A DNA stretch of 64,000 nucleotides from Natronospira sp. GTDB lineage: Bacteria; Pseudomonadota; Gammaproteobacteria; Natronospirales; Natronospiraceae. Made by a program: the position numbers and the translations under genes. This document shows, piece after piece, positions 1-64,000 of the stretch. Below the pieces are notes generated by a model. That model was not told the DNA's origin, searched no databases, and saw nothing but the letters and a program-made list of their open reading frames with translations. Location of the stretch: the NCBI GenBank assembly GCA_003558125.1, contig PWMQ01000016.1, forward strand, positions 1 through 64,000. The letters run 5' to 3'. Numbering within the stretch: position 1 is the stretch's first letter; every line of letters starts with the position of its first letter.

Positions 1-1
1 C

Positions 2-214
2 CCGCTGCAGAATCTGAAGGTGCTTTACGGAACCGGCGCCATTCGCGTTGATGACAATAATGAGCTCAAGCGGGTGGGTGGTGTTCGCTACACCATAAAG
101 GACGGCATCATCTTTGATGCCGAGCAGTTGCGTGCCGATGTGCGGGAGATGGTGCATGAGGCCAAGGAAGAAAGAGATATCGAACGGCTTACGCAGCCGG
201 CGGCTGAGTTTTGA
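2..214 (+). CDS. C-terminal fragment of an amidohydrolase family protein (partial)
   Basis: The frame is open from the window edge and ends at TGA 212-214, so only about 70 C-terminal residues are visible and the start lies outside. The motif VLYGTGAIR followed by VGGVRYTIKDGI is the kind of tail found on periplasmic imidazolonepropionase-like amidohydrolases, where the last strands complete the small beta-sandwich domain next to the metal-dependent TIM barrel. The barrel with the metal-binding His residues is not in view, so substrate and activity cannot be judged. The family call rests on the tail alone. Confidence 0.65.
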   Translation, partial: PLQNLKVLYGTGAIRVDDNNELKRVGGVRYTIKDGIIFDAEQLRADVREMVHEAKEERDIERLTQPAAEF

Positions 215-236
215 TTTGGTGGTCGTAGGATTCGAT

Positions 237-355
237 TGGGCCCTGCTGGCGGAGGGTTTGGTTAAGTCTTATGGTTCTTAATCGCGGCTAAAGCCGCTTC
301 CACGGTGCCTGTAGCGTATGCCGGAACCGCCGTGGGAGCGGATTTATCCGCGATT
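237..355. repeat. REP-like inverted palindrome pair with a longer shared flank
   Basis: Two REP-like units face each other: about 281-305 (ATCGCGGCTAAAGCCGC core) and the diverged inverted partner at about 330-354. The 40-odd bases before the first unit (about 237-279, with TGCTGGCGGAG and GTTTGGTT then GTCTTATG) recur before the REP pair at 10.38 kb, so the repeated element is longer than the REP palindrome. It sits between the amidohydrolase stop and the convergent epmC stop and could act as a transcript 3' end structure. Confidence 0.75.
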
Positions 356-862
356 TCAGCTTCCTTGATACCAGTCCCGCAAAACCCGGATAAAGGTCTT
401 CGCGCGGGGTGGGAAACCGACCGCTTCCATCGTGGTCCTGGCTTCACGGACCCGTGCCTGGAATGCCTCGCTGGCGGTTTGTGGGCCGTCCAGGTTGTCG
501 AGACTGACGCGGAAAGGAAAGCCGCAGGCGTCGGCAAAGGCCCATTCAATGGCCTGAGGCCGGGCCTCGACCCGCTCGAACTCAGCCTGGCGCTCCGGCC
601 CGCGACCATCGGGTTCATACCAATAGCCGTAATCCACCAGCTTGCGGCGGTGTGCCCCGGCGATGCACCAGTGGGCGACTTCATGCAGGGCGCTGGCGAA
701 ATAATCACGGGTAAATATGATTCGATGCCGAGGATGAAGCTCGTCCGCCGGCCGATACTCGGGCTCAGCACCGCCACCAATCAGCACGGTGTTGTGGCTG
801 TCCTCGAAGGTCTCGTTGAATAACCGAATCAGATCATCGGCGTGGTGGGTGGTTTTGGACAT
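356..862 (-). CDS. epmC: Elongation factor P hydroxylase family protein (EpmC/YfcM)
   Basis: 168 aa, close to the usual 180 aa of EpmC, the enzyme that hydroxylates the beta-lysylated lysine of EF-P. Visible family marks are GGGAEPEYRPAD (about 29-40), HRIIF, and the metal site SALHEVAHWCIAG, in which His60, Glu61 and His64 form an HExxH motif, followed by LVDYGYWYEPDGR. ATG 860-862 is the start. No EF-P, EpmA or EpmB gene is nearby, so it is an orphan here as in many genomes. A heptamer tandem repeat lies directly upstream in the leader or promoter region. Identification is strong; activity on EF-P is taken from the family. Confidence 0.9.
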   Translation of the reverse strand: MSKTTHHADDLIRLFNETFEDSHNTVLIGGGAEPEYRPADELHPRHRIIFTRDYFASALHEVAHWCIAGAHRRKLVDYGYWYEPDGRGPERQAEFERVEARPQAIEWAFADACGFPFRVSLDNLDGPQTASEAFQARVREARTTMEAVGFPPRAKTFIRVLRDWYQGS

Positions 863-877
863 CGGAAGGGGAAAATC

Positions 878-933
878 AGTGCTGAGTGCTGAGTGCTGAG
901 TGCTGAGTGCTGAGTGCTGAGTGCTGAGTGCTG
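878..933. repeat. Tandem heptamer repeat, 8 copies of AGTGCTG
   Basis: Eight uninterrupted copies of the 7-base unit AGTGCTG run from 878 to 933 with no mismatch. The array starts 16 bases upstream of the epmC start codon on the minus strand, so it would lie in that gene's leader or promoter. It is followed by a perfect hairpin, AGGAGCA/TGCTCCT (941-959), just past the stop of the hypothetical gene at 987. Perfect short tandem arrays are prone to copy-number change. Confidence 0.95.
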
Positions 934-986
934 AGGAGCAAGGAGCAAGCTATGCTCCTAACCCCTCACCCCTCGCCCCTAACTCT

Positions 987-1400
987 CTACGGCATCTGAA
1001 TGCCGCCGCCACCGCCGCCGGGCATGCCGCCCTGGCCGCCGCCCATGCCACCCATGCCGCCGGTATCGCCCGGGGTCATGATCCGGGAGGCCTGTTCGCG
1101 GCGCATTTCCTCCACCTTCTTCATCATGTCTTCCAGGGCCTGACGGGCGTTCTCGTCGAACTGCTCCACCGCGGCTTTCAGGGAATCGGCCTCGATCTCG
1201 AAGGAGAGGGGCAGGGCGCCGGCTTCGGTCATCACCTGGGTATTGCCCAAGTAACGAACGCTGCGGCTATCGTCATCGCTGCCATCGGCTTTCACCGGCA
1301 CCATGCAGCGGATACTGCCCACCCGCGCATCGGTGTAGGTCTCTTCCCGGAAAAGACCCTCGGCATCCATCTCCATGCGCGGCATTTCCTGTTCACTCAT
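987..1400 (-). CDS. Conserved hypothetical protein with Gly/Met-rich tail
   Basis: 137 aa. The start is set at ATG 1398-1400 (MSEQEMPRMEMD); the open frame continues upstream only through repeat DNA. There is no signal peptide or membrane segment. The middle (about 85-120) is a charged, probably helical segment ending in KKVEEMRREQAS. The last 25 residues are a low-complexity tail of Gly with Met and Pro. The text around VGSIRCMVPVKADG and LPLSFEIEA looks like a small beta-domain. I do not recognise a named family; similar short proteins with a Gly-Met tail occur in related gammaproteobacteria. Function unknown. Confidence 0.7.
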   Translation of the reverse strand: MSEQEMPRMEMDAEGLFREETYTDARVGSIRCMVPVKADGSDDDSRSVRYLGNTQVMTEAGALPLSFEIEADSLKAAVEQFDENARQALEDMMKKVEEMRREQASRIMTPGDTGGMGGMGGGQGGMPGGGGGGIQMP

Positions 1401-1523
1401 GCAAAAGTCTCCAGTCGATTGGGGTTGCCAGCCGTCTATTGTAACGGATGTAGGGGGTGGGGTTTCGAGCAGGGCCGTACTGTTTGCCCCTGGCGTGGTG
1501 CCGGATTTTGGGCTTGCCTGGGC

Positions 1524-1623
1524 TACACAGAGGACGCAGAGGACCCGCAGAGGGCCACAGAGATCTTCATTTCTGGGGCGGTGTTTTCCGTGGCTTTCTG
1601 CGGGTCCTCTGCGCTCTCTGTGC
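1524..1623. repeat. Inverted pair of CACAGAG-type repeats
   Basis: Left arm about 1524-1562 (ACACAGAGGACGCAGAGGAC and on) and right arm about 1590-1623 in the opposite sense (GTCCTCTGCGCTCTCTGTGC) can pair over some 30 bases, followed by a run of A on the plus strand. A third, single copy is at 13,177-13,216. It lies between the tex stop (minus) and the start of the gene at 987-1400, so it could form a hairpin in that transcript. The repeat family, rich in CAGAGG, is dispersed in intergenic DNA of this window. Confidence 0.75.
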
Positions 1624-1659
1624 AAAAAATTTCAAGGCCGATCAGGGCACCTGGCCGAG

Positions 1660-4005
1660 CTAGCGCCCGAGCTTGGCCTTGAGAGCCAGTGCCAGGGCGC
1701 TTTCTGGTTCCTTGTTGCCGCCCTTGCCGCCACTCTTGCCGCGGCCACGGCCGCGCTGGGGCTTGTCGGCGGCCTTGCCGTGGGCACCGGGCTTGTCATT
1801 GCCGGCGCCGGCATCGGATTTCATGCTCAGGCTGATGCGCTTGCGGTCAACGTCCACTTCCATCACCCGAACCTGGACGATGTCTCCCGGCTTGACCACA
1901 TCCCGCGGATCCTTGACGAAGCGGTCGGCCAGTTGGGAGATGTGCACCAGGCCGTCCTGGTGGACGCCCACATCCACGAAGGCCCCGAAGTTGGTGACAT
2001 TGGTCACCACGCCTTCGAGCTTCATGCCTTCTTCCAGATCGCTGATCTTCTCCACCCCTTCCCGGTACTGCACCGTGCGGAAGGCCGGGCGCGGGTCCCG
2101 ACCGGGTTTTTCCAGTTCGGCAAGGATGTCCTTGACCGTGGGCAGGCCGAACTGCTCGTCGGTGAATGCACTCGGGTCCAATGTTTTCAGGGTGCTTTCG
2201 TCGCCAATCAGTTGTCCGAGTTCACGGCCGGTCTTTTCCCGGATTCGTTCCACCACCGGATAGGCTTCCGGGTGTACTGCCGAGGCATCCAGTGGCTGTT
2301 CGCCCCGGATGCGCAGAAAGCCCGCGGCCTGCTCAAAGGCCTTGTCGCCAAAGCGATAGACCTTTTTCAGTTGGCTGCGGTTGGAAAAGGGGCCGTGCTC
2401 GTCCCGGTGCCGGACCAGGTTCTCGGCCAGGCTGCTGCTCAGTCCCGACACCCGGCTGAGCAGGGCCGCCGAGGCGGTATTGGCATCCACACCCACCGCG
2501 TTGACGCAGTCTTCAACCACCGCTTCCAGGCTGCGCCCCAGTTTCACTTGGCTGACGTCATGCTGGTATTGGCCCACACCAATGGATTTGGGCTCGATCT
2601 TGACCAGTTCGGCCAGCGGATCCTGGACCCGGCGGGCGATGGACACCGCCCCGCGCAGGGACACGTCCAGGTCGGGAAATTCCCGCGCCGCGGTTTCCGA
2701 GGCGGAATAGACGGATGCGCCGGCCTCGGAGACCACCAGGTACTGCACCCGGCCCATGCCCTTGCGGTTCAGTAGTTCCCGGATCAATCGTTCCGTTTCC
2801 CGGGAGGCGGTCCCGTTGCCGATGGCAATCAGGGCCACTCCGTGTTTTTCCACCAGGGCAGCAAGCACTTCCAGCGCTTGCTGCCACTGCTTCTGCGGGG
2901 GATGGGGATAGATGGTGGCGGTATCCAGCAGCTTGCCGGTGGCGTCCACCACCGCCAGCTTGGAGCCGGTGCGCAGCCCGGGGTCCAGGCCCAGCACCGT
3001 CTTCTGTCCCGCCGGAGCTGCCAGCAGGAGGTCGCGCAGATTGTTCGCGAAAACCTGGATGGCCTCTTCCTCGGCCTGCTCCCGAATCCAGTTGGTGAGT
3101 TCGGTTTCCAGGCGGACCAGGATTTTCACCCGGCCGGTGAAGCGCACTGCGTCCGCCAGCCAGTCATCCGCGGCCCGGCCCTGGTGTTCCCAGCCCAGAT
3201 GACGAGCCACCATGGATTCGATCTGGCCGGGCTCGGCATTGTCCAGGGTGTCCGGGGGCAGGATGTCGAGGCGCAGCACGCCCTCGTTGCGGCCACGCAG
3301 CAGGGCCAGGAAGCGATGGGAAGGGATCCTGGCCAGGGGCTCACTGTGCTCGAAGTAGTCCCGGAACTTGGCCCCCTCCTGTTTCTTTTCCTCCACCACC
3401 CGCGAGGCAATCCAGGCGCCTTTCTGCATCCAGTCACGAATCCGGCCCACCAATTCCGGGTCCTCGGCCCAGCGCTCGGCCAGTATTGCCCGCGCCCCTT
3501 CCAGCACCTTGTCGACGCTGTCATAGCCGGCTTCGGCGTCCATGTAGTCAGCCGCCATGGCCGCCGGATCCTGATTGGGGTTCTCAAACAGGGCGTCGGC
3601 CAGGGGTTCCAGGCCGGCCTCGATGGCCATCTGGCCCTTGGTGCGACGCTTTTTCTTGTAGGGCAGGTAAAGATCCTCCAGCCGCGTCTTGTTGTCCGCG
3701 GTCAGAAGGGCCTGGCGCAGCTCCGGCGTCAGTTTGTCCTGTTCTTCAATCGCCTCAAGAATGGATTCGCGGCGGTCCTCCAGTTCCCGCAGGTAGCCCA
3801 GGCGCTGTTCCAGTTCCCGCAACTGGCTGTCATCCAGGCTGCCGGTGGCCTCCTTGCGGTAGCGGGCGATGAAGGGGACGGTGGCGCCGTCATCCAGGAG
3901 GCCCACGGCGGCGTCCACCTGGGAGCGGCCGACCTTCAGTTCATCGGCAATGCGCTGGCTGATGTTGTGGCGGGAGAGGGGCTGACTGCTGCTTGCGTCA
4001 CTCAT
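1660..4005 (-). CDS. tex: Tex family RNA-binding transcription accessory protein
   Basis: 781 aa, the usual Tex length. In order: an N-terminal Tex helical region starting around the [15 protein letters not shown] motif (about 45-60), a YqgF/RNase H-like fold at [13 protein letters not shown] (about 330), a helix-hairpin-helix region with [20 protein letters not shown], and a C-terminal S1 RNA-binding domain ([16 protein letters not shown], about 655-725). The last 50 residues are a Lys/Gly/Arg-rich tail. Tex binds nucleic acid in the cytoplasm and affects transcription and stress tolerance. ATG 4003-4005 is preferred: upstream residues in the frame are not Tex-like. It is transcribed divergently from the diguanylate cyclase gene. 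Confidence 0.95.
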
Positions 4006-4229
4006 GGGGATATCCGGTCTTGCTGATTGTGGGATTAAAGGAGGCGCATTAAACCCGCCCAGGGATGGGGGTGCAAGATTGAAATCCATGGCTGCTTGTG
4101 TTTTGACCCCTACCGCAACCTGTTGCAGAATCATCGGCAGTGAACCGGAGGGGATGACCGGTTCTGAACGGAGGGCTGAAATGCTGGTCAAAGTTGCCGG
4201 CTCACCCTCCCAGGAGATCTGTCACGGAT

Positions 4230-6095
4230 ATGACCATTCCGAATCAACATCGCCGGTCCACCTCGGCCCTGTTGTTCCTGCCAATCTGTTTCCTGTTGCT
4301 GACCGGGATGGTGGCTGCTGCGCCGGATGGGGTGTTCGGTCACGAATCCCTTGATGAGCTCCTCTCCGCGGTGGAGGCCCAGGCACAGCAAGATCCCCAA
4401 AAGGCCCTGGCCACCCTTGAGAGCGCATTGGCTGAACTGGAGCTGGATGAGCAGCCGGAAGCGGCAGTCAAACTGCTCAATCGGCGGGCGGAATTATTGC
4501 GGGATCAAGGGGAAACCGAGCAAGCCCTGCTGGCGCTGGAACTGGCAGAGGACTTGGCTGTTCAACTGGATGATCCCGTTCCCGCAGTGCAGGTTCAGCA
4601 GATGCGCGGGACGATCTATCTGGACCGCGCCGATTTCGATCGTGCCCTTGAGATCAACATGGCCGTTCTCAACCAGGCCCAGGCTCTGGCGCATGCCGAG
4701 CTTGAGGCGGCCGCTCGCAATGCCATCGGCAACATCTATTTCAGCCTTGAGCAGCCTGAACGGGCCCGCCGTTTCTACCGCGCGGCGGCGGAGATTTATG
4801 AGGAACTGGACTCCCGGGAGCGGCTGGGGAGCCTGCTGGGCAATATCGGCAATACCTATAATAGCGAAGGTCGTTATCAGGAGGCCTTGCCCTATCAGCG
4901 TCAGTCTCTGCGCATTGCCCGGCAAGAGGGGCGGGAGATTGGTGCTGCTTATCAACTGATCAATCTCTGCAATACATTATGGCTGCTCGAGCGCATGGAG
5001 GATGCCAGGGGCTATTGCCGGGAGGGCATCCCGCTACTGGAAGATGCGGGCCACTATCGAGCCCTCCATTTCGCGCTCAATCTCATGGGGGATTTGCGGG
5101 TTGCCGAGGGTGATCCCGAGGCTGCCTTGAGTTATCTCTTGCGTGCCCTTGAGATTGCCCGGGAAATGGATTCGCCCCGCCTGCGCGAGGCCAGTCATGG
5201 AGATCTGTCTTCCCTGTACGAGACCCTCGGCGATTATCAAGCCGCCCTGGAGCACGCCCGGGCCCAGTTCGAGGCTCATCACGAGGTAATGGACAGTGAA
5301 CGCCAGCAGCGTATCGTCGAACTAGAGCAGTCCTATGAGGCCGAGCTGAGGCGCCAGGAGATTACGGCCAGGGAGGCTGAAATTTCCCGACTGGAACTGG
5401 AGTCGGAGCTGAAGGAAGCGAGTCTGCGTGAGCGCCAGACCCTGATGCTGGTGGCCTTCAGCCTGTTTGTCGCGACCGCCATCGTGGCACTGCTGCTTTG
5501 GCGTGGCTATATGCTCCGGCGTCGCAGCAGTCGGCGCATTGAGGAGAAGAATCGCGAGCTCAATGAAGCACTCAAGACCATCAGTCGTCTGGCCCGACAA
5601 GACCCGCTCACCGGGCTTGCCAATCGGCGTCGTCTGATGGAGGTGCTCAAGTCCGAATTGTCCCGCCGCCATCGGACCGGTGCCCCTCTTACCCTGGCTC
5701 TGGGCGACATCGATTACTTCAAGCAGCTCAATGACCAATACGGTCATCAGGTGGGGGACCAGATACTGATGGGGCTGGCGAAACGGATGCGCAGTTGCCT
5801 GCGGGAGAGTGACTTGCTCTGTCGCTGGGGAGGCGAGGAGTTCCTGATCCTGATGCCGGAGACAGATGCCGAGGAAGCCCGCCTGGCGATGGAGAAGGTC
5901 TGTGCCGCGGTGGCGGCGAAGCCTTTCGAAACGGACGCCGGTCCAGTGGAAGTCACCATTACCTTCGGTGTGGCCAGTGTCCGCGGTGACGACTTCAAGT
6001 CGGCCGTGCGGGTCGCTGACCGGGCCATGTATGCCGGCAAGCATCAGGGGCGCAATCGGGTGATGGTCCGTATCGAGGGTGGCGACGCCGAATAG
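4230..6095 (+). CDS. TPR-containing membrane diguanylate cyclase (GGDEF)
   Basis: 621 aa. Signal or first membrane segment at about 12-32, a periplasmic array of TPR-like helices at about 45-390 (for example NIGNTYNSEGRYQEALPYQR), a coiled coil, one membrane helix at about 405-425, then a cytoplasmic GGDEF domain. The active site reads GGEEF (534-538), a competent variant, and an inhibitory RxxD site (Arg525 to Asp528) sits five residues upstream, so c-di-GMP synthesis with product inhibition is expected. ATG 4230 follows AGGAG at 4212. The layout implies an extracytoplasmic signal read through TPRs; the ligand is unknown. Confidence 0.9.
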   Translation: MTIPNQHRRSTSALLFLPICFLLLTGMVAAAPDGVFGHESLDELLSAVEAQAQQDPQKALATLESALAELELDEQPEAAVKLLNRRAELLRDQGETEQALLALELAEDLAVQLDDPVPAVQVQQMRGTIYLDRADFDRALEINMAVLNQAQALAHAELEAAARNAIGNIYFSLEQPERARRFYRAAAEIYEELDSRERLGSLLGNIGNTYNSEGRYQEALPYQRQSLRIARQEGREIGAAYQLINLCNTLWLLERMEDARGYCREGIPLLEDAGHYRALHFALNLMGDLRVAEGDPEAALSYLLRALEIAREMDSPRLREASHGDLSSLYETLGDYQAALEHARAQFEAHHEVMDSERQQRIVELEQSYEAELRRQEITAREAEISRLELESELKEASLRERQTLMLVAFSLFVATAIVALLLWRGYMLRRRSSRRIEEKNRELNEALKTISRLARQDPLTGLANRRRLMEVLKSELSRRHRTGAPLTLALGDIDYFKQLNDQYGHQVGDQILMGLAKRMRSCLRESDLLCRWGGEEFLILMPETDAEEARLAMEKVCAAVAAKPFETDAGPVEVTITFGVASVRGDDFKSAVRVADRAMYAGKHQGRNRVMVRIEGGDAE

Positions 6096-6099
6096 CCCA

Positions 6100-7077
6100 T
6101 CAGCGGATCAGGCGTGGTACCAGCCCGGTCAGCAGGATCAGCAGACACAGTTCCACCATTGCCTGGATCATGATCACCCCCGCCGCCAGCTCCGCGCCAA
6201 AGGGCAGGGCGAGGGCAAAGGGAAGGACCACAAAGGAGTTTCGGCTGCCGGCACTGAACAGCAGTGTGCGCTGACCGGGTATCGACAGGCCTGTCAATCG
6301 ACCGGCGAGCAGTGCCAGGCTCAGGGCCAGCAATGCCCAGAGCAGGAACACTGCCGTGACCGGGAGCAGTTGACTGAAACTGTCTGATGGCAGATCCGCC
6401 AGTTGGGTTGCGGCGACCAGAAAGACCACGGGTAGCAGAAACAGCAAGGGTGCCCGCTGCGCGGCTCCCAGGGTGGACTGCAGCAGTGGTCGCCCGACGC
6501 TCAGATAGCGAATGCCCAGGGCGAGCGCCAGGGGAATGGCAAACAGGCCAATGAATACCACCAGGAAGCGCAGTGGTTCGAAGCTCTGCAGCTGCCCACT
6601 CCCCAGCAGAATCATCAGCCAGATGGGTACCGCGACCACCTGCCCGAGCAGCAACAGCGGAACGGCCGTCGTGGCCCGTTCGGGATTGCCACGGCCGATC
6701 AGATTGAAGGCAAGAAACCAGTAAGTGCAGGGCGCCAGCAATACGAGTGCCACCGCCAGCCGGATGACCGGATCCGCCGGCAGCAGGAACAGCACCAGCG
6801 CGGTTGCCAGGGGCAGCAGCAGGAAGTTCAGCGCCAGAATGGTGAGCAGAAAGTCCCGGTCCGCCAGACTGCGCCGCCAACGCCGCAGATCCAGGTGCAG
6901 GAAACTGACGAACATCAGCAGGGCCAACAGGGGCCAGAGCATGATGGACCAGCCGGAGACTGCTTCCGGCTGCCATTGGGCGACCGCCAGGCCGGCAAGC
7001 GCGGCCAGGGTCAGCGGCAGGACTTGCCAGCGTTCCAGATTGAGGTAGCTGAAAAGGCGGTGTCGGGCGGAGAGCAT
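6100..7077 (-). CDS. ACR3/bile acid:sodium symporter family transporter
   Basis: 325 aa with about ten hydrophobic segments and almost no soluble domain, as in the BASS/ACR3 superfamily. The motif LLAPCTYW contains the cysteine conserved in arsenite carriers of the ACR3 type, and SAGSRNSFVVLPFALALP matches the second conserved crossover region. ACR3 proteins export arsenite from the cytoplasm using the proton gradient. No arsR, arsC or arsM gene lies beside it, so the substrate may be something else. It ends five bases from the stop of the diguanylate cyclase gene, convergent with it. Family assignment is firm, arsenite only likely. Confidence 0.75.
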   Translation of the reverse strand: MLSARHRLFSYLNLERWQVLPLTLAALAGLAVAQWQPEAVSGWSIMLWPLLALLMFVSFLHLDLRRWRRSLADRDFLLTILALNFLLLPLATALVLFLLPADPVIRLAVALVLLAPCTYWFLAFNLIGRGNPERATTAVPLLLLGQVVAVPIWLMILLGSGQLQSFEPLRFLVVFIGLFAIPLALALGIRYLSVGRPLLQSTLGAAQRAPLLFLLPVVFLVAATQLADLPSDSFSQLLPVTAVFLLWALLALSLALLAGRLTGLSIPGQRTLLFSAGSRNSFVVLPFALALPFGAELAAGVIMIQAMVELCLLILLTGLVPRLIR

Positions 7078-7184
7078 ACAGGCAGTTTGCCCGATCCCGA
7101 GGGGCGGGGAAAGACGGTGTCCAGGAGCCTGCAGTCAATCCATTCGCGCCAGCAGTGGCTGCGAATGGATTGACCAGAGCTTGC

Positions 7185-7589
7185 TCAGTAACTGCCCCGC
7201 ATGAAGTCAATGGCCGGGATCAGCGCCTCCCGCCAGCGCTTGCCCAGCGTGGTGTCATAGCGGGGGTCGCTGTTCTGAACGGTCAGTAGCAGACTTTCGA
7301 TCCAATGGTCGTACATGTGCGGTTCTACCGGGGCATGCCCCTTGCGGCTGTGTACCTTGGCGATATCCTCGATCTGGCGCCGGGCGACGCCGGGGCTGCC
7401 GGCGTAAGTGATGACCATGCTGATGCCGCGCCGGATAAGCTTGTTCTGTTTGGGCCAATCGGTATGCGCAAACATGGCCGGGAAGCGCTCATTGCTTGCC
7501 AGCAGACGTTGATAGAAGTCCGCCACGAAGTCCGGGTTTTCTCGCAGGCAGCGGCCGAAGCTCTGCTGCACGTCGCCAAACTGATCCAT
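7185..7589 (-). CDS. Globin family protein
   Basis: 134 aa, a single globin domain. The N-terminal helix DVQQSFGRC and FYQRLLASNERFPAMF correspond to helices A and B of bacterial single-domain globins, and IAKVHSRKG gives the proximal heme ligand, probably His80, followed by HMYDHW. There is no reductase or signalling domain attached, so it is a stand-alone heme protein for oxygen or nitric oxide. The gene has an FNR-type operator at 7,649-7,662, centred 41.5 bases upstream of a predicted start, pointing to induction at low oxygen. ATG 7587-7589 is preceded by GAAGGTG. Confidence 0.9.
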   Translation of the reverse strand: MDQFGDVQQSFGRCLRENPDFVADFYQRLLASNERFPAMFAHTDWPKQNKLIRRGISMVITYAGSPGVARRQIEDIAKVHSRKGHAPVEPHMYDHWIESLLLTVQNSDPRYDTTLGKRWREALIPAIDFMRGSY

Positions 7590-7613
7590 TTTTCACCTTC
7601 AAGTCGGAAATCA

Positions 7614-7662
7614 AGCGCGGATGCTACGCGAGCGGCAATGATACCAGCTTGATTTAGATCAA
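7614..7662 (-). promoter_or_regulatory. FNR/Anr-type class II promoter of the globin gene
   Basis: A perfect TTGAT-N4-ATCAA palindrome lies at 7,649-7,662 (centre 7,655.5). On the minus strand a -10 element TAGCAT is at 7,626-7,621, giving a transcription start near 7,614. The operator centre then falls at -41.5, the canonical spacing for FNR-activated class II promoters. The globin start codon is 25 bases further on. The palindrome and spacing are seen; regulation by an FNR-family protein is inferred. Confidence 0.8.
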
Positions 7663-7681
7663 TCTAATACTTGACGGCGGC

Positions 7682-8398
7682 TTACCATTCAATTCGGGCC
7701 CGGTCCCGCCAGAATCCGCCGCTCTCGGTGGCCTCCGGATCGCTGGCCAGCCAGACGATGGTGTCGATGCCTTCCTCGATTGAGCGGCTGGCATCCCCGC
7801 CGCCCAGGTCGGTGCGCACCCAGCCAGGGCAGACCGAGTTGACCAGAATCCCGCGTTCGGCCAGTTCTGTCGCGAACACCCGGGTGATGCTGTTAAGAGC
7901 GGTCTTGGACAGGCGATAGCCCAGCCAGCCCCCGTCCATGTCGCTCAACTGCCCCATTCCGGAAGAGACATTGACGATGCGCCCGCCCTCGGGCATCAAC
8001 AGGGCCAGGGCCTGGATCATGCGCAGGGCGCCCAGGGTATTGGTGTTGACCGTTTCCATGATGGTCATGGGTGAGACCAAAAGGGGGTTGGCCGAGCGCT
8101 CGCCCCCTGCCTGACGGGTTTCCAGGATCAGCCCGGCATTGTTGACCAGCACATCCACCCGCTTGTAGGTCTCGCGGATATAACGGCCCAGATCCCGGAC
8201 CTGGTCAGCACTGGTCACGTCCACCACCCGCAGCTCCACCGACAGTTTGTCGGCCTGCATGGATTCCACCGCGCGGGTGCCGGATTCGGAATCCCGGGCA
8301 CAGGCGATCACGTGATAGCCCTGCTCGGCCAGGGCGCGGGCAGTGGCCTGGCCCAGGCCGCGGTTGGCCCCGGTGACAACGGCGATTTTTGATTGCAT
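7682..8398 (-). CDS. SDR family NAD(P)-dependent oxidoreductase
   Basis: 238 aa, a classical short-chain dehydrogenase with a single Rossmann domain. The cofactor loop is TGANRGLGQ (9-17), the NNAG motif is at 86-89, the catalytic serine is in VNVSSGMGQ (about 145), and Tyr161 and Lys165 form the YxxxK pair. The sequence resembles the carbonyl reductase-like subgroup, including the insertion after NNAG. CARDS after the second beta strand suggests NADP(H) preference. No pathway genes are next to it, so the substrate is unknown. It is divergent from the membrane protein gene at 8,469. Confidence 0.9.
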   Translation of the reverse strand: MQSKIAVVTGANRGLGQATARALAEQGYHVIACARDSESGTRAVESMQADKLSVELRVVDVTSADQVRDLGRYIRETYKRVDVLVNNAGLILETRQAGGERSANPLLVSPMTIMETVNTNTLGALRMIQALALLMPEGGRIVNVSSGMGQLSDMDGGWLGYRLSKTALNSITRVFATELAERGILVNSVCPGWVRTDLGGGDASRSIEEGIDTIVWLASDPEATESGGFWRDRARIEW

Positions 8399-8468
8399 CC
8401 TGATGCTCTCCCGTGTGCAAATGGGCGGGATTATACCGCTCAGGCGACGATGGAGCAGCGATGTTCAC

Positions 8469-9083
8469 ATGACTGCCATTCCCCTGACAGTTCGTCTGGC
8501 CTCCACTGCCTGGATCATCCTCTGGGTAACAGTGGTGCTGAACAATCAGGGCCCCCAGAACTTCTTCTGGCTCTGCAACATGGCCAAGTTCATTGTCCTG
8601 TTCGCCATCTGGCGGGGCGATCGCCTGCTGATTTCCAGTCAGGCCGGAGTCATGACCCTGGTGGGCATTGGCTGGACATTGGATCTATTCTTGGGCCTTC
8701 TGCTTGGCGGCAGTCCCACCGGTTTCACCGATTACATGTTCGGTGACGAGCTGGCCCCGGTCGCCCGGGCGGTCTCGCTCTATCATGTGGCCTTGCCGCC
8801 GCTGATGATCTGGCTGGTCTGGCGGCTGGGTTATGACCGGCGCGGGCCCTGGTTGCAATGCCTGATCGGTGCACTGGGTGTGGTGGGCGCCTGGCTGTTT
8901 ACCGAGCCTTATCGCAATGTGAACTGGGTCTGGTCCCCCTTCGGGGTGGAGCAGACCTGGATGCCGGATCCTCTCTGGGTGCTCGTTTTGATCGTGGCCT
9001 ATCCGCTGGTTCTGTATTTCCCGGGTCATTGGTTGTTGCTGGGGATCAAGCGACTGCTGCCGGCTCGCTCCACCCAACCGTGA
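8469..9083 (+). CDS. Conserved hypothetical multi-pass membrane protein
   Basis: 204 aa with five or six hydrophobic segments and short, polar loops; the loop with GSPTGFTDYMFGDEL and the segment YRNVNWVWSPFG are the most distinctive stretches. ATG 8469 is the first in-frame ATG past the divergent SDR start and gives a hydrophobic N terminus. I do not recognise a characterised family; proteins with the same Asn-Trp-Val-Trp loop appear in other gammaproteobacteria as uncharacterised inner-membrane proteins. It is followed after 110 bases by the rhomboid gene on the same strand, possibly a unit. Confidence 0.7.
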   Translation: MTAIPLTVRLASTAWIILWVTVVLNNQGPQNFFWLCNMAKFIVLFAIWRGDRLLISSQAGVMTLVGIGWTLDLFLGLLLGGSPTGFTDYMFGDELAPVARAVSLYHVALPPLMIWLVWRLGYDRRGPWLQCLIGALGVVGAWLFTEPYRNVNWVWSPFGVEQTWMPDPLWVLVLIVAYPLVLYFPGHWLLLGIKRLLPARSTQP

Positions 9084-9193
9084 TGTCATTGGCTCGTGGC
9101 CTTGTCCTTTGGCTTTGGTGGGGATCGTTTTTCGTTCCCGGGGGTCAGATACCCGGTAAGCGATGCGCAGCAGAAATAGGGAAAACTGTCTCA

Positions 9194-9871
9194 GTGATAC
9201 CCATTGCGGATAACAATCCGACCCACCGTACTCCTGTGGTCACCTGGGTGATTCTGCTTGCTTGCATTGTGGTGTTTCTCTGGCAGATTACGCTGTCGGA
9301 ACAGGCTTTTCGGGCAATGGTCTTTCATCTCGGGGTGGTGCCCCGGGCCCTCTTCGAAGTCCCCCTGGGGCATCCCGATCTGCTGATCCCGCCGCTACTC
9401 ACACTCTTTACCTCCATGTTTCTCCATGGTGGGCTGCTGCATCTGCTTGGCAACATGCTGTTTCTCTATGTGTTCGCCAATAACATTGAGGACAGCATGG
9501 GGCATGGGCGATTTATCGTTTTCTATCTCCTCTGCGGACTGGCTGCCGCATTGACCCAGGCATTGATGGCGCCGGATTCCACCGTGCCCATGGTGGGTGC
9601 CAGTGGCGCCATCTCGGGTGTGCTGGGGGCTTATCTCATGCTTCATCCCTTTGCCTGGATCAAGCTGCTGGTTCCGTATTTCGTGATCTTCTTCCTGTGG
9701 CTGCCGGCCTGGCTGATGCTGGGCCTGTGGTTTGCCTTCCAGCTTTTTCAGTCCATGATGACCCCCGCTGATCAGGCTGGTGTTGCCTTTGCCGCTCATG
9801 CCGGTGGCTTCGTGGCCGGTGTGGTTCTGGTGCTGTTCTTCAAGCGGCCCGGGGTGAGGTTGTTTCGCTAG
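9194..9871 (+). CDS. Rhomboid family intramembrane serine protease
   Basis: 225 aa, six to seven membrane segments. The catalytic serine is Ser137 in VGASGAISGVLGAY and the partner His202 is in FAAHAGGFVAGV; the conserved HGGLLHLLGNMLFL loop-and-helix (L1/TM2 region) is at about 74-88. This combination defines the bacterial rhomboid family that cleaves membrane-spanning substrates within the bilayer. GTG 9194 gives MIPIADNNPTHRTPVV, the typical start of this subfamily; the frame extends further upstream without homology. Immediately downstream begins a gene-free, repeat-rich region. Confidence 0.93.
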   Translation: MIPIADNNPTHRTPVVTWVILLACIVVFLWQITLSEQAFRAMVFHLGVVPRALFEVPLGHPDLLIPPLLTLFTSMFLHGGLLHLLGNMLFLYVFANNIEDSMGHGRFIVFYLLCGLAAALTQALMAPDSTVPMVGASGAISGVLGAYLMLHPFAWIKLLVPYFVIFFLWLPAWLMLGLWFAFQLFQSMMTPADQAGVAFAAHAGGFVAGVVLVLFFKRPGVRLFR

Positions 9872-9924
9872 AGTCGGCTTCTATTGAGTTAGTCCCCTTT
9901 GATGACGGTGACGGGTTGGGTCCC

Positions 9925-10302
9925 GGCCTAGGTGGCGACAGGCCTTTCCAAGAACGCCGTAAACGGGCCCTTCCCTGCACCCCCAACGAGCCCGCGTTCA
10001 CAGTGAGATTCGTCGCTCCAAGGCGCAGTGCGCCGCACAGTAGTAGCACTACGGGCAAACACTGCAACGCCGGAGCGGCGGATCTCACTGTGAACCCGGA
10101 GGGACCGACCGTATTTCGCCTCTCGCTTTGTTGCGCCTCGCTCATGTAGCACAGCGGCTACACCACGCTCGGCGCGCCGCGCGAGAGACGAAATACGGTC
10201 GGTCGCGGGTTCGTTCGGGGCGCAGGGAAGGGCCTCCCTGGGGGCTCTGGGTTCGCCATCCTGGCTCACACAGTCTTGGAAAGGCCTGTCGCCACCTAGG
10301 CC
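9925..10302. repeat. 378 bp three-armed nested palindrome
   Basis: The outer arms 9,925-9,953 and 10,274-10,302 are perfect 29 bp inverted repeats. Inside, 9,965-9,995 pairs with 10,205-10,235 at about 28 of 31 positions. The interior splits into two side arms: 9,997-10,009 with 10,082-10,094 (13 bp perfect, then extended by GCTCC/GGAGC), and 10,103-10,126 with 10,181-10,204 (24 bp, one mismatch). The whole would fold as a Y-shaped cruciform or RNA three-way junction. There is no credible gene inside. Mismatches compensate or are few, so pairing seems maintained. Function unknown; a non-autonomous element or structured RNA are both possible. Confidence 0.9.
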
Positions 10303-10319
10303 TACCTTTGGTGGTGGTC

Positions 10320-10460
10320 ACCTGGGCCGTGCTGGCGGAGAGTTTGGTTCAGTCTTATGTCCTAGTGCTATCTGGAGGCTTTTAATCGCGGCTAAAGCCG
10401 CTCCTACGGCGGATTTGGCGTCCGCTACAGGCACCGTAGGAGCGGCTTTAGCCGCGATTA
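10320..10460. repeat. REP pair with shared upstream flank (second copy)
   Basis: Two near-identical REP units face each other: 10,384-10,409 (ATCGCGGCTAAAGCCGC, then TCCTACGG) and 10,434-10,458 in reverse. They form a long hairpin with a 24-base loop. Upstream, about 10,323-10,359 repeats the flank seen before the REP pair at 281 (GGGCC.TGCTGGCGGAG, GTTTGGTT, GTCTTATG). With the nested palindrome it fills the 744 bp gap between the rhomboid gene and the S9 peptidase gene. Confidence 0.85.
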
Positions 10461-10615
10461 AAAGCTACCGGATGGCAGCAAGGTGAAAAACTGAACTTGT
10501 GAACCACGCAGCTACCGAATAAGCCGTATTCGCGTAAAGTGGCCCAGCCTGACTCTGGATCATCGTGTCTAACCAGGAAACCTCTGATATCAGTGGTCTC
10601 AAAAGGAGAAAGCCA

Positions 10616-13048
10616 ATGACTGCACGACAACGCAAGCCCCTGGGGCTGCTTGCCGGCATTGCCGCCGCATTGCTCCTGCCCGTCAACGCCCTGGCCCAGG
10701 AGGCCGAGGTGGGGAGCTACCAGGAGCCGCCCCAGGAAATCATCGATCTGGTGGATGCCCCCCTGACACCGCTGGTCAGCCTCAGCCCCCGGGGTGATCA
10801 GTTGCTGCTGATGGAACGCCCGCCACTGAGAACCATCCGTGATTTGGCCGAACCGGAAAAACGCCTCGCCGGTATCCGCTTCAATCCCGAGAACCGCGGT
10901 CCCAGTCGCCCAAGCTACTTTACTGGCTTGAGCTTGCAGTCCATTGATGAGGGCCGGTTGCGTGAAGTGGAAGGACTGCCCGAGCGGCCACGGATCCGGA
11001 ACGTGAGCTTTTCCCCCGATGGCACGCAGCTCGCCTTTGTGCAGGTCGAACCCGAGCGCTTGGCCCTCTGGGTGGTGGATGTTGAAAGTGCCGAAGCCCG
11101 AGAGCTTGAAGGCCTCGACGTGAATGCCACCTATCCGGGCACGCCCTATGTCTGGTCGGTGGACAGCGAGAGTCTGCTGGTACGCCGGGTCAGCCCGGAA
11201 CAGGGCGCTGCCCCTGATCGGGATCCGGTGCCCGATGGACCGATCATCCAGGAGAACCGCGGCCGTGCCGCCCCCGCCCGCACCTATCAGGATCTGCTCG
11301 AGGATCGTCACGACGAGCGCCTGTTCGAGCACTACTTCCATGGTGAACTGGTACGGGCCCGCCTGGATGGCGATCAGGAGGTACTGGCCGAGGGGATTCT
11401 GTCCGACTTCTCGCCCTCGCCTGATGGCAACTATCTGCTGGTGGAAACCCTGCGTGAGCCCTGGTCCTATTCCGTTCCCTTCTTCCGTTTCGCCCGCACC
11501 ATCGAAGTGCTGGATCGACAGGGAGAGCCCGTGTACCAGGTCGTTGATCGGGACCTGGCCGATGATCTGGTCATTGCCTTCGATGCCACCGTGACCGGAC
11601 CGCGAAGCGTGAGCTGGCGCAGTGATGCCCCGGCCACGCTGTTCTGGGCCGAAGCCCAGGATGAAGGCAATCCCCGCAAGGATGTGGATGTGCGTGAGCA
11701 CCTCTATCTGCTGGAAGCACCGTTTGATGGCGAAGCGGTGAAGCTTGCCACTCTGTCCGACCGTTTCCGCTCGGTTCATTTTGGTGATGGCGACACCGCC
11801 CTTGTGCTGGAGCGGTGGTACAACAACCGTGACGAAAACATGTGGCGGGTCGCCCCGGATGCGCCCGAGCGGGAGGCCGAACGGCTCTGGACCCGCTCCT
11901 GGGAAGACCGTTACAACGATCCCGGCAGCCCCAAGACCCGCAGCAATGAAAGCGGCCACCGGGTTCTGGTGATGGCCGAAGGGGATCTGCTGCTGGCCGG
12001 TGACGGTGCCTCGGATGAAGGGGATCGCCCCTTTCTGGATCGCTTCAATCTCGAGGCGCTGGAAAGCGAACGACTGTGGCGGTCGACCTCGCCCTGGTAT
12101 GAGCAGGTCACTGCCGTGCTGGACCCTGACACGCCGGTGGTATTGACCCGCCGAGAGTCAGTGGACGTTCCCCCCAACTTCTACTGGCGCGATCTGGCCA
12201 CTGACAGCAAGAGCCGGATTACCGATTTCGAGCACCCGCTGCCGGAACTCAAGGGCGTGAGCCGCGAGCTCATTACCTATGAACGGGAAGATGGCTTGCC
12301 CATGTCGGCACAAATGTATCTGCCGGATGTCTATGATCCGGAAACGGACGGCCCCCTGCCCACGCTGGTCTGGGCCTATCCTCGGGAATATCGCAGTGCC
12401 GATGCCGCCGGTCAGATACAGGGCTCGCCCTATCAGTTCAATCGTCTCAGCTACTGGGGGCCGCATTTCGCCCTGACCCAGGGCTGGGCGGTGCTGGATC
12501 GGGCCACCATGCCGGTGGTGGGGGAGGATGACAAGGAACCCAATGACACCTTCATCGAGCAGTTGGTGATGAACGGCAAGGCGGCGGTTGAAGCCGGTGT
12601 CGAGCGTGGCATTACCGACCCGGAGCGGGTGGCCATCGGCGGGCATTCCTATGGCGCTTTCATGACCGCCAATGTGCTGGCCCATTCGGATACCTTCCAG
12701 GCCGGCATTGCCCGCAGCGGTGCTTTCAACCGTACGCTCACACCCTTCGGCTTTCAGCGCGAACAGCGCACCATCTGGGATGACACGGATCTCTACATCC
12801 GCATGTCACCCTTCTTCGCCGCCGATCAGCTCAGCCATCCGATCCTGCTGATCCACGGTGCCGAAGACAACAACTCGGGGACCTTCCCCATGCAGTCCGA
12901 GCGCCTGTTCGAAGCCCTGCGTGGTCTGGGTGGCACCGCCCGCCTGGTCATGCTGCCGGAAGAATCCCACGGCTATCGCGCCCGGGAATCCGTCCTGCAC
13001 ATGCTCCACGAACAACTGGAATGGCTGCGTGAATTCGTCGCCGAATAA
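10616..13048 (+). CDS. Secreted S9 family prolyl oligopeptidase-like peptidase
   Basis: 810 aa. A Sec signal peptide (about 1-28, ending in ALA) is followed by a seven-bladed beta-propeller region (about 50-530) and a C-terminal alpha/beta hydrolase domain. The nucleophile elbow is GGHSYGAF with Ser678; the acid lies in the HGAEDNN loop and the catalytic His in EESHGY. The long propeller with the LVDAPLTPLVSLSPRG opening matches the glutamyl-endopeptidase-like branch of S9. ATG 10616 is used because AGGAG lies nine bases upstream; a GTG at 10,565 would hide the signal peptide. Monocistronic, with a terminator directly downstream. Confidence 0.92.
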   Translation: MTARQRKPLGLLAGIAAALLLPVNALAQEAEVGSYQEPPQEIIDLVDAPLTPLVSLSPRGDQLLLMERPPLRTIRDLAEPEKRLAGIRFNPENRGPSRPSYFTGLSLQSIDEGRLREVEGLPERPRIRNVSFSPDGTQLAFVQVEPERLALWVVDVESAEARELEGLDVNATYPGTPYVWSVDSESLLVRRVSPEQGAAPDRDPVPDGPIIQENRGRAAPARTYQDLLEDRHDERLFEHYFHGELVRARLDGDQEVLAEGILSDFSPSPDGNYLLVETLREPWSYSVPFFRFARTIEVLDRQGEPVYQVVDRDLADDLVIAFDATVTGPRSVSWRSDAPATLFWAEAQDEGNPRKDVDVREHLYLLEAPFDGEAVKLATLSDRFRSVHFGDGDTALVLERWYNNRDENMWRVAPDAPEREAERLWTRSWEDRYNDPGSPKTRSNESGHRVLVMAEGDLLLAGDGASDEGDRPFLDRFNLEALESERLWRSTSPWYEQVTAVLDPDTPVVLTRRESVDVPPNFYWRDLATDSKSRITDFEHPLPELKGVSRELITYEREDGLPMSAQMYLPDVYDPETDGPLPTLVWAYPREYRSADAAGQIQGSPYQFNRLSYWGPHFALTQGWAVLDRATMPVVGEDDKEPNDTFIEQLVMNGKAAVEAGVERGITDPERVAIGGHSYGAFMTANVLAHSDTFQAGIARSGAFNRTLTPFGFQREQRTIWDDTDLYIRMSPFFAADQLSHPILLIHGAEDNNSGTFPMQSERLFEALRGLGGTARLVMLPEESHGYRARESVLHMLHEQLEWLREFVAE

Positions 13049-13069
13049 GCAGGCTCTGTCAGAGCGTCA

Positions 13070-13098
13070 AAGGCCCCGGTTCTGCCGGGGCCTTTTTT
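13070..13098 (+). terminator. Rho-independent terminator of the S9 peptidase gene
   Basis: The stem GGCCCCGG (13,072-13,079) pairs perfectly with CCGGGGCC (13,085-13,092) over a five-base loop and is followed by six T. It starts 22 bases after the stop codon. Confidence 0.92.
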
Positions 13099-13176
13099 GT
13101 TTATAAAGAGAGTTGTATTGGGTGGGCCGTGTTGATCGCTGAGAGACGGTTGCCAGGTTCTGGCTCTGGATTTTTG

Positions 13177-13216
13177 ACACAGAGGGCGCAGAGGATTCGC
13201 AGAGAGCACAGAGGGC
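13177..13216. repeat. Single CACAGAG-type repeat
   Basis: This 40-base copy (ACACAGAGGGCGCAGAGGAT and on) matches the inverted pair at 1,524-1,623. It lies between the S9 peptidase terminator and the stop of the minus-strand gene ending at 13,241. No hairpin partner is near it. Confidence 0.7.
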
Positions 13217-13240
13217 CTTTCGATTGGCGAGTCGCGGCGG

Positions 13241-13519
13241 TCAGTCCATCAACACGAATGCTGTAACCGCGATAGCCAGACCCAGCCCCATCAAGGTGTG
13301 ACGGCTCCAGAGGAGTATTCGTTCGAGTGGGATTTCAGAAGCCGAAACATCAGTGTCTCTCTCTTCGAATAGCTTCCGTCGACGAATACGGATCAAGTCA
13401 AGGGAAGTCCCAGCGGCGACCAGGGCAAAAGCCATGGCAAAGCCAGGGTTATTGTTGGCAAACCAGAAAAATATTGCGGCAAGCAAGGATACTACCAAAC
13501 CAAACCCATGGCCGATCAT
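13241..13519 (-). CDS. Small hypothetical membrane protein
   Basis: 92 aa with two N-terminal hydrophobic segments (about 5-22 and 27-42), a basic loop LIRIRRRKLFEERD, and a C-terminal segment GLGLAIAVTAFVLM. The start at ATG 13517-13519 follows GGAGGGGAGAAC, a strong ribosome site, and overlaps the stop of truC by four bases, so it is probably translated after truC in one transcript. No family recognised. The codon usage and the strong ribosome site support a real gene. Confidence 0.65.
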   Translation of the reverse strand: MIGHGFGLVVSLLAAIFFWFANNNPGFAMAFALVAAGTSLDLIRIRRRKLFEERDTDVSASEIPLERILLWSRHTLMGLGLAIAVTAFVLMD

Positions 13520-14295
13520 GTTCTCCCCTCCCTTATATGATTTGCCTGCTTCGCGCCCGAGGCTGATTCCCACTCCAAAATTTTGCCACAAAAAATCTCC
13601 GAGATCTCCGCCATGCCCAGCCGTTCCAGGGCGAGGGCGAACTGGTCGCCCGGTTGGGCACGTAAGTCAAGGATCTGGTCGGGCTCGGCCGGATGGGGCA
13701 GGCGCAGGGAGAGGGCGTGGAGCATGAGACGGTCAAGGCCAAGATGTTCCCGGAAGATACGGTTGTGTTCGCCGTCGCCATGGGTGGTGTCGCCGATGAT
13801 GGGGTAGCTGATTCTTTCCATGTGGATGCGCAACTGATGGCGGCGGCCGGTTTTCGGCCACAGGCCCACCAGGGCGTAGCGGGAGGTGGGGTAGCGACGG
13901 TTGGCCACCGGCAGGGTGGCGGTGGCCAAACGACGATAATCGCTGGCGGCCTCCCGGTGCGCCTCGCGGTCATCGTCCCGCACCGGGCGGTCGATATGCC
14001 CCTCGGGCGGCTCTGGCCAACCACGGACGATGGCCAGATACGTTTTCTCCACCCGCTGCTCGGTGAATGCCTGGTTGAGGGCATGGGCGGTCTCGGCGTC
14101 GAAGGCGAAGACCAGCACGCCGGAGGTGGCCCGGTCCAGGCGATGGACCGGGTAAAGCCGCCGCCCCAACTGGTCGCGCAACGTTTGCAGCAAGTAGACC
14201 CGGTCCCGGGAGAGGGGGCTTCGGTGGACCAGGAGCCCCGATGGTTTGTGCACCGCCACCAACTGCTCGTCTTGATAAAGAATCGCTATTTCCAT
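13516..14295 (-). CDS. truC: RluA-family tRNA pseudouridine synthase, TruC-like
   Basis: 259 aa. Starts with the TruC signature EIAILYQDEQLVAVHKPSGLLVHRS and lacks an N-terminal S4 domain. The catalytic loop is HRLDRATSG with Asp54 as nucleophile; GLWPKTGRRHQLRIH and IIGDTTHGDGEHN are the downstream family motifs. TruC converts uridine 65 of tRNA to pseudouridine. The C-terminal 25 residues are unrelated to the enzyme core and overlap the following small membrane protein gene by four bases. ATG 14293-14295; divergent from the P1-family peptidase gene. Confidence 0.88.
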   Translation of the reverse strand: MEIAILYQDEQLVAVHKPSGLLVHRSPLSRDRVYLLQTLRDQLGRRLYPVHRLDRATSGVLVFAFDAETAHALNQAFTEQRVEKTYLAIVRGWPEPPEGHIDRPVRDDDREAHREAASDYRRLATATLPVANRRYPTSRYALVGLWPKTGRRHQLRIHMERISYPIIGDTTHGDGEHNRIFREHLGLDRLMLHALSLRLPHPAEPDQILDLRAQPGDQFALALERLGMAEISEIFCGKILEWESASGAKQANHIREGRT

Positions 14296-14419
14296 AAAGA
14301 CACTATTCCCCGCCCATCGCTGCCACGCAAGTCCGCCGACCGGCGGGAGGCGGTGGGGACCTGATCTGCGTTAGACTCTGTCCCCCTGTATGCAATGACT
14401 GTTTTCTTTCGGGGGTCGT

Positions 14420-15574
14420 GTGAACAGGAAGTTACTGTTTTTTATCGCAATTGCTTTGGGTCTGGCGATCTGCCAACCGCTGCTGGCCGATGACCGGCCT
14501 CGGGCCCGGGATATCGGCCTGGCACCGGGTGTGCTGCCGACGGGTGAGTTGAATGCGATCACCGATGTGGAGGGCGTTCGTGTCGGGCATGTCTCTCTGG
14601 TGTCCGGTGAAGACATCCGCACCGGAGTCACCGCCGTGCTGCCCCATGAGGGCAATCTCTTTCGTGCGAAGGTCCCCGCCGCTGTCTACACGGCCAACGG
14701 CTTCGGCAAGGCGGCCGGCTTCGAGCAGGTCCGGGAACTGGGTGCGCTGGAGTCTCCCATACTGCTCACCAACACCCTCAGCGTGGGCACCGCGGTTCAG
14801 GCCGGGGTCCGCTGGACCCTGGACCAGGAAGACAATGAGGATGTGCGCTCGGTGAATGTGGTCGTGGGCGAGACCAATGACGGCTATCTCAATGAGATCC
14901 GGGATCAGTCCATACGCCCCCAGCATGTGTTTTCGGCCATAGAGTCCGCTGAGGGGGGATTAGTGGCGGAAGGCAATGTGGGTGCCGGCACGGGCACCCG
15001 CGCCCTGGGCTGGAAGGCGGGCATTGGCACGGCCTCCCGCACCCTGCCGGCGACCCTGGGCGGTCACACGGTGGGCATTCTGGTGCAGTCGAATTTCGGC
15101 GGCGTATTGACCATGGACGGCCTGCGGGTAGGAGAGCGCCTGGGTAATTACCGTTTTCGGGACGAACTGGAAACCGGGCTCGAGCTGGACCTGGCCCCCG
15201 AAGCCGAGGCCGGTTCCATCATGATCATCATCGCCACGGATGCGCCGGTCAGTGAGCGCAATCTGGAACGCATGGCCAAGCGGGCCCCCCTGGGGATTGG
15301 CCGCGTGGGCGGTTTCATGAGCAACGGATCGGGTGATTTCGTCGTCGCCTTTTCCAACGCCCAGCGCATTGATCATGACAGCCCGGCCAGCGGTCGCAGC
15401 CGCGAGGTGTTGCCGGATCGGGCCATGGATCCGCTGTTCATGGCCGTGGTGGAAGCCACCGAGGAGGCCATTCTCAACAGCCTTCTGAAGGCGGAAAGCA
15501 TGACGGGGCGAGACGGCCATCACATGGAGGCGATTCCCGTTGAGGCCGTAAAGGAGATGGTGGATGAACGCTAG
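14420..15574 (+). CDS. Secreted P1 family peptidase (DmpA/BapA-type)
   Basis: 384 aa with an N-terminal signal peptide (about 1-24, ending LLA). DmpA-type Ntn hydrolases self-cleave before a serine to give alpha and beta chains; here the cleavage point fits Gly265-Ser266 in EAGSIMIIIATDAP. Further marks are GLAPGVLPTGELNAITDVEGVRVGH, TGVTAVLPH and GNVGAGTGTRALGWKAGIGTAS. The family removes N-terminal residues from peptides, including D- or beta-amino acid amides. The start is GTG 14420, the only start placed before the hydrophobic signal. Its stop overlaps the start of the cytochrome c gene by 11 bases, implying coupling. Confidence 0.92.
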   Translation: MNRKLLFFIAIALGLAICQPLLADDRPRARDIGLAPGVLPTGELNAITDVEGVRVGHVSLVSGEDIRTGVTAVLPHEGNLFRAKVPAAVYTANGFGKAAGFEQVRELGALESPILLTNTLSVGTAVQAGVRWTLDQEDNEDVRSVNVVVGETNDGYLNEIRDQSIRPQHVFSAIESAEGGLVAEGNVGAGTGTRALGWKAGIGTASRTLPATLGGHTVGILVQSNFGGVLTMDGLRVGERLGNYRFRDELETGLELDLAPEAEAGSIMIIIATDAPVSERNLERMAKRAPLGIGRVGGFMSNGSGDFVVAFSNAQRIDHDSPASGRSREVLPDRAMDPLFMAVVEATEEAILNSLLKAESMTGRDGHHMEAIPVEAVKEMVDER

Positions 15575-16070
15575 AAAACTTGCTCTGCTGTCGCTGCCCC
15601 TGGCGTTTATTCCAATCGCCTGTGAAGGGCCTGCGGGGGATGCCGAGGAGCGTGAGGCACGGATCATGGCTTCGGCCTATCCCGAGGGCGCGGCACTTTA
15701 TGAACGTCAGTGCCGGGCCTGCCACCAGAGCGATGGCCAGGGCCTGGCCGGCACTTTCCCTCCCCTGGCTGGCCATGCCCCTGAACTGGTTCAGGCCGAG
15801 GGCGGGCGAGAGTATTTCATCCGCGTGATCCTCTGGGGTCTGGGTGGCGAGATCGAAATTCGGGGTGAGCGTTACGGCGGCGTCATGCCGGGCTTCGCGC
15901 GCCTGTCGGACGAGAACGTTGCCGCCATCATCAACCACAGTATTCATGCCTGGGGCGGGGAAGATGCCCTGCCCCAGGATTTTCAGTCCATCAAACCCGA
16001 AGAAGTCAGTGAGCTTCGCGAACCGCGGATGACGCCACGTCAGGTCCGCGAAACCCGACCGGAGTTTTGA
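15564..16070 (+). CDS. Periplasmic class I cytochrome c
   Basis: 168 aa. A hydrophobic leader (about 1-19) ends at Cys20, possibly a lipobox although Pro at -3 is unusual. The heme site is CRACH (Cys50, Cys53, His54) and the likely Met ligand is in RYGGVMPGF (about 107). The middle HQSDGQGLAGTFPPLAGH is typical of single-heme cytochromes that serve as electron carriers for dehydrogenases or oxidases. It overlaps the end of the P1 peptidase gene, which is an odd partner: cytochrome c next to a peptidase has no evident shared pathway. The 3' end runs into a tiny membrane-protein frame. Confidence 0.9.
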   Translation: MNARKLALLSLPLAFIPIACEGPAGDAEEREARIMASAYPEGAALYERQCRACHQSDGQGLAGTFPPLAGHAPELVQAEGGREYFIRVILWGLGGEIEIRGERYGGVMPGFARLSDENVAAIINHSIHAWGGEDALPQDFQSIKPEEVSELREPRMTPRQVRETRPEF

Positions 16071-16072
16071 GC

Positions 16073-16183
16073 ATGAGCAATCGGAATATCTCAAACAAGC
16101 AACTGTTCATCCGCCTCGGCATTCTCTTCGGCATCCTTGCCGTACTCCTCGCCGCCGGTTTCATCATCCCCCGCCTGGAGTGA
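16073..16183 (+). CDS. Candidate 36-residue single-pass membrane protein
   Basis: ATG 16073 lies two bases after the cytochrome c stop, with GGAG eight bases upstream, and the frame ends at TGA 16181-16183. The product has a basic, polar N terminus (MSNRNISNKQLFIR) and one hydrophobic helix (about 15-32) ending in a short charged tail. This is the pattern of small accessory subunits of membrane complexes. The last 93 bases overlap the 3' end of the TPR gene on the other strand, so one of the two ends may be misjudged. Evidence is sequence layout only. Confidence 0.45.
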   Translation: MSNRNISNKQLFIRLGILFGILAVLLAAGFIIPRLE

Positions 16184-17140
16184 TGCCTCCAGCTTCTCCA
16201 TTGCCTCGCGGGCATCGTCATGATCCGGGTCCAGTTCCAGGGCCATCCTGAAGTTATGCTTGGCCGCATCCATCTCGCCTCGGTGCTGATCAATCTCCCC
16301 AAGGCGCCAGAAGGCCGCTGCCCGGCTGGGGCTGCCCGGAGTGATGAAGGGCAGATTGCTGTAGACCTCCAGAGCCTGCTGGCCCTCGTCCAGCCATTTG
16401 CCTGACAGGGCAGCCAGACGACCCATTTGATAAGCCGCCGAGTATTGCTCGGGCTCTAGCTCGAGGATGCGGCTAAGGGTCTCGTAGGCCAGCTCCCAGT
16501 GTTCGTGGGTGATGGCATTGAAGGCGATGCTCATTCCCATCATTTCCACGCCTTCACCGTTGTTCCAGGCAGCCCGCATCATTTCCAGCCCGGCTTCACC
16601 CTGGTCATCGTCCAGCAGGAAAATGGCCTCGGCGGCAAGGCCCCAGTACTCATCCATCTCCTTCAGCGCATCCCGTCCCTGACGGGCCCGTCGATTGCTG
16701 CCGCCGATGATGCGCGGAGCACCCAGGTGAAACTGCATCAGGCCGAAACGGTACTCGGGATTGTCCGGGGACTGTTCCACCGCTGCCTCCATGCTGTTGC
16801 GGATCTGCCGGGCAAGGCGCACCTGGCTCATGATGCCGCTGTCATCCAGTTGCGCGAGCAAGCCACCCACCAGATACCAGTGGTTGCTGCCGTCCTCGGG
16901 TTCCAGGCTGACAGCCTTTTCCAGATTTTCCAGACCGCGTTCGTTTTCCTCCAGCGCCAACAGGGTAATGCCCTTCATGCGATGCCAATGGGCGCTGTCT
17001 TCATCCCGAATGGTCTCAAGATGTTCCAGGGCCAGATCCGGCCGCCACTCATCCAGATGGCTCTGCGCCTTATCGAAGGCATGGAGGTTGCCCGTCATCG
17101 AGAGGGCAAGAAAGGCAAGGCAGAGTCGAAACAGTCGCAT
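16091..17140 (-). CDS. Secreted TPR-repeat protein
   Basis: 349 aa with a signal peptide (about 1-21, ending LHA). TPR-like helical pairs fill most of the sequence, for example NERGLENLEKAVSLEPEDGSNHWYL (split by the repeats) and WELAYETLSRILELEPEQ. The C-terminal 30 residues are strongly acidic (DDETGGEEYGKDAEENAEADEQ) and are the part that overlaps the small plus-strand frame. TPR proteins of this kind usually scaffold periplasmic complexes; a motif such as GAPRIIGGSNRRARQG is shared with uncharacterised family members. No enzyme domain seen. Stand-alone gene, 90 bases from the next minus-strand gene. Confidence 0.82.
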   Translation of the reverse strand: MRLFRLCLAFLALSMTGNLHAFDKAQSHLDEWRPDLALEHLETIRDEDSAHWHRMKGITLLALEENERGLENLEKAVSLEPEDGSNHWYLVGGLLAQLDDSGIMSQVRLARQIRNSMEAAVEQSPDNPEYRFGLMQFHLGAPRIIGGSNRRARQGRDALKEMDEYWGLAAEAIFLLDDDQGEAGLEMMRAAWNNGEGVEMMGMSIAFNAITHEHWELAYETLSRILELEPEQYSAAYQMGRLAALSGKWLDEGQQALEVYSNLPFITPGSPSRAAAFWRLGEIDQHRGEMDAAKHNFRMALELDPDHDDAREAMEKLEASLQAGDDETGGEEYGKDAEENAEADEQLLV

Positions 17141-17229
17141 TGATGGATCCCTTTTGTGTTTAGGAACCTCTGATCAAAGGTTCCTTTATTTGTTGAATTC
17201 AGTAACGCCCCGGTTCATGCCGCCGGGAA

Positions 17230-17802
17230 TCAGTCGGAGCTTTCCTGGCCTGGGCATTGCCCGAAATGGCTCTCCAGATGATCTTGAAGCAGCCCGTGAT
17301 GGAGTTCCACTGCTTCTTCAAATGTCTGATGGGGCAGCTCCATCCAGCGCCGTACCTCGGGAGTGATCATGAACCAGCGGCCGCTGATCGTTTCCAGTTC
17401 AGTAAAAGCCTGAAGGGTGACAATGTGCTCACCGCCATCTTCGGTCGGGCCGATTCGTGACCTGGCCTCAACCTGGAAATAGGGCGCCACGCCGTACTCA
17501 TAGCGATAGTCACCGGCTGATTCTTCTTCACGTACCGTCACTTCCAGGGCTCGTTCATCATTTTCCACCCAGCGAATGCTGTGAATGCCCTGGCTGCTCT
17601 TGATGGTCGCTTCAGGGCCATTGGGCAATAGCCATTGGGCCAGGTGCTCCGGGTCCGAGAGGGCCTGCTCGAGCTGGTCCTGGTCATGGCAGTACCGTTC
17701 ACTCACTTCCGCTTCATGGCGATCAGGCAGGAACTGCCCACCGACTATCCAGATCCCAAGCAATATCAGCACGATCCCCACAATGTAATATGCCGCTTTC
17801 AT
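17230..17802 (-). CDS. Membrane-anchored SRPBCC-like protein (RND operon)
   Basis: 190 aa: one N-terminal membrane helix (about 4-24) followed by a soluble domain with the hydrophobic-ligand (START/Bet v 1-like) pattern of the SRPBCC superfamily, including LAQWLLPNGPEAT and a final long helix. ATG 17802 is preferred over ATG 17817 because its N terminus (MKAAYYIVGIVL) aligns with the paralogue at 26,769 (VKLGYTVGIVL). It is the last gene after the RND permeases, with a gap of 15 bases, so it is likely co-transcribed and may handle lipid-like compounds at the membrane. Role inferred only. Confidence 0.7.
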   Translation of the reverse strand: MKAAYYIVGIVLILLGIWIVGGQFLPDRHEAEVSERYCHDQDQLEQALSDPEHLAQWLLPNGPEATIKSSQGIHSIRWVENDERALEVTVREEESAGDYRYEYGVAPYFQVEARSRIGPTEDGGEHIVTLQAFTELETISGRWFMITPEVRRWMELPHQTFEEAVELHHGLLQDHLESHFGQCPGQESSD

Positions 17803-17817
17803 ACCCGCTATCCCCAT

Positions 17818-20800
17818 TCATGCAGTCCGATTGACGCCAACCATGTTACCAGCACGCTTCCAGGCGCGGCTGGCTCTGTGGCCACTGCGGTCCAACAGTA
17901 TGTAGAGGGCCGGCAGCAGGAACAGGCTGACCACGGTGGAGAAGGCCAGGCCGCCAATGACCGCTCGCGCCATGGGCTGGTAGGAAGGCCCGTCGCCGGC
18001 CAGGGCGGCATCACCGATGGCCAGGGGCAGCAGGGCGAGGATGGTTGTGGCCACGGTCATGAGGATGGGCCGGAAGCGATGCAGGCTGCCATGGTAGAGG
18101 GCATCATGCATGCTCATGCCTTTCCAGCGAAGCTGATTGACATGGTTCACCAGGACAATGCCATTGTTCACCACCACGCCCATGAGAATCAGGATTCCGA
18201 TCATGGCCATGAAGGTGAAGCTGGTGCCGGTGAACAGGAAGAACCAGAACACGCCCGTGATGGAAAAGGCGATGGTGCTGAGAATGGCCAATGGTTTCAG
18301 CAGGGCCTCGAACAGCGCCGCCATGACGATGAAGATCAGAAAGATGGCCAGCAGGAAGTTCTGCATCATCTGCTGCACGGCTTCCTGGTCCTGCTCGAAT
18401 CCGCGACCGAAACGCCAGCGATAACCGGCCGGTAACTGAACGTCATCCATGGCGGTTCTGATCCGCTCCTGGGCGGTGGCCGTGTTGATGCCGGGCGCCA
18501 GATCAAATTCGATCTGAACGGCGGTGCGCCGGTCCTGTCGCTGGATGGCCGCGGCCTGCTCGGCCACAGACAGTTCCGCCAGGCTGTCGAGGCGGGCGCT
18601 GCCTCCGTTGGGCAGTGCAATGGGCAAGGCCGCCAGTTGATTGAGTGAGCGGCGCTCCGCATCCCGGTAGATCACTCTCAGTTCAGTGTCCTCCACGTCA
18701 CCGCGAAGTGCCCGCAGGTTTCGTCCCTGCAAGGCCAGTGACACCGAGTCGGCAATCTCCCTGGCACGGATCTCATGTTGTTCAGCCGCCTCGGGCCGGA
18801 CCCGAACCTGAAGCTCCTGGGAGCGGTTCTCCATGACCGGGCGGGCGCGAACGATGCCCTCGAGACCACTGAGTTGTTCGGCAAGGTTCCGTGCGATGGG
18901 CATCATCTCCTCATAGCGTTCACCTTCCACCCTCAGGGTCAGGGTTTCGGCACCGCCACTGCGCTGCCAATCAAAACTGGGATTGCCAATCGTGATGTCG
19001 GGCAGATCTTCCATGACCCGTTCCCTGACTTCCGCGGCTGACAGACGGGCCGCGTCGCCGGTATTGAGGATCAGACCGGATTGGGCGCGACCGCTGTCGT
19101 ACCATGAATAAACCGACTCCAGGTCAAGTTCTTCCTGATTGGCGTACAGGTGGTCTTCGATCTTCTCCACGGCACGTCGCATGTCATCCAGGGGGTGGCT
19201 GCCCTCAATGTGATAGTTCAGCCACAAGGTTCGACTGTCCTGCTGGGGGAACATCTCTGTCTGTACCGCATTGAGGGGGACCAGAATGGAGGCCATGGCC
19301 AATGCGCCAATGGCCAGGGTCATTCGGGGCCGGTGAAGGCTCCAGTTGAGTGCCTTGCCGTAGCGGCGGGCGAGGCCGGCCACCGGATTGGGCCGATCCT
19401 CTGCCGACTTCCCCGCTGACAGGCGGGAGAGCAGCAAGGGGATCAGGGTCAGGGAAATCAGTAGCGAAGCCAGCAGGGTCACCACGATGGCCGCGGCGAC
19501 ATGCTGCAGGAAAATGGTGATCTCATTGTTGCCACCAAACATCAGCGGCAGGAAGACAATGATGGTGGTCAGCGTTCCCGCCAGCACGGCGACACCCACT
19601 TCCCTGCTGCCCCGCAGACTGGCAGAGAGGGGTTTGCGTGCCTTTTCCTGGCGGTGGCGAAAGATGTTCTCGCTGACCACCACGGCATTGTCCACCAGCA
19701 TGCCCACGGCCAGCATCAAGCCCATCATGGAAAGAATGTTCAGTGACAGGCCGAGCAGATACATCGCCGCGAGACTGGAGGCGATGGCGGCGGGAATGGT
19801 GGCCACCACGATCAGCGTGGTGCGGAAAGAGCGCAGGAAGAACCAGAGCACTGCCAGTGCCAGCAAGGCACCGACGAGACCGGCCCGTAGCAGCTGGCGC
19901 AGTGATTCGGTGACCGCCACCGATTCGTCGTTCATTTCGAATATTCGGATACCCTCAAACTCCGGGTCCTGGCGAACATCCTCCAGTTCGCTTTTCACCC
20001 GTCGGGCCACATCCACCAGATTGGCGCCGGATTCCCGCAGGATGTTCAGGCCCACCGAGGGTTCCCGGTCGAGCAGGCGGACCAGGCGGAGGTCGGCGGT
20101 GGTCTCCTTGAGTTCCGCCACGTCAGCCAGCCGCACACCCCGGCCCAGGGGCAATGCCGCCATCTCTTCCAGGCTGTGAAACTCGGCATCCGGTCGGACC
20201 CGTAAGCGCCTTGGCTCCTCGAACAGCAAGCCACCGGCCACCGTCTGGTGATTGCGCTCGATAATGTCAGTCACCTGGCGGTCAGTGAATCCATGGCTGG
20301 CCAGTCGGTCGGGATCCAGCTGTACTTCGATACGCGGTTGCTGAATGCCGTAGAGCTGGACCTGGGAGACGCCTTCAATGCGTTCCAGGCGGGCCCTCAG
20401 GTGTCGGTCCAGCAGGGTGTACTCCCGCGACAGATCCCGGTCCGAGGACAGGCGCAAGGTGAGCATGGGCTGATCCGAGGTGGAACCGGTGAATACCCGT
20501 GTTCTTTGCACGGTGTCCGGCAGCTCGTGCCGGATGGCGTCGATTCTGGCCTGGACCTCCAGGTTGCGGGGGCCCATCTCGTCGCCCCACTGGAAGAAGA
20601 TGCGTACCTCCCCCTGGTCGGGGTTGGCGGTGCTGTCCAGGCGGTCGATGCCTCTGAGCGTGGCCACGGATTCCTCAATGGGACGCAGGACCTCCCGTTC
20701 CATCTCCTCCGGGCCCATGCCGGGGGCCTGGACCTGGATGAAAACACCCGGAAAATCCAGGTCGGGCAGTAGGGCCAGGGGCAGCATCCGGGTGGCAGCC

Positions 20801-20877
20801 AGGCCGGCTGCCACCACCGACAGGCAGAGCATGAGGGTGGTTACCGGGCGGCTGAGTGCCAGTCGGGTCAGGTTCAT
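17818..20877 (-). CDS. RND efflux transporter permease (second in operon)
   Basis: 1,019 aa, a complete RND (AcrB-like) permease with 12 membrane helices and two large periplasmic loops. It opens with RLALSRPVTTLMLCLSVV and has the PDLDFPGVFIQVQAPGMGPEEMEREV pore-domain region (split here). Helix 4 reads LAVGMLVDNAVVVSENI, with a single Asp where multidrug RND pumps carry two. The start overlaps the stop of the preceding RND gene by four bases (ATGA), so the two are translationally coupled and probably form one heteromeric pump, as in MdtBC-type systems. Energy is taken from the proton gradient. Confidence 0.93.
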   Translation of the reverse strand: MNLTRLALSRPVTTLMLCLSVVAAGLAATRMLPLALLPDLDFPGVFIQVQAPGMGPEEMEREVLRPIEESVATLRGIDRLDSTANPDQGEVRIFFQWGDEMGPRNLEVQARIDAIRHELPDTVQRTRVFTGSTSDQPMLTLRLSSDRDLSREYTLLDRHLRARLERIEGVSQVQLYGIQQPRIEVQLDPDRLASHGFTDRQVTDIIERNHQTVAGGLLFEEPRRLRVRPDAEFHSLEEMAALPLGRGVRLADVAELKETTADLRLVRLLDREPSVGLNILRESGANLVDVARRVKSELEDVRQDPEFEGIRIFEMNDESVAVTESLRQLLRAGLVGALLALAVLWFFLRSFRTTLIVVATIPAAIASSLAAMYLLGLSLNILSMMGLMLAVGMLVDNAVVVSENIFRHRQEKARKPLSASLRGSREVGVAVLAGTLTTIIVFLPLMFGGNNEITIFLQHVAAAIVVTLLASLLISLTLIPLLLSRLSAGKSAEDRPNPVAGLARRYGKALNWSLHRPRMTLAIGALAMASILVPLNAVQTEMFPQQDSRTLWLNYHIEGSHPLDDMRRAVEKIEDHLYANQEELDLESVYSWYDSGRAQSGLILNTGDAARLSAAEVRERVMEDLPDITIGNPSFDWQRSGGAETLTLRVEGERYEEMMPIARNLAEQLSGLEGIVRARPVMENRSQELQVRVRPEAAEQHEIRAREIADSVSLALQGRNLRALRGDVEDTELRVIYRDAERRSLNQLAALPIALPNGGSARLDSLAELSVAEQAAAIQRQDRRTAVQIEFDLAPGINTATAQERIRTAMDDVQLPAGYRWRFGRGFEQDQEAVQQMMQNFLLAIFLIFIVMAALFEALLKPLAILSTIAFSITGVFWFFLFTGTSFTFMAMIGILILMGVVVNNGIVLVNHVNQLRWKGMSMHDALYHGSLHRFRPILMTVATTILALLPLAIGDAALAGDGPSYQPMARAVIGGLAFSTVVSLFLLPALYILLDRSGHRASRAWKRAGNMVGVNRTA

Positions 20878-23800
20878 GCCCGCGCCTCCTGGCGACGACT
20901 CGCCTGTAGCCAGGTTTCGACACGCTCATAGGTGACCGGGATCACGATCAGGGTGAGCAGGGTGCCCACCAGCAGCCCACCGATGACGGTAATGGCCATG
21001 GGGGCACGCAATTCGCCCCCTTCGCCCATGCCAAGTGCCATGGGTAACAGGCCCAGCAGGGTGGTGAGCATGGTCATCAGAATCGGCCGCAGGCGGGTCT
21101 GACCGGCCTCGCTGATGGCTTCGCGCAGGACCAGACCATCCGCCCGGTTCCGGTTGATTCGATCCACCAGCACGATGGCGTTATTGACGATGATGCCCCC
21201 CAGCATCATCAGGCCGATGAACACCACCACGCTGATGGTGGAGCCGGTCAGCCAGAGACCGATGATCGCCCCGGCCAGCGCCATGGGCACGGTGAACAGA
21301 ATGACGAAGGGGTGCAGCAGTGACTCGAACTGCGAGGCCATGACCAGATAGACCAGGAAGATGGACAGCAGCAGCGCCAGTTGCATGGCAGTGAAGGCGT
21401 CCTGCATTTCATCGCTCTGGCCCGAGACCCGGGCAGTCACGCCCTGGGGCAGCTCCATCTCGGCGCTCAGTCGCTCCAGTGCCTGGCTGGCGCGGCCGGT
21501 ATCGCCATTGGCGGGGCTGGCGGAAATCACCGCGACCCGTTGCTGGGAATGACGGCGTACTTCCACCGGGCCGGTCTCGATCCGGATATCGGCGACCGCT
21601 TCCAGCGGCAGGCTGCGGGGATCGGCCGGATTGATGGGCAGGGCCTTCAAGGCATCCAGGGAGCGGCGGGTCTCCTCGCGGCCACGGACCAGGATGTCCA
21701 GTTCCCGTTCCGGCAGGGAATAGCGGCTGCTGGCCTGGCCGCGCACATGATCCGCGACTCGCCGGGCGACGATCCCGGCATCAAGGCCGAGGCCGGCGAG
21801 ACGGTCGCGGTCGAAACGAATGCGAACCTCGGGATAGCCTTCTGCCATGGAAGAGCGCACGTCGCGGAAGCGTTCATCCCGGGAAAGCTGCCCAAAGACC
21901 TGGTTGGCCGCCTGCTGCAGGGACTCCAGACTGTCGGATCGCAGGGTCAGTTCCAGGGGCTGCTCGAAGCGCATGATGGCCGGTGCCTCGATGCGGCGGC
22001 GGATGTCGTCACGACCGTCCAGTGCTGCCCGCAGGCGCTCCGCCGTGGCCACCTCGGCGGCTTCACCCAGCCCCGGATGCAGTCGCACGGTTAGCTGACC
22101 ATGGTTCTCGCCGGCGTCACCGGGTGCGGCATCCAGGCGATTGCCGGTGCCCGCAACCGATGCGGTCACCGCCACCCGGGGGTCATCGGCCAGCTCCTGG
22201 CGCAGGGCCTGGAGGGTGTCATCGGTACGGTCCAGGCCAGTGCCCGGGGGCAGTTCGATGATCATGTCGTACTCGCCCTGGCTGACCTCCGGGATGAGTT
22301 CGGTGCCCATCCGGGGCAGCAGGGCCAGTGACAGTGCCACCACCGCCAGGGTGATCAGCCAGACCTTGCCGGCATTGCCCAGGGACCAGTGGAGGACATG
22401 AGGGTAGCTGCTCTCCACCCGTCGCCAGGCAAAGTCGAATAGCTTGCGCAGCGGCCAGAGCAGGGCACGCATGGCTTCCGCCACCAGCCGTGCCGCGCCC
22501 CGCAGCAGGACCAGCAGGCCAAGGCCGGTACCGCCGACAATGCGCCCGGGCAGGCGACGCAGCCAGCCGCGCTGGTCTGCCTTCTCGGCCTCTTCCAGGT
22601 CGGATTCCGGCCGCTGGCCGGGCACCGAGAGCATGGGAATGACGGCCAGGGCAATCAGCAGGGCCAGCAAGAGGGAGAAGGTAATGGTCAGGGCCTGGTC
22701 ACCGAACAATTGTCCGGCCAGGCCTTCCACGAAGATCAGCGGCAGGAAGACGGCAATGGTGGTCAGGGTGGAGGCCGTGATGGCACCGCCCACTTCGCTG
22801 GTTCCCCGGCGCGCCGCGGTGAGCGGATCGTCACCGGCCTCGCGCCGTCGGGCAATGCTTTCCAGCACCACGATGGCGCTGTCCACCAGCAGGCCCACTG
22901 CCAGCGCGATGCCGCCCAGGGACATGACATTGAGGCTGATGCCGGTGCCGTGCATGAGCAGGAAAGTGCCGATCACCGACAGGGGAATGGAGATGCCGAT
23001 GATCAGGGTGGGGCGGGCACTGCCCAGGAAGAGATACAGCATCAGGGCAGCCAGCAGGCCCCCGATCACCCCGGCCGAGATCACTTCCCGCACCGCCTGG
23101 CGAATGAAGGTGGACTGGTCGGCAATGACCTCCACCTGCATGCCGGCCGGCAGTTCCCGCTCCAGGCGGGACAAGTGCTGGCGGAGCAGTTCCGCCACCC
23201 GCACGGTGTTGGCATCGCCTTCCCGGTAGACGCCGATCTCCACCGCCTCTTCGCCGTTGAGGCGGGTAATGGCTTCCCGATCGCGATAGCCCATGCGGAC
23301 TTCGGCGATATCACCCAGTCGGAGGGTTGCCCCCTCGCGCCGGCCGACCACGGTCTGTTCGATGTCATCCAGGTTCTCGAAGCGGTTGAGGGTGCGGACC
23401 AGCAGCTCGCGGGAGCCTTCATAAAGACTGCCGCTGGAAACATTGATGTTCTCGGATTCCAGGCGATTGCGGATGTCTTCAATCTGCAGGCCCAGGGCGG
23501 CCATGCGATCGTCGTCCACCAGTACCTGGACTTCACTGTCCAGACCGCCGGAGACCCGAATGGCGGCAACCCCTTCCACGGTCTCCAGTTCCCGGCCCAG
23601 TTGGTCCTCGGCATAGCGGCGCAGGCGGTCAAGATTGTTGTCCTGGCCATCGCCCAGGCTCAGACGGAGAATGGGGTCGGTGCTGGGGTCAAAGCGCAGC
23701 AACAGCGGGCGCTCGGCTTCCAGCGGCAGATTGATGCGGTCGAGTTTTTCCCGTACCTCCACCACTGCGGTGTCCATGCCAGTACCCCAGGCGAATTCCA

Positions 23801-24092
23801 GGGTCACATCGGACTGCCCGGCGCGGGAGACGGACTGCACCCGACGCACGCCGCTGACCGTTGCCAGCACTTCTTCCACCGGCCGGGTCAGCAGGTATTC
23901 CACCTCCTGGGGTGCGCCGCCGGGCAATTCGGTGCGCACGGTGAGGCTGGGGTAGCTCATTTCCGGCAGCAGATTGACCGCCAACCGGGTCTGGGCGACC
24001 AGGCCGAAGACCACCACGCCCAGGGCGATCATGGCCATGGTTACTCGTCGCCGTGTCGCCAGTTCCACAATGCCAAGGGTCTTGCGTCGCAT
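20874..24092 (-). CDS. RND efflux transporter permease (first in operon)
   Basis: 1,072 aa, 12 membrane helices. Marks include LLPEMSYPSLTVRTELPGG (about 40-58), IPLSVIGTFLLMHGTGISLNVMSLGG (split), and helix 4 LAVGLLVDSAIVVLESIARR, again with one Asp instead of the usual pair. About 75 residues (around 500-575, from VPGQRPESD through LLWPLRKLFDF) are inserted between helices 6 and 7, longer and more amphipathic than in AcrB. It follows the lipoprotein adaptor gene by 49 bases. No TolC-type outer-membrane gene is in the window. Confidence 0.93.
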   Translation of the reverse strand: MRRKTLGIVELATRRRVTMAMIALGVVVFGLVAQTRLAVNLLPEMSYPSLTVRTELPGGAPQEVEYLLTRPVEEVLATVSGVRRVQSVSRAGQSDVTLEFAWGTGMDTAVVEVREKLDRINLPLEAERPLLLRFDPSTDPILRLSLGDGQDNNLDRLRRYAEDQLGRELETVEGVAAIRVSGGLDSEVQVLVDDDRMAALGLQIEDIRNRLESENINVSSGSLYEGSRELLVRTLNRFENLDDIEQTVVGRREGATLRLGDIAEVRMGYRDREAITRLNGEEAVEIGVYREGDANTVRVAELLRQHLSRLERELPAGMQVEVIADQSTFIRQAVREVISAGVIGGLLAALMLYLFLGSARPTLIIGISIPLSVIGTFLLMHGTGISLNVMSLGGIALAVGLLVDSAIVVLESIARRREAGDDPLTAARRGTSEVGGAITASTLTTIAVFLPLIFVEGLAGQLFGDQALTITFSLLLALLIALAVIPMLSVPGQRPESDLEEAEKADQRGWLRRLPGRIVGGTGLGLLVLLRGAARLVAEAMRALLWPLRKLFDFAWRRVESSYPHVLHWSLGNAGKVWLITLAVVALSLALLPRMGTELIPEVSQGEYDMIIELPPGTGLDRTDDTLQALRQELADDPRVAVTASVAGTGNRLDAAPGDAGENHGQLTVRLHPGLGEAAEVATAERLRAALDGRDDIRRRIEAPAIMRFEQPLELTLRSDSLESLQQAANQVFGQLSRDERFRDVRSSMAEGYPEVRIRFDRDRLAGLGLDAGIVARRVADHVRGQASSRYSLPERELDILVRGREETRRSLDALKALPINPADPRSLPLEAVADIRIETGPVEVRRHSQQRVAVISASPANGDTGRASQALERLSAEMELPQGVTARVSGQSDEMQDAFTAMQLALLLSIFLVYLVMASQFESLLHPFVILFTVPMALAGAIIGLWLTGSTISVVVFIGLMMLGGIIVNNAIVLVDRINRNRADGLVLREAISEAGQTRLRPILMTMLTTLLGLLPMALGMGEGGELRAPMAITVIGGLLVGTLLTLIVIPVTYERVETWLQASRRQEARA

Positions 24093-24141
24093 GTCAGGCT
24101 TCCTGTCTCGTCAAAAGGGGCAGTGCAGGGCGTGTCTGGAA

Positions 24142-25233
24142 TCAGCCGCGGCCCGTTTCGGCCAGGCGCTTGCTGCTCTCCTGGCCACCGTTGATGCGCA
24201 CACGGGCGCCGTCACGCAGAGTGGCGTGGCCCAGTGTGATCACCGGCTCGTCTCCGCTCAGGCCGTCAGTGATCTCCACCCAGCCCTCCTCACTCAGGCC
24301 GGTCTCCACCTGACGGCGCTTGGCGACCCCGTCTTCCACCACAAACAGGCTGGCGCGACCGTTTTCGAATTGCAGTGCCTGACGCGGCACCATCAGGGCG
24401 TCATCACGGGTGTCATAAAGGATGCGCACCCGGGCGAAGGCCCCGGGGCGGAGCAGGCCGCTGCTGTCTTCCACCCGAACAGTGGCCCGAACCGTGCCCG
24501 AATCGGTATCCACCACCGGGCTGATGCGGGCGATGCGGCCGCTGTGAACCCGGTCCGGGGAGGCATCGCTGCGGATCTCCACCAGCTGGTCCACGGCCAG
24601 ACGGCTCATCAGGCGCTCGGGGACATGGACTTCCGCTTCAAGATTGCGGGTGTCGGTCACCCGGAACAGCACATCGCCGGGATTGACGTTGTCGCCCATG
24701 CGAATATGGCGTTCCGATACCACCCCGTCCACCGGAGCCTTGATGCGGGTTTCCTCAAGCTCCACCTCGGCCAGGGAGAGAGCGGCACGCTGGGCTTCGA
24801 CCTGAAAGCCCAGTTTTTCCACCGAGTCGGAACTCACCAGCTGGTCCTGAAGCAGCTGTTGCTGGCGCTTGTAGTCCTGTTCCAGGCTGGATAGATCGGC
24901 ACGCCGCTGTTCCACTTCCAGACGGCGACGGCGATCGTCCAGTACCGCCAGCACCTCGCCGGCCTTGACCGCATCGCCTTCTTCCACGCGCAGTTCCCGG
25001 ACCAGGCCCTCGGCACGGGACGGAACCCGGGCGTCGTGAACAGCCTGCAGCGTCGCCGTGGTCCGGTGATTGGCGCTCACGCTGTCGCGCCTCGGCTCCT
25101 CGGCCTGCACGCTGGTGCGGCTGCTTTCCTCCTCATCCTGGCCTTGATCCGCCGGAGCCTCCTGCTGGCAGGCGGCCAGTGCCAGGACCACCAGGGCCAG
25201 CAGGCTCAGTCGCTTGATCTCTGTGATGCTCAT
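24142..25233 (-). CDS. RND efflux periplasmic adaptor lipoprotein
   Basis: 363 aa. A lipoprotein signal ends at the lipobox LAAC (Cys about 22), then a linker rich in Glu and Gln. The body follows membrane fusion proteins: a lipoyl half-motif VHDARVPSRAEGLVREL, a coiled-coil hairpin (about 110-160, with EQRRADLSSLEQDYKRQQQL), the second lipoyl half (TRIKAPVDGVVSERHI), a beta-barrel and a membrane-proximal domain. It links the RND permeases to an outer-membrane channel. It is the promoter-proximal gene of the adaptor-RND-RND-SRPBCC operon; a sigma70-like promoter lies at 25,287-25,314. ATG 25231-25233. Confidence 0.93.
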   Translation of the reverse strand: MSITEIKRLSLLALVVLALAACQQEAPADQGQDEEESSRTSVQAEEPRRDSVSANHRTTATLQAVHDARVPSRAEGLVRELRVEEGDAVKAGEVLAVLDDRRRRLEVEQRRADLSSLEQDYKRQQQLLQDQLVSSDSVEKLGFQVEAQRAALSLAEVELEETRIKAPVDGVVSERHIRMGDNVNPGDVLFRVTDTRNLEAEVHVPERLMSRLAVDQLVEIRSDASPDRVHSGRIARISPVVDTDSGTVRATVRVEDSSGLLRPGAFARVRILYDTRDDALMVPRQALQFENGRASLFVVEDGVAKRRQVETGLSEEGWVEITDGLSGDEPVITLGHATLRDGARVRINGGQESSKRLAETGRG

Positions 25234-25279
25234 GATTCGTACTCCTGCGTCACCGGATGTGACTTACCGTGTAGGTGAT

Positions 25280-25314
25280 GTAGCGAAGTATAACAGTAAA
25301 TTTCTCATGTGCAA
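25280..25314 (-). promoter_or_regulatory. Sigma70-type promoter of the RND operon
   Basis: On the minus strand, TTGCAC (25,314-25,309) and TATACT (25,292-25,287) are separated by 16 bases, close to the consensus pair. The start would be near 25,280, giving a leader of about 47 bases before the adaptor ATG. No clear operator palindrome was identified around it. Confidence 0.7.
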
Positions 25315-25470
25315 GTCCCCATTTGTCCGGTCTGCCGCTGCCCCTGGCTGGGCTATCCTGCCCAAATGGGGGGGGTGGTCGGCTTACTTGCAAGTGCCTG
25401 GGGGCGATTTTTTCCTTCCGGCGCGGGATGGCATAGAATCAGGCCCCTGTTTTTCTTGCTGGAGTGGACA

Positions 25471-26736
25471 ATGCATCGCATGACAGCCCTGCTCGTGGCG
25501 GCCGGACTGGCCATTTCCCCGGTCCTGGTCGCCGAGAAAGCCCCCCGGGATTACCGCGCCGAGGCCATTGACATCCTCGAGTCCGTCCCCCTGATCGATG
25601 GCCACAACGATGTGCCCTGGCAGTACCGCCAGCGGGCGGACAACCGCCTCGGCGAGATCGATTTTGCCGGTGACACCCGTGAGCTCGATCCGCCCATGCA
25701 CACCGACATCCCGCGTCTGCTTGAAGGTCGGGTGGGTGGCCAGTTCTGGTCGGTCTACGTCCCCCCGGCCATGGATGGTCCGGAAGGCACCCGCGCCCAG
25801 CTGGAGCAGATTGACGCGGCCCGTCGTCTGATCGCCTCCCATGATGAACTGCGCTTCGTGGAGACGGCGGATGAGCTGGAAGCCGCCTTTGAGGAGGGTC
25901 ATATTGCCTCCCTGCTGGGCATGGAAGGCGGACACGTTCTCGACAACAGCATCGCCACCTTGCGGACCTTCTATGCCCTGGGTGCCCGCTACATGACCCT
26001 GACCCACTGGCAGAACACCGATTGGGCCGATGCCGCCACCGATGACCCCGAACATGACGGGCTGAGCGCTTTTGGCGAGGCCATCATTGAGGAGATGAAT
26101 CGCATCGGCATGCTGGTGGATCTGTCCCATGTGGCCCCCTCCACCATGCATGATGTGCTGGATGTGACCGAGGCGCCGGTGATCTTTTCCCATTCCTCGG
26201 CCATGGGGGTGACCGATCATTCCCGCAATGTGCCCGACGATGTACTGGATCGCCTGCCGGAGAATGGCGGTGTGGTGATGGTGACCTTCGTGCCCTCATT
26301 CGTCAGTGAAGCGGTCCGCGAGCATGGTGCCAAGCGGGCGGCGGAACGGGCCCGCCTGGAAGCGCTTTACATTGGCCGGCCGCAGCGGGTGGAAGCCGGC
26401 CTGGAGGCCTGGGATGACGCCAATCCCGAGCCTCGCGCCACCCTCGCCGATGTGGCCGACCATATCGATTACATTCGCGACCGCATTGGCGTCGAGTACA
26501 TCGGTATCGGTGGTGACTATGACGGCATAACCAGTCTCCCGGAGGGCCTGGAGGATGTTTCCACCTATCCGGATCTGTTTGCCGAGTTGCTGCGCCGGGG
26601 CTATGAGCGGGAAGAGCTGAAGAAAATCGCCGGTCTCAATGTGCTGCGGGTCATGCGGGCAAACGAGGCCTTTGCCGCGGAGCAGACCGAAAAGGGAAGG
26701 CGCCCGGTGGATGTGCGCATTGACGATTTTGACTGA
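25471..26736 (+). CDS. Secreted membrane dipeptidase (peptidase family M19)
   Basis: 421 aa with a signal peptide (about 1-21). The M19 metal ligands are visible: LIDGHNDVP (His45, Asp47), the glutamate in LLGMEGGHVLDNS, the histidines in LTHWQN, DLSHVAP and FSHSSAMG, and GIGGDYDGI near the C terminus. The family, related to renal dipeptidase, hydrolyses dipeptides including those with a D-amino acid in the second position. ATG 25471 is preceded by GGAG at 25,461; a longer frame upstream has no signal peptide. The next gene, an SRPBCC protein, follows after 32 bases on the same strand and may be co-transcribed. Confidence 0.93.
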   Translation: MHRMTALLVAAGLAISPVLVAEKAPRDYRAEAIDILESVPLIDGHNDVPWQYRQRADNRLGEIDFAGDTRELDPPMHTDIPRLLEGRVGGQFWSVYVPPAMDGPEGTRAQLEQIDAARRLIASHDELRFVETADELEAAFEEGHIASLLGMEGGHVLDNSIATLRTFYALGARYMTLTHWQNTDWADAATDDPEHDGLSAFGEAIIEEMNRIGMLVDLSHVAPSTMHDVLDVTEAPVIFSHSSAMGVTDHSRNVPDDVLDRLPENGGVVMVTFVPSFVSEAVREHGAKRAAERARLEALYIGRPQRVEAGLEAWDDANPEPRATLADVADHIDYIRDRIGVEYIGIGGDYDGITSLPEGLEDVSTYPDLFAELLRRGYEREELKKIAGLNVLRVMRANEAFAAEQTEKGRRPVDVRIDDFD

Positions 26737-26768
26737 CAACGGTGTCTGATCAGCCTGGAGGTGGAGCG

Positions 26769-27308
26769 GTGAAACTGGGTTACACGGTGGGGATTGTGCT
26801 CGGCATTATTGTCGTGCTGCTGGTATTGCTGACCGGCCTGCTGCCGGATACGGCGGCCCGCGAGGGTGAGGCACGATTCTGTGCCGATCGGGAGACCGTC
26901 TTTGCCCATTTTCACCAGCCCGAGCGGATTACCGCCTGGTCCAGCATCTTCGGCTCGGTGGAACCGGACGAGGTCGAGCTGATTGGCGACAGCGGCGAGG
27001 CATCGGGGCTGCGCCTGACCGACGATCAGCGTTGGCTGCAGCTTGAAGTGGTGGACAGCCAGGCACCGGAGTTCCTGCGCTATCAGTTCTCTACCCACGA
27101 CGGTCTCTCTGTTGCCGCCGATATCAGCCTTCAGGCGCAAGACAGTGACACGGCGGCGTCGGTGACCATGGAGCAGCAGTTTTCCACCTACTTTGGTCGC
27201 TGGGCGAGGTTTTTTGTCGGCGGTGTCTTTGCCGACCTGATGCAGGAAGAGTTTGAAGGCATCCACCAGGTCCTGGCGGAAGCCGGCCATGAATGTCCGG
27301 CCAGCTAG
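26769..27308 (+). CDS. Membrane-anchored SRPBCC-like protein (paralogue)
   Basis: 179 aa with one N-terminal membrane helix (about 5-25) and an SRPBCC-like soluble domain. The start is GTG 26769, with GGAGGTGGAG just upstream; the ATG-less frame before it is not conserved. Its N terminus (KLGYTVGIVL), the LPD turn after the membrane helix, the R(F/Y)C motif and the C-terminal EEF.. helix match the protein encoded at 17,230-17,802, so the two are paralogues about 9 kb apart and on opposite strands. Function unknown; it follows the dipeptidase gene closely. Confidence 0.75.
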   Translation: MKLGYTVGIVLGIIVVLLVLLTGLLPDTAAREGEARFCADRETVFAHFHQPERITAWSSIFGSVEPDEVELIGDSGEASGLRLTDDQRWLQLEVVDSQAPEFLRYQFSTHDGLSVAADISLQAQDSDTAASVTMEQQFSTYFGRWARFFVGGVFADLMQEEFEGIHQVLAEAGHECPAS

Positions 27309-27329
27309 TCGGTCCGCCTCGGCCGGGGT

Positions 27330-27896
27330 TCAGCCTCGGCCGAGGTGGAGCAGCACCGGGGCAGTGGCTGGTCGCTGAGCGGCTTCGGGGTCGGGCCGGG
27401 ACCAGGGCAGTGCCGAATCATCCAGCCATTGTCGAATGGCCTGGTATTCATCCTTGCCGCCCCGATGTCCCCGGTAGATCATCAGACTTATGAGGCCATC
27501 CGCGCAGAGGTTGTCCCAGGCCGCACGGATGGCGGTCAGGGTGGTGTCGGGGCGGGTGACAATGTCATGGTCGCCGCCGGGCAGATAACCGAGATTGAAC
27601 ATCACCACCTTGAGCCGCCCCCGCATGTGGTCGGGCAAGACCTGGTCCAGGCGTTCGTGACCGCATTGCCGTAATTGCACCCGCCCGTTCAGCCCGGCCT
27701 GTGCCAGCCGTCCTTCGGTGGTGCGGATGGCGGCCTCCTGAATATCCAGCCCCAGCACCTGTCCCGTTTCGCCCACACACTCGGCCAGAAAACGGGTGTC
27801 ATGGCCATTGCCCACGGTGGCATCCACGGCACAGTCCCCGGCCTGCAGACGAGGCCGGATCAAGGTCTGGGCCAGCTGGGTCAATGGCTGTCGCAT
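27330..27896 (-). CDS. MnmM/YtqB-like class I SAM-dependent methyltransferase
   Basis: 188 aa. VDATVGNGHDTRFLAE (about 24-39) is the SAM-binding loop typical of the YtqB/MnmM branch, and MFNLGYLPGGDHDIVTRPDTTL (split; about 99-120) is its signature. In Gram-positive bacteria MnmM methylates 5-aminomethyl-uridine at tRNA position 34 to the mnm5 form. Here the gene is next to an FAD oxidase of the type that supplies the free amine. Family call is firm; the tRNA role in this organism is inferred. It ends 21 bases from the convergent SRPBCC gene, with GC-rich inverted sequences between them. Confidence 0.82.
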   Translation of the reverse strand: MRQPLTQLAQTLIRPRLQAGDCAVDATVGNGHDTRFLAECVGETGQVLGLDIQEAAIRTTEGRLAQAGLNGRVQLRQCGHERLDQVLPDHMRGRLKVVMFNLGYLPGGDHDIVTRPDTTLTAIRAAWDNLCADGLISLMIYRGHRGGKDEYQAIRQWLDDSALPWSRPDPEAAQRPATAPVLLHLGRG

Positions 27897-27914
27897 GGCT
27901 TTATTCCTGTCGGC

Positions 27915-29021
27915 CTAGTCGCCGCCGGTGGCGGTCCGCTGCCGCTCGTGCCAGTACTGGGCATCGGCGGGACGGGGGATGGGGCTGCCTTTCTCCAGGT
28001 TATCGGCCAATAGCCGGGCGTAATGGGGGGCCAGCAAGGCACCGCGGGAGCCCAGGCCATTGAACAGGGCGAGCTGAGGATGGGCCGGGTGGCGCCCGAT
28101 CACCGGATGGTGGTCGGTCTTGCCGGGGCGGACCCCGGCTTCATGACTGAGAATCTCGACCTCCGGGGGATCAAGAAAAAGGTTGCGGAACGCATCCAGC
28201 AACTCCCGGCGGCCGGCCTCGGTCGGGTTGGGGTCATTGTCATCGCGACGGTAGGTCGCGCCCAGGCGGTAGCGGCCTTCGCCCAGCGGAATCAGCCATT
28301 TGCCGGCATTCAATACCCCCTCGGGCAGGCTGCGACGGATGCCCACCGTCAGAATCTCTCCCTTGGACGGTCGCACCGGCGCCCAGTGGAACCAGGGATT
28401 CTGACGGACCCGGAATCCCTCGCAGAAAATCACCTGGCGGGTGCGAACATGTTTCCACTGAACCAGCCCGTCCCCCCGAAGTTGCAGGTCCGCATAATCC
28501 AGAGCCTCCTCCTGCAGGCGGGCGGTGTCCTGGAAGAACTGGCGCAGGCGGTCCAGCAGGCGGGGCAGGTCCACCCGGGCGCCCCGGACGCAAACACTGC
28601 CACGGGGGTCGGCCAGGCCGTGGCCGATGGTGCCGGGGGCATGGCGTTCGCCCAGATAGGGGGCATAGGCGGGGTCCGCCTGACGCTTGGCCAATTGGGC
28701 CACTTCCAGGTCGTCATTGAGCAGACGCCAGATGGCGCACTCCTGAAAGACGATGAAACGGAATGCCTCTTCGATTTCACCATAGATGTCGGTGGCGCTG
28801 CCGATCAGGCTTTCCAGTTCCGCCAGCCGGGTAAACCGCCGCCCGGAAAGGGGGCTGACAATGCCCCCCGCCACCCGGGAGGCCCCCCGGTCGGCATCGC
28901 CGACCGGGGGGTCGATGATGAGCACGCGACGGTGGCGCCTGACCAGTTCCCAGGCCAGCAGGCTGCCGGCCAGGCCCTGACCGACGATCAGGGCATCCAC
29001 GAATTCGGGTTGGGTATTCAT
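27915..29021 (-). CDS. FAD-dependent oxidoreductase, DAO family (MnmL/MnmC C-domain-like)
   Basis: 368 aa. The FAD dinucleotide loop is IVGQGLAGSLLAWEL near the start, followed by IDPPVGD and ASRVAGGIVSPLSGRRFT, the pattern of the small stand-alone DAO oxidases related to the MnmC oxidase domain. The second nucleotide-binding region FNGLGSRGALLAPHYARLLAD closes the fold. ATG 29021 puts the FAD loop about 15 residues in, as expected; an ATG at 29,045 is possible. The downstream gene on the same strand, 18 bases away, is an MnmM-like methyltransferase, suggesting a two-gene route to mnm5-uridine in tRNA. That role is inferred from the pairing. Confidence 0.8.
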   Translation of the reverse strand: MNTQPEFVDALIVGQGLAGSLLAWELVRRHRRVLIIDPPVGDADRGASRVAGGIVSPLSGRRFTRLAELESLIGSATDIYGEIEEAFRFIVFQECAIWRLLNDDLEVAQLAKRQADPAYAPYLGERHAPGTIGHGLADPRGSVCVRGARVDLPRLLDRLRQFFQDTARLQEEALDYADLQLRGDGLVQWKHVRTRQVIFCEGFRVRQNPWFHWAPVRPSKGEILTVGIRRSLPEGVLNAGKWLIPLGEGRYRLGATYRRDDNDPNPTEAGRRELLDAFRNLFLDPPEVEILSHEAGVRPGKTDHHPVIGRHPAHPQLALFNGLGSRGALLAPHYARLLADNLEKGSPIPRPADAQYWHERQRTATGGD

Positions 29022-29194
29022 TCGCTCGGCGGCCCTCTGGTCCATGGCGGATGGCGATCACTGACTCAATTGTATGCCAGTGGGGCAGTCCCCGGGCAAA
29101 TCGGCGGAAGTGGCTTCCGGCGCTTGCCTGTCCCCGTGCTATCTTGTGTCCCTTTCAATTTGCACACTCTGGATCAAGGGGGAAAGCCAAGCCC

Positions 29195-31591
29195 ATGCCG
29201 TCTGAAACCGCATTGACGCCCGAGGAACTCTACCGTGCCTGCGATCCGGCCAGCCTGGATTTCGAGAGCACTGAGGAGTTGGATAACCCCGAGGGGGTGA
29301 TTGGTCAGAAACGGGCCATTGATGCCCTGTCCTTCGGCGCCGGTATCGGCAGCCGGGGTTACAACATCTTTGTACTCGGACCCAATGGCGTGGGCAAGAA
29401 AACCGTGGTTCGCAAGTTTCTTGCCGAGAAGGCGGCCGCCGCCCTGGTCCCGCCGGACTGGTGCCATGCCCATAATTTCAAGGACGAGAACCGGCCGCGT
29501 CTGATGCGGTTCGAGCCCGGCCAGGGTGCGGCCTGCCGTCGGGACATGGATCGCATCCTGGAGCGTCTGAAGACCGTATTGCCGGCCTCCTTCGAGAGTG
29601 AGGACTATCAGGGGCGATTGCAGCGAATCAAGCAGGATTTTCAAAAGCGACAGCAGGAAGCGGTCAAGCTCATCGAAGATGAGGCCGAAGAGTATGACAT
29701 TGCCCTGATCCAGACCGCCTCCGAAATGTCCTTTGCCCCGCGCAGCAAGGGCGAGGTCATGGAGCCGGAACAGTTTCACAGTCTGCCCAAGGCCGAGCGG
29801 GATCGTTTCGAGGAGCGAATCGAGGAATTACAGGACAAGCTGCAGGTAGTCGCCGGCCAGTTTCCCAAGTGGCGTACCGAAATGCAGGAGCGGGTGCGGG
29901 AGCTGAATGAGCAGACCATCCGCGAAGCCAGCGAGGCCTTTCTTGAGGATGTGGAACGCAGTTATCCGGAGCACGAGGCCCTGGGGCAGCACCTCAAGGC
30001 CGTGGGTGATGATCTGGTGGAACATCAGGCCATCATTGCCCGCCTCGGTGATGAAGAGGACCCGGACAGTCGGGCGGCCTTCGAACATCTGTTCACCCGC
30101 TATCGACTGATGGTGCTGGTGGATAACAGTGAGCAGGAAGGCGCGCCGGTTGTCTATCACGATTTCCCCACCTATCAGCATCTCATTGGTCGGGTGGAAC
30201 ACAAGGTCCGTCAGGGTGCCCTGGTGACGGATTTCTCACTGGTTCGGCCTGGTGCCCTGCACCGGGCCAATGGCGGGTATCTGATCCTCGATGCGGAGAA
30301 AGTGCTGAGTCAGCCCTTTGCCTGGGAAAGCCTCAAGCGGGCACTGTATGCGCGCCAGGTGCGGATCGAATCCCTTGAACAGATGTATTCCTCGGTGAGC
30401 ACGGTCTCCCTGGAGCCCGAGCCCATGCCTCTGGACATCAAGGTTCTGCTCCTCGGCGACCGATACACCTATTACCTGCTAGCCGAGCATGACCCGGAAT
30501 TCTGTGAGCTGTTCAAGGTGCAGGCGGATTTCGAGGACGATCTGCCCCGGGGAGAGGGCCAGGACATGGCCCATGCCCGCCTGATTGCCTCCATCGTGCA
30601 GCGGGAAGAGCTGCTGCCCCTGAAAGCCCCGGCCGTCGCCAGGGTGATCGAGTACGGCAGCCGTCTGGCCGAGGACAAGGAGCGGATGTCTGCCCACGCC
30701 GGGCGAATCGCGGACCTGCTGCGGGAGGCGGACCACTGGGCGCGCCAGGCCGGGTCGGACCAGATTCGAGTGGCGGATATACAGGCCACCATCGATCAGC
30801 AGGATTACCGGGCCCGCCGCCTGGAAGAGCGCATGGACCGGGAGATCCAGCGGGAAACCATGCTGCTCTCCACCAGTGGAACGGCCCTGGGTCAGGTCAA
30901 TGCCCTGACCGTCACTCACCTGGGCAGCTTCGCCTTTGGCCGTCCGGCCCGGGTCACCGCGACCACGCGGTTGGGCTCCGGCCAATTGGTGGACATTGAG
31001 CGCGAGGTGGAACTGGGCGGCCCCATCCACTCCAAGGGCGTTCTGATTTTGTCCGGTTATCTGGGAGTTAGCTATGCCCGTGAGCGGAGTCTTTCCGTCA
31101 ACGCCACCCTGGTTTTCGAGCAGGGCTATGGCGAAGTGGATGGCGACTCGGCTTCCCTGGCCGAGCTGTGCGCCCTGTTGTCCGATCTGTCCGGCGTGCC
31201 CATCCGCCAATCGCTTGCGGTGACCGGTGCGGTCAACCAGAAAGGTCAGGTGCAGGCGATCGGCGGGGTCAATGAAAAGGTGGAAGGTTTTTTCAAGGTC
31301 TGCCAACTGCGTGGCCTCAACGGCAAGCAGGGCGTCATTATCCCCCGTGCCAATATGGGCGATCTGATGCTCGATCATCGAGTAAGAAAGGCAGTAAGCG
31401 ACGGCCTGTTCAGAGTTTATGCCGTGGATCATGTGGATCAGGCCCTGGGCCTGCTCACCGGCCGGCGGCCCGGCCGCCGGCGTCGGGATGGCAGTTATCC
31501 GCCGAGCACGGTCAATGGCCGGGTTGAGCACACCTTGATCCGCTACGCTAAACTCAAGCAGGAGGAGGAAGGAGAGGGCGGTGATGAATAA
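29195..31591 (+). CDS. Lon-like ATP-dependent protease (LonH/YcbZ type)
   Basis: 798 aa. The AAA+ module begins with VIGQKRAIDALSFG and Walker A GPNGVGKKT (62-70). A long coiled-coil insert (about 130-270, Glu/Gln/Arg-rich) separates the ATPase halves. The C-terminal proteolytic domain carries the Lon Ser-Lys pair: Ser652 in DGDSASLAELCALLS and Lys695 in AIGGVNEKVEGFF, 43 residues apart as in Lon. There is no N-terminal LAN domain, so this is the soluble Lon-like branch, not LonA or membrane LonB. ATG 29195 follows AAGGGGGAAAG. The LEA-2 lipoprotein gene overlaps its end by eight bases. Confidence 0.9.
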   Translation: MPSETALTPEELYRACDPASLDFESTEELDNPEGVIGQKRAIDALSFGAGIGSRGYNIFVLGPNGVGKKTVVRKFLAEKAAAALVPPDWCHAHNFKDENRPRLMRFEPGQGAACRRDMDRILERLKTVLPASFESEDYQGRLQRIKQDFQKRQQEAVKLIEDEAEEYDIALIQTASEMSFAPRSKGEVMEPEQFHSLPKAERDRFEERIEELQDKLQVVAGQFPKWRTEMQERVRELNEQTIREASEAFLEDVERSYPEHEALGQHLKAVGDDLVEHQAIIARLGDEEDPDSRAAFEHLFTRYRLMVLVDNSEQEGAPVVYHDFPTYQHLIGRVEHKVRQGALVTDFSLVRPGALHRANGGYLILDAEKVLSQPFAWESLKRALYARQVRIESLEQMYSSVSTVSLEPEPMPLDIKVLLLGDRYTYYLLAEHDPEFCELFKVQADFEDDLPRGEGQDMAHARLIASIVQREELLPLKAPAVARVIEYGSRLAEDKERMSAHAGRIADLLREADHWARQAGSDQIRVADIQATIDQQDYRARRLEERMDREIQRETMLLSTSGTALGQVNALTVTHLGSFAFGRPARVTATTRLGSGQLVDIEREVELGGPIHSKGVLILSGYLGVSYARERSLSVNATLVFEQGYGEVDGDSASLAELCALLSDLSGVPIRQSLAVTGAVNQKGQVQAIGGVNEKVEGFFKVCQLRGLNGKQGVIIPRANMGDLMLDHRVRKAVSDGLFRVYAVDHVDQALGLLTGRRPGRRRRDGSYPPSTVNGRVEHTLIRYAKLKQEEEGEGGDE

Positions 31592-32057
31592 CAGAAAGCT
31601 GCTTGGCCTGATGCTTCTGACGCTTTGGCTGCTGGGGAGCTGTGCCCACCTGGAACGGGTGGTGAAGGCGCCGGAAGTCGCCCTGAAGGAACTGCGGCTG
31701 GAGTCGGTGAGCCTCAGCCGGCAGCGCATTGCCGTGGTCATGGACGTCACCAACACCAATGCCTTCCGCCTGCCGGTGCGTGAGATAGCCTATGATCTTC
31801 AACTGATGGATACCCCGCTGGCCAGCGGGGTCATGGATGAGGGCATCAGCCTGCCGGCGGGGGCGACCGAGACGGTTACCCTGTCGCTGGAAACGGATTT
31901 GATCAGTACCAGTCGGGGGCTGCTGGATTGGTTGAGGGACCCGGGCGAAGAAATTGCTTATCGGGTGGAAGGGCATATCTTGCCGGATATGGGACTGTCC
32001 GATCGCCTGCCCTATCGCCACAGTGGTACAGTGAAAGTCCAGATGCCCTTCCTATGA
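31584..32057 (+). CDS. LEA type 2 family lipoprotein
   Basis: 157 aa. A lipoprotein signal (about 1-20) ends at LLGSC, with Cys20 as the lipidation site. The rest is one LEA-2/WHy-type immunoglobulin-like beta-sandwich: LKELRLESVSLSRQRIAVVMDVTNTNAFRLPVREIAYDL contains the VxxxVxNPN-like strand pair (here DVTNTNAF), followed by LPAGATETVTLSLE. Such proteins are thought to protect or scaffold envelope proteins. ATG 31584 overlaps the end of the Lon-like gene by eight bases; a GTG three bases earlier is equally reachable. Ribosome site GGAGAGGG. Confidence 0.85.
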   Translation: MNNRKLLGLMLLTLWLLGSCAHLERVVKAPEVALKELRLESVSLSRQRIAVVMDVTNTNAFRLPVREIAYDLQLMDTPLASGVMDEGISLPAGATETVTLSLETDLISTSRGLLDWLRDPGEEIAYRVEGHILPDMGLSDRLPYRHSGTVKVQMPFL

Positions 32058-32127
32058 CAACCATGGGGTGGATTGAAGGGATGGTGGGGCAACCCACTGG
32101 CCAGGGATTGCAACTCGAGGAATGGTA

Positions 32128-33192
32128 ATGTCGACGCAAAGCTTCAAGGGACGGGGCAAAGCGGGCCCGGGCGAGATTGAACCGCCCCTGGCCAGTCATG
32201 GGGCTGGATCTTTCGTCAGCCAGTATCCGTCTTACCTGCTGCAGGCCCTGTGGCAGCATTACCCCGATAACCTTTTCCTGATTCGTGTGGTGCCGGCCGG
32301 CGGTTTTCTGATTGAGGCCGTCAATCCAGCACTGTCCGAGCGCTTTGGTCTTGACCCCGAAGCCCTGGAAGGCCGTACGCTGGAAGATATTCATGGTGAA
32401 GAGGTGGCCCGGGAAATCGCCGCCAATTATCGGGAATGTCTGCGCCGGCGGAGCATTCTTCGCTACGAGGAAAGCAGCCGCTCTCCCGTTGGTGGTGGCG
32501 AGATATTCGAAACCAGTTTGACTCCCATCGAAGACGAGCAAGGCCAGATTACCCACCTGTTGGGTGTCAGCCGCGCCATCACCCGTCTGCGCCGCGCAGA
32601 ACAGGCCTTGCGCCAGAACAATTTCGAGCTGGCCTTCGAGCTGGAGCGCAAGCGCGAGGAACTGACCGGCCTGCGTGAAGCCCTGGGGCGTAATGCCATC
32701 CGCGATGAGGTCACCGGTGTTTATTCCCGGGATATCTTCACCGAACTGGCGGAACGGGAACTGCTGCGATGCCGCAACGGTGGTTGCAGCCGGGCATTGG
32801 TGATCTTCGAGCTTGAGAATTATTCCGAGATCAAGGACCGCTTCGGTGAAATGGCGGCGGATGCCATGCTGGGCACCGTGGTCAGCGCGGCCAGCGAGAG
32901 TCTGCGGGAAGAGGAGTTGCTGGGGCGTTGCAGCGGCTCCCGTTTCATTGCCCTGTTGCACCGCGAGCCGGCGGCCTGTGAGGATTGGGCGCGGGAGCTG
33001 GTGGATGGTACCGCTGCCCTTCACCCGGATTGGCGTGGTCAGGCTGTGCCCTTGACCCTGCGCCTGGGTGGTTGTCTGTGGGCCGGAGTCGGCGCGGCTT
33101 CCATGGAGCGCATGAGCAATCTGGCGGTCTCGGCCCTTGAAAAGTCCCTGGTGTCCGGGGTTGCCTGGGAGCAGCTAGCAGCTAGCAGCTAG
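32128..33192 (+). CDS. PAS protein with a degenerate GGDEF domain
   Basis: 354 aa, cytoplasmic. A PAS domain covers about 40-165 (ALSERFGLDPEALEGRTLEDIHGEE; ETSLTPIEDEQGQITHLLGVSRAIT), then a coiled coil and a GGDEF-fold domain (about 190-345). The GGDEF signature is replaced by SGSRF (269-273), so it should not make c-di-GMP; it may bind nucleotide or act as a partner. ATG 32128 is chosen over ATG 32122 because GAGG at 32,117 is then seven bases away. The stop codon lies inside a 7-base tandem repeat, so the last residues (LAASS) are repeat-encoded. Confidence 0.82.
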   Translation: MSTQSFKGRGKAGPGEIEPPLASHGAGSFVSQYPSYLLQALWQHYPDNLFLIRVVPAGGFLIEAVNPALSERFGLDPEALEGRTLEDIHGEEVAREIAANYRECLRRRSILRYEESSRSPVGGGEIFETSLTPIEDEQGQITHLLGVSRAITRLRRAEQALRQNNFELAFELERKREELTGLREALGRNAIRDEVTGVYSRDIFTELAERELLRCRNGGCSRALVIFELENYSEIKDRFGEMAADAMLGTVVSAASESLREEELLGRCSGSRFIALLHREPAACEDWARELVDGTAALHPDWRGQAVPLTLRLGGCLWAGVGAASMERMSNLAVSALEKSLVSGVAWEQLAASS

Positions 33193-33197
33193 CAGCT
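33173..33197. repeat. Tandem heptamer AGCTAGC at the 3' end of the PAS/GGDEF gene
   Basis: Three full copies of AGCTAGC and a partial fourth run from 33,173 to 33,197. Because the unit is not a multiple of three, each gain or loss of a copy would shift the reading frame at the C terminus; the present TAG stop (33,190-33,192) is itself inside the repeat. Confidence 0.85.
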
Positions 33198-33225
33198 TGA
33201 CCCGGAATGCTCCGTCCCCCGAAAT

Positions 33226-34287
33226 CTAGCGCAATTGAACACCGAGCCCCGGCAGACTCAGGGGTGTAAGCCAGCCATCCTTGAGTTCAAAGCCGCCTTC
33301 GGCCGGGTCCTCGGCCAGGTCCAGGTGGCCGTCCAGGTCAAGGTAGCGGGTTGCCGGACAGGCCAGGGCGGCATGCAGGGCGGCGGCGATGCTGATCCGT
33401 GACTCGTCCATGCAGCCCCACATGAGTTCCACTCCCGCCAGCTCGGCGATATCGGCAATCCGCCGGGCCGGCCCCAGGCCACCGCACTTCATCAGCTTGA
33501 TATTGAACACCCCGCAGGCGGGTGGAGCAGCCGCCAGATTCAGGGCATCGTCCGGCGACAGCAGGCTCTCATCCGCCGCCACTCGCTGGCGCAAGGTTCT
33601 GGAAAGGGAGCGCATGTTCTCGCTTACCGGCAGGGGCTGTTCCACGAACTCCAGGCCATAGTCCTTCGTGTCTCGAACGAATTCCCACAGGGCCTTGGCG
33701 GTATAGCCCTGATTGGGGTCCACCCGAATCTGAATGTCATCACCGAGCTGGGTTCGCAGGGCGCGGATGCGCTCGATGTCCTCTTCCAGATCCTGGCCCG
33801 TCTTGACCTTGAGGTGGCGAAAGCCTCGATCGATGTATTCCCGGGCCTCGTCGAGCGTCTCGTCCACGCCCATGATGCCGATGGTGATGGAGGTTGGCAG
33901 GGAGTGCTGGGCCCGGCCAAGGACATCCACTAATGGTCGCTCCAGTTGTTGAGCGAGCAGATCATGCAAGGCCATGTCCAGCGCCGCCCGCTGTGCGGGC
34001 GTATCCGGGAAATGTCCCTGCAGTTCCCGCAACAGTCGCGGCAGGTCGGCGACCGGCTGTCCCACCAGCCAGTCCAGTCCGGCCGGATCCAGGGCGGCTT
34101 CGCAATCATCCAGGGTTTCGCCGGTGACATGGTGTTCGGGGGCGGCACAGCCCAGGCCGGGTTGACCACGATCCGGGATCAGGCGGACGAAGCAGTTGCC
34201 AACACTGTCGGTGCGTCGGAAGGCGATTTCATAGGGGCGGGTGAGGGCGATCTCCCGCCGCCAGGTTTCCACACGAGCGATTTTCAT
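33226..34287 (-). CDS. dgcA: N-acetyl-D-Glu racemase / dipeptide epimerase family (DgcA)
   Basis: 353 aa, enolase superfamily of the muconate-lactonizing/Ala-Glu epimerase branch. The capping domain comes first; the barrel carries the catalytic Lys in FRHLKVKTGQD, metal ligands in IRVDPNQGY, VEQPLP and AADESLLS, and the second-base Lys in NIKLMKCGG. In DgcN-DgcA systems the enzyme acts on N-acetylated glutamate in D-glutamate catabolism; related enzymes epimerise L-Ala-D/L-Glu dipeptides. ATG 34287 follows GAGGTGG; the longer frame upstream is antisense to dgcN. It is 16 bases downstream of dgcN. A generic dipeptide epimerase role remains possible. Confidence 0.85.
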   Translation of the reverse strand: MKIARVETWRREIALTRPYEIAFRRTDSVGNCFVRLIPDRGQPGLGCAAPEHHVTGETLDDCEAALDPAGLDWLVGQPVADLPRLLRELQGHFPDTPAQRAALDMALHDLLAQQLERPLVDVLGRAQHSLPTSITIGIMGVDETLDEAREYIDRGFRHLKVKTGQDLEEDIERIRALRTQLGDDIQIRVDPNQGYTAKALWEFVRDTKDYGLEFVEQPLPVSENMRSLSRTLRQRVAADESLLSPDDALNLAAAPPACGVFNIKLMKCGGLGPARRIADIAELAGVELMWGCMDESRISIAAALHAALACPATRYLDLDGHLDLAEDPAEGGFELKDGWLTPLSLPGLGVQLR

Positions 34288-34303
34288 GCTGACCACCTCT
34301 GCT

Positions 34304-35371
34304 TCATGCGCTGGTCTTGTTCGCCATCCGGGTTTCAATGGCCACAAGGACCGGATCGACAGGCTCATCAAGGGGGCTGACAACCGGGATATCCAGTGTC
34401 TCGCGCAGCCGAGTGCGCTCATTGGCCACGACCGCATTCTCGGGCGAGCCATGCAGGGTCACGGCAATGGTTTCCACACCGTAATGACGAATCAGGGCGA
34501 TTTCGTCTTCCACTGTCGGCAGGCGATAGCCGCGAGACTCCAGGCCATCAAAATGGCTTCTGGCCGGGTCATGCTGCAGGACCACGGCATCGGCAGCCCC
34601 CGACAGCAGGAACTCCGCCCCGCAGGGTCCGCTGGGATTGCGCAGGGACGATTGACCTTCCAGCAGCATCACATCGGGGCCCAGTTCATGGGCGCAGCGC
34701 AGGATGGCGTGTTCCAGTTCACCGCTGACATAGTCATTGGGCGTGGCATCAAAAATGAAACCATAGCGTCCCCCCTGCAGCCAGCCGGTCTGGCCGGTGT
34801 AGATCATCTCGGCCCGATGGCCACGGTCACGCAGGCCCTGCACCAGGATCCGGCTGGTGGTTCGCTTGCCAATGGCGCAGTCCATGCCGAGCACGGCAAT
34901 GCGGGGAATGGCCACATTGCCGACTTCGCCGCTCCAGAAGTGCAGTTCCTCGGTGGGGGGTGGGCGGCGCAGGTCAATGATGCGTACATGGTTCTCCCGC
35001 GCAGCCCGCGACAGCACCGGGTCGCTGCCGGCCCAGTCATGCAGGCCGCTGACCAGATTGAGACCGGCCTCCAGGGCGCGCAGCGCGGCGGCATGCAATT
35101 CCTCGTTGAAACGGCCACCGTGGGGGGCGACACCGAGTACGCACCACTTGGGGCGGTCGTTGCCGGCAGACAGCGCCTCCTCCACCGAGGCCACCACCGG
35201 GATGTTCCGGTGCCGGCCGTCAAGCAGTTCCCCGGCGTCGTGACCCGCCGCCAGCGGGTCCACCACGGCAGTTACCTGGAATCGGTCGCTGCCACGAATG
35301 AGGCCATGGGCTACCTTGCCATTGGCCGTCCGATATTCCCGGTTGGCCAGAACGATTGCCTTATCCTGCAT
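34304..35371 (-). CDS. dgcN: DUF1611 family D-glutamate N-acetyltransferase (DgcN-like)
   Basis: 355 aa. The N-terminal part resembles a Rossmann-like DUF1611_N domain (KAIVLANREYRTANGKVAHGL, split by variable residues), and the C-terminal part is a P-loop NTPase fold with VLGMDCAIGKRTTSRIL (about 195-210) as Walker A. DUF1611 proteins of this type, named DgcN, N-acetylate D-glutamate so that DgcA can racemise it. The gene leads the dgcN-dgcA pair and has AAGGAG before ATG 35371. Upstream it faces nadD. D-amino acid use fits the dipeptidase and P1 peptidase in the window, but the link is inferred. Confidence 0.85.
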   Translation of the reverse strand: MQDKAIVLANREYRTANGKVAHGLIRGSDRFQVTAVVDPLAAGHDAGELLDGRHRNIPVVASVEEALSAGNDRPKWCVLGVAPHGGRFNEELHAAALRALEAGLNLVSGLHDWAGSDPVLSRAARENHVRIIDLRRPPPTEELHFWSGEVGNVAIPRIAVLGMDCAIGKRTTSRILVQGLRDRGHRAEMIYTGQTGWLQGGRYGFIFDATPNDYVSGELEHAILRCAHELGPDVMLLEGQSSLRNPSGPCGAEFLLSGAADAVVLQHDPARSHFDGLESRGYRLPTVEDEIALIRHYGVETIAVTLHGSPENAVVANERTRLRETLDIPVVSPLDEPVDPVLVAIETRMANKTSA

Positions 35372-35514
35372 GAGCGGTCTCCTTGATCCGACCGCGCCAT
35401 TTTACAGTCTGTCTCGAAGGTGGCGAGGGGAAATCGATTGATCCACCGTGGCTTATTGCGAGAAAATATGGCCATGAAGCGTCATTTCACTTTATCGGGT
35501 GCGGGAGCGGCTGC

Positions 35515-36219
35515 TTGAGCCTGGGCCACTCAGAACTCGCGCCCATCGGATTGTTCGGTGGGACCTTCGATCCCATCCATCACGGTCATTTGCGCCCGGC
35601 CCTGGAACTCTACGAGATCCTGGGGCTGGCCGAGGTGCGCCTGCTGCCCTGCGCCGATCCACCCCACCGGGGCCGTCCTCTGGCACCCGCCCCCTTTCGC
35701 CTGGAAATGGCCCAGGCGGCGGTGCACGACCAGCCGGGGCTGGTGGTGGATGACCGGGAAATGCGCCGGCCGGGGCCGTCCTATACCCGGGACACGCTGG
35801 AATCCTTCCGGGCCGAGTTTGGTGAACATCGCTCCCTGCTGCTGATTCTCGGCAGCGATGCCTTCCTGGGGTTGCCCAAGTGGCATCGCTGGGAAGGACT
35901 ACTGGAGCTGGCTCATATCGTGGTGGCCCATCGGCCGGGCTGGGCCCTGAAGCCCGGCGCGGTGCTCGGCGATGTCATGGCGCGCCGGGAAACCGACAAT
36001 GCGGAAGACCTGCATCGCCTGCCGGCCGGGCGGATCTATCGCCAGCAGGTCACCCAACTGGAGATTTCCTCCACCACCATTCGGGAAATCCTGGACCGGG
36101 GGGGATCGGTGCGTTATCTGACGCCGGACCCGGTGGTGAGAATGGTTGAGGGCAGCCCGCATTACTTCAGTACCCCGGCTCGGTCCGTTGCCCGCGTGAC
36201 GCGGGAAGGAGGCATGTAA
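35515..36219 (+). CDS. nadD: Nicotinate-nucleotide adenylyltransferase
   Basis: 234 aa. The nucleotidyltransferase signature GLFGGTFDPIHHGHL is at the N terminus, and QLEISSTTIREIL near the C terminus is the second ATP-binding motif. NadD joins ATP and nicotinate mononucleotide to make deamido-NAD in the cytoplasm. The start is TTG 35515, which has GGGAG seven bases upstream and places the signature 10 residues in; the frame extends far upstream, but only with unrelated sequence. It begins the nadD-rsfS-rlmH-maf unit, four bases ahead of rsfS. Confidence 0.93.
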   Translation: MSLGHSELAPIGLFGGTFDPIHHGHLRPALELYEILGLAEVRLLPCADPPHRGRPLAPAPFRLEMAQAAVHDQPGLVVDDREMRRPGPSYTRDTLESFRAEFGEHRSLLLILGSDAFLGLPKWHRWEGLLELAHIVVAHRPGWALKPGAVLGDVMARRETDNAEDLHRLPAGRIYRQQVTQLEISSTTIREILDRGGSVRYLTPDPVVRMVEGSPHYFSTPARSVARVTREGGM

Positions 36220-36223
36220 GATC

Positions 36224-36646
36224 GTGACTGCAGAAAAGCAGGAAAAGCTCACCGGCGAGGCATTGAATCGCTGGATCGTGGACGCCCTGGAAGACATCAA
36301 GGCCCGTGACATCACGGTGCTGGATGTCCGACAGATCACCCCCATCCTGGATACCATCATCATCGCTTCGGGTACCTCCAGCCGCCATGTGGCCTCGGTG
36401 GCCGAGCACCTGGTGCGGGCGGTGAAAAAAGCCGGCATGAAACCCGCGGGGGTGGAAGGCGAACCCGGCTCGGACTGGGTGCTGGTGGATCTCGGCGAAG
36501 CCGTCGTGCATGTCATGCACCCGGAATCCCGGGCCTTCTACAACCTTGAAAAGCTGTGGAGCCTGGATGACCAGGACGAGGCCGGCCGCGATGCCCGTGC
36601 CCGGGTTGCCGGCGGTGGCCGGCCGCCCTCCATGTCCGGCGGTTGA
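36224..36646 (+). CDS. rsfS: Ribosome silencing factor RsfS
   Basis: 140 aa. The core DIKARDITVLDVRQITPILDTIIIASGTSSRHVASVAEHL (split) and GSDWVLVDLGEAVVHVMHPESRAFYNLEKLW are the complete RsfS fold. RsfS binds ribosomal protein uL14 and prevents subunit joining when nutrients are scarce. The start is GTG 36224 with AGGAGG eleven bases upstream, inside the end of nadD. The C-terminal 25 residues (Asp, Gly, Arg-rich) are a low-complexity tail. Gene order matches most gammaproteobacteria. Confidence 0.95.
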   Translation: MTAEKQEKLTGEALNRWIVDALEDIKARDITVLDVRQITPILDTIIIASGTSSRHVASVAEHLVRAVKKAGMKPAGVEGEPGSDWVLVDLGEAVVHVMHPESRAFYNLEKLWSLDDQDEAGRDARARVAGGGRPPSMSGG

Positions 36647-36655
36647 GGCCCGAAT

Positions 36656-37123
36656 ATGCGCATCCGCTTGCTCGCCGTGGGCCAGCGCCAGCCGGCGTGG
36701 ATCAATGACGGCTTCCGGGAATATGCTCGCCGCCTGCCCCATGAATGCCGCCTGCAGCTCAAGGAAATCACCCCGGGCCGCCGTGGCAGCGGCCGCACCG
36801 CTGACGGCGCCAGGGCCGAGGAGGCCGAGCGCATCCTCAAGACCGTCGGCGACGATCGCCTCGTCGCCCTGGACGAGCGAGGCAAGTCGGTGGACACCCT
36901 GAAACTGTCGGGTTGGCTCGGCGACTGGTTGATGGATGGCCGCGACCTGTCCTTGGTCATCGGCGGCGCCGACGGCCTGGATGCCAGCGTGCTGGAACGG
37001 GCTGATCGCCGCTGGAGTCTGTCACCATTGACCCTGCCCCATGGTCTGGTCCGGGTGATCGTGGCCGAGCAACTCTACCGCGCCTGGTCCGTGCGCAGTG
37101 GTCATCCCTATCATCGCGCCTGA
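36656..37123 (+). CDS. rlmH: 23S rRNA (pseudouridine-1915 N3)-methyltransferase RlmH
   Basis: 155 aa, the standard RlmH length. It opens MRIRLLAVGQRQPAWINDGFREY (split), has the SPOUT SAM-binding knot LSLVIGGADGLD (about 98-109), and ends with the invariant RVIVAEQLYRAWSVRSGHPYHRA (split). RlmH methylates pseudouridine 1915 of 23S rRNA on assembled ribosomes. Nine bases separate it from rsfS, and maf follows four bases later. Confidence 0.96.
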   Translation: MRIRLLAVGQRQPAWINDGFREYARRLPHECRLQLKEITPGRRGSGRTADGARAEEAERILKTVGDDRLVALDERGKSVDTLKLSGWLGDWLMDGRDLSLVIGGADGLDASVLERADRRWSLSPLTLPHGLVRVIVAEQLYRAWSVRSGHPYHRA

Positions 37124-37127
37124 TCCC

Positions 37128-37709
37128 ATGCCCAGACTCATCCTCGCGTCCCAGTCACCCCGCCGCAAGGCACTGCTTGAGCAGCTCGGCCTCGACTTTC
37201 AGGTCATGCCGGCGGATATCGATGAAACCGTGACCCCGGGCGAGGGGCCTGGCGAGTTCGTGCGCCGCATGGCGAGGCAAAAGGCCGCCGCCATCCTCGC
37301 CCGCGAGCCCGGGGCCCTGGTGCTGGGTTCCGACACGGCCGTGGTGCTCGACGACCACATCATGGGCAAGCCCCGCGACCAGGCGGATGGCGCCGCCATG
37401 CTGGCGCGGCTGTCGGGGCGCAGCCATCAGGTCTTCTCCGCCGTCGCCCTGGCCGGGCCGAATGGCGTCGAAGACCGGCTCAATATCAATGAAGTCCGCT
37501 TTCGCCCCATCACTCCGGCCGAGGCCGAGGCCTACTGGAACACCGGCGAGCCATCCGACAAGGCCGGCGGCTATGCCATCCAGGGTCTGGGCGCGATCTT
37601 CGTCGAGCACCTGGCCGGCAGCTATTCCGGCGTCATGGGCTTGCCCCTGTTTGAAACGGCAGCGCTGCTGCAGGCTTCCAACCTGCCGATTCTCACGCCG
37701 CAGATTTAG
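37128..37709 (+). CDS. Maf-type nucleotide pyrophosphatase
   Basis: 193 aa. The Maf signature LILASQSPRRKALLEQLGL is at the N terminus; GSDTAVVLDDHIMGKP and SDKAGGYAIQGLGAIFVEHLAGSYSGVMGLP (split) complete the active site. The Asp-Lys-Ala-Gly-Gly-Tyr-Ala loop fits the dTTP/UTP pyrophosphatase branch (YhdE-like). These enzymes hydrolyse non-canonical nucleoside triphosphates. ATG 37128 is used; the frame from 37,098 overlaps rlmH and adds non-homologous residues. rng follows after 261 bases. Confidence 0.93.
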   Translation: MPRLILASQSPRRKALLEQLGLDFQVMPADIDETVTPGEGPGEFVRRMARQKAAAILAREPGALVLGSDTAVVLDDHIMGKPRDQADGAAMLARLSGRSHQVFSAVALAGPNGVEDRLNINEVRFRPITPAEAEAYWNTGEPSDKAGGYAIQGLGAIFVEHLAGSYSGVMGLPLFETAALLQASNLPILTPQI

Positions 37710-37970
37710 CGCTGAACTTGCCGTGCCCCCCCTCCTCTTGCTGTGAGATGCCCACTAGCTCTCAGTCGAGTAGTGCGCCAGGCCCCTGCGGGAGCCACCG
37801 GAACGAAGCCCCCCAACCCGAGGACTGGACCAGTGGTTCCAGAGTGGTGACCCGAACTTGCCGCGTTCTAGCTCTCCGACTTTCAGTTCTGACGTCCCTC
37901 GCTGTGGCAAAATGCAGGGCTTGGCCCAAACACTGGCAATTCGGCACAGCCCCAGGAAAAAACCAGGCCC

Positions 37971-39440
37971 ATGAGCGAGGAAATACTGGTCAACGTCACG
38001 CCCCGTGAAACCCGGGTGGCCCTGCTGGAAAACGGCGCGCTCCAGGAAGTAATGATCGAGCGCTCCAACAGCCGGGGCCTGGTGGGCAATCTCTACAAGG
38101 GCCGGGTCTCGCGGGTACTGCCCGGCATGCAGGCCGCCTTTATCGACATCGGCCTGGCCCGCACCGCCTTTCTGCACGCCTCGGACATCGTCCGCTCCGC
38201 CCACACCGAGAGCGAAACCCCCTCGGCCGGGCCCGCCAACATCCGCGACCTGGTTCACGAGGGTAAGGAAATCCTGGTCCAGGTGCTCAAGGACCCCCTG
38301 GGCACGAAAGGGGCGCGGCTTACCACCCATATCAGCATCCCCTCCCGCTATCTGGTCTATCTACCCGGCGGCAAGGGCGTGGGCCTGTCCACTCGCATCG
38401 AGAACGAGCACGAGCGGTCCCGGCTGCAGGGGGCGGTGGGGCAATTCATGGATGAGGTCGGCCAGGGTGGTTACATCGTCCGGACCGCCGGCGAGGACGC
38501 ACCGGTGGATGCCTTGCGCGCCGACATGCTCTTCCTGAGTCGTCTCTGGGAGTCCGTCCGCGAGGGTTCCGCGAATGCCCAGCCCGGTGATCTGGTCCAC
38601 GAGGATCTGCCGCTGCCGGTGCGAATCCTGCGGGACATGATGGGCGAGGGGGTGGAGCAGGTGCGAGTGGATTCGGAATCCACCTACAAGCGCATGAAAC
38701 ATTTCGCCGACCGTTTCACCCCCGAACTGAGCCCCCGTGTCCAGCATTACACCGGCCGCCGACCCATCTTTGATCTCTACGGGGTGGATGATGAAATCGA
38801 TCGCGCCCTGGATCGCCGGGTCAACCTGAAGTCGGGTGGCTATCTGATTATCGATCAGACCGAGGCCATGACCACCATCGACGTCAATACCGGTGGCTTC
38901 GTGGGCAGCCGCAATCTGGAGGAAACCGCCCTCAAGACCAATCTCGAGGCGGCCCGGGCCATTGCCCGCCAATTGCGATTGCGCAATCTCGGCGGGATCA
39001 TCATCATCGACTTCATCGACATGGAGGATGAGGAGCACCGTGGCCTGGTGCTCAAGGCACTGGAGCGGGCCCTGGCCCAGGACCCGGCCAAGAATCAGGT
39101 TTGCGAGGTCTCGGCGCTGGGCCTGGTGGAGATGACCCGGAAACGCACGCGGGAAAGCCTTGAGCATGTGCTCTGCGAGCCTTGTCCAACCTGTGAAGGT
39201 CGGGCTTCGGTCAAGACCGCCGAAACTGTCTGCTTCGACGTTTTTCGCGAGATTCTCAGGGAAGCCGGCCAGTATGAAGTCCAGGAGTTGCTGGTGATCG
39301 CCTCCCAGGCGGTGGTGGATATATTGCTGGACGAGGAATCCGCCAGCCTTGCCGAGGTGGAGGAGATGGTGGGCAAGCCCATTCGCCTGCAGGTGGAAAG
39401 CCAGTACTCCCAGGAACAGTTTGACGTGGTCCCGACCTGA
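37971..39440 (+). CDS. rng: Ribonuclease G
   Basis: 489 aa, the usual RNase G length. An S1 domain (about 38-125, NLYKGRVSRVLPGMQAAFIDIG) precedes the RNase H-like and DNase I-like parts; catalytic aspartates are in TTIDVNTGGFVG and IIIIDFIDMEDEEH. The Zn-link is CEPCPTCEGR. It processes the 5' end of 16S rRNA and degrades mRNA. It lacks the long C-terminal scaffold of RNase E. ATG 37971. The 261 bp leader before it may hold its promoter, but none is obvious. Confidence 0.96.
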   Translation: MSEEILVNVTPRETRVALLENGALQEVMIERSNSRGLVGNLYKGRVSRVLPGMQAAFIDIGLARTAFLHASDIVRSAHTESETPSAGPANIRDLVHEGKEILVQVLKDPLGTKGARLTTHISIPSRYLVYLPGGKGVGLSTRIENEHERSRLQGAVGQFMDEVGQGGYIVRTAGEDAPVDALRADMLFLSRLWESVREGSANAQPGDLVHEDLPLPVRILRDMMGEGVEQVRVDSESTYKRMKHFADRFTPELSPRVQHYTGRRPIFDLYGVDDEIDRALDRRVNLKSGGYLIIDQTEAMTTIDVNTGGFVGSRNLEETALKTNLEAARAIARQLRLRNLGGIIIIDFIDMEDEEHRGLVLKALERALAQDPAKNQVCEVSALGLVEMTRKRTRESLEHVLCEPCPTCEGRASVKTAETVCFDVFREILREAGQYEVQELLVIASQAVVDILLDEESASLAEVEEMVGKPIRLQVESQYSQEQFDVVPT

Positions 39441-39454
39441 ATCATGTGGATGCG

Positions 39455-42400
39455 ATGAGCGATATTGGATGGCGAACACGGCTGTTGCGCTGGCTGGCCG
39501 GCAGCCTTGCCGCCGTGCTCATCCTCATGGCGGTGCTGGTGGGCGCGTTCCGCCTCCTGGTGCCGCAGGTGGCCGAATATCGCGAGGCCATCGCCGCCTG
39601 GGCCGGCGAGGCCATCGGCGCGGAAATGGAGATTGCCGAGATCGATGTCCGCTGGCGCGGATTGGTGCCGGAAATCCTGTTCCGCGACGTGAGGCTGCGC
39701 GCCGCCGATGAGGCGGTCGAGCCGATTGCCGCCGAGGAAATTGCCGTTCAGGCCTCCCTGCTTGATCTCCTGCGTCCCGGTCCCGTGCGCCCCGGGCGGG
39801 TGGTGCTGCGCGGCGGGGACTTCAGTCTCGTGCGGGAAGCCGATGGCACGGTCCTTGTGCCCGGGATTGCCCGGTTCGAGCCCAATGGCGGTGGTATTGA
39901 GGCGGTGGAGCCGGTGGTGGAGCGGATTCTGGCCCGGGCGGATTACCGGATCGAGGCGAGCCGTTTTACCTACACGGATCGACAGCAGGACATCGGGCCC
40001 TGGGACATCGGTGTGGACAGGCTGTCGCTGTATTCCGAGGGTCGTCGCCATCGCCTGCAGGGGCAATTGCAGTTGCCCGAGGCCCTGGGCGGTGATCTGC
40101 AATTGAGTCTCGAGGCCGAGGGGCCGGTCGGGGCGCTGCGGGATTGGCAGTGGCAGGGCGAGCTGGACGTGGTGGCACTGGCATTGAATTGGCCCGTGGA
40201 ACGCCTCCCCGGACCCTGGTTGCGCCCGCTGGAGGGTGAGATGGACCTGAGCGGTCGTCTGGCCGGGCAGGGTTTGACGCTGGAATCGGTTCAGGCTGAC
40301 GTGGATGTGTCCGCGCTGCGCCCCCTTGATGAAGGTCCCGTACTGCGGGGGCCGGAACAACCGCCTCGGGGTGAGCTCCGCCTGCACGGTATTGACTGGC
40401 AGGCCCAGCGTCGCGGTTGGCGGTTCAGCGTGGCTGATCTGGCCCTGGGCGGCTTGGGCTGGCCGGACTCCCGTATTGATCTGCAATGGCAGGGCGACCG
40501 GGATAACGCTCGGGTGACCGCCAATCTGCGTTACCTGGATCTGGGCGATGCGGTTGCCGTGGCCCGACAGATTCTTTCCCCCGGGGAGGCACCCCGGCTG
40601 TGGCTGGATCGCCTGCAGCCGGAAGGCGAACTGCGTGATGTGATTGGCGAAGTGCAGCTACGGGAGGGTGAGCCGGCCGAGTACGGGGCCCGAGCCCGGG
40701 TCACGGGGCTGGGCATGGAAAGCTGGGAGGATATCCCGGGCTTTGCCGGTGTCACCGGCTGGTTGCGGGCCGATGAAGCCGGCGGGCACTTTGAGCTGGA
40801 TGCCGGTCCGGTTGTCTTCGACTATCCCACCCTGTTCCGTGATCCCCTGCATGCCGAGCGGGTCACGTCCCGCGTGGACTGGCAGCGGGTGGATGCGGGC
40901 TGGGATATTCAGGCCAGCGATATTCAGGTGCGCAACGAGGATGCCCGGGTAGCCGCGGAGCTGGGCGTGGACTTCCGTCCGGGCGGCCCCCATTGGGTCA
41001 CCCTTGAGGCCGAAGTGCCCACTGCCCGAAGTGACAATCTGTCCCGCTATCTGCCGGTGGGGCGCATGCCGGAAACGGCCGTCGACTGGCTCGATCACGC
41101 CATCCTGTCCGGCCAGGCACGCAATGGGCGGGTCCTGGTAGACGGCCCGACCCGGCCCTTTCCCTATCACAACGGCGAAGGCCGTTTCGAGATCGATTTC
41201 GACGTGGTCGATGGTGGCCTGCGCTTCGATGAGGATTGGCCGGTGATGCGGGATGTGGATGCCCGGGTCAGTTTCCGCGGCCCGGGGATGACGGTCGAGG
41301 CTCGGCAGGGGCGGATTGCCGGCTATCAGGTGGATTCGGCCCAGGCCCATATCGACGATCTGCAGAATCCGGAGGTGGAGATTGAGGGCCAGGCACACGG
41401 TGAGTTGGCCGATGGTCTTCGCTTTCTCCGCGATGGCCCCCTGGCAGAGTGGTTTGGGCGCCCATTGGCCGATGTCAGTCTGCAAGGCGGTAGTGAACTG
41501 GACTTGAGCCTGAGTGTTCCGGTTCGCCAGGTGGCGGATCTGCGTCTTGATGGAGAGGTCAGCCTGAGTGCCGTGTCCGGTGGCGCCGAGTGGCTGCCGG
41601 GTGAAATCTCGGCGCTGGAGGGCAAGCTGTATTTCAGCGAACAGGCGGCCTGGGCCGAGTCCATTACCGGTCAGCATCTGGGTGGCGCCTTCCGGCTGGC
41701 GCTGGACCCCGGCAGTCGGGGCCGACATGCCGATGAGGATGACCCACCGTACTCGGTCGCCCACATCCAGGGTCACTCCCGTATCGAGGCCCTGGCGGCG
41801 GAACGGCCGGAACTGGCCTTCCTTGATCGCCTGGATGGTGGCGTGGATTGGGAAAGTCGTGTGCGCGTCGACAATCGACCCAACGGTGAGCCCATCCAGG
41901 TCACGATTGACAGCCAGCTGAAGGGCCTGGCAGTCGACCTGCCCGAGCCCTTGTCCAAGGCTGCCGAGGAAAGCATGCCTTTGTCGGTGCGTTTCCCGGT
42001 CGGGCAAGGCGCCAGCCGAGTGGAACTGGATTACGGCGGTTTTCTGGCCCTGACCCTGCAAGTGGGGGAGGATGCCGACGGCCAGACCGGCGTCCACGGT
42101 CTGCGGGCCGATCTCAACCAGGTTCGCGAGCCGGATGCGGTGGCGGACGGCATTCGGGTTGCCGGTCGCGCTGATTATCTCTCCCTCCTGCCCTGGCTTA
42201 CTGTGGATTGGACACGCGGTGAGGCCGACGGGGGCATGGCGCTGGAAGGCCTGACCCTGGATGTGGATCGGTTGCGATTGGGCATGCTGTCGCTGGAATC
42301 CCAGGGGGTCAGTCTGGATCGGGAAGCCCTGGGCTGGCGGGTCGAGCTGCGTGGTGATGATGCCAGCGGTGAGTTGCTGATTCCCGCCGATGTGACCCGA

Positions 42401-43324
42401 ACGCGTTCCACCGTCGAGGGACGGCTGGAGCATTTGAGATTGCGTCTGGCCGAGGCGGAGGTTGCCGAGCTGGCGGCCATGGACCCGCGCAGCCTGCCCT
42501 CACTGGACTTTCAGGTGGAGCGTGTCAGCCGCAACGGTATGGAAGTGAACGATCTGGCGCTGAAACTCCAGGCGGCACCCGATGGGGTGATTCTTCAGCA
42601 ATTCAGTACGGCAGGCGATTTGTTGCGGGTGGAGCTTGGTGGCGAATGGCGTGATGACGCCCTGCTGGGTGAGCGGGGGCGTTTGACCGGGCGCATGGAG
42701 AGCGGTGATCTGGCTGCGGCACTGCGCTTGTTTGATTTTGTGCCGGGGCTGGAGTCCCGGCAGGCGGAAGTCGATCTCAATCTGTCCTGGCACGGCCCGC
42801 TGGATGCCACTGTATTGGGCAGACTGGGTGGCGAGACTCGCCTGCGCCTGGGGTCTGGTCAGCTTCGCGAGGTCAGCCCGGGGGCCGGTCGGGTCGTGGG
42901 ACTGTTCAGCCTGCAGGCGCTTCCCCGACGGCTGTTCGGGGATTTTCGTGATGTCTTCGGGCGCGGCCTGCGTTTCGACAGCATCAGCGGGGATTTTCAT
43001 ATCGCCGACGGTGATGTGTTTACCGGCGACCTGGCCCTGGAAGGTCCGGCGGTGAATCTGCGCCTTGCCGGGCGTACCGGCCTGTACAGTCGCGATTATG
43101 ATCACCATGTCAGCGTTTCCTCGCCCGTGGGGGCGACCCTGCCGGTGGCGGGTGCCATTGCCGGGGGTGTCACCCTCGGTGCCGCCATGCTGGTACTCTC
43201 GGAACTGTTTCGCGGGCCGTTGGCCAGAGTGGGTAATCTCGAATATCGTCTGCAGGGCGCCTGGGAGGACCCGCGGGTGATTCCCCTGGATGAAGAAGCG
43301 CGGAGGGCGTTGGATGAAGAGTGA
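39455..43324 (+). CDS. yhdP: YhdP family AsmA-like lipid transport protein
   Basis: 1,289 aa. One N-terminal membrane helix (about 12-36) anchors a very long beta-rich periplasmic region: a DUF3971 region in the first two thirds and an AsmA-type C-terminal region ending LRLAGRTGLYSRDYDHHVSVSSPV (split), the typical YhdP finish. YhdP with TamB and YdbH forms periplasm-spanning bridges that carry phospholipids to the outer membrane. ATG 39455 is chosen; an in-frame GTG at 39,446 is equally near and neither has a clear ribosome site, fitting coupling to rng 14 bases upstream. Gene order rng-yhdP-nit-tldD is conserved. Confidence 0.93.
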   Translation: MSDIGWRTRLLRWLAGSLAAVLILMAVLVGAFRLLVPQVAEYREAIAAWAGEAIGAEMEIAEIDVRWRGLVPEILFRDVRLRAADEAVEPIAAEEIAVQASLLDLLRPGPVRPGRVVLRGGDFSLVREADGTVLVPGIARFEPNGGGIEAVEPVVERILARADYRIEASRFTYTDRQQDIGPWDIGVDRLSLYSEGRRHRLQGQLQLPEALGGDLQLSLEAEGPVGALRDWQWQGELDVVALALNWPVERLPGPWLRPLEGEMDLSGRLAGQGLTLESVQADVDVSALRPLDEGPVLRGPEQPPRGELRLHGIDWQAQRRGWRFSVADLALGGLGWPDSRIDLQWQGDRDNARVTANLRYLDLGDAVAVARQILSPGEAPRLWLDRLQPEGELRDVIGEVQLREGEPAEYGARARVTGLGMESWEDIPGFAGVTGWLRADEAGGHFELDAGPVVFDYPTLFRDPLHAERVTSRVDWQRVDAGWDIQASDIQVRNEDARVAAELGVDFRPGGPHWVTLEAEVPTARSDNLSRYLPVGRMPETAVDWLDHAILSGQARNGRVLVDGPTRPFPYHNGEGRFEIDFDVVDGGLRFDEDWPVMRDVDARVSFRGPGMTVEARQGRIAGYQVDSAQAHIDDLQNPEVEIEGQAHGELADGLRFLRDGPLAEWFGRPLADVSLQGGSELDLSLSVPVRQVADLRLDGEVSLSAVSGGAEWLPGEISALEGKLYFSEQAAWAESITGQHLGGAFRLALDPGSRGRHADEDDPPYSVAHIQGHSRIEALAAERPELAFLDRLDGGVDWESRVRVDNRPNGEPIQVTIDSQLKGLAVDLPEPLSKAAEESMPLSVRFPVGQGASRVELDYGGFLALTLQVGEDADGQTGVHGLRADLNQVREPDAVADGIRVAGRADYLSLLPWLTVDWTRGEADGGMALEGLTLDVDRLRLGMLSLESQGVSLDREALGWRVELRGDDASGELLIPADVTRTRSTVEGRLEHLRLRLAEAEVAELAAMDPRSLPSLDFQVERVSRNGMEVNDLALKLQAAPDGVILQQFSTAGDLLRVELGGEWRDDALLGERGRLTGRMESGDLAAALRLFDFVPGLESRQAEVDLNLSWHGPLDATVLGRLGGETRLRLGSGQLREVSPGAGRVVGLFSLQALPRRLFGDFRDVFGRGLRFDSISGDFHIADGDVFTGDLALEGPAVNLRLAGRTGLYSRDYDHHVSVSSPVGATLPVAGAIAGGVTLGAAMLVLSELFRGPLARVGNLEYRLQGAWEDPRVIPLDEEARRALDEE

Positions 43325-43676
43325 TTGCCGACATCGGTGGCGATCTTGGGCGGGTCGACTGAGTGGCTTGCTGCTGTTTCTGGCGGTCGGCAGTCTGTCC
43401 GCCGAGACCTGGGTCCTGGACCAGGCTGAATGGAGTCGACCGCGCAGCGGCGAGACGGTGATCGCCATGCCGCCAGTGGCTCAGGCGGTCCGCCACTGGC
43501 ATGAGCAGGACGAGGCTCGCCTTGAGCTGGTCTATCCCGGCGGTGAGCGGGGTGAGCTGTGGGCCTCCGAGTTGCGCGACTGGCTGATTGCCCTGGGCAT
43601 GGAACCTGCCGCCGTTGTGCTTCAGCCTGGTGCGCCCAGCGAGGAAGAGCTGTTGCTGCGGGTACGGGCGAACTGA
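43314..43676 (+). CDS. Conserved hypothetical exported protein
   Basis: 120 aa. A signal peptide or anchor (about 12-30, GLLLFLAVGSLSA) is followed by about 85 residues of soluble protein: SGETVIAMPPVAQAVRHW, then LELVYPGGERGELWASELRDWLIALGMEPAAVVL (split). The pattern, with a Gly-Glu-rich turn and a short amphipathic helix, is shared by unnamed proteins found at this position (between yhdP and the nitrilase gene) in other gammaproteobacteria. ATG 43314 overlaps yhdP by 11 bases with GGAGGG upstream, implying coupling. Function unknown. Confidence 0.75.
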   Translation: MKSDCRHRWRSWAGRLSGLLLFLAVGSLSAETWVLDQAEWSRPRSGETVIAMPPVAQAVRHWHEQDEARLELVYPGGERGELWASELRDWLIALGMEPAAVVLQPGAPSEEELLLRVRAN

Positions 43677-43723
43677 GCCGTGAAGGCCGGTAATTCCACT
43701 TTTGAGCAGAAGGGGTTGAGCAA

Positions 43724-44575
43724 ATGAGCGACAGTCACGACAGGCCGGGCGAGGAACAGGCGCCACGAGCTGCCGCGATCCAGATGGCCTCGGGGCCCCA
43801 TGTCAGCGCCAATCTGCTGGAGGCCGAGCGCCTGCTGGCCGCGGCAGCGGCTTCGGGTGCGGCGCTGGCGGTCCTGCCCGAGAATTTCGCCATGCTGGGC
43901 CAGGATGATGCCGAGCGCGTGGAGCATGCCGAGGGCGATGGTGATGGTCCCCTGCAACAGTGGCTCAAGGAACAAGCCAGGCGTCATGAAATATGGATTG
44001 TGGGTGGCACCATCCCCCTCGAAGCCGAGGCTGGACGCATCAGCGCCGCCTGCCTGGTTTATGACCATGCGGGAGAGAGGCGTGCCCGCTTCGACAAGAT
44101 GCACCTGTTCGATGTGACCCTGCCGGACGGTCGCGAGCAGTATCGAGAGTCCGCTTCCACTCGGCCGGGGCGCGAAGTGGTGGTGCTCGACTCCCCCATC
44201 GGCCGCCTGGGGCTCGCAGTCTGTTACGATTTGCGTTTTCCCGAGTTGTTCCGGGAAATGTCCGATCAGGGGGCCGAGGTCTTTGCCGTGCCCTCCGCCT
44301 TTACCGCCCAGACCGGGCGCGCTCACTGGGAGTTGCTGCTGCGGGCGCGGGCGGTGGAAAACCTTTGCTACGTGGTGGCCGGCGCCCAGGGTGGCTTTCA
44401 CGTCAGTGGCCGCGAGACCTGGGGCCACAGCATGATTGTCGATCCCTGGGGCGGCATTCTCGCCGAGCAGGAACAGGGCTCCGGCGTGGTCAGTGCCCCC
44501 ATCTCGCTGGAACGGCTGCGCAGTCTGCGCAAGCGTTTCCCCGTCTTGAGCCATCGTCAGATGGCGACTGTCTGA
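43724..44575 (+). CDS. Carbon-nitrogen hydrolase (Nit1-like, deaminated glutathione amidase type)
   Basis: 283 aa, nitrilase superfamily. The catalytic triad is visible: Glu53 in LPENF, Lys125 in FDKMHLFD, and Cys167 in AVCYDLRFPE. The KMHLFDV and AVPSAFT segments match the branch that repairs deaminated glutathione (NitA/Nit1). ATG 43724 is preceded by a weak GGGG site. The position between yhdP and tldD is the conserved one for this gene in gammaproteobacteria. Cytoplasmic; no signal peptide. Confidence 0.92.
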   Translation: MSDSHDRPGEEQAPRAAAIQMASGPHVSANLLEAERLLAAAAASGAALAVLPENFAMLGQDDAERVEHAEGDGDGPLQQWLKEQARRHEIWIVGGTIPLEAEAGRISAACLVYDHAGERRARFDKMHLFDVTLPDGREQYRESASTRPGREVVVLDSPIGRLGLAVCYDLRFPELFREMSDQGAEVFAVPSAFTAQTGRAHWELLLRARAVENLCYVVAGAQGGFHVSGRETWGHSMIVDPWGGILAEQEQGSGVVSAPISLERLRSLRKRFPVLSHRQMATV

Positions 44576-44598
44576 TCAATTTGGAGTAGGTACAAGGC

Positions 44599-46038
44599 AT
44601 GACTGATGCCCTGAAAATTGCCAGAGCCAACTTGCTGGAACCCAACGGCCTGGACGAGGACGCCCTGTCCCGCATCCTGGGCAAGATGATGAGCGCCTCG
44701 GTGGATGAGGCGGACCTCTACTTTCAGTTGTCCCGCCGTGAGAACTGGTCCCTGGAGGACGGCATCGTCAAGGAAGGCGGACATGGCGTGGACCAGGGGG
44801 TGGGATTGCGCGCGGTCTCCGGTGAAAAATCCGGCTTTGCCTATTCCGACGAGATTGTCCTGCCGGCCCTGGAAAAGGCTTCAGGAATGGCACGGGCGAT
44901 CGCCAGCGGTGGCCAGTCCGGCCGACTCCAGGCCTGGAAGGCCCGTGGGGGGGGTCAGCTTTACCAGCCCATCGACCCGATCGAAACCCTGAGCTCGGAC
45001 GAGAAGGTGGCCCTGCTGCAGCGGGTGGATGCCGCCTGCCGCGCCGAGGACAATCGGATCAAGAAGGTCACCGTCGGCCTGGCCGGCGTGCATGAAACCG
45101 TGCTGGTTGCGGGCAATGATGGCCGTTTGGTGGCCGATGTCCGGCCGCTGATTCGCATGAATGTGGTCTGCATCGCCGAGCAGGACGGGCGCCACGAACA
45201 GGGTGTGGCCGGCGCCGGTGGCCGGATTTCCATGCGCGACTTCCTGGCCGATGACGAGCCCCTGCGCCTGGCCCGGGAAGCCGCGCGTTCCGCCCTGGTC
45301 AATCTGGAAGCGGTGGAGGCGCCTGCCGGTACCATGCCGGTGGTGCTCGGGCCGGGCTGGCCCGGCGTCTTGTTGCACGAGGCCATCGGTCACGGCCTGG
45401 AAGGGGATTTCAATCGCAAGGGCACCTCGGCCTTTGCCGGCCGTATTGGCCAGCGGGTGGCGAGCGAGTATTGCACCGTGGTGGATGACGGCACCCTGCC
45501 CGGGCGCCGTGGGTCACTCAACGTCGATGATGAAGGCGAAGCCACCCAATGCACCACCCTGATTGAAGACGGCATCCTCACCGCCTACATGCAGGATCGC
45601 ATGAACGCCCGCCTGATGGGGCAGCGCAGTACCGGTAACGGTCGCCGGGAATCCTATGCCCATCTTCCCATGCCGCGCATGACCAATACCTACATGCAAC
45701 CCGGCCCCCATGACCCCGAAGAAATCATCCGCTCGGTCAAGCGCGGCCTCTACGCGGTCAACTTCGGCGGCGGTCAGGTGGACATCACCTCCGGCAAGTT
45801 CGTGTTTTCGGCCAGCGAGGCCTATCTCATCGAGAACGGCCGCATCACCCGTCCGGTCAAGGGTGCGACCCTGATTGGCAATGGGCCTGATGTGCTTACT
45901 CAGGTGAGCATGGTCGGGACGGATCTGGAACTGGATCGCGGCATTGGTGTCTGCGGCAAGGACGGGCAGGCCGTTCCGGTCGGTGTCGGTCAGCCCACCC
46001 TCAAGGTGGACCGGCTGACTGTTGGCGGCACCGGCTAG
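44599..46038 (+). CDS. tldD: Metalloprotease TldD
   Basis: 479 aa. The metal site is [11 protein letters not shown], with His260, Glu261 and His265; [15 protein letters not shown] follows. The C-terminal part [24 protein letters not shown] (split) and [13 protein letters not shown] is typical. TldD forms a heterodimer with PmbA (TldE, encoded at 60,093 here) that degrades unfolded short peptides and matures some ribosomally made peptides. It closes the conserved rng-to-tldD run; 23 bases separate it from the nitrilase gene. Confidence 0.96.
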
Positions 46039-46062
46039 ACACCGGGGCCCGGGAGCACAACC

Positions 46063-47034
46063 ATGGTAGTCAGTCGATCCCGTTTCTGGCGTACCGGTGC
46101 GATCATGTTCCTGATCGTGGTCGGTGGCCTGTCTCTGTTGCCCTATCTGATTTCCGACGGTGCCCGAGAGGATTTGCCGGAGGCGCCCTTCGCCGATAGC
46201 CGCTTTGCCGAGCTGGATGGATTCCGCGTCCACTATCGCGTGAGTCCCGCCCAGCCGGCTGACGCCGGTGCCGTTCAGGGTGATCTGCTATTGCTGCACG
46301 GCCTGGCGGGGTCGAGTTTCAGCTGGCGCGAGGTCGTCGAGCCCCTCACCCGTGCCGGTTATCGTGTGATTCGCGTGGACCTGCCACCCTTCGGCTTCAG
46401 TGAGCCACGGCTGCCTGCCCAGGCTGGTCTTGGGGAAACCGCGCTGCTTGAGGCGGTGCTGGATGAAGCGGGCTTGGCCACGGACCGCCTGCACCTGGTG
46501 GGCCACTCCATGGGGGCGGCTGCCGCCGCTCGTCTGGCTACCCGTCTGGAGCGGTCCATTGCCACGGTGACCTTTGTGTCCGGGAGCCTGGATACAGGCA
46601 GTGAGGGGGGGCAGGGGATTGGCGGCGTGATCATGCGCTATCCCCCCGTTCAGCGCTGGATTACCGTAATCGGCAGTCGGCGACTGCTGAACGAGGAAGG
46701 CATGGCAAGGGCGCTGGAATCGGCCTATGGCAAGCCGCCCTCGGATGCAGCGGTGGCCGGCTATCTTGCCCCCCTGCGTACACGTGGCCGGCCGGCAGCG
46801 GTGATCCGTTATCTGCATTCCTCGCGCGAGTCGGTCAGCCCGGACTCGCTCGGCTCCCTGCAAACGGCCCTGATCTGGGGCGAGCGGGATCAATGGGTGC
46901 CCATTTCCCACGGGCGGCGCCTGCAGGACGCCCTGGATGCCCCCCTCGAGATCATCGATGGGGCCGGCCATAATCCCATGGAGACCCACCCGGAGGCCTT
47001 CTCCGAGACCCTGCTGGAATTGCTGGCCCGCTGA
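46063..47034 (+). CDS. Alpha/beta hydrolase with N-terminal membrane anchor
   Basis: 323 aa. A membrane helix at about 10-28 precedes an alpha/beta-hydrolase fold: the oxyanion loop LLLHGLAGSSFSW (about 75-87), the nucleophile elbow LVGHSMGAA, a lid region, the acid in WGERDQWVP and the catalytic His in DGAGHNPMETHPEAF. Substrate cannot be told. ATG 46063 is 24 bases after the tldD stop, so it may be read from the tldD transcript; the zinc operon promoter begins right after it. Confidence 0.88.
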   Translation: MVVSRSRFWRTGAIMFLIVVGGLSLLPYLISDGAREDLPEAPFADSRFAELDGFRVHYRVSPAQPADAGAVQGDLLLLHGLAGSSFSWREVVEPLTRAGYRVIRVDLPPFGFSEPRLPAQAGLGETALLEAVLDEAGLATDRLHLVGHSMGAAAAARLATRLERSIATVTFVSGSLDTGSEGGQGIGGVIMRYPPVQRWITVIGSRRLLNEEGMARALESAYGKPPSDAAVAGYLAPLRTRGRPAAVIRYLHSSRESVSPDSLGSLQTALIWGERDQWVPISHGRRLQDALDAPLEIIDGAGHNPMETHPEAFSETLLELLAR

Positions 47035-47067
47035 GTCCTTTTGCCGTTTTTTGACGCCGCCAAGCCA

Positions 47068-47104
47068 TTGCGGCCGAGTTATTTGTGTTATATTATTGCA
47101 TAAC
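47068..47104 (+). promoter_or_regulatory. Promoter with Zur-like operator before the zinc operon
   Basis: TTGCGG (47,068-47,073) and TATTAT (47,091-47,096) are 17 bases apart and form a sigma70-type promoter. An inverted repeat GTTAT...ATAAC (47,087-47,104, GTTATATTATTGCATAAC) overlaps the -10 element. The GTTAT/ATAAC half-sites are those of proteobacterial Zur operators, and overlap with -10 suits repression when zinc is plentiful. The downstream genes are a zinc-type uptake set. Assignment is by motif and context; no regulator gene is in the window. Confidence 0.7.
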
Positions 47105-47129
47105 GATTATCCGGACCCGAGGTAAGCCC

Positions 47130-47555
47130 ATGCCAGGTCAGGCTGCGGACAAGCAATTCGACTATGTCGCCATCGGCATGTCCGGCCTGTGCGTGCTTCA
47201 CTGCACGGCACTGCCGGTTTTGGCCGCCGCTCTGCCCTGGATCGCCAATCTGGCTATCGTCGATGACTGGTTTCACATTGCCATGCTGTTCGTGGTGGTG
47301 CCGGTCAGTCTCTATGCTCTGGGCCGTGCCTGGCGCTGTTCTGGCCACGGTGCGCCCCTGGCCATCGGCGTCGTGGGTCTGGTGCTGATGGTCGTGGCCA
47401 CCTTCGAGTTCATGGCCTGGCACAGCACAGGCCTTGAACAGACCCTGACCCTGATGGGTGCCGGGATTCTAACCGTGGCACACCTGATCAATCTGCGGAA
47501 CTTGTTCCGTGCCAAGCGGGTCGTTTCACTGGAAATGCCCGGCAGCCGCTGCTGA
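47130..47555 (+). CDS. MerC domain-containing membrane protein
   Basis: 141 aa with four hydrophobic segments. MSGLCVLHCTALPVLAAALPW (split) carries the paired cysteines of the MerC family in the first membrane helix (CVLHC). MerC proteins move mercury or other thiophilic metal ions through the inner membrane; family members near zinc ABC transporters are probably not for mercury. ATG 47130 follows GAGGTAAG and is 26 bases past the Zur-like operator, making it the first gene of the zinc operon. No merA or merR is present. Confidence 0.85.
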   Translation: MPGQAADKQFDYVAIGMSGLCVLHCTALPVLAAALPWIANLAIVDDWFHIAMLFVVVPVSLYALGRAWRCSGHGAPLAIGVVGLVLMVVATFEFMAWHSTGLEQTLTLMGAGILTVAHLINLRNLFRAKRVVSLEMPGSRC

Positions 47556-47598
47556 GTTCAAGCGCTTCCCCAATCAGCCTGTTTCGAGGGCTTATCGC

Positions 47599-47904
47599 AT
47601 GACGATCAGGATGTCTCACAGTCTGATGCGTACTGCCTGGCTGCTGGCCCTGGTCGCCGGTCTGTTGCTTCCCCTGTCTGAAACCCTTCATGCCCAGGAG
47701 CATGTGGGTGAGCCCGGGCATGCCGTTGAGCATTGCCTGAGCTGTCAGTTGCTTTCCCCCAAGTCCGGCCCCTTGCCGGTGGCCGAGTTCACAGTTGCCA
47801 TGCCGCAGATGGCGGTGAGTGGACTCAATTCCCCCGTTGAATCCGGCCGTGTCCAGTCCATACCGGACTACGCTATCGCCGTTCGCGCCCCGCCCGGAAT
47901 CTGA
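47599..47904 (+). CDS. Small exported CxxC protein in the zinc operon
   Basis: 101 aa. An N-terminal hydrophobic signal (about 10-30, ending in HAQ) is followed by EHVGEPGHAVEHCLSCQLL, a short His and Cys cluster (two His before a CLSC pair) able to bind a metal ion. The rest is low in features. Similar short proteins (DUF2946-like) stand near metal transport genes in other bacteria; the resemblance is to layout more than sequence. ATG 47599; it lies 43 bases behind the MerC-like gene and 130 bases before the outer-membrane protein gene. Role in metal capture is a guess. Confidence 0.6.
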   Translation: MTIRMSHSLMRTAWLLALVAGLLLPLSETLHAQEHVGEPGHAVEHCLSCQLLSPKSGPLPVAEFTVAMPQMAVSGLNSPVESGRVQSIPDYAIAVRAPPGI

Positions 47905-48034
47905 ACCGGCGATGCGGTCGTTCAGGGTCTCTGTCGACTGCCTATCGATCCCCGAAATTTATACCCGGAACCATCGGCATGTCCCCGTGCCGGTGAGTTC
48001 CCGTGAAGTCATCCCTTATTCAGGAGTACAAGCA

Positions 48035-49579
48035 ATGAAGCTTAGCCAGACAATTGTTGGCCTGATGCTGATCTCCGGCCTTTCCGTCTCACCGCTGTTT
48101 GCCGGCGATGCAACCGAGGCCGACGACAGCGATTTGCGCATGGATCAGGTCCTGGCCCAGGCTGAGACCACCCCCGAAGCCGAGCAGCAACGCCAGGCCG
48201 GTCCCGCCCGTGATCCCCTGGACCCCCAGCCGGCCCGTATGCGGGCCATGCAAGTGGGTGGTGGTGATCAGGAGGTCACTTCCGGCACTGCCTTCAACCC
48301 GGCCATTTCCGTCATTCTGGACGGGGTCTACTACAACGAATTCAGCGGTCATGTTGAAGATGCCCCCGGTTTCGACTTTGGCCATGACCATGGCCATGGC
48401 GGCCATGGCCATGGCCTGGAGTCGGGTTTCCAGATCCGCGAAGCGGAGCTGTCCTTTTCCGGCACAGTGGACCCTTACTTCGACATGTTCGTGATGGCAG
48501 CCCTGTTCGAAAACGGGGTGGAGCTGGAAGAGGCCTATGTCACCACACGCTCCCTGCCGGCCGGGCTGCAGATCAAGGCCGGTCGCTTCCTGAGTGATGT
48601 GGGTTACATCAACAAGCAGCATATCCATGACTGGCAGTTCGTCGATGCCCCCTGGGTTATAGACAACCTGTTTGGTGAGGAAGGCTTGCGCGAAAACGGT
48701 ATCCAGCTCACCTGGATGCCGGCCACTCGCAGCTACACCCGTTTTGGTCTGGAATTGCTCCACGGCGAGAGTGAAGGTGTGGCCAACTATGTGGGTGATG
48801 GCCGCCATGAAATGGTGACTGTCCTGCCAAGGCACGTCGTGGATCCCAATGTGGGCCCCGATGATCCGGGGGCTGAAGAGCCGGTTCGCAACCGCTGGCG
48901 TGATGACAAGGGGCTGCACCAGACTTCCTCTCCGCGTCTGATCACCGCCTTCGCCAAGTGGGCACCCAATCTTGGCTATGACCATGCCTTGCAACTCGGG
49001 GTATTCGGCGGTGTGAGCGACGCCCACCAGATGGAAGAGACCCATTCCAGCGGTCGCTTGGAGACCTGGGACGGGGACGCGAAGTTCTATGGTTTTGACC
49101 TCGTCTACAAGTACGACGGTGGCGGCATCCATGGTCATCGGAGCTTTCAGTTCCAGACCGAGTACATTCGTCGTGAGATGAATCTGCATTACCAGAGCCG
49201 ACAGTTCACTGATTTCGGTACCCTTGAGCCCACCACCCGCAACCCCGATGGCGACGTGGTCGATCAGGAATGGGTTCAGGACGGTATATATGCCCAGGCG
49301 GTCTACGGCTTCGCGCCGCGTTGGAACATGGGCCTGCGGGTCGATGCCCTGGGTCTGACCAATGATGCCTATGAAGATCAGCCCGACGGTCGTGGCCTGC
49401 CGGTGAGTCTGGGTTCCTCCAAGCGTTTTGCCCTGCAGACGACTTACGCGCCCACGGAGTTTTCCCGCATCAGAGCGCAGCTCAACTATAACGACTTCGC
49501 CCACCACGATGATGAGGCCTGGGAGTTCATGCTGCAGTACAACATCAGTCTGGGTGTGCATGGTGCCCACGCATTCTGA
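48035..49579 (+). CDS. Outer-membrane beta-barrel protein with His-rich loop
   Basis: 514 aa with a signal peptide (about 1-22). Alternating strands with aromatic belts (for example FGLELLHGESEGVANYVG and a final strand running to the C-terminal Phe) point to an outer-membrane barrel of porin type, and there is no TonB plug domain. A His/Gly run at about 110-125 (HDHGHGGHGHGLESG) could bind zinc. Members are found beside zinc ABC importers in other gammaproteobacteria. ATG 48035 with AGGAG upstream; the longer frame is not signal-bearing. Probably admits or buffers zinc at the outer membrane, an inference from the operon. Confidence 0.8.
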   Translation: MKLSQTIVGLMLISGLSVSPLFAGDATEADDSDLRMDQVLAQAETTPEAEQQRQAGPARDPLDPQPARMRAMQVGGGDQEVTSGTAFNPAISVILDGVYYNEFSGHVEDAPGFDFGHDHGHGGHGHGLESGFQIREAELSFSGTVDPYFDMFVMAALFENGVELEEAYVTTRSLPAGLQIKAGRFLSDVGYINKQHIHDWQFVDAPWVIDNLFGEEGLRENGIQLTWMPATRSYTRFGLELLHGESEGVANYVGDGRHEMVTVLPRHVVDPNVGPDDPGAEEPVRNRWRDDKGLHQTSSPRLITAFAKWAPNLGYDHALQLGVFGGVSDAHQMEETHSSGRLETWDGDAKFYGFDLVYKYDGGGIHGHRSFQFQTEYIRREMNLHYQSRQFTDFGTLEPTTRNPDGDVVDQEWVQDGIYAQAVYGFAPRWNMGLRVDALGLTNDAYEDQPDGRGLPVSLGSSKRFALQTTYAPTEFSRIRAQLNYNDFAHHDDEAWEFMLQYNISLGVHGAHAF

Positions 49580-49679
49580 TGCCTGTTGAGGAAAACAAGC
49601 CGGGTTTGTCTACCCGATGGATTGAGAAAGAATCAGACTCCCGCCGGTTCCAGGATCGGCGGTGGTAGAGGAGAGAGTC

Positions 49680-50567
49680 ATGAAACGAGTGATTATCGGA
49701 ATGCTGTTGATGCTGGCGGCCGTGGCTGCCAGTGCCGAAGTCCGGGTAGCGGCCACCGTGCCCAACATGGGCATGCTGGCGCGGGTGATCGGCGGTGATG
49801 CCGTTGATGTGACGGTGATGGCGCCGGCCGATCGGGATGCCCATTACCTGGAGGCCCGCCCCTCGATGATGGCGGCACTGCGCCGTGCCGATGTGGTGGT
49901 GGCCGTGGGTGCCGAGCTGGAAGTAGGCTGGCTGCCGGCCGCCCTCCAGGGTGCCAACAATCCCCGAGTGCAGGTGGGGCGAACCGGCTACTTCGAGGGC
50001 GCTGCCCACATCGAGCTGATCGAGGCTGGTGCAGCTGCGGACCGTGCGGGTGGTGATGTGCACCCGGCCGGCAACCCGCATTTTTACATGGACCCCCAGC
50101 GCATGGCCGAGGTCGGCTTTGCCCTGGCCGAGCGTCTGGGCCGCCTGGATTCGGACAATGCCGAGCGTTTTCTGGAGAATGCGGAACGATTTGCCGCCAT
50201 GGCGGACGAAAGGGTCGCGGCCTGGTTGGAGCGTGCCGAGGATGTGCCGGGTGCCGTGCTGTATCATAAGGACGCCAATTATTTGACGCGTCTGTTTGAT
50301 GCCCCCATCCTGGGTTATCTGGAACCCCTGCCGGGGATTCCGCCCACGGCCCGTCATCTGCGAGGCCTGGTTCGGGATCTGGATGGCCGGGACGGGATTA
50401 CCCTGTATACGGATTTCCAGCCCTCACGCGGCGCGGATTTTCTGGAGCGTGAACTGGGTTGGCCCAGTCGCCAGTTGCCCAACCAGGTGAGCACGACTGC
50501 GGATGACGCCGAGGAGTATTTCGAGATGATTGATCGCTGGGTTGAGGCCCTGGCCAGTGTCCGCTGA
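49680..50567 (+). CDS. Metal (zinc-type) ABC transporter substrate-binding protein
   Basis: 295 aa with a signal peptide (about 1-19). It has the cluster A-I fold of ZnuA/MntC/TroA proteins; probable metal ligands are His55 (DAHYLEARPS), His134 (GNPHFYMDP), His196 (LYHKDANYL) and Asp245 (TDFQPSRG). It lacks the long acidic/His loop of E. coli ZnuA, so zinc versus manganese is decided by context: the operon has a Zur-like operator and a His-rich barrel. ATG 49680 is preceded by AGAGGAGAG. The ATPase gene overlaps its end. Confidence 0.88.
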   Translation: MKRVIIGMLLMLAAVAASAEVRVAATVPNMGMLARVIGGDAVDVTVMAPADRDAHYLEARPSMMAALRRADVVVAVGAELEVGWLPAALQGANNPRVQVGRTGYFEGAAHIELIEAGAAADRAGGDVHPAGNPHFYMDPQRMAEVGFALAERLGRLDSDNAERFLENAERFAAMADERVAAWLERAEDVPGAVLYHKDANYLTRLFDAPILGYLEPLPGIPPTARHLRGLVRDLDGRDGITLYTDFQPSRGADFLERELGWPSRQLPNQVSTTADDAEEYFEMIDRWVEALASVR

Positions 50568-51159
50568 TACCGCCACAACTGCGCTGCTGGCCGTCAAGGA
50601 GGTGGTAGCGGGATACGCGGGGCCCGTCGTGGGCCCCGTGTCTTTTGACGTCTATCCCGGCGAGGTGCTTGGCCTGCGGGGGCCCAATGGCTGTGGCAAG
50701 TCCACCCTGCTCAAGGCCATCACCGGGGAAGCCAAACGGTTTGCCGGTAAGATCGTCCGCTGCAATGGCCTGACCGTGACCCACCATCAACAACGCCCGG
50801 AATTGCCACCGGAATTGCCCTTGCTGGGGCGGGAGTTGTTGCGGGTGATGGGGGCGGATCGCGGCGATGCCCCGGGCATCATCAAGCCGCTCCTGTATCG
50901 ACCCATCAATCGCATGAGCGGCGGGCAGTTCCAGTTGTTGGAGGCATGGGCCTGTCTGGGTGGTGACGCGGAGCTGGTGCTGCTGGACGAGCCCACCAAC
51001 AACCTGGACGGTGAGGCGATCGAAGCCCTTGCCCATATTCTGCGCACGGCTCGACCGCCGCGCGCCGTCCTGCTGGTCAGTCATGAGCGGGCCTTCCTGG
51101 AAGAAAACTGCACCCGTATCGTTGAGATTGGCCGACCCGGGGAGGGACAGGGTTCGTGA
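50557..51159 (+). CDS. Metal ABC transporter ATP-binding protein (ZnuC-like)
   Basis: 200 aa, short for the family. Walker A is GPNGCGKST, the signature helix is reduced to RMSGGQFQLLEAWAC, and Walker B is LVLLDEPTNNLDG; a final HERAFLEENCTRIVEIG carries the switch His. The start is GTG 50557, overlapping the end of the substrate-binding protein gene by 11 bases; a TTG at 50,530 is the only longer option. It is followed by the permease with a four-base overlap (GTGA). Coupled translation of the three transporter genes is expected. Confidence 0.9.
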   Translation: MSADTATTALLAVKEVVAGYAGPVVGPVSFDVYPGEVLGLRGPNGCGKSTLLKAITGEAKRFAGKIVRCNGLTVTHHQQRPELPPELPLLGRELLRVMGADRGDAPGIIKPLLYRPINRMSGGQFQLLEAWACLGGDAELVLLDEPTNNLDGEAIEALAHILRTARPPRAVLLVSHERAFLEENCTRIVEIGRPGEGQGS

Positions 51160-51971
51160 GTGACTTTATTCTTTTTGACCCTCTTTTTCGTCAACCTTTC
51201 GTCATTGGCCTGCTGCTGAGCATTGCCCTGTCACTGCTGGGCGCCTACCTCCGCATGCGGGAGGAATGGCTGGCGGCCATGGGTCTGTCCCATATGGCGG
51301 CAGCCGGCGGGGTAGCGGCCTTGCCGCTCGGTATCCCAGCCCTCGCCGGGGCACTGCTGGCAGCCGCCCTGGCGGCGATTGCCAAGGGTCTGCTACCCAA
51401 GGCCAGCAACAGCCATTACGGACTCATGTTGTTGCTGGGTTGGGCCGGGGCAATGATACTGGCGGCCAACACCCATCAGGGTGAAGTGGTGGGCGAGGCC
51501 TTGTTGCGAGGCCAGCTCTATTTCACCAGCACGCCGCATCTCATCGGCTCCCTGGCCCTGGTGGCGGTGCTCCTGTTTGCCTTGAGCTGGCTGTCGCCAC
51601 GGCTGCTGGCCGAGCGTTTCTTCCCGGACCATTTTTCCGCCAATCGCATTCCGGCCTGGCCCCATCGGCTCCTGTTCGGGGCCTTGGTGGTGGTGGCTGC
51701 CGTCCTGGGCACCCTGGCCATGGGCGCCATGAGCGCCTTTGCCATGTTCTTTGTTCCAGCCTGGGTCGCTTTCGTGCTGGTCCGGGGCTGGCGCTGGGCC
51801 CTGGCCTTGACCGTGGCACTGGGCGTGGGCTGCTATCTGCTCGCCTTCGTGCTGTCCATGTTGCTGGATCAGCCCTTCGGGCCTACCCTGACCCTCTGTC
51901 TGGCCGCCCTGGCCCTGCTCCGGCTGTTCGCCCACCGGGCCGCCCGGGTGGCCGGCGCGCCTGGTGAATAG
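51156..51971 (+). CDS. Metal ABC transporter permease (ZnuB-like)
   Basis: 271 aa with eight to nine membrane helices, as in the ABC-3 family of zinc and manganese permeases. MGLSHMAAAGGVAALPLGIP and the GALVVVAAVLGTLAMGAMSAFAMFFVPAWVAF segment (split) occupy the positions of the conserved ABC-3 loops. The start is GTG 51156, overlapping the ATPase gene by four bases. It is the last gene of the zinc-type operon. Some signature residues differ from E. coli ZnuB, so this is a divergent permease whose metal is assigned by context. Confidence 0.85.
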   Translation: MSDFILFDPLFRQPFVIGLLLSIALSLLGAYLRMREEWLAAMGLSHMAAAGGVAALPLGIPALAGALLAAALAAIAKGLLPKASNSHYGLMLLLGWAGAMILAANTHQGEVVGEALLRGQLYFTSTPHLIGSLALVAVLLFALSWLSPRLLAERFFPDHFSANRIPAWPHRLLFGALVVVAAVLGTLAMGAMSAFAMFFVPAWVAFVLVRGWRWALALTVALGVGCYLLAFVLSMLLDQPFGPTLTLCLAALALLRLFAHRAARVAGAPGE

Positions 51972-52010
51972 GCGTTATCATGGGTGGCTGATCCCCTGTA
52001 GCCCAAGACC

Positions 52011-53039
52011 ATGAAACTGCGACCCGAACAGCTAGGCCAACACCTGAACAAGCAGCTCGCGCCGGTCTATCTCATTGCCGGTGATGAGCCCTTGCTGGTT
52101 GATGAAGCTGCTGACAGCGTGCGACGCAAGGCCCGCGAGGCCGGTGTGGAGGAACGCACGAGCTTCATGGCCGAAAAGGATTTTGACTGGCAGGCCCTCA
52201 GTGATTCCGCCGCCAGCCTCTCCCTGTTCGCCCAGCAACGCCTGGTGGAACTCCGCCTGCCGTCGGCCAAGCCCGGCCGGGAAGGCAGCAAGGCCCTGAC
52301 TGACTGGGCCGAGCGTCCGCCCGAGGACCATACCCTGATCGTGATCAGCGGCAAGCTGGATCGCAGCCAGCGCAATGCCAAATGGGTCCAGGCGCTGGAG
52401 TCCGCCGGCGTGATGGTGGAAGTCTGGCCGGTGCCCCGTCATCAGCTGCCCCAGTGGGTGCAGCAGCGGATGATTGCGGCTGGCCTCCAGGTGTCCCGGG
52501 ATGCGGCCCGTTTCATTGCTGAAAGGGTGGAGGGCAATCTCCTCGCCGCCGCACAGGAAATCGAGAAGTTGCGCCTGTTGCTTGGCGAGGGCGTGGTGGA
52601 CGACGAGACCGTGCGTGGCGCGGTGGTGGATAGCGCTCGCTACGATCCCTTCCAGCTTGCCGATGCCGCGCTTGCCGGGCAGACGGCGCGGGCGGTCAAG
52701 ATCCTTGAGGGGCTGCATGGTGAAGGCGTGGAACCGCCACTGCTGGTCTGGGTCCTGGCCCGCGAGATCCGCGCCATGGCCGACATGGCCTCGGGCCTGG
52801 CCCGGGGCCGGCGCCTGGACGATGTCACCCGTCGTGTCTGGGCCAGTCGCCGTGGGCTGGTGGAGAAGGCGCTCAAGCGTCACAACGAGACCCGCTGGCT
52901 GGCCCTGCTGGCCGAAGCCGGGGAATTGGACGCCATGGCCAAGGGTGCTCGCTGCGGCAATCCCTGGGACGCCCTGCAGCGCCTGGTCATGGCCATCAGC
53001 TCCGTGGAAGCCGGTCGCCGCCTGGGGCTGGTAGCCTGA
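52011..53039 (+). CDS. holA: DNA polymerase III subunit delta
   Basis: 342 aa, the HolA length. It opens with LRPEQLGQHLNKQLAPVYLIAGDEPLLVDEAADSVR (split), the HolA signature where delta contacts the clamp, and has the AAA+-like fold without a Walker motif. Delta opens the beta clamp as part of the clamp loader. In many gammaproteobacteria holA sits between lptE and nadD; here nadD is 16 kb away, so that cluster has been broken. ATG 52011, 39 bases after the zinc operon; convergent with purK. Confidence 0.93.
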   Translation: MKLRPEQLGQHLNKQLAPVYLIAGDEPLLVDEAADSVRRKAREAGVEERTSFMAEKDFDWQALSDSAASLSLFAQQRLVELRLPSAKPGREGSKALTDWAERPPEDHTLIVISGKLDRSQRNAKWVQALESAGVMVEVWPVPRHQLPQWVQQRMIAAGLQVSRDAARFIAERVEGNLLAAAQEIEKLRLLLGEGVVDDETVRGAVVDSARYDPFQLADAALAGQTARAVKILEGLHGEGVEPPLLVWVLAREIRAMADMASGLARGRRLDDVTRRVWASRRGLVEKALKRHNETRWLALLAEAGELDAMAKGARCGNPWDALQRLVMAISSVEAGRRLGLVA

Positions 53040-53087
53040 CCGCGCCCTCTGTGTGCACAAGTCCCGCGCTGACCCGGGTGTACCGGG

Positions 53088-54185
53088 CTATGCCTGTTCG
53101 GCCGCCTTCACCAGGGGCAGGAGTTCGTCGATGACGGCGTCCAGGCTGGCGCGGTCGTCGCGGACGACGGTGATGTGGCCGAGCTTGCGGCGGGGGCGGG
53201 GCGCCTTGCCGTAATCGTGGTAGTGAGCGTCCTCGTGGCGGATCACCCCTTCCAGGGCCGGCATGCGCCCAAGGCAGTTGATCATCGCCGAGACGCCCCG
53301 GGGGCGGGTGGAGCCCAGGGGCAGGTCGAGGATGCCACGCAGGTGGTTCTCGAACTGGCTGGTGGCGGCGCCCTCGATGGTCCAGTGCCCTGAATTGTGC
53401 ACCCGCGGGGCCATTTCATTGGCAATCAGGCGGCCGGCCTTCTCGAAATATTCCACCGTCAGGATGCCCGCATAGTCATGGGCCTCCATCAGCGCCGCGA
53501 GCTGCTTCTCCGCCGTGGCCTGCAGCGCCGGGTCGGCGGCAGGCGCAATGGACAGGCGCAGGATGCCGTCCTCGTGGCGGTTCTCGCTCAGGGGGTAGAA
53601 GCGGGTATCGCCGGAGCGGTTGCGCACACCGATCAGGGAGACTTCGCGTTCGAAGTCGACAAAGCCTTCCAGGATCAGGGGCGCGCCGGAGAGGCCCTCC
53701 CAGGCCTTGGCAATCTCCGCCTCGCTTCGGATCAATTGCTGGCCACGGCCGTCATAGCCCATCCGTCGACGCTTGAGCATGGCCGGCAAGCCGAGTGCTT
53801 TAACCGCCGACTCCAGTTCCGCCAGGCTGTCCACCGAGCGATAGGGGGCGGTTTCAATCCCGTGGCGGGCGAAGCATTCCTTTTCCCGCAGCCGATCCTG
53901 GGCCGCCCCGAGGATGGCCGGGCCGGGGTGGACGGGGATACCGGACGCCGCGGCTTCCAGGGCCTCAACGGGGACGTTTTCCACGTCGTAGGTGAGCAGT
54001 TCCACCTGTCCGGCCAGCCGGCGGATGTCCTCGGCCTGCATGAAATCACCGAGCACAATGTCGCCCACCTGGGCGCCGGGGCTGTCCTCGCTCTTGTCGA
54101 GAAAAGTGAAGCGCAGGCCAAGGGGATAGCCGGCCAGGGCCATCATGCGGCCGAGTTGGCCGGCGCCGATGATTCCAATGCTCAT
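53088..54185 (-). CDS. purK: 5-(carboxyamino)imidazole ribonucleotide synthase
   Basis: 365 aa. The N terminus GIIGAGQLGRMMALAGYPLG is the PurK signature, followed by an ATP-grasp fold (MLKRRRMGYDGRGQQLI; ILTVEYFEKAGRLIANEMAPRVHNSGHWT split). PurK uses ATP and bicarbonate to make N5-CAIR from AIR. It is 22 bases downstream of purE, its partner, on the same strand. ATG 54183-54185. Confidence 0.97.
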   Translation of the reverse strand: MSIGIIGAGQLGRMMALAGYPLGLRFTFLDKSEDSPGAQVGDIVLGDFMQAEDIRRLAGQVELLTYDVENVPVEALEAAASGIPVHPGPAILGAAQDRLREKECFARHGIETAPYRSVDSLAELESAVKALGLPAMLKRRRMGYDGRGQQLIRSEAEIAKAWEGLSGAPLILEGFVDFEREVSLIGVRNRSGDTRFYPLSENRHEDGILRLSIAPAADPALQATAEKQLAALMEAHDYAGILTVEYFEKAGRLIANEMAPRVHNSGHWTIEGAATSQFENHLRGILDLPLGSTRPRGVSAMINCLGRMPALEGVIRHEDAHYHDYGKAPRPRRKLGHITVVRDDRASLDAVIDELLPLVKAAEQA

Positions 54186-54207
54186 GATTGCCGTGGTCTC
54201 CGGGCTG

Positions 54208-54711
54208 TCATTCCGGTCGCGGATCGGGATTGCTCAGAACGCGTTGGGTCTGGGCGGCGCGGAAATCGTCCAGGGCCTCGCGAACTTCATCGTAGTGGTT
54301 GGCCAGCATGGCCGCCGCGAGCAGGGCGGCGTTGGTGGCGCCCGCTTTGCCGATGGCCAGGGTGCCCACCGGCACGCCGGCCGGCATCTGGGCTATGGAA
54401 AGCAGGGAGTCCATGCCATTGAGTGCCTTGGACTGCACCGGCACGCCCAGCACCGGCAGAGGCGTCTTGGCGGCGGCCATGCCCGGCAGGTGGGCGGCGC
54501 CGCCAGCCCCGGCAATCAGGACTTCCAGGCCGCGATCCCGGGCCTCGGCGCAGTATTCGAACAGCAGATCCGGAGTGCGGTGGGCGGAGACCACCCGGGT
54601 TTCGCAGGGCACGCCCAGCTTCTCCAGGGTTTCCACCGCATGCCGCATGGTTTCCCAGTCCGACTGGGAGCCCATGATGATCCCGACCAATGCCTGCTTC
54701 CCTGTTTCCAT
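54208..54711 (-). CDS. purE: 5-(carboxyamino)imidazole ribonucleotide mutase
   Basis: 167 aa. The class I PurE signature [34 protein letters not shown] (split) and [24 protein letters not shown] are intact. PurE converts N5-CAIR to CAIR, the product of PurK's step. ATG 54709-54711; the 113 bp upstream gap contains TACAAT on the minus strand, a possible -10 without a clear -35. Confidence 0.97.
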
Positions 54712-54824
54712 GACATCACCACGAAAGGCCCGACGGGCAGCGGCGCCCGCAAAGGGGGCCGGCCGGGCCGGGCTAAAAACGGTCTATTGTACGCAAATCC
54801 GGTAAACAGGGCGAGTAATGCGGC

Positions 54825-55328
54825 TTAAGCGAGTCGATCACGCAGCAGCCGGAACAGGGTGCGAGCCGACGCCGGCGGCTGTCCGTGGATCTCCTCCTGG
54901 CGGGCATGGTGGGCCAGACGACTGGCTTCGGCGAAGTCGTCCGCCTCAAGCAGCCCTTTCAGTTCGGCCTCCACCTCGGTCTCGCCCTCCATCAGCCCGT
55001 CCCGCAGGCGTTCCAGGCGATGAAAGGCGCGTGCGGCCGTTCGCTGATCCGCCTCACGCTGGCGCAGCGCCGCTTCGATGGACGCCGGATCCAGCTTGCG
55101 CATGAGTGTACCGATACGCTGACGTTCACGGCGCAGTCCACCGCCACGTCGCATGTGGCGGATGCGGCGGATGGCGGCAAGCAGCTCATCCGGCAGGCCC
55201 AGCTCGTCGAGGGTGCTGTCCGGAAGTTCGGCCAGGCGGATCCCCAGGGTCTGTCGCTCCTCGGCCTCGCGCTTGCGGTGAGAGCGGGACGGGCGGTCGC
55301 CACCGCCCGTCCCCCGGGGGTCAGTCAT
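54825..55328 (-). CDS. yjgA: Ribosome-associated protein YjgA (DUF615)
   Basis: 167 aa. The DUF615 pattern is intact: SHRKREAEERQTLGIRLAELPDSTLDELGLPDEL (split) and RREADQ... family helices, ending in FRLLRDRLA. YjgA (DarP) promotes late assembly of the large ribosomal subunit. ATG 55328 overlaps the stop of the isoaspartyl peptidase gene by eight bases. In many genomes yjgA is adjacent to pmbA; here the two are separated by five other genes, suggesting an insertion between them. Confidence 0.92.
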   Translation of the reverse strand: MTDPRGTGGGDRPSRSHRKREAEERQTLGIRLAELPDSTLDELGLPDELLAAIRRIRHMRRGGGLRRERQRIGTLMRKLDPASIEAALRQREADQRTAARAFHRLERLRDGLMEGETEVEAELKGLLEADDFAEASRLAHHARQEEIHGQPPASARTLFRLLRDRLA

Positions 55329-56370
55329 CGTCGGCAAAGATGGCAGTGTGGACGCGGCCCTCATTGTCCACGCTGCCCCGGTACATGCCACTGGTGTTGA
55401 AGGGCATGGTGATGTTGCCCTTGGCGTCAATGGCAATCACGCCGGCGTTGCCGCCCATCTCCACCAGCTTGCTGTTGACCACATGATCGGCGGCTTCTTC
55501 CACGCTCTTGTCCCGGTAGGCCATCAGCGAGGAAATGTCATGCAGGGTGACGGCACGCATGATGTATTCGCCATGGCCGGTGGCGGAGAAGGCGCCGGTC
55601 TCGTTGTTGGCATAGGTGCCGGAGCCGATGATGGGCACGTCACCGATGCGGCCGAAGCGCTTGTTGGTCATGCCGCCGGTCGAAGTCCCGGCTGCCACAT
55701 TGCCCTGCCGATCCAGGGCGACCGCACCCACGGTCCCGAGGTTGAACTCGACATTCTCGCGCTGACTGCGGAATTCCTCACCCTGTTCGGCTTCCCGTTC
55801 CTGGGCCCGATGGAGTGCCTCGCGACGGTGTTCGGTCTCGAACCACTCAGGGTCCTCGGTGGCCAGGCCGAATTCCTGGCCGTAGGTTTCCGCGCCTTCG
55901 CCGGAAAAGAACACATGGGGGGACTCATCCATGATCACCCGTGCCAGGTCGATGGGGTTGCGGATGGTGCGTACGCCGGTGAGGGCGCCGGCATTGCGGG
56001 TGCGACCGTCCATGATGGCAGCATCCATTTCGATGCGCTCGTCACTGGTTAAGACCGAGCCACGACCGGCATTCAACAGGGGGCTGTCTTCCAGTACCCG
56101 GATGGCCGCCTGGACTGCATCCAGGCTGTCGCCGCCGTTGTCCAGAATGGTGTAGCCGGCTTCCAGGGCCGCCTCCAGGGCGGCGTGGTATTCCGCTTCC
56201 TGTTCCTCGCTCATGGCGTCGCGGTCCATGGTGCCGGCGCCGCCGTGAACGGCGAGCCCGATGGGGCGTTCGGCATCCGCTGCCGGTGCGGCATTGCCGC
56301 TCTCTTCCGCTTCGCAGGCAGCCAGGCCCGCGGCAAGGACCACGGCAATGCTTGCTATCAGTTTGCGCAT
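55321..56370 (-). CDS. Isoaspartyl peptidase/L-asparaginase lipoprotein
   Basis: 349 aa. A lipoprotein signal ends in LAAC (Cys19), followed by the Ntn-hydrolase of family T2: LAVHGGAGTMDRD, NAGRGSVLTSDERIEMDAAIMDG (split), and the self-cleavage site LGTVGAVALD with Thr213 as nucleophile, then AAGTSTGGMTNKRFGRIGDVPIIGSGTYA (split). The enzyme removes beta-linked aspartyl residues from peptides and hydrolyses asparagine. Being anchored to the membrane outside the cytoplasm is less common than the soluble form. ATG 56370 follows AGGAG. It precedes yjgA on the same strand. Confidence 0.92.
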   Translation of the reverse strand: MRKLIASIAVVLAAGLAACEAEESGNAAPAADAERPIGLAVHGGAGTMDRDAMSEEQEAEYHAALEAALEAGYTILDNGGDSLDAVQAAIRVLEDSPLLNAGRGSVLTSDERIEMDAAIMDGRTRNAGALTGVRTIRNPIDLARVIMDESPHVFFSGEGAETYGQEFGLATEDPEWFETEHRREALHRAQEREAEQGEEFRSQRENVEFNLGTVGAVALDRQGNVAAGTSTGGMTNKRFGRIGDVPIIGSGTYANNETGAFSATGHGEYIMRAVTLHDISSLMAYRDKSVEEAADHVVNSKLVEMGGNAGVIAIDAKGNITMPFNTSGMYRGSVDNEGRVHTAIFADDD

Positions 56371-56556
56371 GGTGAACTCCTGAATATCTGGTCCGGGGAT
56401 CCCGTGACAGGCTGTGGCCGTCACGGATGACGGGGGAATCATAGCATTGGGCGGGGATGGGGTGACCAGTCGCTGTTCCAACCGGGAGGCAATCGGCGTA
56501 GCTTATATCAGGCGTTGCTTTTCATTTCATGTCTCTGGCCAAGGGAAGTACCGTCA

Positions 56557-58023
56557 ATGCCAATCGACTGGAAACAGTACGACCCCGGAAAATTCTATGA
56601 TGAGTTGATCAGTTCCCCCGGTCATCCCCGGGCCGCCGCCCGGGAGCTGTGCAAGCGGCTCCGCCAGCTCAGCGATGAAGAGCTGATGGAACGGCGTGAT
56701 GCCGCGGAGCTGGCCATCCTGGTGATGGGGATTACCTTCACCGTCTACACCGAGGGTGGCAGCATTGACCGGGCCTGGCCCTTCGACATCATCCCGCGCA
56801 TCATCCCGGCCCGGGAATGGCAAAAGACCGAGGCCGGCCTGGCCCAGCGCGTTCAGGCTCTGAATCTTTTCATCAATGATATTTATCATGAACAGCGCAT
56901 CGTCAAGGACAAGGTCTTCCCCGAAGAGATCCTCAAGACCTCCGGTAATTTCCGGGCCGAATGCGTGGGGGTGGAGCCACCGCTGGGCATCTGGGCCCAC
57001 ATCTGCGGCAGTGACCTGATCCGGGACAATGATGGGCGTTTCTATGTGCTTGAAGACAATCTGAGAGTGCCCTCCGGCGTTTCCTACATGCTGGAGAACC
57101 GGCATGTCATGAAACGCACCTTCCCCGAGATTTTCGAGCATCAGAACATTCTCCCGGTGGATGATTATCCTGCCCAGCTATTCGACATGCTGGCTTCCAT
57201 GTCACCGCGTCCCCAGGACTATCCCGTGGTTACCGTACTGACCCCGGGGATCTACAACTCCGCCTATTTCGAGCATGCCTATCTGGCTCAGCAGATGGGT
57301 GCCGAACTGGTGGAGGGGCGAGACCTGGTGGTGACCGAGGATGACTGTGTCTACATGCGCACCGTGGAGGGGCTGACCCGGGTTGATGTGATCTACCGCC
57401 GCATTGATGATCTTTTCCTGGACCCGGAAGTCTTCAACCCGGACTCGGTATTGGGTGTGCCCGGGCTGATGCGCGCCTGGCGGGCCGGCAATGTGGCCCT
57501 GGCCAATGCACCGGGTGCGGGTGTGGCGGATGACAAGGTGGTCTATGCCTATGTGCCGGACATGATCCGTTACTACCTGGATCAGGAGCCCATCCTGGAC
57601 AATGTTCCCACCTATGTCTGCCATGATGAAAAGCAGTGCGAGTATGTCCTCGATAACCTGGACAAGCTGGTGGTCAAGCCGGCCAACGAATCGGGTGGCT
57701 ACGGCATGCTCATGGGGCCGCAGGCCAGTCGCAAGGAGCGGGAGGATTTCGCCGAACAGATCCGCCGCAACCCTCGCAACTTCATTGCCCAGCCCTTGAT
57801 CCAGCTTTCCACCACCCCAACCATCGATGGTCATGGCAAGGTGGCGCCCCGGCACGTGGATCTGCGTCCCTTCATTCTCAGCGGACAGGAAACCAATATC
57901 ACCACAGGGGGGCTTACCCGGGTGGCTCTCAAGTCAGGTTCCTATGTGGTGAACTCATCCCAGGGGGGCGGCAGCAAGGATACCTGGATTGTTGATACCG
58001 CCAAGAAGACGATAGGGGGCTGA
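56557..58023 (+). CDS. Circularly permuted ATP-grasp protein of the Anbu cluster
   Basis: 488 aa. It has the permuted ATP-grasp fold (old DUF404/DUF407): the N-terminal region FNVIFHxxGIxF-like part reads AAELAILVMGITFTVYTEG, then FRAECVGVEPPLGIWAHICGSDLIRDNDGRFYVLEDNLRVPSGVSYMLENR (split) and a later ATP-binding run DNLDKLVVKPANESGGYGMLMGP. Such proteins, paired with alpha-E proteins, are thought to ligate peptide bonds and often stand with Anbu. ATG 56557; alpha-E follows after three bases. Substrate unknown. Confidence 0.9.
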   Translation: MPIDWKQYDPGKFYDELISSPGHPRAAARELCKRLRQLSDEELMERRDAAELAILVMGITFTVYTEGGSIDRAWPFDIIPRIIPAREWQKTEAGLAQRVQALNLFINDIYHEQRIVKDKVFPEEILKTSGNFRAECVGVEPPLGIWAHICGSDLIRDNDGRFYVLEDNLRVPSGVSYMLENRHVMKRTFPEIFEHQNILPVDDYPAQLFDMLASMSPRPQDYPVVTVLTPGIYNSAYFEHAYLAQQMGAELVEGRDLVVTEDDCVYMRTVEGLTRVDVIYRRIDDLFLDPEVFNPDSVLGVPGLMRAWRAGNVALANAPGAGVADDKVVYAYVPDMIRYYLDQEPILDNVPTYVCHDEKQCEYVLDNLDKLVVKPANESGGYGMLMGPQASRKEREDFAEQIRRNPRNFIAQPLIQLSTTPTIDGHGKVAPRHVDLRPFILSGQETNITTGGLTRVALKSGSYVVNSSQGGGSKDTWIVDTAKKTIGG

Positions 58024-58026
58024 GTC

Positions 58027-58968
58027 ATGTTGTCGAGAGTGGCCGAAAGCCTTTACTGGACTGCCCGTTACATGGAAAGAGCGGAGGACCTGGCGCGTTT
58101 GGTCAACGTCCATTCCAATTTGATTATGGACCTGCCCCGGTCGGTGGAATTGGGCTGGGAGCCCCTGATCGCTATCACCGGCAGCGAAGCGCCCTTTGCC
58201 AAGCTGTTCGGTGATGAGATGGATGAGCGAAATGTCACTCGCTTCATCATTGCCGACCGGCGTAACCCGGGCTCCATTCTCAGCGCCTTGTTCATGGCCC
58301 GTGAGAATCTGCGCTCCACTCGCGACCTGGTCCCCCGGGAAGGCTGGGAGCAGGTCAACGATCTCTACCTCCATGCCCGTCAGGAACTCAAGGGTGGCAT
58401 TGCCAAGCGCAAGCGCTACGATTTTCTGCGCGGCGTGATTCAGCGCTGCCAGCAACTCACCGGCCTGTTGGCCGGCACCATGAGCCATGACGAAGCCTAT
58501 GAGTTCATCCGCATCGGTCGTAATCTGGAACGAGCGGACATGGGGACCCGCATCCTGGACGTGCGTTCAGAAGATCTCCTGCCCCACCGGGCGGAGGATC
58601 TCACGCCTTTTGAAAACATCCAGTGGATGAGCGTGCTCAAGTCCCTGACCGCCTATCAGATGTATCGGCGCAATGTACGGGTCAGGGTGCGGGGTTCGGA
58701 CGTCTTGCGGTATCTGCTTCAGGACCCGAAATTGCCACGGGCACTGCTCCATTGCATGAGCGAGGTGGAGGCCTGTCTGCATGATCTGCCACGGAATGAT
58801 GGACCCTTGCGCAGCGTCACGCGCATGAAGCGCCGGATCCAGGAAGCCAATGTACCGGAATTGGCGGAGTCCGGTCTGCATGAATTCCTGGACGACTTGC
58901 AGGTGGAGCTGAGCCGACTCCATGCTGAGATTGCCAACACCTACTTCCTGCTGGATAGGGCGGCATGA
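58027..58968 (+). CDS. Alpha-E domain protein of the Anbu cluster
   Basis: 313 aa, almost all alpha-helical. It opens MLSRVAESLYWTARYMERAEDLARLVNVHSNL (split), the typical alpha-E start, with conserved RNLERADMGTRILDV around 165-180 and RRNVRVRVRGSDVLRYLLQD. The family always accompanies permuted ATP-grasp proteins and is predicted to work with them. It overlaps the next gene by four bases (ATGA). No membrane segment or signal. Confidence 0.92.
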   Translation: MLSRVAESLYWTARYMERAEDLARLVNVHSNLIMDLPRSVELGWEPLIAITGSEAPFAKLFGDEMDERNVTRFIIADRRNPGSILSALFMARENLRSTRDLVPREGWEQVNDLYLHARQELKGGIAKRKRYDFLRGVIQRCQQLTGLLAGTMSHDEAYEFIRIGRNLERADMGTRILDVRSEDLLPHRAEDLTPFENIQWMSVLKSLTAYQMYRRNVRVRVRGSDVLRYLLQDPKLPRALLHCMSEVEACLHDLPRNDGPLRSVTRMKRRIQEANVPELAESGLHEFLDDLQVELSRLHAEIANTYFLLDRAA

Positions 58969-60014
58969 ACATCTACCGTTGCGCTTGCGGCAACCCGGTC
59001 TATTTCGAAAATGACCAATGTCTGGCCTGTGGCCGGCGCCTGGGTTTCCTGCCGGAGCGTCTTACACAGGCGGCGATCGAGCCCCTGCCAGGAGGCAACG
59101 ATCTCTGGCGGGCCCACACTCCCGAGGGCGAGATGGGGGAGTATCACCGCTGCCGCAACTACAGTGAGCAAAATGTCTGCAACTGGATGGTGGTCAGTGA
59201 TAATGGTGAGCGTTACTGCGTGGCCTGCCGCATGAATCGCATCATCCCCAATCTGGACCGGCCCGGTAACCGTGACAAATGGCTCAATGTGGAGCGCGAG
59301 AAGCGCCGGGTCATTTACGATCTGCTCCGCCTGGGTCTGCCCTTTCTCGCCAAGCGGGATGATCCGCACACTGGCCTGGCCTTCGCCTTCATGGAAGACC
59401 AGCAGCCGACCCAGGAATTCGTTGACTCATCCTGGTCCGGCGGCAAGGTGTTCACCGGCCATGCAAAGGGCCTGATCACCATCAATATCATCGAAGCCGA
59501 TGATGCGGCCCGCGAGGCATTGCGTCAGCAATTGAATGAGGCCTCCCGCACCCTGCTGGGGCACTTCCGCCACGAGATCGGTCACTATTTCTGGGATCGA
59601 CTGATTCTGGAAGGCGGGCGATTGGCCGGTTTTCGCGAGGTCTTTGGTGACGAGCGTCAGGATTACCAGTCTTCCCTGCGCCGCCATTATCAGCAGGGGC
59701 CACCGGCAAACTGGCAGCAGCACTACATCAGTGCCTATGCCGCGGCCCATCCCTGGGAGGACTGGGCCGAGTGCTGGGGGCATTATCTGCAGATCACCGA
59801 TGCCCTGGAAACCGCCCATGCCCTGGACATGGGGGTCAGTCTCCCGAGGGACTTTGATGAGCTGATCCGGGTCTGGAGTCGGGTCAGCATCAACATTAAC
59901 CTCATGAACCGAAGCATGGGCATGCGGGATGCCTATCCCTATGTGCTCAATGACAGCGTGGTGGCCAAGCTGCGCTACATTCACGAGGTCGTGGAGGCGG
60001 AGCGGTCCGCCTAG
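58965..60014 (+). CDS. Putative zinc-binding metallopeptidase of the Anbu cluster
   Basis: 349 aa. The N terminus is a zinc ribbon with two cysteine pairs (CACGNPVYFENDQCLACGRRLGF split) and a second cysteine group (RCRNYSEQNVCNWMVV, YCVACR). The zincin site is HFRHEIGHYFWDRLI with His203, Glu204, His207, and a downstream HPWEDWAECWGHYLQITDA that can supply a third ligand. The family is a regular neighbour of Anbu and the ATP-grasp/alpha-E pair. It is in the cytoplasm, as no signal is seen. ATG 58965 overlaps alpha-E by four bases. Confidence 0.9.
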   Translation: MNIYRCACGNPVYFENDQCLACGRRLGFLPERLTQAAIEPLPGGNDLWRAHTPEGEMGEYHRCRNYSEQNVCNWMVVSDNGERYCVACRMNRIIPNLDRPGNRDKWLNVEREKRRVIYDLLRLGLPFLAKRDDPHTGLAFAFMEDQQPTQEFVDSSWSGGKVFTGHAKGLITINIIEADDAAREALRQQLNEASRTLLGHFRHEIGHYFWDRLILEGGRLAGFREVFGDERQDYQSSLRRHYQQGPPANWQQHYISAYAAAHPWEDWAECWGHYLQITDALETAHALDMGVSLPRDFDELIRVWSRVSININLMNRSMGMRDAYPYVLNDSVVAKLRYIHEVVEAERSA

Positions 60015-60092
60015 GCCCGGGCCGATTCATCCATTCCTGTCCGGCTCTGTTAGAATCCCGACTCTTTGCAGCCCAGCAAGCGGAGTCGATTC

Positions 60093-61442
60093 ATGTCCGA
60101 GACCGCCGAGGTCACAAGTTCCCTGGGTCGCCAGGACCTCGAGGCCGCCGTCGATCAGGCCCTGGCCGAGGCCCGGCGCCGGGGTGCCGATGGCGCGGAA
60201 AGTGGCGCCAGTGTGGATACCGGCCTGGGCGTGAGTGTCCGCCTGGGTGAGGTGGAGACCCTGGAATACCGTCAGGACCGGGGGATCGGAATCACCGTCT
60301 ATTTCGGCCAGCAGAAGGGGGCCGCCAACACTTCCGACCTGAGCGACCGGGCCATCCGGGAAATGGTGGCCAAGGCCTGCGACATCGCCCGTTTTACCCA
60401 GGCCGATCCCCATGCCGGCCTGCCGCCCGCCGAGCGCCTGGCGCGGGACTGGCCGGATCTGGATCTCTGTCACCCCTGGGCCCTGTCCCCGGAAATGGCC
60501 ATCGACCTGGCCCAGCGCTGTGAGCAGGCCGCCCGGGATTTCGACCGTCGCATCGATAACTCCGATGGTGCCAGCGTGGATACTCACCACGGCGTCCGGG
60601 TCTGTGGCAACAGTCATGGCTTTCTCGGCAGCTACGAGGGCACCAATCACAGCATCAGCTGTAGTGTTCTCGCTCGGGACGAGCAGGGCATGCAGCGGGA
60701 TTTCTGGTATTCCTCGGCACGGCTTTCCTCTGCCCTGGAATCACCCGAGGCCGTGGGACGCCGGGCCGGGGAGCGAACCGTCCGCCGCCTGGGTGCCCGT
60801 CGACTCAGCACCCGCAAGGCGCCGGTACTGTTCCCCGCGCCGCTGGCGCGGGGGCTGATCGCCACTCTGGTGGGCGCGGCTTCCGGGCCCTCCCAGTATC
60901 GTCGGGCCTCCTGGCTTCTGGATGCCGTGGGTAATCAGGTCCTGCCGGAGTGGCTGGGTCTGGTGGAGTATCCCCATTTGCCGAGGGCTCTCGGCAGTTC
61001 CCCCTTCGACGGCGAAGGCGTGGCCCTGAAGGATAATCCTCTGGTCGAATCCGGGCGCCTGTCCCGCTATGTGCTGGACAGCTACAGTGCCCGTCAACTG
61101 GGGCTGGAGAGCACCGGCAATGCCGGCGGCGTCCACAATCTCTCCCTGGTCGGGCCCAGCCGCGGTTTTGAGGAAATGCTGCGGGAGATGGATACCGGCC
61201 TTCTGCTTACCGAGCTGATGGGGCAGGGAATCAACGGCGTGACGGGGGATTACTCTCGTGGCGCGGCCGGATTCTGGGTGGAGCAGGGCGAGATCGTCCA
61301 TCCGGTGGAGGAAATCACCGTCGCGGGTAATCTCAAGGACATGCTTCGTGGCATCGTCGCCGCCGGTGATGATGTGGACCACCGCGCCAGCGTGCTCACC
61401 GGTTCGCTCCTGATCGAGGAAATGACCATTGCCGGCGACTGA
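60093..61442 (+). CDS. pmbA: Metalloprotease PmbA/TldE
   Basis: 449 aa. Marks are AVDQALAEARRRGADGAESGASVDTGLGVSVRLGEVETLEYRQDRGIGITVYFG (split) at the N terminus, and the C-terminal HNLSLVGPSRGFEEMLREMDTGLLLTELMGQGINGVTGDYSRGAAGFWVEQGEI (split), both hallmarks of PmbA. It lacks the HExxxH of TldD, its partner at 44,599. ATG 60093 follows CGGAG. It lies 78 bases after the zinc peptidase and 18 bases before Anbu, inside the Anbu cluster, which is not its usual place beside yjgA. Confidence 0.96.
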   Translation: MSETAEVTSSLGRQDLEAAVDQALAEARRRGADGAESGASVDTGLGVSVRLGEVETLEYRQDRGIGITVYFGQQKGAANTSDLSDRAIREMVAKACDIARFTQADPHAGLPPAERLARDWPDLDLCHPWALSPEMAIDLAQRCEQAARDFDRRIDNSDGASVDTHHGVRVCGNSHGFLGSYEGTNHSISCSVLARDEQGMQRDFWYSSARLSSALESPEAVGRRAGERTVRRLGARRLSTRKAPVLFPAPLARGLIATLVGAASGPSQYRRASWLLDAVGNQVLPEWLGLVEYPHLPRALGSSPFDGEGVALKDNPLVESGRLSRYVLDSYSARQLGLESTGNAGGVHNLSLVGPSRGFEEMLREMDTGLLLTELMGQGINGVTGDYSRGAAGFWVEQGEIVHPVEEITVAGNLKDMLRGIVAAGDDVDHRASVLTGSLLIEEMTIAGD

Positions 61443-61460
61443 CCGGCCCGTGGCACCGTC

Positions 61461-62189
61461 ATGACTTACTGTCTAGCCATACGTACCGACAACGGCTTCC
61501 TGGTGGCCTCCGACTCGCGCACCAGTGCCGGGGTGGATGATGTCAGCGTCTACAGCAAGATGCATGAGCTGCCCACCAGTGACGATCGTTGCATGGTGCT
61601 GCTCTCGGCCGGCAACCTGGCCACCACCCAGGCGGTCACCAGCCGTATCCAGCGTGACCTCGATGACTCCGAGGCCGAGACCTCGATCAACCGCCTCGAT
61701 CATCTGGAAGACGTGGCCGAGTACATCGGTGCCATCAGCACGCGAGTACAGAAGGGCCCGGAAGGGGCCACTCAGGCGGACTTTCGGCCCAAGGCAACCT
61801 TCATCCTGGCCGGCCAGATCGGCCAGGAAAGCCATAATCTCTATCTGATCTACCCGGAAGGCAATTACATCCGGGTCAGTGAGGAAAAGCCCTTTCTGCA
61901 GGCCGGAGAGACCAAATACGGCAAGCCCATCCTGGATCGTATCGTGGAAAGCGGCATGAGTCTGGAAATGGCCGCCCGTTGCGCCCTGGTTTCCCTGGAT
62001 TCCAGTATGCGCTCCAATCTCAGCGTCGGGCCGCCGGTGGAACTGGCCTTCTATCAGGCCGACAGCCATCGCCTCGATCCCCGGCTGCGCTTTGAGGAAG
62101 ACGATCCCTTCTGGCGCCGCATGCAGGATGCCTGGTCCCGCAATCTCCGCCAGGCCTTCATGGATCTGCCGCGCTTCGATTGGGAGTAA
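61461..62189 (+). CDS. Anbu, bacterial proteasome-like peptidase
   Basis: 242 aa, an Ntn-hydrolase of the proteasome beta-subunit type. It starts MTYCLAIRTDNGFLVASDSRTSAGVDD (split): the threonine directly after Met1 is the nucleophile of the Anbu family, and there is no propeptide. VLLSAGNLATTQAV and the following helices match the Anbu core. Anbu forms open, lock-washer-like helical assemblies; its physiological substrate is unknown. The stop TAA at 62,187-62,189 runs directly into the A-run of the terminator for the small RNA on the other strand. Confidence 0.95.
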   Translation: MTYCLAIRTDNGFLVASDSRTSAGVDDVSVYSKMHELPTSDDRCMVLLSAGNLATTQAVTSRIQRDLDDSEAETSINRLDHLEDVAEYIGAISTRVQKGPEGATQADFRPKATFILAGQIGQESHNLYLIYPEGNYIRVSEEKPFLQAGETKYGKPILDRIVESGMSLEMAARCALVSLDSSMRSNLSVGPPVELAFYQADSHRLDPRLRFEEDDPFWRRMQDAWSRNLRQAFMDLPRFDWE

Positions 62190-62228
62190 AAAAAACGCCG
62201 CGAACAGCCTGAGTTCTGTTCGCGGCGT
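62188..62228 (-). terminator. Rho-independent terminator of the CsrB/RsmZ-like RNA
   Basis: Read on the minus strand, the stem ACGCCGCGAACAG (13 bp, perfect; 62,216-62,228 with 62,195-62,207) with an eight-base loop is followed by eight U (62,195-62,188). It is the strongest terminator in the window and has no minus-strand protein gene before it within 370 bases. It may also shield the convergent Anbu transcript. Confidence 0.95.
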
Positions 62229-62491
62229 CTCGACACCTTCCCTGGCGAGCCTTGGTTGTCGCTGGGCCTCCCTGCCAGACCCCGTCCCGGGGTTGCCCAT
62301 CCTGGGCGCCTGAGTTGCCCACTCTGGATCATCCCTGATCCGCCGGCCTGAACCGGCCCCAGCCCCTCCTGGACTGTCGCGCGGGCATGGCATTCATCAT
62401 GCCGGATGACCATCCTGGTCGGGGATCGTGCCAGTCCCTGGCCGACGCCCCCGGCATTGACTCCCCCCTTTCCGCCAATGCCCGCGCTGTG
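62196..62491 (-). ncRNA. CsrB/RsmZ-like regulatory RNA (CsrA/RsmA-binding)
   Basis: About 296 nt with no open frame. Hairpins that place GGA in the loop follow one another: GCCAG-GGA-CTGGC (62,442-62,430), GACCA-GGA-TGGTC (62,420-62,408), GGATCA-GGGA-TGATCC (62,341-62,326), GCCCA-GGA-TGGGC (62,307-62,295) and CCCCG-GGA-CGGGG (62,292-62,280), all perfect stems. A 5' stem GGCATTG/CAATGCC (62,482-62,453) encloses two more GGA, and three looser ones lie near 62,360, 62,270 and 62,240. CsrA/RsmA dimers bind exactly such loops, so the RNA should titrate the protein. A promoter, upstream box and terminator frame it. It is unlike RNase P, tmRNA or 6S RNA. Confidence 0.87.
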
Positions 62492-62497
62492 GGTATA

Positions 62498-62576
62498 ACG
62501 ATACGCAGGGCTCGGCTTTGGCGTAATCAGCAGATCGTGATGGGGCGTGTAGGGATATGCTGACGGCCCCTGTAAG
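62498..62576 (-). promoter_or_regulatory. Candidate promoter and GacA/UvrY-like box of the small RNA
   Basis: On the minus strand, TTACGC (62,526-62,521) and TATCGT (62,503-62,498) are 17 bases apart, giving a start near 62,491. Upstream lies CGTCAG-CATATC-CCTACA (62,565-62,548), which matches the TGTAAG-N6-CTTACA box of GacA-controlled rsm/csr RNA promoters at 9 of 12 positions, centred about 65 bases before the start. A second perfect half-site TGTAAG is at 62,571-62,576. The -35 is weak, as expected for an activated promoter. Confidence 0.6.
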
Positions 62577-62606
62577 AGGGCGAAACTACGCAAGTGCCAT
62601 CCGCGT

Positions 62607-63938
62607 TTAGCTGTCCTCTGTTTCCTCCACAAAGTCACGCAGGGTCTTTTGTCCCAATTGGTCGCGCATGGCCCCTTCCAGGCTGTTCATCAGCCCGCCG
62701 ACCGGTTTGAGGGAGCGCATCTGTGCTTCCGGATCATCGCTCTGCTGGTAGCCGCGGCTGGCATCCAGGATCTTCTGCAAGCGCATCCGGGCCAGGTCCT
62801 GGCCGGGCAGGAAGCCGGGCTGATAACCCTCGGTGCTAATGATCAGGCCGGCCATTTCCAGTCGATCCACCACGCTTTCCAGCACGTCGCCGCGAACATG
62901 CAACTCTCGACAGAGGGTTTCGAACGTCCAGGGGCGTTCACCGCGCAGATAACTGCGGGCAATGAGATACATCACCGCCAGGCCCAGCTCCTCTTTCTCT
63001 CGGTGGGTGGCGCCGGTTGCCGGCGGCAGTCGGGTGACGAACTGGGGATTCTGGATATAGAAAGCGATCTTGCCGCCGAACAGCAGAATGAGCCAGCTCA
63101 GATAGAGCCAGATGATGAAGAACAGCAGACCCGCGAAGCCGGAATAGATGGCGGTGTAGCGGGCCGAGGTGGCGATGACCTGGGCAAATGCCCAGCCGGT
63201 GGTCTGCCAGGCCAGGCCGGCAATGACGGCGCCGGTGAGAGCGGCCTTGAGCTTGACCCGGGTGTTGGGGACAAAGACATAGATGAAGGTAAAGGCGGCC
63301 ACCACCAGCAAATAGGGCATCAGGGTGCTGAACCAGACCATCAAGGTCCCGAAGGGCTCCACCTCCGATATCCGCTGGACCAGGGTGTGGCTGGAGAAGG
63401 TGGCGGTGACACCCACCGCCGAGAACACCAGCACCGGGCCCACCAGCACGACACTGAGATAATTGCTGAACTTCTCCGCCATGCCCCGCTGGCGCCGAAT
63501 GTTCCAGGATTCATTCAGGGCCGCTTCGATTTTCTGCAACAGGGAGTAGACCACATACACCAGCAGCAGCAGGCCCACCGAGCCGAGGATGCCCACCTGA
63601 ATGTTGTCCACGAAGTCCATGATGTTCTGGGTGACTTCGTCGGCCCTGGGCCCCAGGGGCTCCAGGGTTCTTTGAAGCACCGGCTCCAGCTGGTTGTGCA
63701 CGCCGAAGCCCTTGAGCACCGAAAAGCTGAAGGCCAGCAGAGGCACGATGGAGAGCAGCGAGGTATAGACCAGGCTCATGGCCCGCAGATTGATCTGCCC
63801 AATGGAGGCGTCGCGCATGCCGGCATGAATCACCCGTGCAATCCGCACCATCCAGGCCATCTTGCGGCTGGGCAGATCCTGGATCTGCACAGTCCACAAC
63901 CACTGGGTGAATCGGGAGCCGGGGTTGAGCTGCTTCAT
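62607..63938 (-). CDS. YihY/UPF0761 family inner-membrane protein
   Basis: 443 aa. Six membrane helices with LVYTSLLSIVPLLAFSFSVLKGFG, ESWNIRRQRGMAEKFSNYLSV and AIYSGFAGLLFFIIWLYLSWLILLFGG (split) mark the YihY family, formerly and wrongly called RNase BN. Beyond about residue 300 there is a soluble region (RPWTFETLCRELHVRGDVLESVVDRLEMAGLI) that looks like a winged helix; it is absent from the 290-residue E. coli YihY. ATG 63938 is chosen since GGAGG is nine bases upstream; in-frame ATG 63,959 and TTG 63,971 have none. Function of the family is unknown. Confidence 0.85.
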   Translation of the reverse strand: MKQLNPGSRFTQWLWTVQIQDLPSRKMAWMVRIARVIHAGMRDASIGQINLRAMSLVYTSLLSIVPLLAFSFSVLKGFGVHNQLEPVLQRTLEPLGPRADEVTQNIMDFVDNIQVGILGSVGLLLLVYVVYSLLQKIEAALNESWNIRRQRGMAEKFSNYLSVVLVGPVLVFSAVGVTATFSSHTLVQRISEVEPFGTLMVWFSTLMPYLLVVAAFTFIYVFVPNTRVKLKAALTGAVIAGLAWQTTGWAFAQVIATSARYTAIYSGFAGLLFFIIWLYLSWLILLFGGKIAFYIQNPQFVTRLPPATGATHREKEELGLAVMYLIARSYLRGERPWTFETLCRELHVRGDVLESVVDRLEMAGLIISTEGYQPGFLPGQDLARMRLQKILDASRGYQQSDDPEAQMRSLKPVGGLMNSLEGAMRDQLGQKTLRDFVEETEDS

Positions 63939-64000
63939 GGGGGCCTGCCTCCGCGCCATGGAATCCGCCAAGCATCAGTCGCCATCATATCGACTCTTGA

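Follow-up and report, generated by a model that had tools for sequence, protein, structure and literature searches.

Most bacteria of the class Gammaproteobacteria carry a gene for an RNA that acts as a CsrA sponge, under different sequences. The question raised by the gap between yihY and anbu in the stretch of Natronospira sp. DNA analysed here (64,000 nucleotides in full, hereafter the window) is whether its minus strand holds such a gene, as the original prediction of a CsrB/RsmZ-type RNA proposed. An RNA of this kind is to be expected, because the organism is a gammaproteobacterium with csrA and barA/uvrY. The look-up of csrA proposed with the prediction was successful, the gene being found after alaS (C78:19673-19828, NCBIfam equivalog) in the genome of the window (G000). 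The same genome encodes a UvrY/SirA/GacA response regulator that scores above its equivalog cut-off and lies two genes upstream of uvrC, and a BarA/GacS-type hybrid kinase of 928 aa (sCache_4-HAMP-HisKA-HATPase-REC-Hpt), which among the NCBIfam models matches BarA best, though below the equivalog cut-off (567 vs 890 bits). The data presented below make it very probable that the yihY-anbu gap carries on its minus strand an independent gene of about 300 nt for a CsrA-antagonising sRNA, with predicted activation by BarA/UvrY.

Position and fold of the RNA gene

The CsrB/Rsm-type sRNA gene was placed at 62189..62491 on the minus strand, to which all the features described below also belong, on the basis of its GGA hairpin cluster, of orthologues in both congeners and of a whole-genome match to the CsrB model. 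The 5' end was set at about 62491 because of the position of the -10-like element, and the 3' end at about 62189 because of the terminator stem and the eight-T run, that is, about 7 nt past the boundary first proposed (62196). The gene is intergenic; in the window yihY lies on the same strand, with its stop codon about 115 nt before the sRNA, while anbu is found on the plus strand, convergent on the sRNA, and has its stop codon overlapped by the eight-T run. The intrinsic terminator (62188..62228) is composed of a 13-bp stem (arms 62228-62216 and 62207-62195), an 8-nt loop and eight T (62195-62188), in agreement with the stem followed by eight U initially described, with the precision that the first T of the run still belongs to the stem, as its final base. 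The absence of a reading frame was likewise upheld as regards conservation: mechanical ORFs cross the region in the ORF list of the window, and none is conserved, since the indels in the alignment of the orthologues are not multiples of three.

The hairpins with GGA in the loop and the looser GGA sites that motivated the prediction were confirmed on the minus strand, although not by the bare number of GGA triplets, which is ordinary (11 in the 300 nt ending at the terminator vs 10.5 in shuffled sequences). Loops closed by at least 4 bp display GGA seven times, against a shuffle mean of 1.9, a number reached by none of 1000 shuffles, and one further GGA loop has a 3-bp stem, for a total of 7-8 GGA hairpins. 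In addition, CAGG(G)A occurs in seven copies where about 1.3 are expected. The unusual feature is therefore the display of CAGG(G)A in hairpin loops and not the number of GGA. When both strands of the 64-kb window were scanned for clusters of GGA hairpins the locus ranked top, and E. coli csrB scored alike in the same scan, with 9 hairpins and 11 motifs. The fold is also more stable than expected for its composition (z = -5.5), none of 100 shuffles being equally stable.

The predicted fold begins with a 5' domain (62379..62487) closed by a 10-bp stem, in which GCGCGGGCAU (62487-62478) pairs with AUGCCCGCGC (62388-62379), as GCGCGGGC does with GCCCGCGU in G002, one of the two other species of the genus with available orthologues (the second being G001). 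Two GGA hairpins are contained in this domain, namely hairpin 1 (gccag-GGA-ctggc, 62430..62442), with CAGGAA at the equivalent place in G001 and G002, and hairpin 2 (gacca-GGA-tggtc, 62408..62420), corresponding to gaacAGGGAGgttc in G002 and gccAGGAAggc in G001. These are followed by hairpin 3 (cagtcc-AGGAG-gggctg, 62360..62376; gatcAGGGAAggtc in G002 and gggtcgGGAtgaccc in G001), hairpin 4 (ggatca-GGGA-tgatcc, 62326..62341; gattcAGGAGgagtc in G001) and hairpin 5 (gccca-GGA-tgggc, 62295..62307), which is the best conserved of all, with GCCCAGGANGGG invariant in the three species. Hairpin 6 (accccg-GGA-cggggt, 62279..62293) reads ctcccGGGAGgggag in G002 and gcttcAGGGAAgaagt in G001. Of the two looser elements, hairpin 7 (ctgg-CAGGGAGGC-ccag, 62262..62278) has no GGA kept at its place in either G001 or G002, and site 8 (GCC-AGGGA-AGG, 62234..62247), just 5' of the terminator, has its CAGGGA invariant in all three species.

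Orthologues and probable promoter elements in the genus

Orthologues of the sRNA were identified in G002 by BLAST of the locus and in G001 in the sequence downstream of yihY. As seen in the alignment, the three sRNAs have in common a nearly invariant terminator, the invariant hairpin 5 and the final CAGGGA. The GGA loops are kept across the three species, as the prediction required of relatives, and most of the stem sequences differ yet still pair; for example, the hairpin at one equivalent place reads gacca-GGA-tggtc, gaac-AGGGAG-gttc and gcc-AGGAA-ggc. The observed hairpin count was reached by 0, 5 and 2 of 1000 shuffles in the three species, and that of CAGG(G)A by none of 1000 in each of them. 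RNAalifold gave no overall covariation bonus for the three-sequence alignment (+0.46 kcal/mol), partly because the alignment is gappy. Together with the presence of csrA, the conservation of the GGA hairpins in both congeners supports the reading as a CsrB/RsmZ-type RNA.

Upstream of the gene, GTATCGT (62498..62504), which contains the probable -10 element (TATCGT), is identical in the three orthologues, and CTGATT (62525-62530), located 20-21 nt further upstream, is also conserved; no consensus sigma-70 promoter was found at the locus. Farther upstream there is an element resembling a GacA/UvrY box (CGTCAG-CATATC-CCTACA, 62548..62565), which agrees at 9 of 12 positions with the published box TGTAAG-N6-CTTACA (PMC4950607, PMC3171408). 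The agreement is 9, 9 and 10 of 12 in the three species, in each of which 52-53 nt separate the centre of the box-like element from the -10-like one downstream, and the pattern YGTCRG-N6-CCTACA has a single match in the G000 genome, which is the element upstream of the sRNA. Taken alone the element is not significant, as six such matches (up to three mismatches) occur in the window against 6.1 expected, and any weight that it carries would come only from its recurrence at fixed spacing in the three species. Judging from the three sequences, promoter, RNA and terminator appear to travel as one unit.

Some peculiarities were observed around the gene in the relatives. In G002 the final 57 bp of the gene (terminator and preceding CAGGG) are present once more, with 95% identity, directly next to yihY; the two copies of the 3' end are found at L132:128-183 (G002:C2 ~212827-212882) and L005:~1509-1565, and the approximately 1.7 kb between them include a glycine-rich secreted-protein-like gene. 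The duplicate may reflect an insertion at the sRNA 3' end. The same genome presents an apparent long inverted repeat between anbu and the RNA gene (L005:2050-2410), possibly connected with the orientation of the sRNA described below. The 7-mer GTGCTGA is found in runs both downstream of anbu (L080:3137-3230) and at the contig end by the RNA gene (L085:1-40) in G001, which suggests an assembly break at this repeat between the two genes.

Relation to known Csr/Rsm RNAs and alternative explanations

At the gathering threshold no Rfam family matches the sRNA locus or its two orthologues; below it, a weak Csr/Rsm signal does exist. When whole genomes were searched with the CsrB model (RF00018), the only hit in G000 was this locus (11.2 bits vs a gathering cut-off of 71) and the only hit in G001 was the orthologue (14 bits), with no match in G002. 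As for the remaining Csr/Rsm-type matches on the sense strand, RsmY matched the window locus (E 0.52, 14.4 bits vs a cut-off of 57), where two clearly spurious families (a snoRNA and a miRNA) outscored it, PrrB/RsmZ was the best family for the G002 orthologue (E 0.00027, 26.6 bits vs 44) and RsmW the best for that of G001 (E 0.066, 23.5 bits vs 52). The RsmY, RsmZ and RsmW matches all belong to clan CL00106, to which two further GGA-rich stretches of the window gave no match. Whole-genome hits of RF00166 were uninformative, as unrelated control genomes were also matched and the hits that were fetched presented no comparable CAGG(G)A cluster. By score, the sRNA falls outside the current Rfam sequence families RF00018, RF00166, RF00195 and RF02809.

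CsrB (RF00018) of E. coli and other gammaproteobacteria has a similar length (369 nt annotated in E. coli vs about 300), repeated CAGG(G)A loops and an intrinsic terminator; E. coli CsrB is reported to contain 22 GGA (PMC11882849), against 11 here, and its gene neighbours are yqcC and syd instead of yihY and anbu. The CAGG(G)A repeat matches both the CsrB element CAGGA(U/A/C)G and the SELEX site RUACARGGAUGU (PMC7652899). The Pseudomonas RNAs PrrB/RsmZ (RF00166), RsmY (RF00195) and RsmW (RF02809) equally combine GGA hairpins with an intrinsic terminator, and a GacA-type box precedes rsmY and rsmZ, the counterpart here being an imperfect box-like element; the RsmZ, RsmY and RsmW models, however, cover 121-133 positions, less than half of the present sRNA. 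The Csr sRNAs Pf1, Pf2 and Pf3 of Pseudoalteromonas fuliginea (PMC11882849) answer to the same description (many GGA, promoter, intrinsic terminator, intergenic position) and have been studied experimentally. The sRNA described here is very probably an additional, previously unclassified member of the known functional class CsrB/CsrC/RsmX/Y/Z, and not a new kind of system.

A search of about 140 genomes with a model covering the 3' part of the RNA found no recognisable homologue outside the genus, and the three best weak matches (G098, G129 and G062) were rejected for their lack of GGA clusters. The pattern of the conserved 5' block gave outside the genus only scattered matches with 1-2 mismatches, comparable to those of a reversed control. 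Such absence is usual for these RNAs, because Csr sRNAs usually lack sequence conservation (PMC11882849). In G012 and G014, from another family of the order (f3), GGA-rich stretches downstream of yihY were discarded as they appear to be palindromic repeat elements of the CACAGGGATGTG type (L142:~2280-2520 and L143:~830-1090). With their repeat-like appearance and their resemblance to CsrA sites, elements of this type are a trap for searches that count GGA. In the literature, the pairing of csrB with yihY returned only an unrelated mention in PMC, and nothing relevant was found on the genus or on haloalkaliphiles.

RsmW is thought to come from the 3' UTR of PA4570, and a similar origin could be envisaged here, with a CsrA sponge being cut from the yihY mRNA. 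The description of the RNA as lying downstream of yihY is correct for the window, where it is on the yihY strand about 115 nt past the stop codon; in G001 and G002, however, it lies on the other strand and is directed towards yihY, and the conserved box and -10-like elements have moved with it. Because both relatives have RNA and promoter in the reverse orientation with respect to yihY, the sRNA is taken as an autonomous gene, and its derivation from the yihY 3' UTR is considered highly improbable. The chance is slimmer still that the locus is a repetitive palindromic element (REP or CACAGGGATGTG-type) mimicking CsrA sites fortuitously. Such repeats do form clusters of GGA hairpins downstream of yihY in G012 and G014, but the present locus occurs only once in its genome (a single match both by BLAST and with the 3'-part model), possesses its own terminator as well as conserved promoter elements, and is shared by three species as orthologues. 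No sibling copy of the sRNA was found in the genome, where a diverged sibling could escape detection.

A conserved structured RNA with incidental GGA loops and some other role, for instance that of a base-pairing sRNA, could also account for the conserved terminator and for the block GCCGGGGGCGTCGGCCAGG in the 5' part, which is the same in G000 and G002. Across most of the body, however, it is the GGA loop that is conserved and not the surrounding sequence, and the Rfam matches indicate the Csr/Rsm clan, which leaves this explanation very little probability. A different proposal is that the gene, besides encoding a CsrA sponge, constitutes a small mobile or invertible unit, whose terminator would serve as an insertion target and which would have been flipped with its promoter between species; this is deemed unlikely.

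Proposed place in the Csr circuit

As an independent gene for a CsrA-antagonising RNA, the locus can be fitted into a pathway modelled on that of its family. Phosphorylated UvrY/GacA, driven by the BarA/GacS-type kinase, would activate the gene by binding to the box upstream of it, and transcription would stop at the strong intrinsic terminator. The roughly 7-8 CAGG(G)A loops, exposed on short stems, would then bind CsrA dimers, titrating CsrA away from its target mRNAs and thereby releasing the CsrA-regulated mRNAs. The sRNA is likely to be the global regulator RNA of the organism, as initially suggested, and a link to motility and c-di-GMP is plausible by analogy with other species.

The sRNA would complete the BarA/UvrY-Csr circuit with its missing RNA component, in a genus where the Rfam models applied detected no such RNA above cut-off. 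The three orthologues provide the basis for a genus-level model, and the combined test of GGA hairpins, terminator, orthologue, GacA box at fixed spacing and presence of csrA/uvrY is illustrated here as a way to pick up Csr RNAs overlooked by family models.
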